Below are positions 1 to 6,148 of a DNA stretch of 6,148 bases, in pieces (within the stretch, counting starts at the first letter, position 1; each line of letters starts with the position of its first letter). The position numbers were made by a program, and so were the translations under genes. This DNA is from Deltaproteobacteria bacterium (GTDB lineage Bacteria > Desulfobacterota > Desulfobacteria > Desulfobacterales > JAFDDL01). The notes under the pieces were generated by a model. It did not search any database, had not been told where the DNA came from, and worked only from the letters and a program-made list of their open reading frames with translations. Location of the stretch: contig JAFDDL010000249.1 in assembly GCA_019310865.1 (NCBI GenBank), positions 1 to 6,148 of the forward strand, written 5' to 3'.

Positions 1-793
1 AAATAAATATTTCCAAAAATACCGATCTTTTATAACGGAAACCAGGGTGGCCGAAATATCGGAGATGGTCTTTTTCAGCGTCCGGACCGTTATCTCGGTA
101 AGGGTCCCTGTTTGTTTAGCCGGCAATGACACGCGAATGCCTTCGGGCCCCAGCTCGACACCATCCCTCACCAGGCAAAGGAGCATAAGGCAGAGAACGC
201 CCACCACCAACGCAAGAAAAAATATCATCTGATAGGTTGACAGATGGCCGATCACGGGAAGAGTTGCGCCGGCATATTCCCCAAAAAATTCTCTAGCCTT
301 GTCAAACCCCCATACTCCCAAGGCCACTGACGGGCGTGGTATATCTTTTGTAAACAATGAGTCCCGCAGGCTCAAGAAGGGCATATCCAATCGCAAACGG
401 TAAGAAAACGAGTATCATAACAATAAGCGGAGTGGTAATCCAAGGCATGAAGATACGCGATATGACGATTAAAATGAAACTTAAAAGAAGCGATTTCTTT
501 ATACCAATGGCGTCAATAAATGGGCCCGCAACGAGTCCAACAATCGCCGTCAGCACAGAAAAGATACCGACATACACGCCGGCCTCAACGTCTCCAAGAC
601 CGCAGTCCACAGAAAGCCATAGTACAAGGGAAAAGGAGATGGCATAGTATGCCGTTCCCTCTAACAATCTGATGCCCGTTATTATCCAAAGTTCTCTGGG
701 TGACGTCCGTAATTCTTTGGCGTAGGACCACAAGATGTAGATTAAGGCGATACCAAATACAACGCAAATGCCGACGACGATAAGATCTATCAT
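1..793 (-). pseudogene. Major facilitator superfamily transporter, N-terminal part, frame broken, runs off the left edge
   Basis: Reading from ATG at 793, the first frame gives about 155 residues with several hydrophobic helices, and ends at a TGA at 302-304 shortly after a KRYTTP motif. The next stretch (from about 330 to position 1) is open in another minus frame. It reads VALGVWGFDKAREFFGEYAG, then a hydrophobic helix (MIFFLALVVGVLCLMLL), a charged loop, and KDRYFWKYLF at the edge. In MFS proteins the KRYTTP loop is normally followed by a full transmembrane helix and then a (W/F)xFDxxR turn. Here the turn follows almost at once, so about 20 codons seem to be missing and the frame is shifted. 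I infer a deletion rather than a single-base error. The start is supported by an upstream in-frame stop (TAG) and a strong promoter; no clear Shine-Dalgarno is seen. The substrate cannot be told. The C-terminal half lies outside the window. Confidence 0.82.
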
Positions 794-841
794 ACCAATT
801 TTACCAATATTTGGCTTATATTCTGGTGGAAACTATTTGCA

Positions 842-870
842 ATATTATCTATTGTTATACAAATTGTCAA
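842..870 (-). promoter_or_regulatory. Sigma-70 promoter for the MFS gene
   Basis: On the minus strand, TTGACA (870-865) is followed after exactly 17 bp by TAATAT (847-842). That is a perfect -35 with a 5/6 match to the -10 consensus. Transcription would begin near 835, leaving a leader of about 40 nt before the ATG at 793. Three copies of an ATTGT(T/C) motif lie in or next to it (851-856, 863-868, and 881-886 in inverse orientation). Two of them form an imperfect inverted pair, ATTGTCAA / TTAACAAT, a possible repressor site. Confidence 0.75.
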
Positions 871-895
871 GAAAATAATTAACAATATTTTTCAC

Positions 896-912
896 AACTA
901 TAATTTATAGTT
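896..912. promoter_or_regulatory. 17-bp perfect palindrome AACTATAA-T-TTATAGTT, possible operator
   Basis: Eight-base arms are perfectly complementary around one central base, 26 bp upstream of the -35 of the transporter promoter. The position suits an activator or repressor binding site. It is AT-only apart from one G/C pair per arm, so chance is possible in this AT-rich stretch. Confidence 0.4.
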
Positions 913-1113
913 ATTATTCATGTTATCAGTATGTTATAGCTATTTTTTGGGGGATGTTTCAGCCGAGGCCGGAGAGGTGTTGTTAGCGGCGGCATAAGTC
1001 TTGGGGGGTCCCCTTACATCCACGCTGATCTGAATTGCCCTGAATAAAAGGTTATATCGATAGTGTTGTAATAGTATCGTTTCGGTAATTGGATTCCCAT
1101 TGTTAAGAAATCC

Positions 1114-1142
1114 TTGACATGGATGTGGGGATTGATAAAAAT
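1114..1142 (+). promoter_or_regulatory. Probable promoter of the AbiEi-like / MNT / HEPN operon
   Basis: A consensus -35 TTGACA sits at 1114-1119. The -10 is less sharp: TAAAAA at 1136-1141 (16-bp spacer) or AAAAAT at 1137-1142 (17-bp spacer), each 4/6. The -10 lies inside the left arm of the inverted repeat at 1131-1147, so a protein bound there would block RNA polymerase. Confidence 0.55.
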
Positions 1143-1180
1143 ACCTAAGGATAATAATAAGTGTAGGTAATTTTATCAAT
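1131..1180. promoter_or_regulatory. 17-bp inverted repeat overlapping the -10 and the start codon: probable autoregulatory operator
   Basis: Left arm ATTGATAAAAATACCTA (1131-1147) and right arm TAGGTAATTTTATCAAT (1164-1180) are complementary at 16 of 17 positions, with a 16-nt spacer. The right arm ends within the ATG of the AbiEi-like gene. AbiEi antitoxins are known to bind inverted repeats in their own promoter and repress it cooperatively, so this is the expected kind of site in the expected place. As RNA it could also fold into a hairpin over the start codon. There is no T-run, so it is not an intrinsic terminator. Confidence 0.65.
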
Positions 1181-1706
1181 GGCAGCGAAAAAAGTCATAC
1201 TACAGGGAACCCGATTTGATAAAGCTGTTGAAATTTTCAGCAAGTTTGGCGGAATGCTTCGTACGGCGCAAGCCCTTCGTAAAGGAATCCACCCCAGCAC
1301 CTTCTATGCATTGCGAGATTCCGGAACGTTGGAAGTGGTGAGCCGAGGCGTGTATCGCCTTGCTGACAGCGAACCATTGGGAAATCCTGACCTGGTGACC
1401 GTAGCAACCCGGATTCATAGTGGTGTCATCTGCCTTATTTCAGCGCTGGCGTTTCACGATATCACAACACAAATACCCCATGAGGTCCATGTGGCACTAC
1501 CGCGCGGTGCGGAAGAACCTCGGTTGGACTATCCACCGATCAGAACATACCGGTTCACCGGTAAGGCGTTTACCGCAGGCACAGTGGTTCATAAAATCGA
1601 TGGTGTTGATGTATGCATTTACAGTCCGGAAAAAACACTCGCCGACTGCTTTAAATTCCGCAACAACTTGAATAAGCCCTCTAGTTTCGCAAGACAAAAT
1701 CCATAG
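1179..1706 (+). CDS. AbiEi-family antitoxin-domain protein (winged-helix regulator), C-terminally truncated
   Basis: The 175-residue product resembles the type IV toxin-antitoxin AbiEi family. Residues about 12-65 form the winged-helix domain (FGGMLRTAQALRKGIHPSTF, then LEVVSRGVYRLAD). Residues 66-157 carry the family core, with PDLVTVATRI, GVICLISALAFH, TTQIPHEVHVALPRGAE and YSPEKTLADCFKFRN. In relatives the FKFRNK segment continues into a helical C-terminal region of roughly 30 or more residues. Here similarity stops at about residue 164, followed by an unrelated tail (NKPSSFARQNP) and a stop. No other frame restores the missing part, so I infer a deletion that joined the gene to the MNT/HEPN pair. 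The ATG at 1179 is the only in-frame start after a stop at 1164-1166, and its ribosome site is weak. The DNA-binding part is intact, so it may still repress its promoter. The usual AbiEii toxin partner is absent. Confidence 0.83.
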   Translation: MAAKKVILQGTRFDKAVEIFSKFGGMLRTAQALRKGIHPSTFYALRDSGTLEVVSRGVYRLADSEPLGNPDLVTVATRIHSGVICLISALAFHDITTQIPHEVHVALPRGAEEPRLDYPPIRTYRFTGKAFTAGTVVHKIDGVDVCIYSPEKTLADCFKFRNNLNKPSSFARQNP

Positions 1707-1728
1707 ATTTCCAAAAAAGGACATTTTG

Positions 1729-2043
1729 ATGATAAGAAAAAGTCTGCTAACCGCCGTAAAAAAAACAATCTACGAAATTGAACCCAGCGCTGTGATTGTT
1801 TTATTTGGCTCACAATCACGCGGAGATTATGAGCATGAGTCGGACTGGGATTTCCTCATCCTTGTTGACGGCCTTGTCGATGAGGATCGCATTGATAGGA
1901 TAAGACATCGATTATATGAACTTGAATGGGAAACAGGAGAGGTGATCTCTTCTATCGTTAGAAATCGTGAGCAATGGGACAGTTACCCGAACACATCGTC
2001 ACCATTTTATAATAACATACGACGGGAAGGTAAAGCATTGTGA
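1729..2043 (+). CDS. Minimal nucleotidyltransferase (MNT family), partner of the HEPN protein
   Basis: The 104-residue protein is a single NTP_transf_2-type domain. The canonical GSx10DxD motif is complete: G27-S28, then D39 and D41, in LFGSQSRGDYEHESDWDFLI. This is the metal- and nucleotide-binding signature of the polymerase-beta superfamily. A clear third carboxylate is not evident; E68 or E71 in ETGEVISSIV lies in the right area. Proteins of this size occur in pairs with a HEPN protein. In the characterised MntA-HepT system the MNT protein is the antitoxin and adds AMP to the HEPN toxin; that role here is by analogy. The ATG at 1729 is preferred over a TTG at 1726 because AAAAAAGG (1713-1720) lies 8 nt upstream. 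The last codons overlap the HEPN start. Confidence 0.9.
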   Translation: MIRKSLLTAVKKTIYEIEPSAVIVLFGSQSRGDYEHESDWDFLILVDGLVDEDRIDRIRHRLYELEWETGEVISSIVRNREQWDSYPNTSSPFYNNIRREGKAL

Positions 2044-2459
2044 GGCAAGAATGGAATAAGGAGCTAATTGCATACCGGCTACATAGAGCACATGAAACCT
2101 TAATTGACGCTGAAATTCTCTTAAAATCAGAACGTTGGAACACTTGCGTTAATCGTCTGTATTATGCATGCTTTTACGCTGTCTCGGCGCTACTCTCAAC
2201 TAAAGGGCTTTCATCTTCAAAGCACTCAGGGATCCGCAGCCTTTTTAACCGGAATTTTGTAAAAACCGGTCTTGTTTCTAGAGGTCTGGCAACCATATAT
2301 AACGATCTTTTTGAAAGACGCCAAGAAAGCGATTACGCGGATTTTGTAGACTTTATAGAAGCCCAGGTTATGCCGTGGTATTCTAAAGCGGAACTGTGCC
2401 TATTCCGTTCAAATCGTCCACCCGTTCCGAACCATTCCGTCCATCCGTTCCGAAGGTAA
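2040..2459 (+). CDS. HEPN-domain protein (putative toxin), 3' end replaced by the IS21 terminus
   Basis: The protein is a four-helix HEPN domain of the PF05168 type. Marks are NRLYYACFYAVSALLSTKGL (residues 38-57), KHSGIRSLF (61-69), NFVKTGL and LFERRQESDYADF (90-102). The start is GTG at 2040, overlapping the TGA of the MNT gene by 4 nt (GTGA), with GGAAGG at 2025-2030 nine bases upstream; this indicates translational coupling. Native sequence ends at residue 119 (codon 2394-2396). The last 20 residues (CLFRS... to the stop) are encoded by the IS21 left end inserted at 2396/2397. Only the end of the last helix is probably lost, so a folded product is possible. The catalytic Rx4-6H ribonuclease motif known from HepT-type toxins is not seen at its usual place. 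It may act as toxin or as a non-catalytic partner. Confidence 0.88.
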   Translation: MRQEWNKELIAYRLHRAHETLIDAEILLKSERWNTCVNRLYYACFYAVSALLSTKGLSSSKHSGIRSLFNRNFVKTGLVSRGLATIYNDLFERRQESDYADFVDFIEAQVMPWYSKAELCLFRSNRPPVPNHSVHPFRR

Positions 2460-2489
2460 TCGTCCAGTCATTCCGAAGTTAACCGTCCA
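2397..2489 (-). repeat. IS21 left-end array: four tandem 23-bp units
   Basis: The core CGTCCA recurs with its last base at 2420, 2443, 2466 and 2489, exactly every 23 bp. Each unit has ATTCCG(A) or GTTCCGA about 10 bp before CGTCCA. They are inverted relative to the right-end units and more degenerate; several lack the second CGGAAT half-site. IstA is expected to bind these. The array also encodes the 20-residue foreign tail of the HEPN protein. Confidence 0.88.
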
Positions 2490-2502
2490 GTTTTTCGGAA
2501 CT

Positions 2503-2513
2503 TAGCGGCGCTG
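2503..2513 (-). repeat. Inner inverted motif, left copy (TAGCGGCGCTG)
   Basis: This is the exact reverse complement of CAGCGCCGCTA at 5998-6008. It lies 14 bp inside the last left repeat unit; the right copy lies 22 bp inside the first right unit. The core AGCGGCGCT is itself an odd palindrome. The rest of 2514-2596 shows no further structure and no clear terminator for the leftward Toprim gene. Confidence 0.5.
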
Positions 2514-2596
2514 TTATTTTACATTGTCAGAGTTGCCCTTTTTAGTCAATGGAGTTACGTCCTAAAGCAATACCAACCTTAATAACTCAGCCATTA

Positions 2597-3631
2597 TCAT
2601 TTTCTTTTCCCTGGATTCGATGAATGCTTTATATTCAGAGTAGAATGGCTCTTTAATCCGGTTTCAATCCAATGTTTCAAGTTAATTTTCTTGAATGCTT
2701 CTCCTGGATCCTTGCCATATTTTTCAGGAACAGGCCAACCAATGGCATTGGGAAGCTCACTGATCAGTCGGGATGTTTTTTCCTTACCGCTTTGGTCATT
2801 ATCCAGGCTAACGAGAATAATCGGCGTGTTTTCAGAAAGGTAGCGGATCATAGCCGGGCTAAATTTCATTGCGGTAGTTCCCATACCTAAAACTCCTATA
2901 TGCTCTGCTGCCTCTTGAGCAATCAGGATCGCGTCTAACTCTGATTCCAGGATCATTAGTGGCTTAGCGGCAGCCACCCCTATGGGATAAGGTGAGTCAG
3001 CATTGCTTCCTTTACTGATTCGGTACCGTTGCTGTCCAGGATTAAAGGTATCAATACGAAATCTGATTCTGATCAGATGGCTTTTACTATCATAACAGGG
3101 AATAAGCAGTTTGGAAGGCATATGTCTTTTTTCAGGCAACCAACCCAAACGATATTGTATGATCGTACCAAGGTCAAGGCCTCGTTGATGAACAAGATAT
3201 GCAATCCTTTCCTTTCCATTAGGCCCCAAAAGGTAAGACCGGCCGACTTGGATTAGTTTTTCAGCGTCACGCTGCCATTTTTTTGTCCGCCACTTTTCTG
3301 GTTTCTTTATCGGGCCAGGGCGATGGAGATTTTGCCGGTTAAGATGCTGGGATGCGGTGTTTTGAACGATTGCTGTCTCTGATAATATGGCCACCGCTTC
3401 AGGGAAACCCATGCCACAATGACGTTGGAGGTACTGAATGCCGTCTCCCACTTCCCCATTGCGTGCCCACCATTTATATAGCCATATTCCATCTTGCAAA
3501 AATAGCTTCAGGCTGTCATGCGCTCTTAAGTGATAATCCTTGCCACAGGAAACTAGCTCAATTCCTAATCCCTTAAGAATGCATGGCAGATCTGCACGTT
3601 TAGCCATTTGAATCTGTTGTGTCGGTATCAT
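2597..3631 (-). CDS. DnaG-like Toprim protein with a degenerate CHC2 domain, IS21 passenger
   Basis: The 344-residue protein has the layout of a DnaG-type primase N-terminal half. Residues about 10-85 resemble the CHC2 zinc-finger domain (WLYKWWARNGEVGDGIQYLQ, then GMGFPEAVAIL). Its metal ligands are gone: the usual CxxH is replaced near YHLRAHDSL, and the second CxxC reads WWAR. Residues about 145-200 resemble the primase core (RGLDLGTIIQYRLGWLP, then KLLIPCYDSKSHLIRIRFR). Residues about 224-312 form a Toprim domain, with E229 in LMILESELDAI, D277 and D279 in VSLDNDQSGKEK, and a later KDPGEAF. These are the metal-binding acidic positions and look intact. The start at 3631 follows AGGAGG (3643-3638) with a 6-nt gap and overlaps the istB end by 32 nt. 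A second ATG at 3607 would give an 8-nt overlap but lacks a ribosome site. Its role in transposition is unknown; primase activity is not shown. It could act on replication forks or target DNA with IstB. Confidence 0.82.
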   Translation of the reverse strand: MIPTQQIQMAKRADLPCILKGLGIELVSCGKDYHLRAHDSLKLFLQDGIWLYKWWARNGEVGDGIQYLQRHCGMGFPEAVAILSETAIVQNTASQHLNRQNLHRPGPIKKPEKWRTKKWQRDAEKLIQVGRSYLLGPNGKERIAYLVHQRGLDLGTIIQYRLGWLPEKRHMPSKLLIPCYDSKSHLIRIRFRIDTFNPGQQRYRISKGSNADSPYPIGVAAAKPLMILESELDAILIAQEAAEHIGVLGMGTTAMKFSPAMIRYLSENTPIILVSLDNDQSGKEKTSRLISELPNAIGWPVPEKYGKDPGEAFKKINLKHWIETGLKSHSTLNIKHSSNPGKRK

Positions 3632-4385
3632 TTTTTTCCTCCTGGTTTTTGGGAGCTTTAGCACGTAATTTTCTCATAGATTCTCCTTTGAGATTGATTT
3701 TGTGTGCATTGTGTATTAGCCGGTCAAGGATGGCATCGGCAATCGTCGGATCCCGGATATTGTCATGCCAGTTTTCGATGGGCAGCTGTGTGGCAACGAT
3801 GGTGGAAGAAAGTGAGTGTCTGTCTTCAATCACTTCTAAAAGGTCCCGACGTTCCGCAGCGTTCATGGGAGCAAGGCCGAGGTCATCGAGGACCAGAACT
3901 CTTGTTTTAGTTAGTTTTTTCATGAGCTTGGGATAACTTCCATCAGCCCTGGCAATGGCAAGTTGCTGAAAGAGATTAGGGATTCTGATATAAAATGCTG
4001 AATAACTCATGCGACAAGCCCGATTAGCCAAAGCACAGGTTAGATAGGTTTTTCCGACCCCGGTCGGACCGGTGATAATGATGTTCTGAGCATTTTTAAT
4101 CCACTCACAGTTAGCCAGGTGCAGGATCACGGACTTGTTGATGCCCCTGGGGGTTTTGAAGTCGATATCCTCGACACAGCCATTGATTTTGAGTTTTGCA
4201 TTGCTGAGCAGGCGTTTCATACGGCGCTCCTCGGTCCAGCTCCAATGGTAATCAACCAGCAGACCGAAACGCTCCTCGAAGCAAAGCTCGGCCATATTGG
4301 GTTGTTGTAACTGATCTTTGAAAGCCTCTGCCATACCGTTTAGTTTCATTGCATAGAGTTTTTCCAGGGTCTGTTCATTAAGCAT
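3600..4385 (-). CDS. istB: IS21 helper ATPase IstB
   Basis: The 261-residue AAA+ ATPase has Walker A GPTGVGKT at residues 106-113, Walker B VLVLDDLG with D167 and D168, a sensor-1-like strand STIVATQLP around 194-202, and the family ending DAILDRLIHNAHKINLKGESMR. The N-terminal helices (MLNEQTLEKLYAMKLNGMAEAF) and the WTEERRMKRLLSNAKL region are typical of IstB. IstB is related to the helicase loader DnaC; it binds target DNA, oligomerises and stimulates IstA. Of two adjacent ATGs (4388 and 4385), the second is preferred because AGGAGG (4397-4392) lies 6 nt away. It overlaps istA by 8 nt (ATGCTTAA), suggesting coupled translation. The C-terminal tail (KNQEEKNDTDTTDSNG) is polar, and its coding DNA holds the ribosome site and start of the Toprim gene. 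Confidence 0.97.
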   Translation of the reverse strand: MLNEQTLEKLYAMKLNGMAEAFKDQLQQPNMAELCFEERFGLLVDYHWSWTEERRMKRLLSNAKLKINGCVEDIDFKTPRGINKSVILHLANCEWIKNAQNIIITGPTGVGKTYLTCALANRACRMSYSAFYIRIPNLFQQLAIARADGSYPKLMKKLTKTRVLVLDDLGLAPMNAAERRDLLEVIEDRHSLSSTIVATQLPIENWHDNIRDPTIADAILDRLIHNAHKINLKGESMRKLRAKAPKNQEEKNDTDTTDSNG

Positions 4386-5943
4386 CATATACCTCCTTTG
4401 ATTCGTAATAGTGTTTGCCACGGATATTATCGTGAGTAACGGGGGGTGTGTTTTCAGCCGGATCAAATAGAAGCGGTTGCTGATCGAGTCCATTTTTGAG
4501 GATCGATTTTACACTCTTATAGGAGAAGCTTTTGATAATCAGAGCACGGCTGCAGGCATTCTCCAATCGCTGTGGGGAGTAGTGTTTTGCCAAGCTCATG
4601 ATACCCAGGCATGATCTAAAGCCTTGTTCCGGATGAGGTCTGCTGTTCAAGATATGCGTTACAAGCTTTTGAGTATTTGGGCCATTTTCCCCAGCCCATT
4701 TGATAATTGCTGAAGGCGTCCACTCAAGATATTTTTGATGAGATTTGGGCATGTGTGCCTTCAGCGTGGTAGATTTGCCTGGGATATAACTTCGTTGATG
4801 GCTGGCTGCCCGTTGATTCTTGAATAGGACTTCAACCACAGTGGCGGTCAAGCGCATATCAACCTGCTCTTTTGCCAGTTGATAGGGGACGCTGTAATAG
4901 TGGCGGTCGATCTCGATATGATAATCGATATTGACCCTGGCCCTTTTCCATTCAGCATATTCATAGGCCCGTGACGGAAGGGGTTTGAGTGCGGGCTTGT
5001 CGATGGTTTCAAACAATTTGCTGCGAGTCGAGTCAAGTTTCTGGAATTTGCGATTGTTGAGTTGCTCGAGTTTTTGGGCAATGAGTTTATTGAGCTCTGC
5101 CAAGCTGAAGAAGCTGTGATTTCTCAGCGCTGCCAGTATCCAACGCTCAGAGACAAGCACTGCGGATTCAACCTTGGCCTTATCCTTTGGCTTTCTTACG
5201 CGTGCCGGAATTACGGTTGTGTCGTAATGTTCCGCCAGGTCCTGATAAGTCGGGTTGATATCGGGCTCATATCGACAGGGATGGGTCACACCGGATTTGA
5301 GGTTATCTGGGACCAGGATTTGAGCAACACCACCGAAGAATTCAAAAGCATGGACATGGGATTTGATCCAGGAGGCTAAATCCTGGGTTAAGGACGCTTC
5401 AGCGAAGGTGTAATTACTGGCGCCTAAAGTGGCCACGAATATCTGTGCTTCGGTGATCTCCCCGGTTTTGGGGTCCACTATAGAGACCGTCTGACCGGCA
5501 TAATCGATGAAAAGTTTCTCTCCGGCTCGGTGCTCCTGTCTTAGGGTTATGTCCAGTTTTTTGACCCACTGCCGATAAAGATTGCAAAACTGGCTGTACT
5601 GATACCCATCGGGATTTACCTGTTTGTATTCGTACCAAAGTAGCTGAAGGGTAACACTTTTTTTCTTCATCTCTTGGTACAGATATTCCATATCAGGCAT
5701 CTGACGATTTGCAGCCACAGGGTTTTGTGTAACCGCAAAAAGCAGATTCTCAAGGGCAGCATCATCCATTCCAGGCTCAAGCGGCCATGAAAGACCAGCC
5801 AATTTGGCTCTAAGAAAATAATCCGCTACCGTACTGTGGGAAATAGAGCAGCTGATACCGATTTGACGGTTGCTCAATGAACAGGCCCATTTTAGTCTGA
5901 GAATTTCTTTGATTTTTCGCATGGATAATCTCTCCTTTGCCAT
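4378..5943 (-). CDS. istA: IS21 DDE transposase IstA
   Basis: The 521-residue transposase begins with a helix-turn-helix (MRKIKEILRLKWACSLSNRQIGISCSISHSTVADY, residues about 8-42) for binding the terminal repeats. The integrase core follows, with a DDE triad visible as D147 (KLFIDYAGQTV), D213 (ILVPDNLKSGV) and E259 (DKAKVESAV), spaced 65 and 45 residues. A Mu-transposase-like beta-barrel follows (HIEIDRHYYSVPYQL, about 341-356), then a C-terminal part including RPHPEQGFRSCLGIM. Length is normal for the family. The ATG at 5943 is preferred over an upstream ATG at 6090 because AGGAGG (5954-5949) is 5 nt away, and because the extra 49 codons run through terminal-repeat DNA. It catalyses strand cleavage and transfer at the TG...CA tips together with IstB. 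Confidence 0.97.
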   Translation of the reverse strand: MAKERLSMRKIKEILRLKWACSLSNRQIGISCSISHSTVADYFLRAKLAGLSWPLEPGMDDAALENLLFAVTQNPVAANRQMPDMEYLYQEMKKKSVTLQLLWYEYKQVNPDGYQYSQFCNLYRQWVKKLDITLRQEHRAGEKLFIDYAGQTVSIVDPKTGEITEAQIFVATLGASNYTFAEASLTQDLASWIKSHVHAFEFFGGVAQILVPDNLKSGVTHPCRYEPDINPTYQDLAEHYDTTVIPARVRKPKDKAKVESAVLVSERWILAALRNHSFFSLAELNKLIAQKLEQLNNRKFQKLDSTRSKLFETIDKPALKPLPSRAYEYAEWKRARVNIDYHIEIDRHYYSVPYQLAKEQVDMRLTATVVEVLFKNQRAASHQRSYIPGKSTTLKAHMPKSHQKYLEWTPSAIIKWAGENGPNTQKLVTHILNSRPHPEQGFRSCLGIMSLAKHYSPQRLENACSRALIIKSFSYKSVKSILKNGLDQQPLLFDPAENTPPVTHDNIRGKHYYESKEVYDA

Positions 5944-5947
5944 ATAT

Positions 5948-5970
5948 ACCTCCTCAATATTTTTTGAGGA
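5948..5970 (-). promoter_or_regulatory. Hairpin covering the istA Shine-Dalgarno
   Basis: In the istA messenger, UCCUCAA (5970-5964) can pair with UUGAGGA (5957-5951) across a 6-nt AAAAUA loop, making a 7-bp stem. The second arm contains part of the GAGGAGGU ribosome site, which ends at 5948, 4 nt before the start codon. Folding would reduce IstA translation. Low transposase translation by structure at the ribosome site is known in other IS families; here it is inferred. Confidence 0.55.
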
Positions 5971-5989
5971 AACATACCTTTGGCAAGCT

Positions 5990-6016
5990 AAATTATCCAG
6001 CGCCGCTATGTAATTT
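5990..6016. promoter_or_regulatory. 27-bp dyad AAATTA-N3-AGCGCCGCT-N3-TAATTT upstream of istA
   Basis: Three symmetrical blocks share one centre at 6003: AAATTA (5990-5995) with TAATTT (6011-6016), around the odd palindrome AGCGCCGCT (5999-6007). Outside these, GGCAA (5982-5986) and TTGCC (6017-6021) extend the pairing with a 3-nt bulge. It lies 47-73 bp upstream of the istA start, between the gene and the repeat array, so it may be an operator or the site of the istA promoter. I could not fix a convincing -35/-10 pair here. Confidence 0.45.
5998..6008 (+). repeat. Inner inverted motif, right copy (CAGCGCCGCTA)
   Basis: It matches the reverse complement of 2503-2513 over all 11 bases and forms the core of the dyad at 5990-6016. 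Presence at both ends suggests an end-specific function beyond istA regulation. Confidence 0.5.
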
Positions 6017-6030
6017 TTGCCAACTCCGAT

Positions 6031-6148
6031 GTGGACGGAATCAATCGCAATGGGTGGACGGAATGGTTCGGAATCAGTGGACGGAATCAATCGGAATGGG
6101 TGGACGATTTAATTCGGAATCAGTGGACGGAATGCGTCGGAATACGCA
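6031..6148 (+). repeat. IS21 right-end array: five tandem 23-bp units plus the terminal GCA
   Basis: Units begin at 6031, 6054, 6077, 6100 and 6123, each with GTGGACG and exactly 23 bp long. The consensus is GTGGACGGAATnnnTCGGAATnn. Each unit holds two CGGAAT half-sites 10 bp apart, about one helical turn. Unit 4 has a damaged first half-site (GTGGACGATTT), and unit 1 a changed second one (CGCAAT). The element tip CA is at 6147-6148, the last bases of the window. Confidence 0.92.

Follow-up and report, generated by a model that had tools for sequence, protein, structure and literature searches.

The stretch of DNA analysed here, called the window throughout, comprises 6,148 nucleotides of a Desulfobacterales contig and carries an insertion sequence of the IS21 family of ~3.75 kb on its minus strand (2397-6148, exact ends inferred from end comparison). 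Three minus-strand genes make up its interior: istA for the transposase (4378-5943, 521 amino acids; NCBIfam NF033546, 279 bits against a cut-off of 160), istB for the AAA+ helper ATPase (3600-4385, 261 amino acids; NF038214, 253 bits, cut-off 200), and a gene for a zinc-less Toprim or primase-core protein of 344 amino acids (2597-3631), recognized from its open reading frame, Pfam and NCBIfam matches and an alignment of its family. Coding regions overlap by 8 nt between istA and istB and by 32 nt between istB and the Toprim gene, which starts with an ATG at 3631, ahead of the istB stop codon (3600-3602), and AGGAGG precedes the start of all three genes, that of the Toprim gene at 3638-3643. 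Flanking the trio are two mutually inverted terminal arrays of repeats spaced 23 bp, the left at 2397-2501 (inverted repeat pairs I1-I4) and the right at 6031-6148 (direct repeat family D1 and pairs I1-I4). An earlier note on this DNA had described a third gene inside the terminal repeats, on the strand of istA and istB, with its own AGGAGG and a start within istB, and this description is borne out in each respect.

The outermost bases of the two arrays correspond, one strand reading TGCCT-ATTCCG at 2397 and the other TGCGT-ATTCCG at 6148, and the start of a related contig (L002, see below) coincides with the element's end at 2397. Comparison of the two ends with one another and with L002 makes it probable that the element extends from 2397 to the window's final base, which leaves its right flank and any target duplication outside view; the window probably stops at an assembly break at the end of a repeated element. 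ISPsy14-like IS21 elements likewise possess istA, istB and 23-bp repeat arrays at both ends, with IstA ~56% identical, whereas ISPsy14 in locus L131 has istA and istB only and the window element adds a ~1-kb third gene between istB and the terminal array. Rather than a chance neighbour, this gene is an accessory of the insertion sequence.

A defence or toxin-antitoxin-like cluster (1179-2459) adjoins the element. It encodes an AbiEi-like protein (PADLOC, 7.8e-53), a nucleotidyltransferase (PF01909; PADLOC candidate PDC-S09) and a HEPN protein (PF05168, 2e-17, residues 12-105), whose frame, if the element starts at 2397, is interrupted after ~119 codons, beyond the matched domain. Directly before the AbiEi-like gene lies a near-perfect palindrome (1131-1180; 17-nt arms, 94% complementary, 16 nt apart), possibly the operator of that gene.

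The window Toprim protein matches Pfam Toprim_2 (30.4 bits, cut-off 22.1) and nothing further in Pfam, ending soon after this core, where a C-terminal helicase-binding domain would be expected in a DnaG primase. With 207 homologues at E<=0.001, the best 90% identical over the full length, the gene is far beyond a chance reading frame. We aligned 117 sequences, namely 113 homologues of at least 300 amino acids among the matches listed, together with the proteins of the window, L001, L107 and the truncated L002 (the L001 protein is identical to P0116, and both are included; two of the 113 match L001 or are close to L002). The acidic residues singled out by the earlier note stand where it placed them, E229 being kept in 115/117 and D277 and D279 in 116/117 each, with L002 as the lone gap. 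Its claim that the CHC2 zinc ligands are lost also holds for the family, with the pattern C-x2-[CH]-x(8-35)-C-x2-C in 0/117 sequences; H38 is retained in all 117, so the loss concerns the cysteines. An invariant H...WLYKWW signature marks the zinc-free domain, which appears to stand in place of a zinc ribbon. No Pfam zinc family, Zn_Ribbon_Prim included, is matched by the window protein, and matches to Zn_ribbon_DnaG are weak in L107 (16.7 bits) and L001 (17.4 bits; cut-off 24.9).

Comparison with known primases places this family near, but apart from, several familiar types. The window protein contains the RNA polymerase domain of DnaG primases with its Toprim acids but lacks the CHC2 cysteines, and its match to the dnaG model TIGR01391 is partial, reaching 44 bits, far under the cut-off of 283.6. 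Phage-type Toprim primases with a Zn_Ribbon_Prim or CHC2 ribbon (L003-L096) are 25-37% identical over the core in most loci, and retain the zinc motif in 83/94 cases, in contrast to its complete absence here. Human Twinkle differs in having a helicase domain, and it lacks catalytic residues that are kept in the present family. The gene would encode a primase catalytic core akin to that of the phage-type Toprim enzymes.

We read four independent gene contexts of close relatives (the window, L002, L001 and genome G190). The Toprim gene is situated behind a transposase in all of them, adjoining istB in two and other transposase modules in two. The first relative, L002, is a 3010-bp contig from a Neomarinimicrobiota MAG with the gene order of the window (identities of 70% for istA, 76% for istB and 58% for the Toprim gene); terminal repeats of the window type lie at its start, and it stops inside the Toprim gene. 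The second, L001, is a 5013-bp contig from a Chitinivibrionales MAG, where a transposase with rve and Mu-C domains is followed by an AAA_22 ATPase gene and, 13 nt further, by a gene for a Toprim protein 47% identical to that of the window. The closest named family of this transposase is IS481-like, at 138 bits under a cut-off of 224 (NCBIfam), and the ATPase appears to be of the TniB/ExeA kind, a label of our own, with the nearest NCBIfam model, TIGR03015, below its cut-off. A search for the ends of the L001 element gave no convincing inverted pair. Ahead of the L001 transposase lies a 189-aa reading frame (366-935) that has several cysteines and matches nothing in Pfam or NCBIfam; it may belong to the transposase element.

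The third relative is found in G190, which we take to be Desulfonema limicola, and belongs to a different class of transposition system. Here an IS110 transposase (NF033542, 207 bits, cut-off 140; PF01548, DEDD, 4.2e-30; PF02371, Transposase_20, 9.8e-17) is followed after 13 nt by the Toprim gene, its product 44% identical to that of the window, and then by a 148-aa reading frame, with no AAA+ gene found in the 3648-bp unit. The unit is present in eight copies, 99.7-99.97% identical to the copy in L116; all eight transposase copies have the Toprim gene, and all eight full-size Toprim genes, none with a stop, have the transposase beside them. Additional Toprim matches in the genome comprise one 49-residue fragment and one weak match in another frame of 609 amino acids. 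The Toprim gene clearly moves together with the IS110 unit in G190. The right flanks of the eight copies are of seven kinds, while among the left flanks five share one repeated sequence and two others resemble each other, which means that the copies do not represent eight independent insertions into unrelated DNA.

Seven of the eight G190 copies fall in a segment of ~80 kb that surrounds position 1 of the chromosome record, an arrangement suggestive of oriC targeting; this candidate was rejected, as dnaA is located at 2.87 Mb, and the repeated left flanks (five of eight, plus two) explain the cluster by site preference or local duplication. On the assumption of a terminus opposite dnaA (2.87 Mb), all eight copies, on contig C1, would point in the direction of replication.

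Several further features of the IS110 unit were observed. The 148-aa reading frame after the Toprim gene (5486-5932 of L116) has no Pfam, NCBIfam or PADLOC match and 18 homologues, with a strongly conserved C-terminal stretch; an IS110 relative without the Toprim gene, L179, has a 110-aa frame resembling that stretch. Relatives of this frame (P0130 and P0128) and Toprim proteins of the G190 tree branch (P0096 and P0104) are found on contigs of 3741 and 4191 bp, taken to be shared from equal size only. Upstream, the unit has a structured 199-nt leader (2967-3165 of L116; z -4.1 against shuffles), and downstream a long non-coding tail (5933-6614) containing two stretches that share CGTCCGTAGAGACCA. 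Leader and tail are candidates for the guide RNA of the IS110 unit; at the Rfam gathering score, no RNA family was matched in L116, L001, L002 or the window.

How regularly do related elements carry the gene? An IstA search of 378 Desulfobacteria genomes, with three candidates scored per genome, found relatives at E<=1e-120 in 22; none of the 27 loci (IstA identity 43-72%) shows the Toprim gene, and 24 of them show istB, 19 with >500 bases stored after it and five with 2-300. In the pGLOV01 copy, an IS3 element and no Toprim gene follows istB. The window and L002 are sisters among gene-less neighbours (support of 98/95 in the IstB tree and 88/85 in the IstA tree), which fits one gain of the gene in their IS21 branch, with two bearers known. 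The corresponding search with the IS110 transposase covered 367 Desulfobacteria genomes at four candidates each, with relatives at E<=1e-60 in 31, G190 included, and none of the 29 loci outside G190 shows the Toprim gene (20 with ~1.5 kb stored past the match, nine with 1-559 bases). The gene is thus an accessory that elements can do without, and more than one gain is the simplest account of its distribution. Gene-less copies as intact and numerous as the others had been named in the earlier note as a sign against its reading; this applies in part, as related istA/istB elements without the gene do exist (the 27 loci, ISPsy14 and pGLOV01), making it dispensable in the wider subgroup, and the point extends to that subgroup only. 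On the other such sign in that note, homologues lying mostly far from istB, the four contexts read are evenly divided.

The Toprim family itself is rare in the genomes searched. At E<=1e-45 it occurs in 1/389 genomes of the class of G003, namely G190, in 1/389 of the order of G190 (itself; five candidates scored per genome in both searches), and in 1/6 of its family (itself), as well as in 1/167 of the phylum of G001 and 1/245 of the phylum of G002, again each itself; with only three to five candidates scored per genome in the larger searches, copies may be missed. Among 46 loci of a genome-contig scan, L001 and L002 alone belong to the close family, and none of 50 viral loci does. The window protein has no match in plasmid and phage collections (tblastn, 1e-5), and the viral contigs hold no relatives of IstA or the L001 transposase and two of the IS110 transposase at 29-30%.

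The reading we favour, at a probability of roughly 35%, is that the Toprim protein acts as an accessory primase core, laying primers or extending ends on a transposition intermediate. At least two and probably three unrelated transposition systems appear to have recruited the family, with the gene in each case placed directly behind the transposase module; its presence on unrelated mobile elements suggests that the protein may help mobile DNA to copy itself. IS21 and IS110 are reported to be among eight families using copy-out-paste-in transposition with circular intermediates (PMC9333248). Such an intermediate would need completion by DNA synthesis, which the protein could prime or extend, and the element would then become less dependent on host replication. 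What is observed is the gene order, the joint movement with the IS110 unit, the lack of a zinc motif, the retention of catalytic residues and the association with different transposases; we infer a working enzyme that would make primers, with the transposition intermediate as its presumed substrate. Several points argue against this reading: related IS21 and IS110 elements manage without the gene, and IS481-like, the nearest family of the L001 transposase, is absent from the list in PMC9333248. Moreover, priming without a zinc domain may be poor, this domain being the template reader in DnaG and T7 primases. A broader form of the same idea, which we hold more tentatively still, sees a portable transposition primase, a zinc-free core that mechanistically unrelated insertion sequences would each have recruited, namely IS21 (DDE), an element whose DDE transposase is accompanied by a TniB/ExeA-like ATPase, and IS110 (DEDD), to perform the DNA-synthesis step of copying otherwise left to the host.

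Other roles were considered. The protein could be a Toprim nuclease or processing enzyme that cuts or trims branched transposition intermediates and does no priming, which we consider unlikely. Equally unlikely in our estimation is a passenger or decoy, a phage-derived primase core hampering phage or plasmid replication to the benefit of the host or the element. In its favour, zinc-bearing primases on many viral contigs (50 loci) are among the distant relatives, and the gene is optional; against it stand the location behind a transposase in all four contexts and the lack of a PADLOC match for the window protein (at 0.001), and the kept catalytic residues speak against a dead decoy in particular.

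The earlier note had suggested something like a replication-initiation pair, in which the DnaC-like IstB and the Toprim protein might steer insertion to replication forks or prime replication or repair of the integrated element. IstB is a close paralogue of DnaC according to PMC11208146, the istB and Toprim genes overlap, and the gene order is retained in L002. The same source also describes IstB as bending target DNA and activating IstA, so its presence can be explained without invoking helicase loading. Furthermore, the IS110 unit has a Toprim protein without any AAA+ gene and the L001 ATPase is of another kind, findings that weaken a pairing specific to IstB, and for fork-directed insertion we found nothing pointing that way, the G190 cluster lying far from dnaA. 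We therefore regard this pair as improbable. Least credible is a neutral hitchhiker with no role in transposition, to which the related elements without the gene would be congenial but which sits poorly with catalytic residues retained in 115-116 of 117 sequences, association with different transposases, and eight full G190 copies without a stop.

The insertion sequence families concerned are known ones, unlike the accessory enzyme and its distribution over them. Among the literature titles listed, with subscription journals mostly outside their scope, none concerns a gene of the Toprim or primase kind carried by IS21 or IS110, and a primase-like accessory gene common to unrelated insertion sequence families thus appears undescribed in that literature. 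Insertion sequences are usually considered to leave DNA synthesis to the host. Acquisition of a primase-kind enzyme by unrelated elements would indicate that their life cycles share a bottleneck, and would make it testable whether an insertion sequence can bring its own replication enzyme. For biochemistry, the family would provide a compact primase core free of zinc, and for work on IS110 recombinases an accessory protein to test with them.
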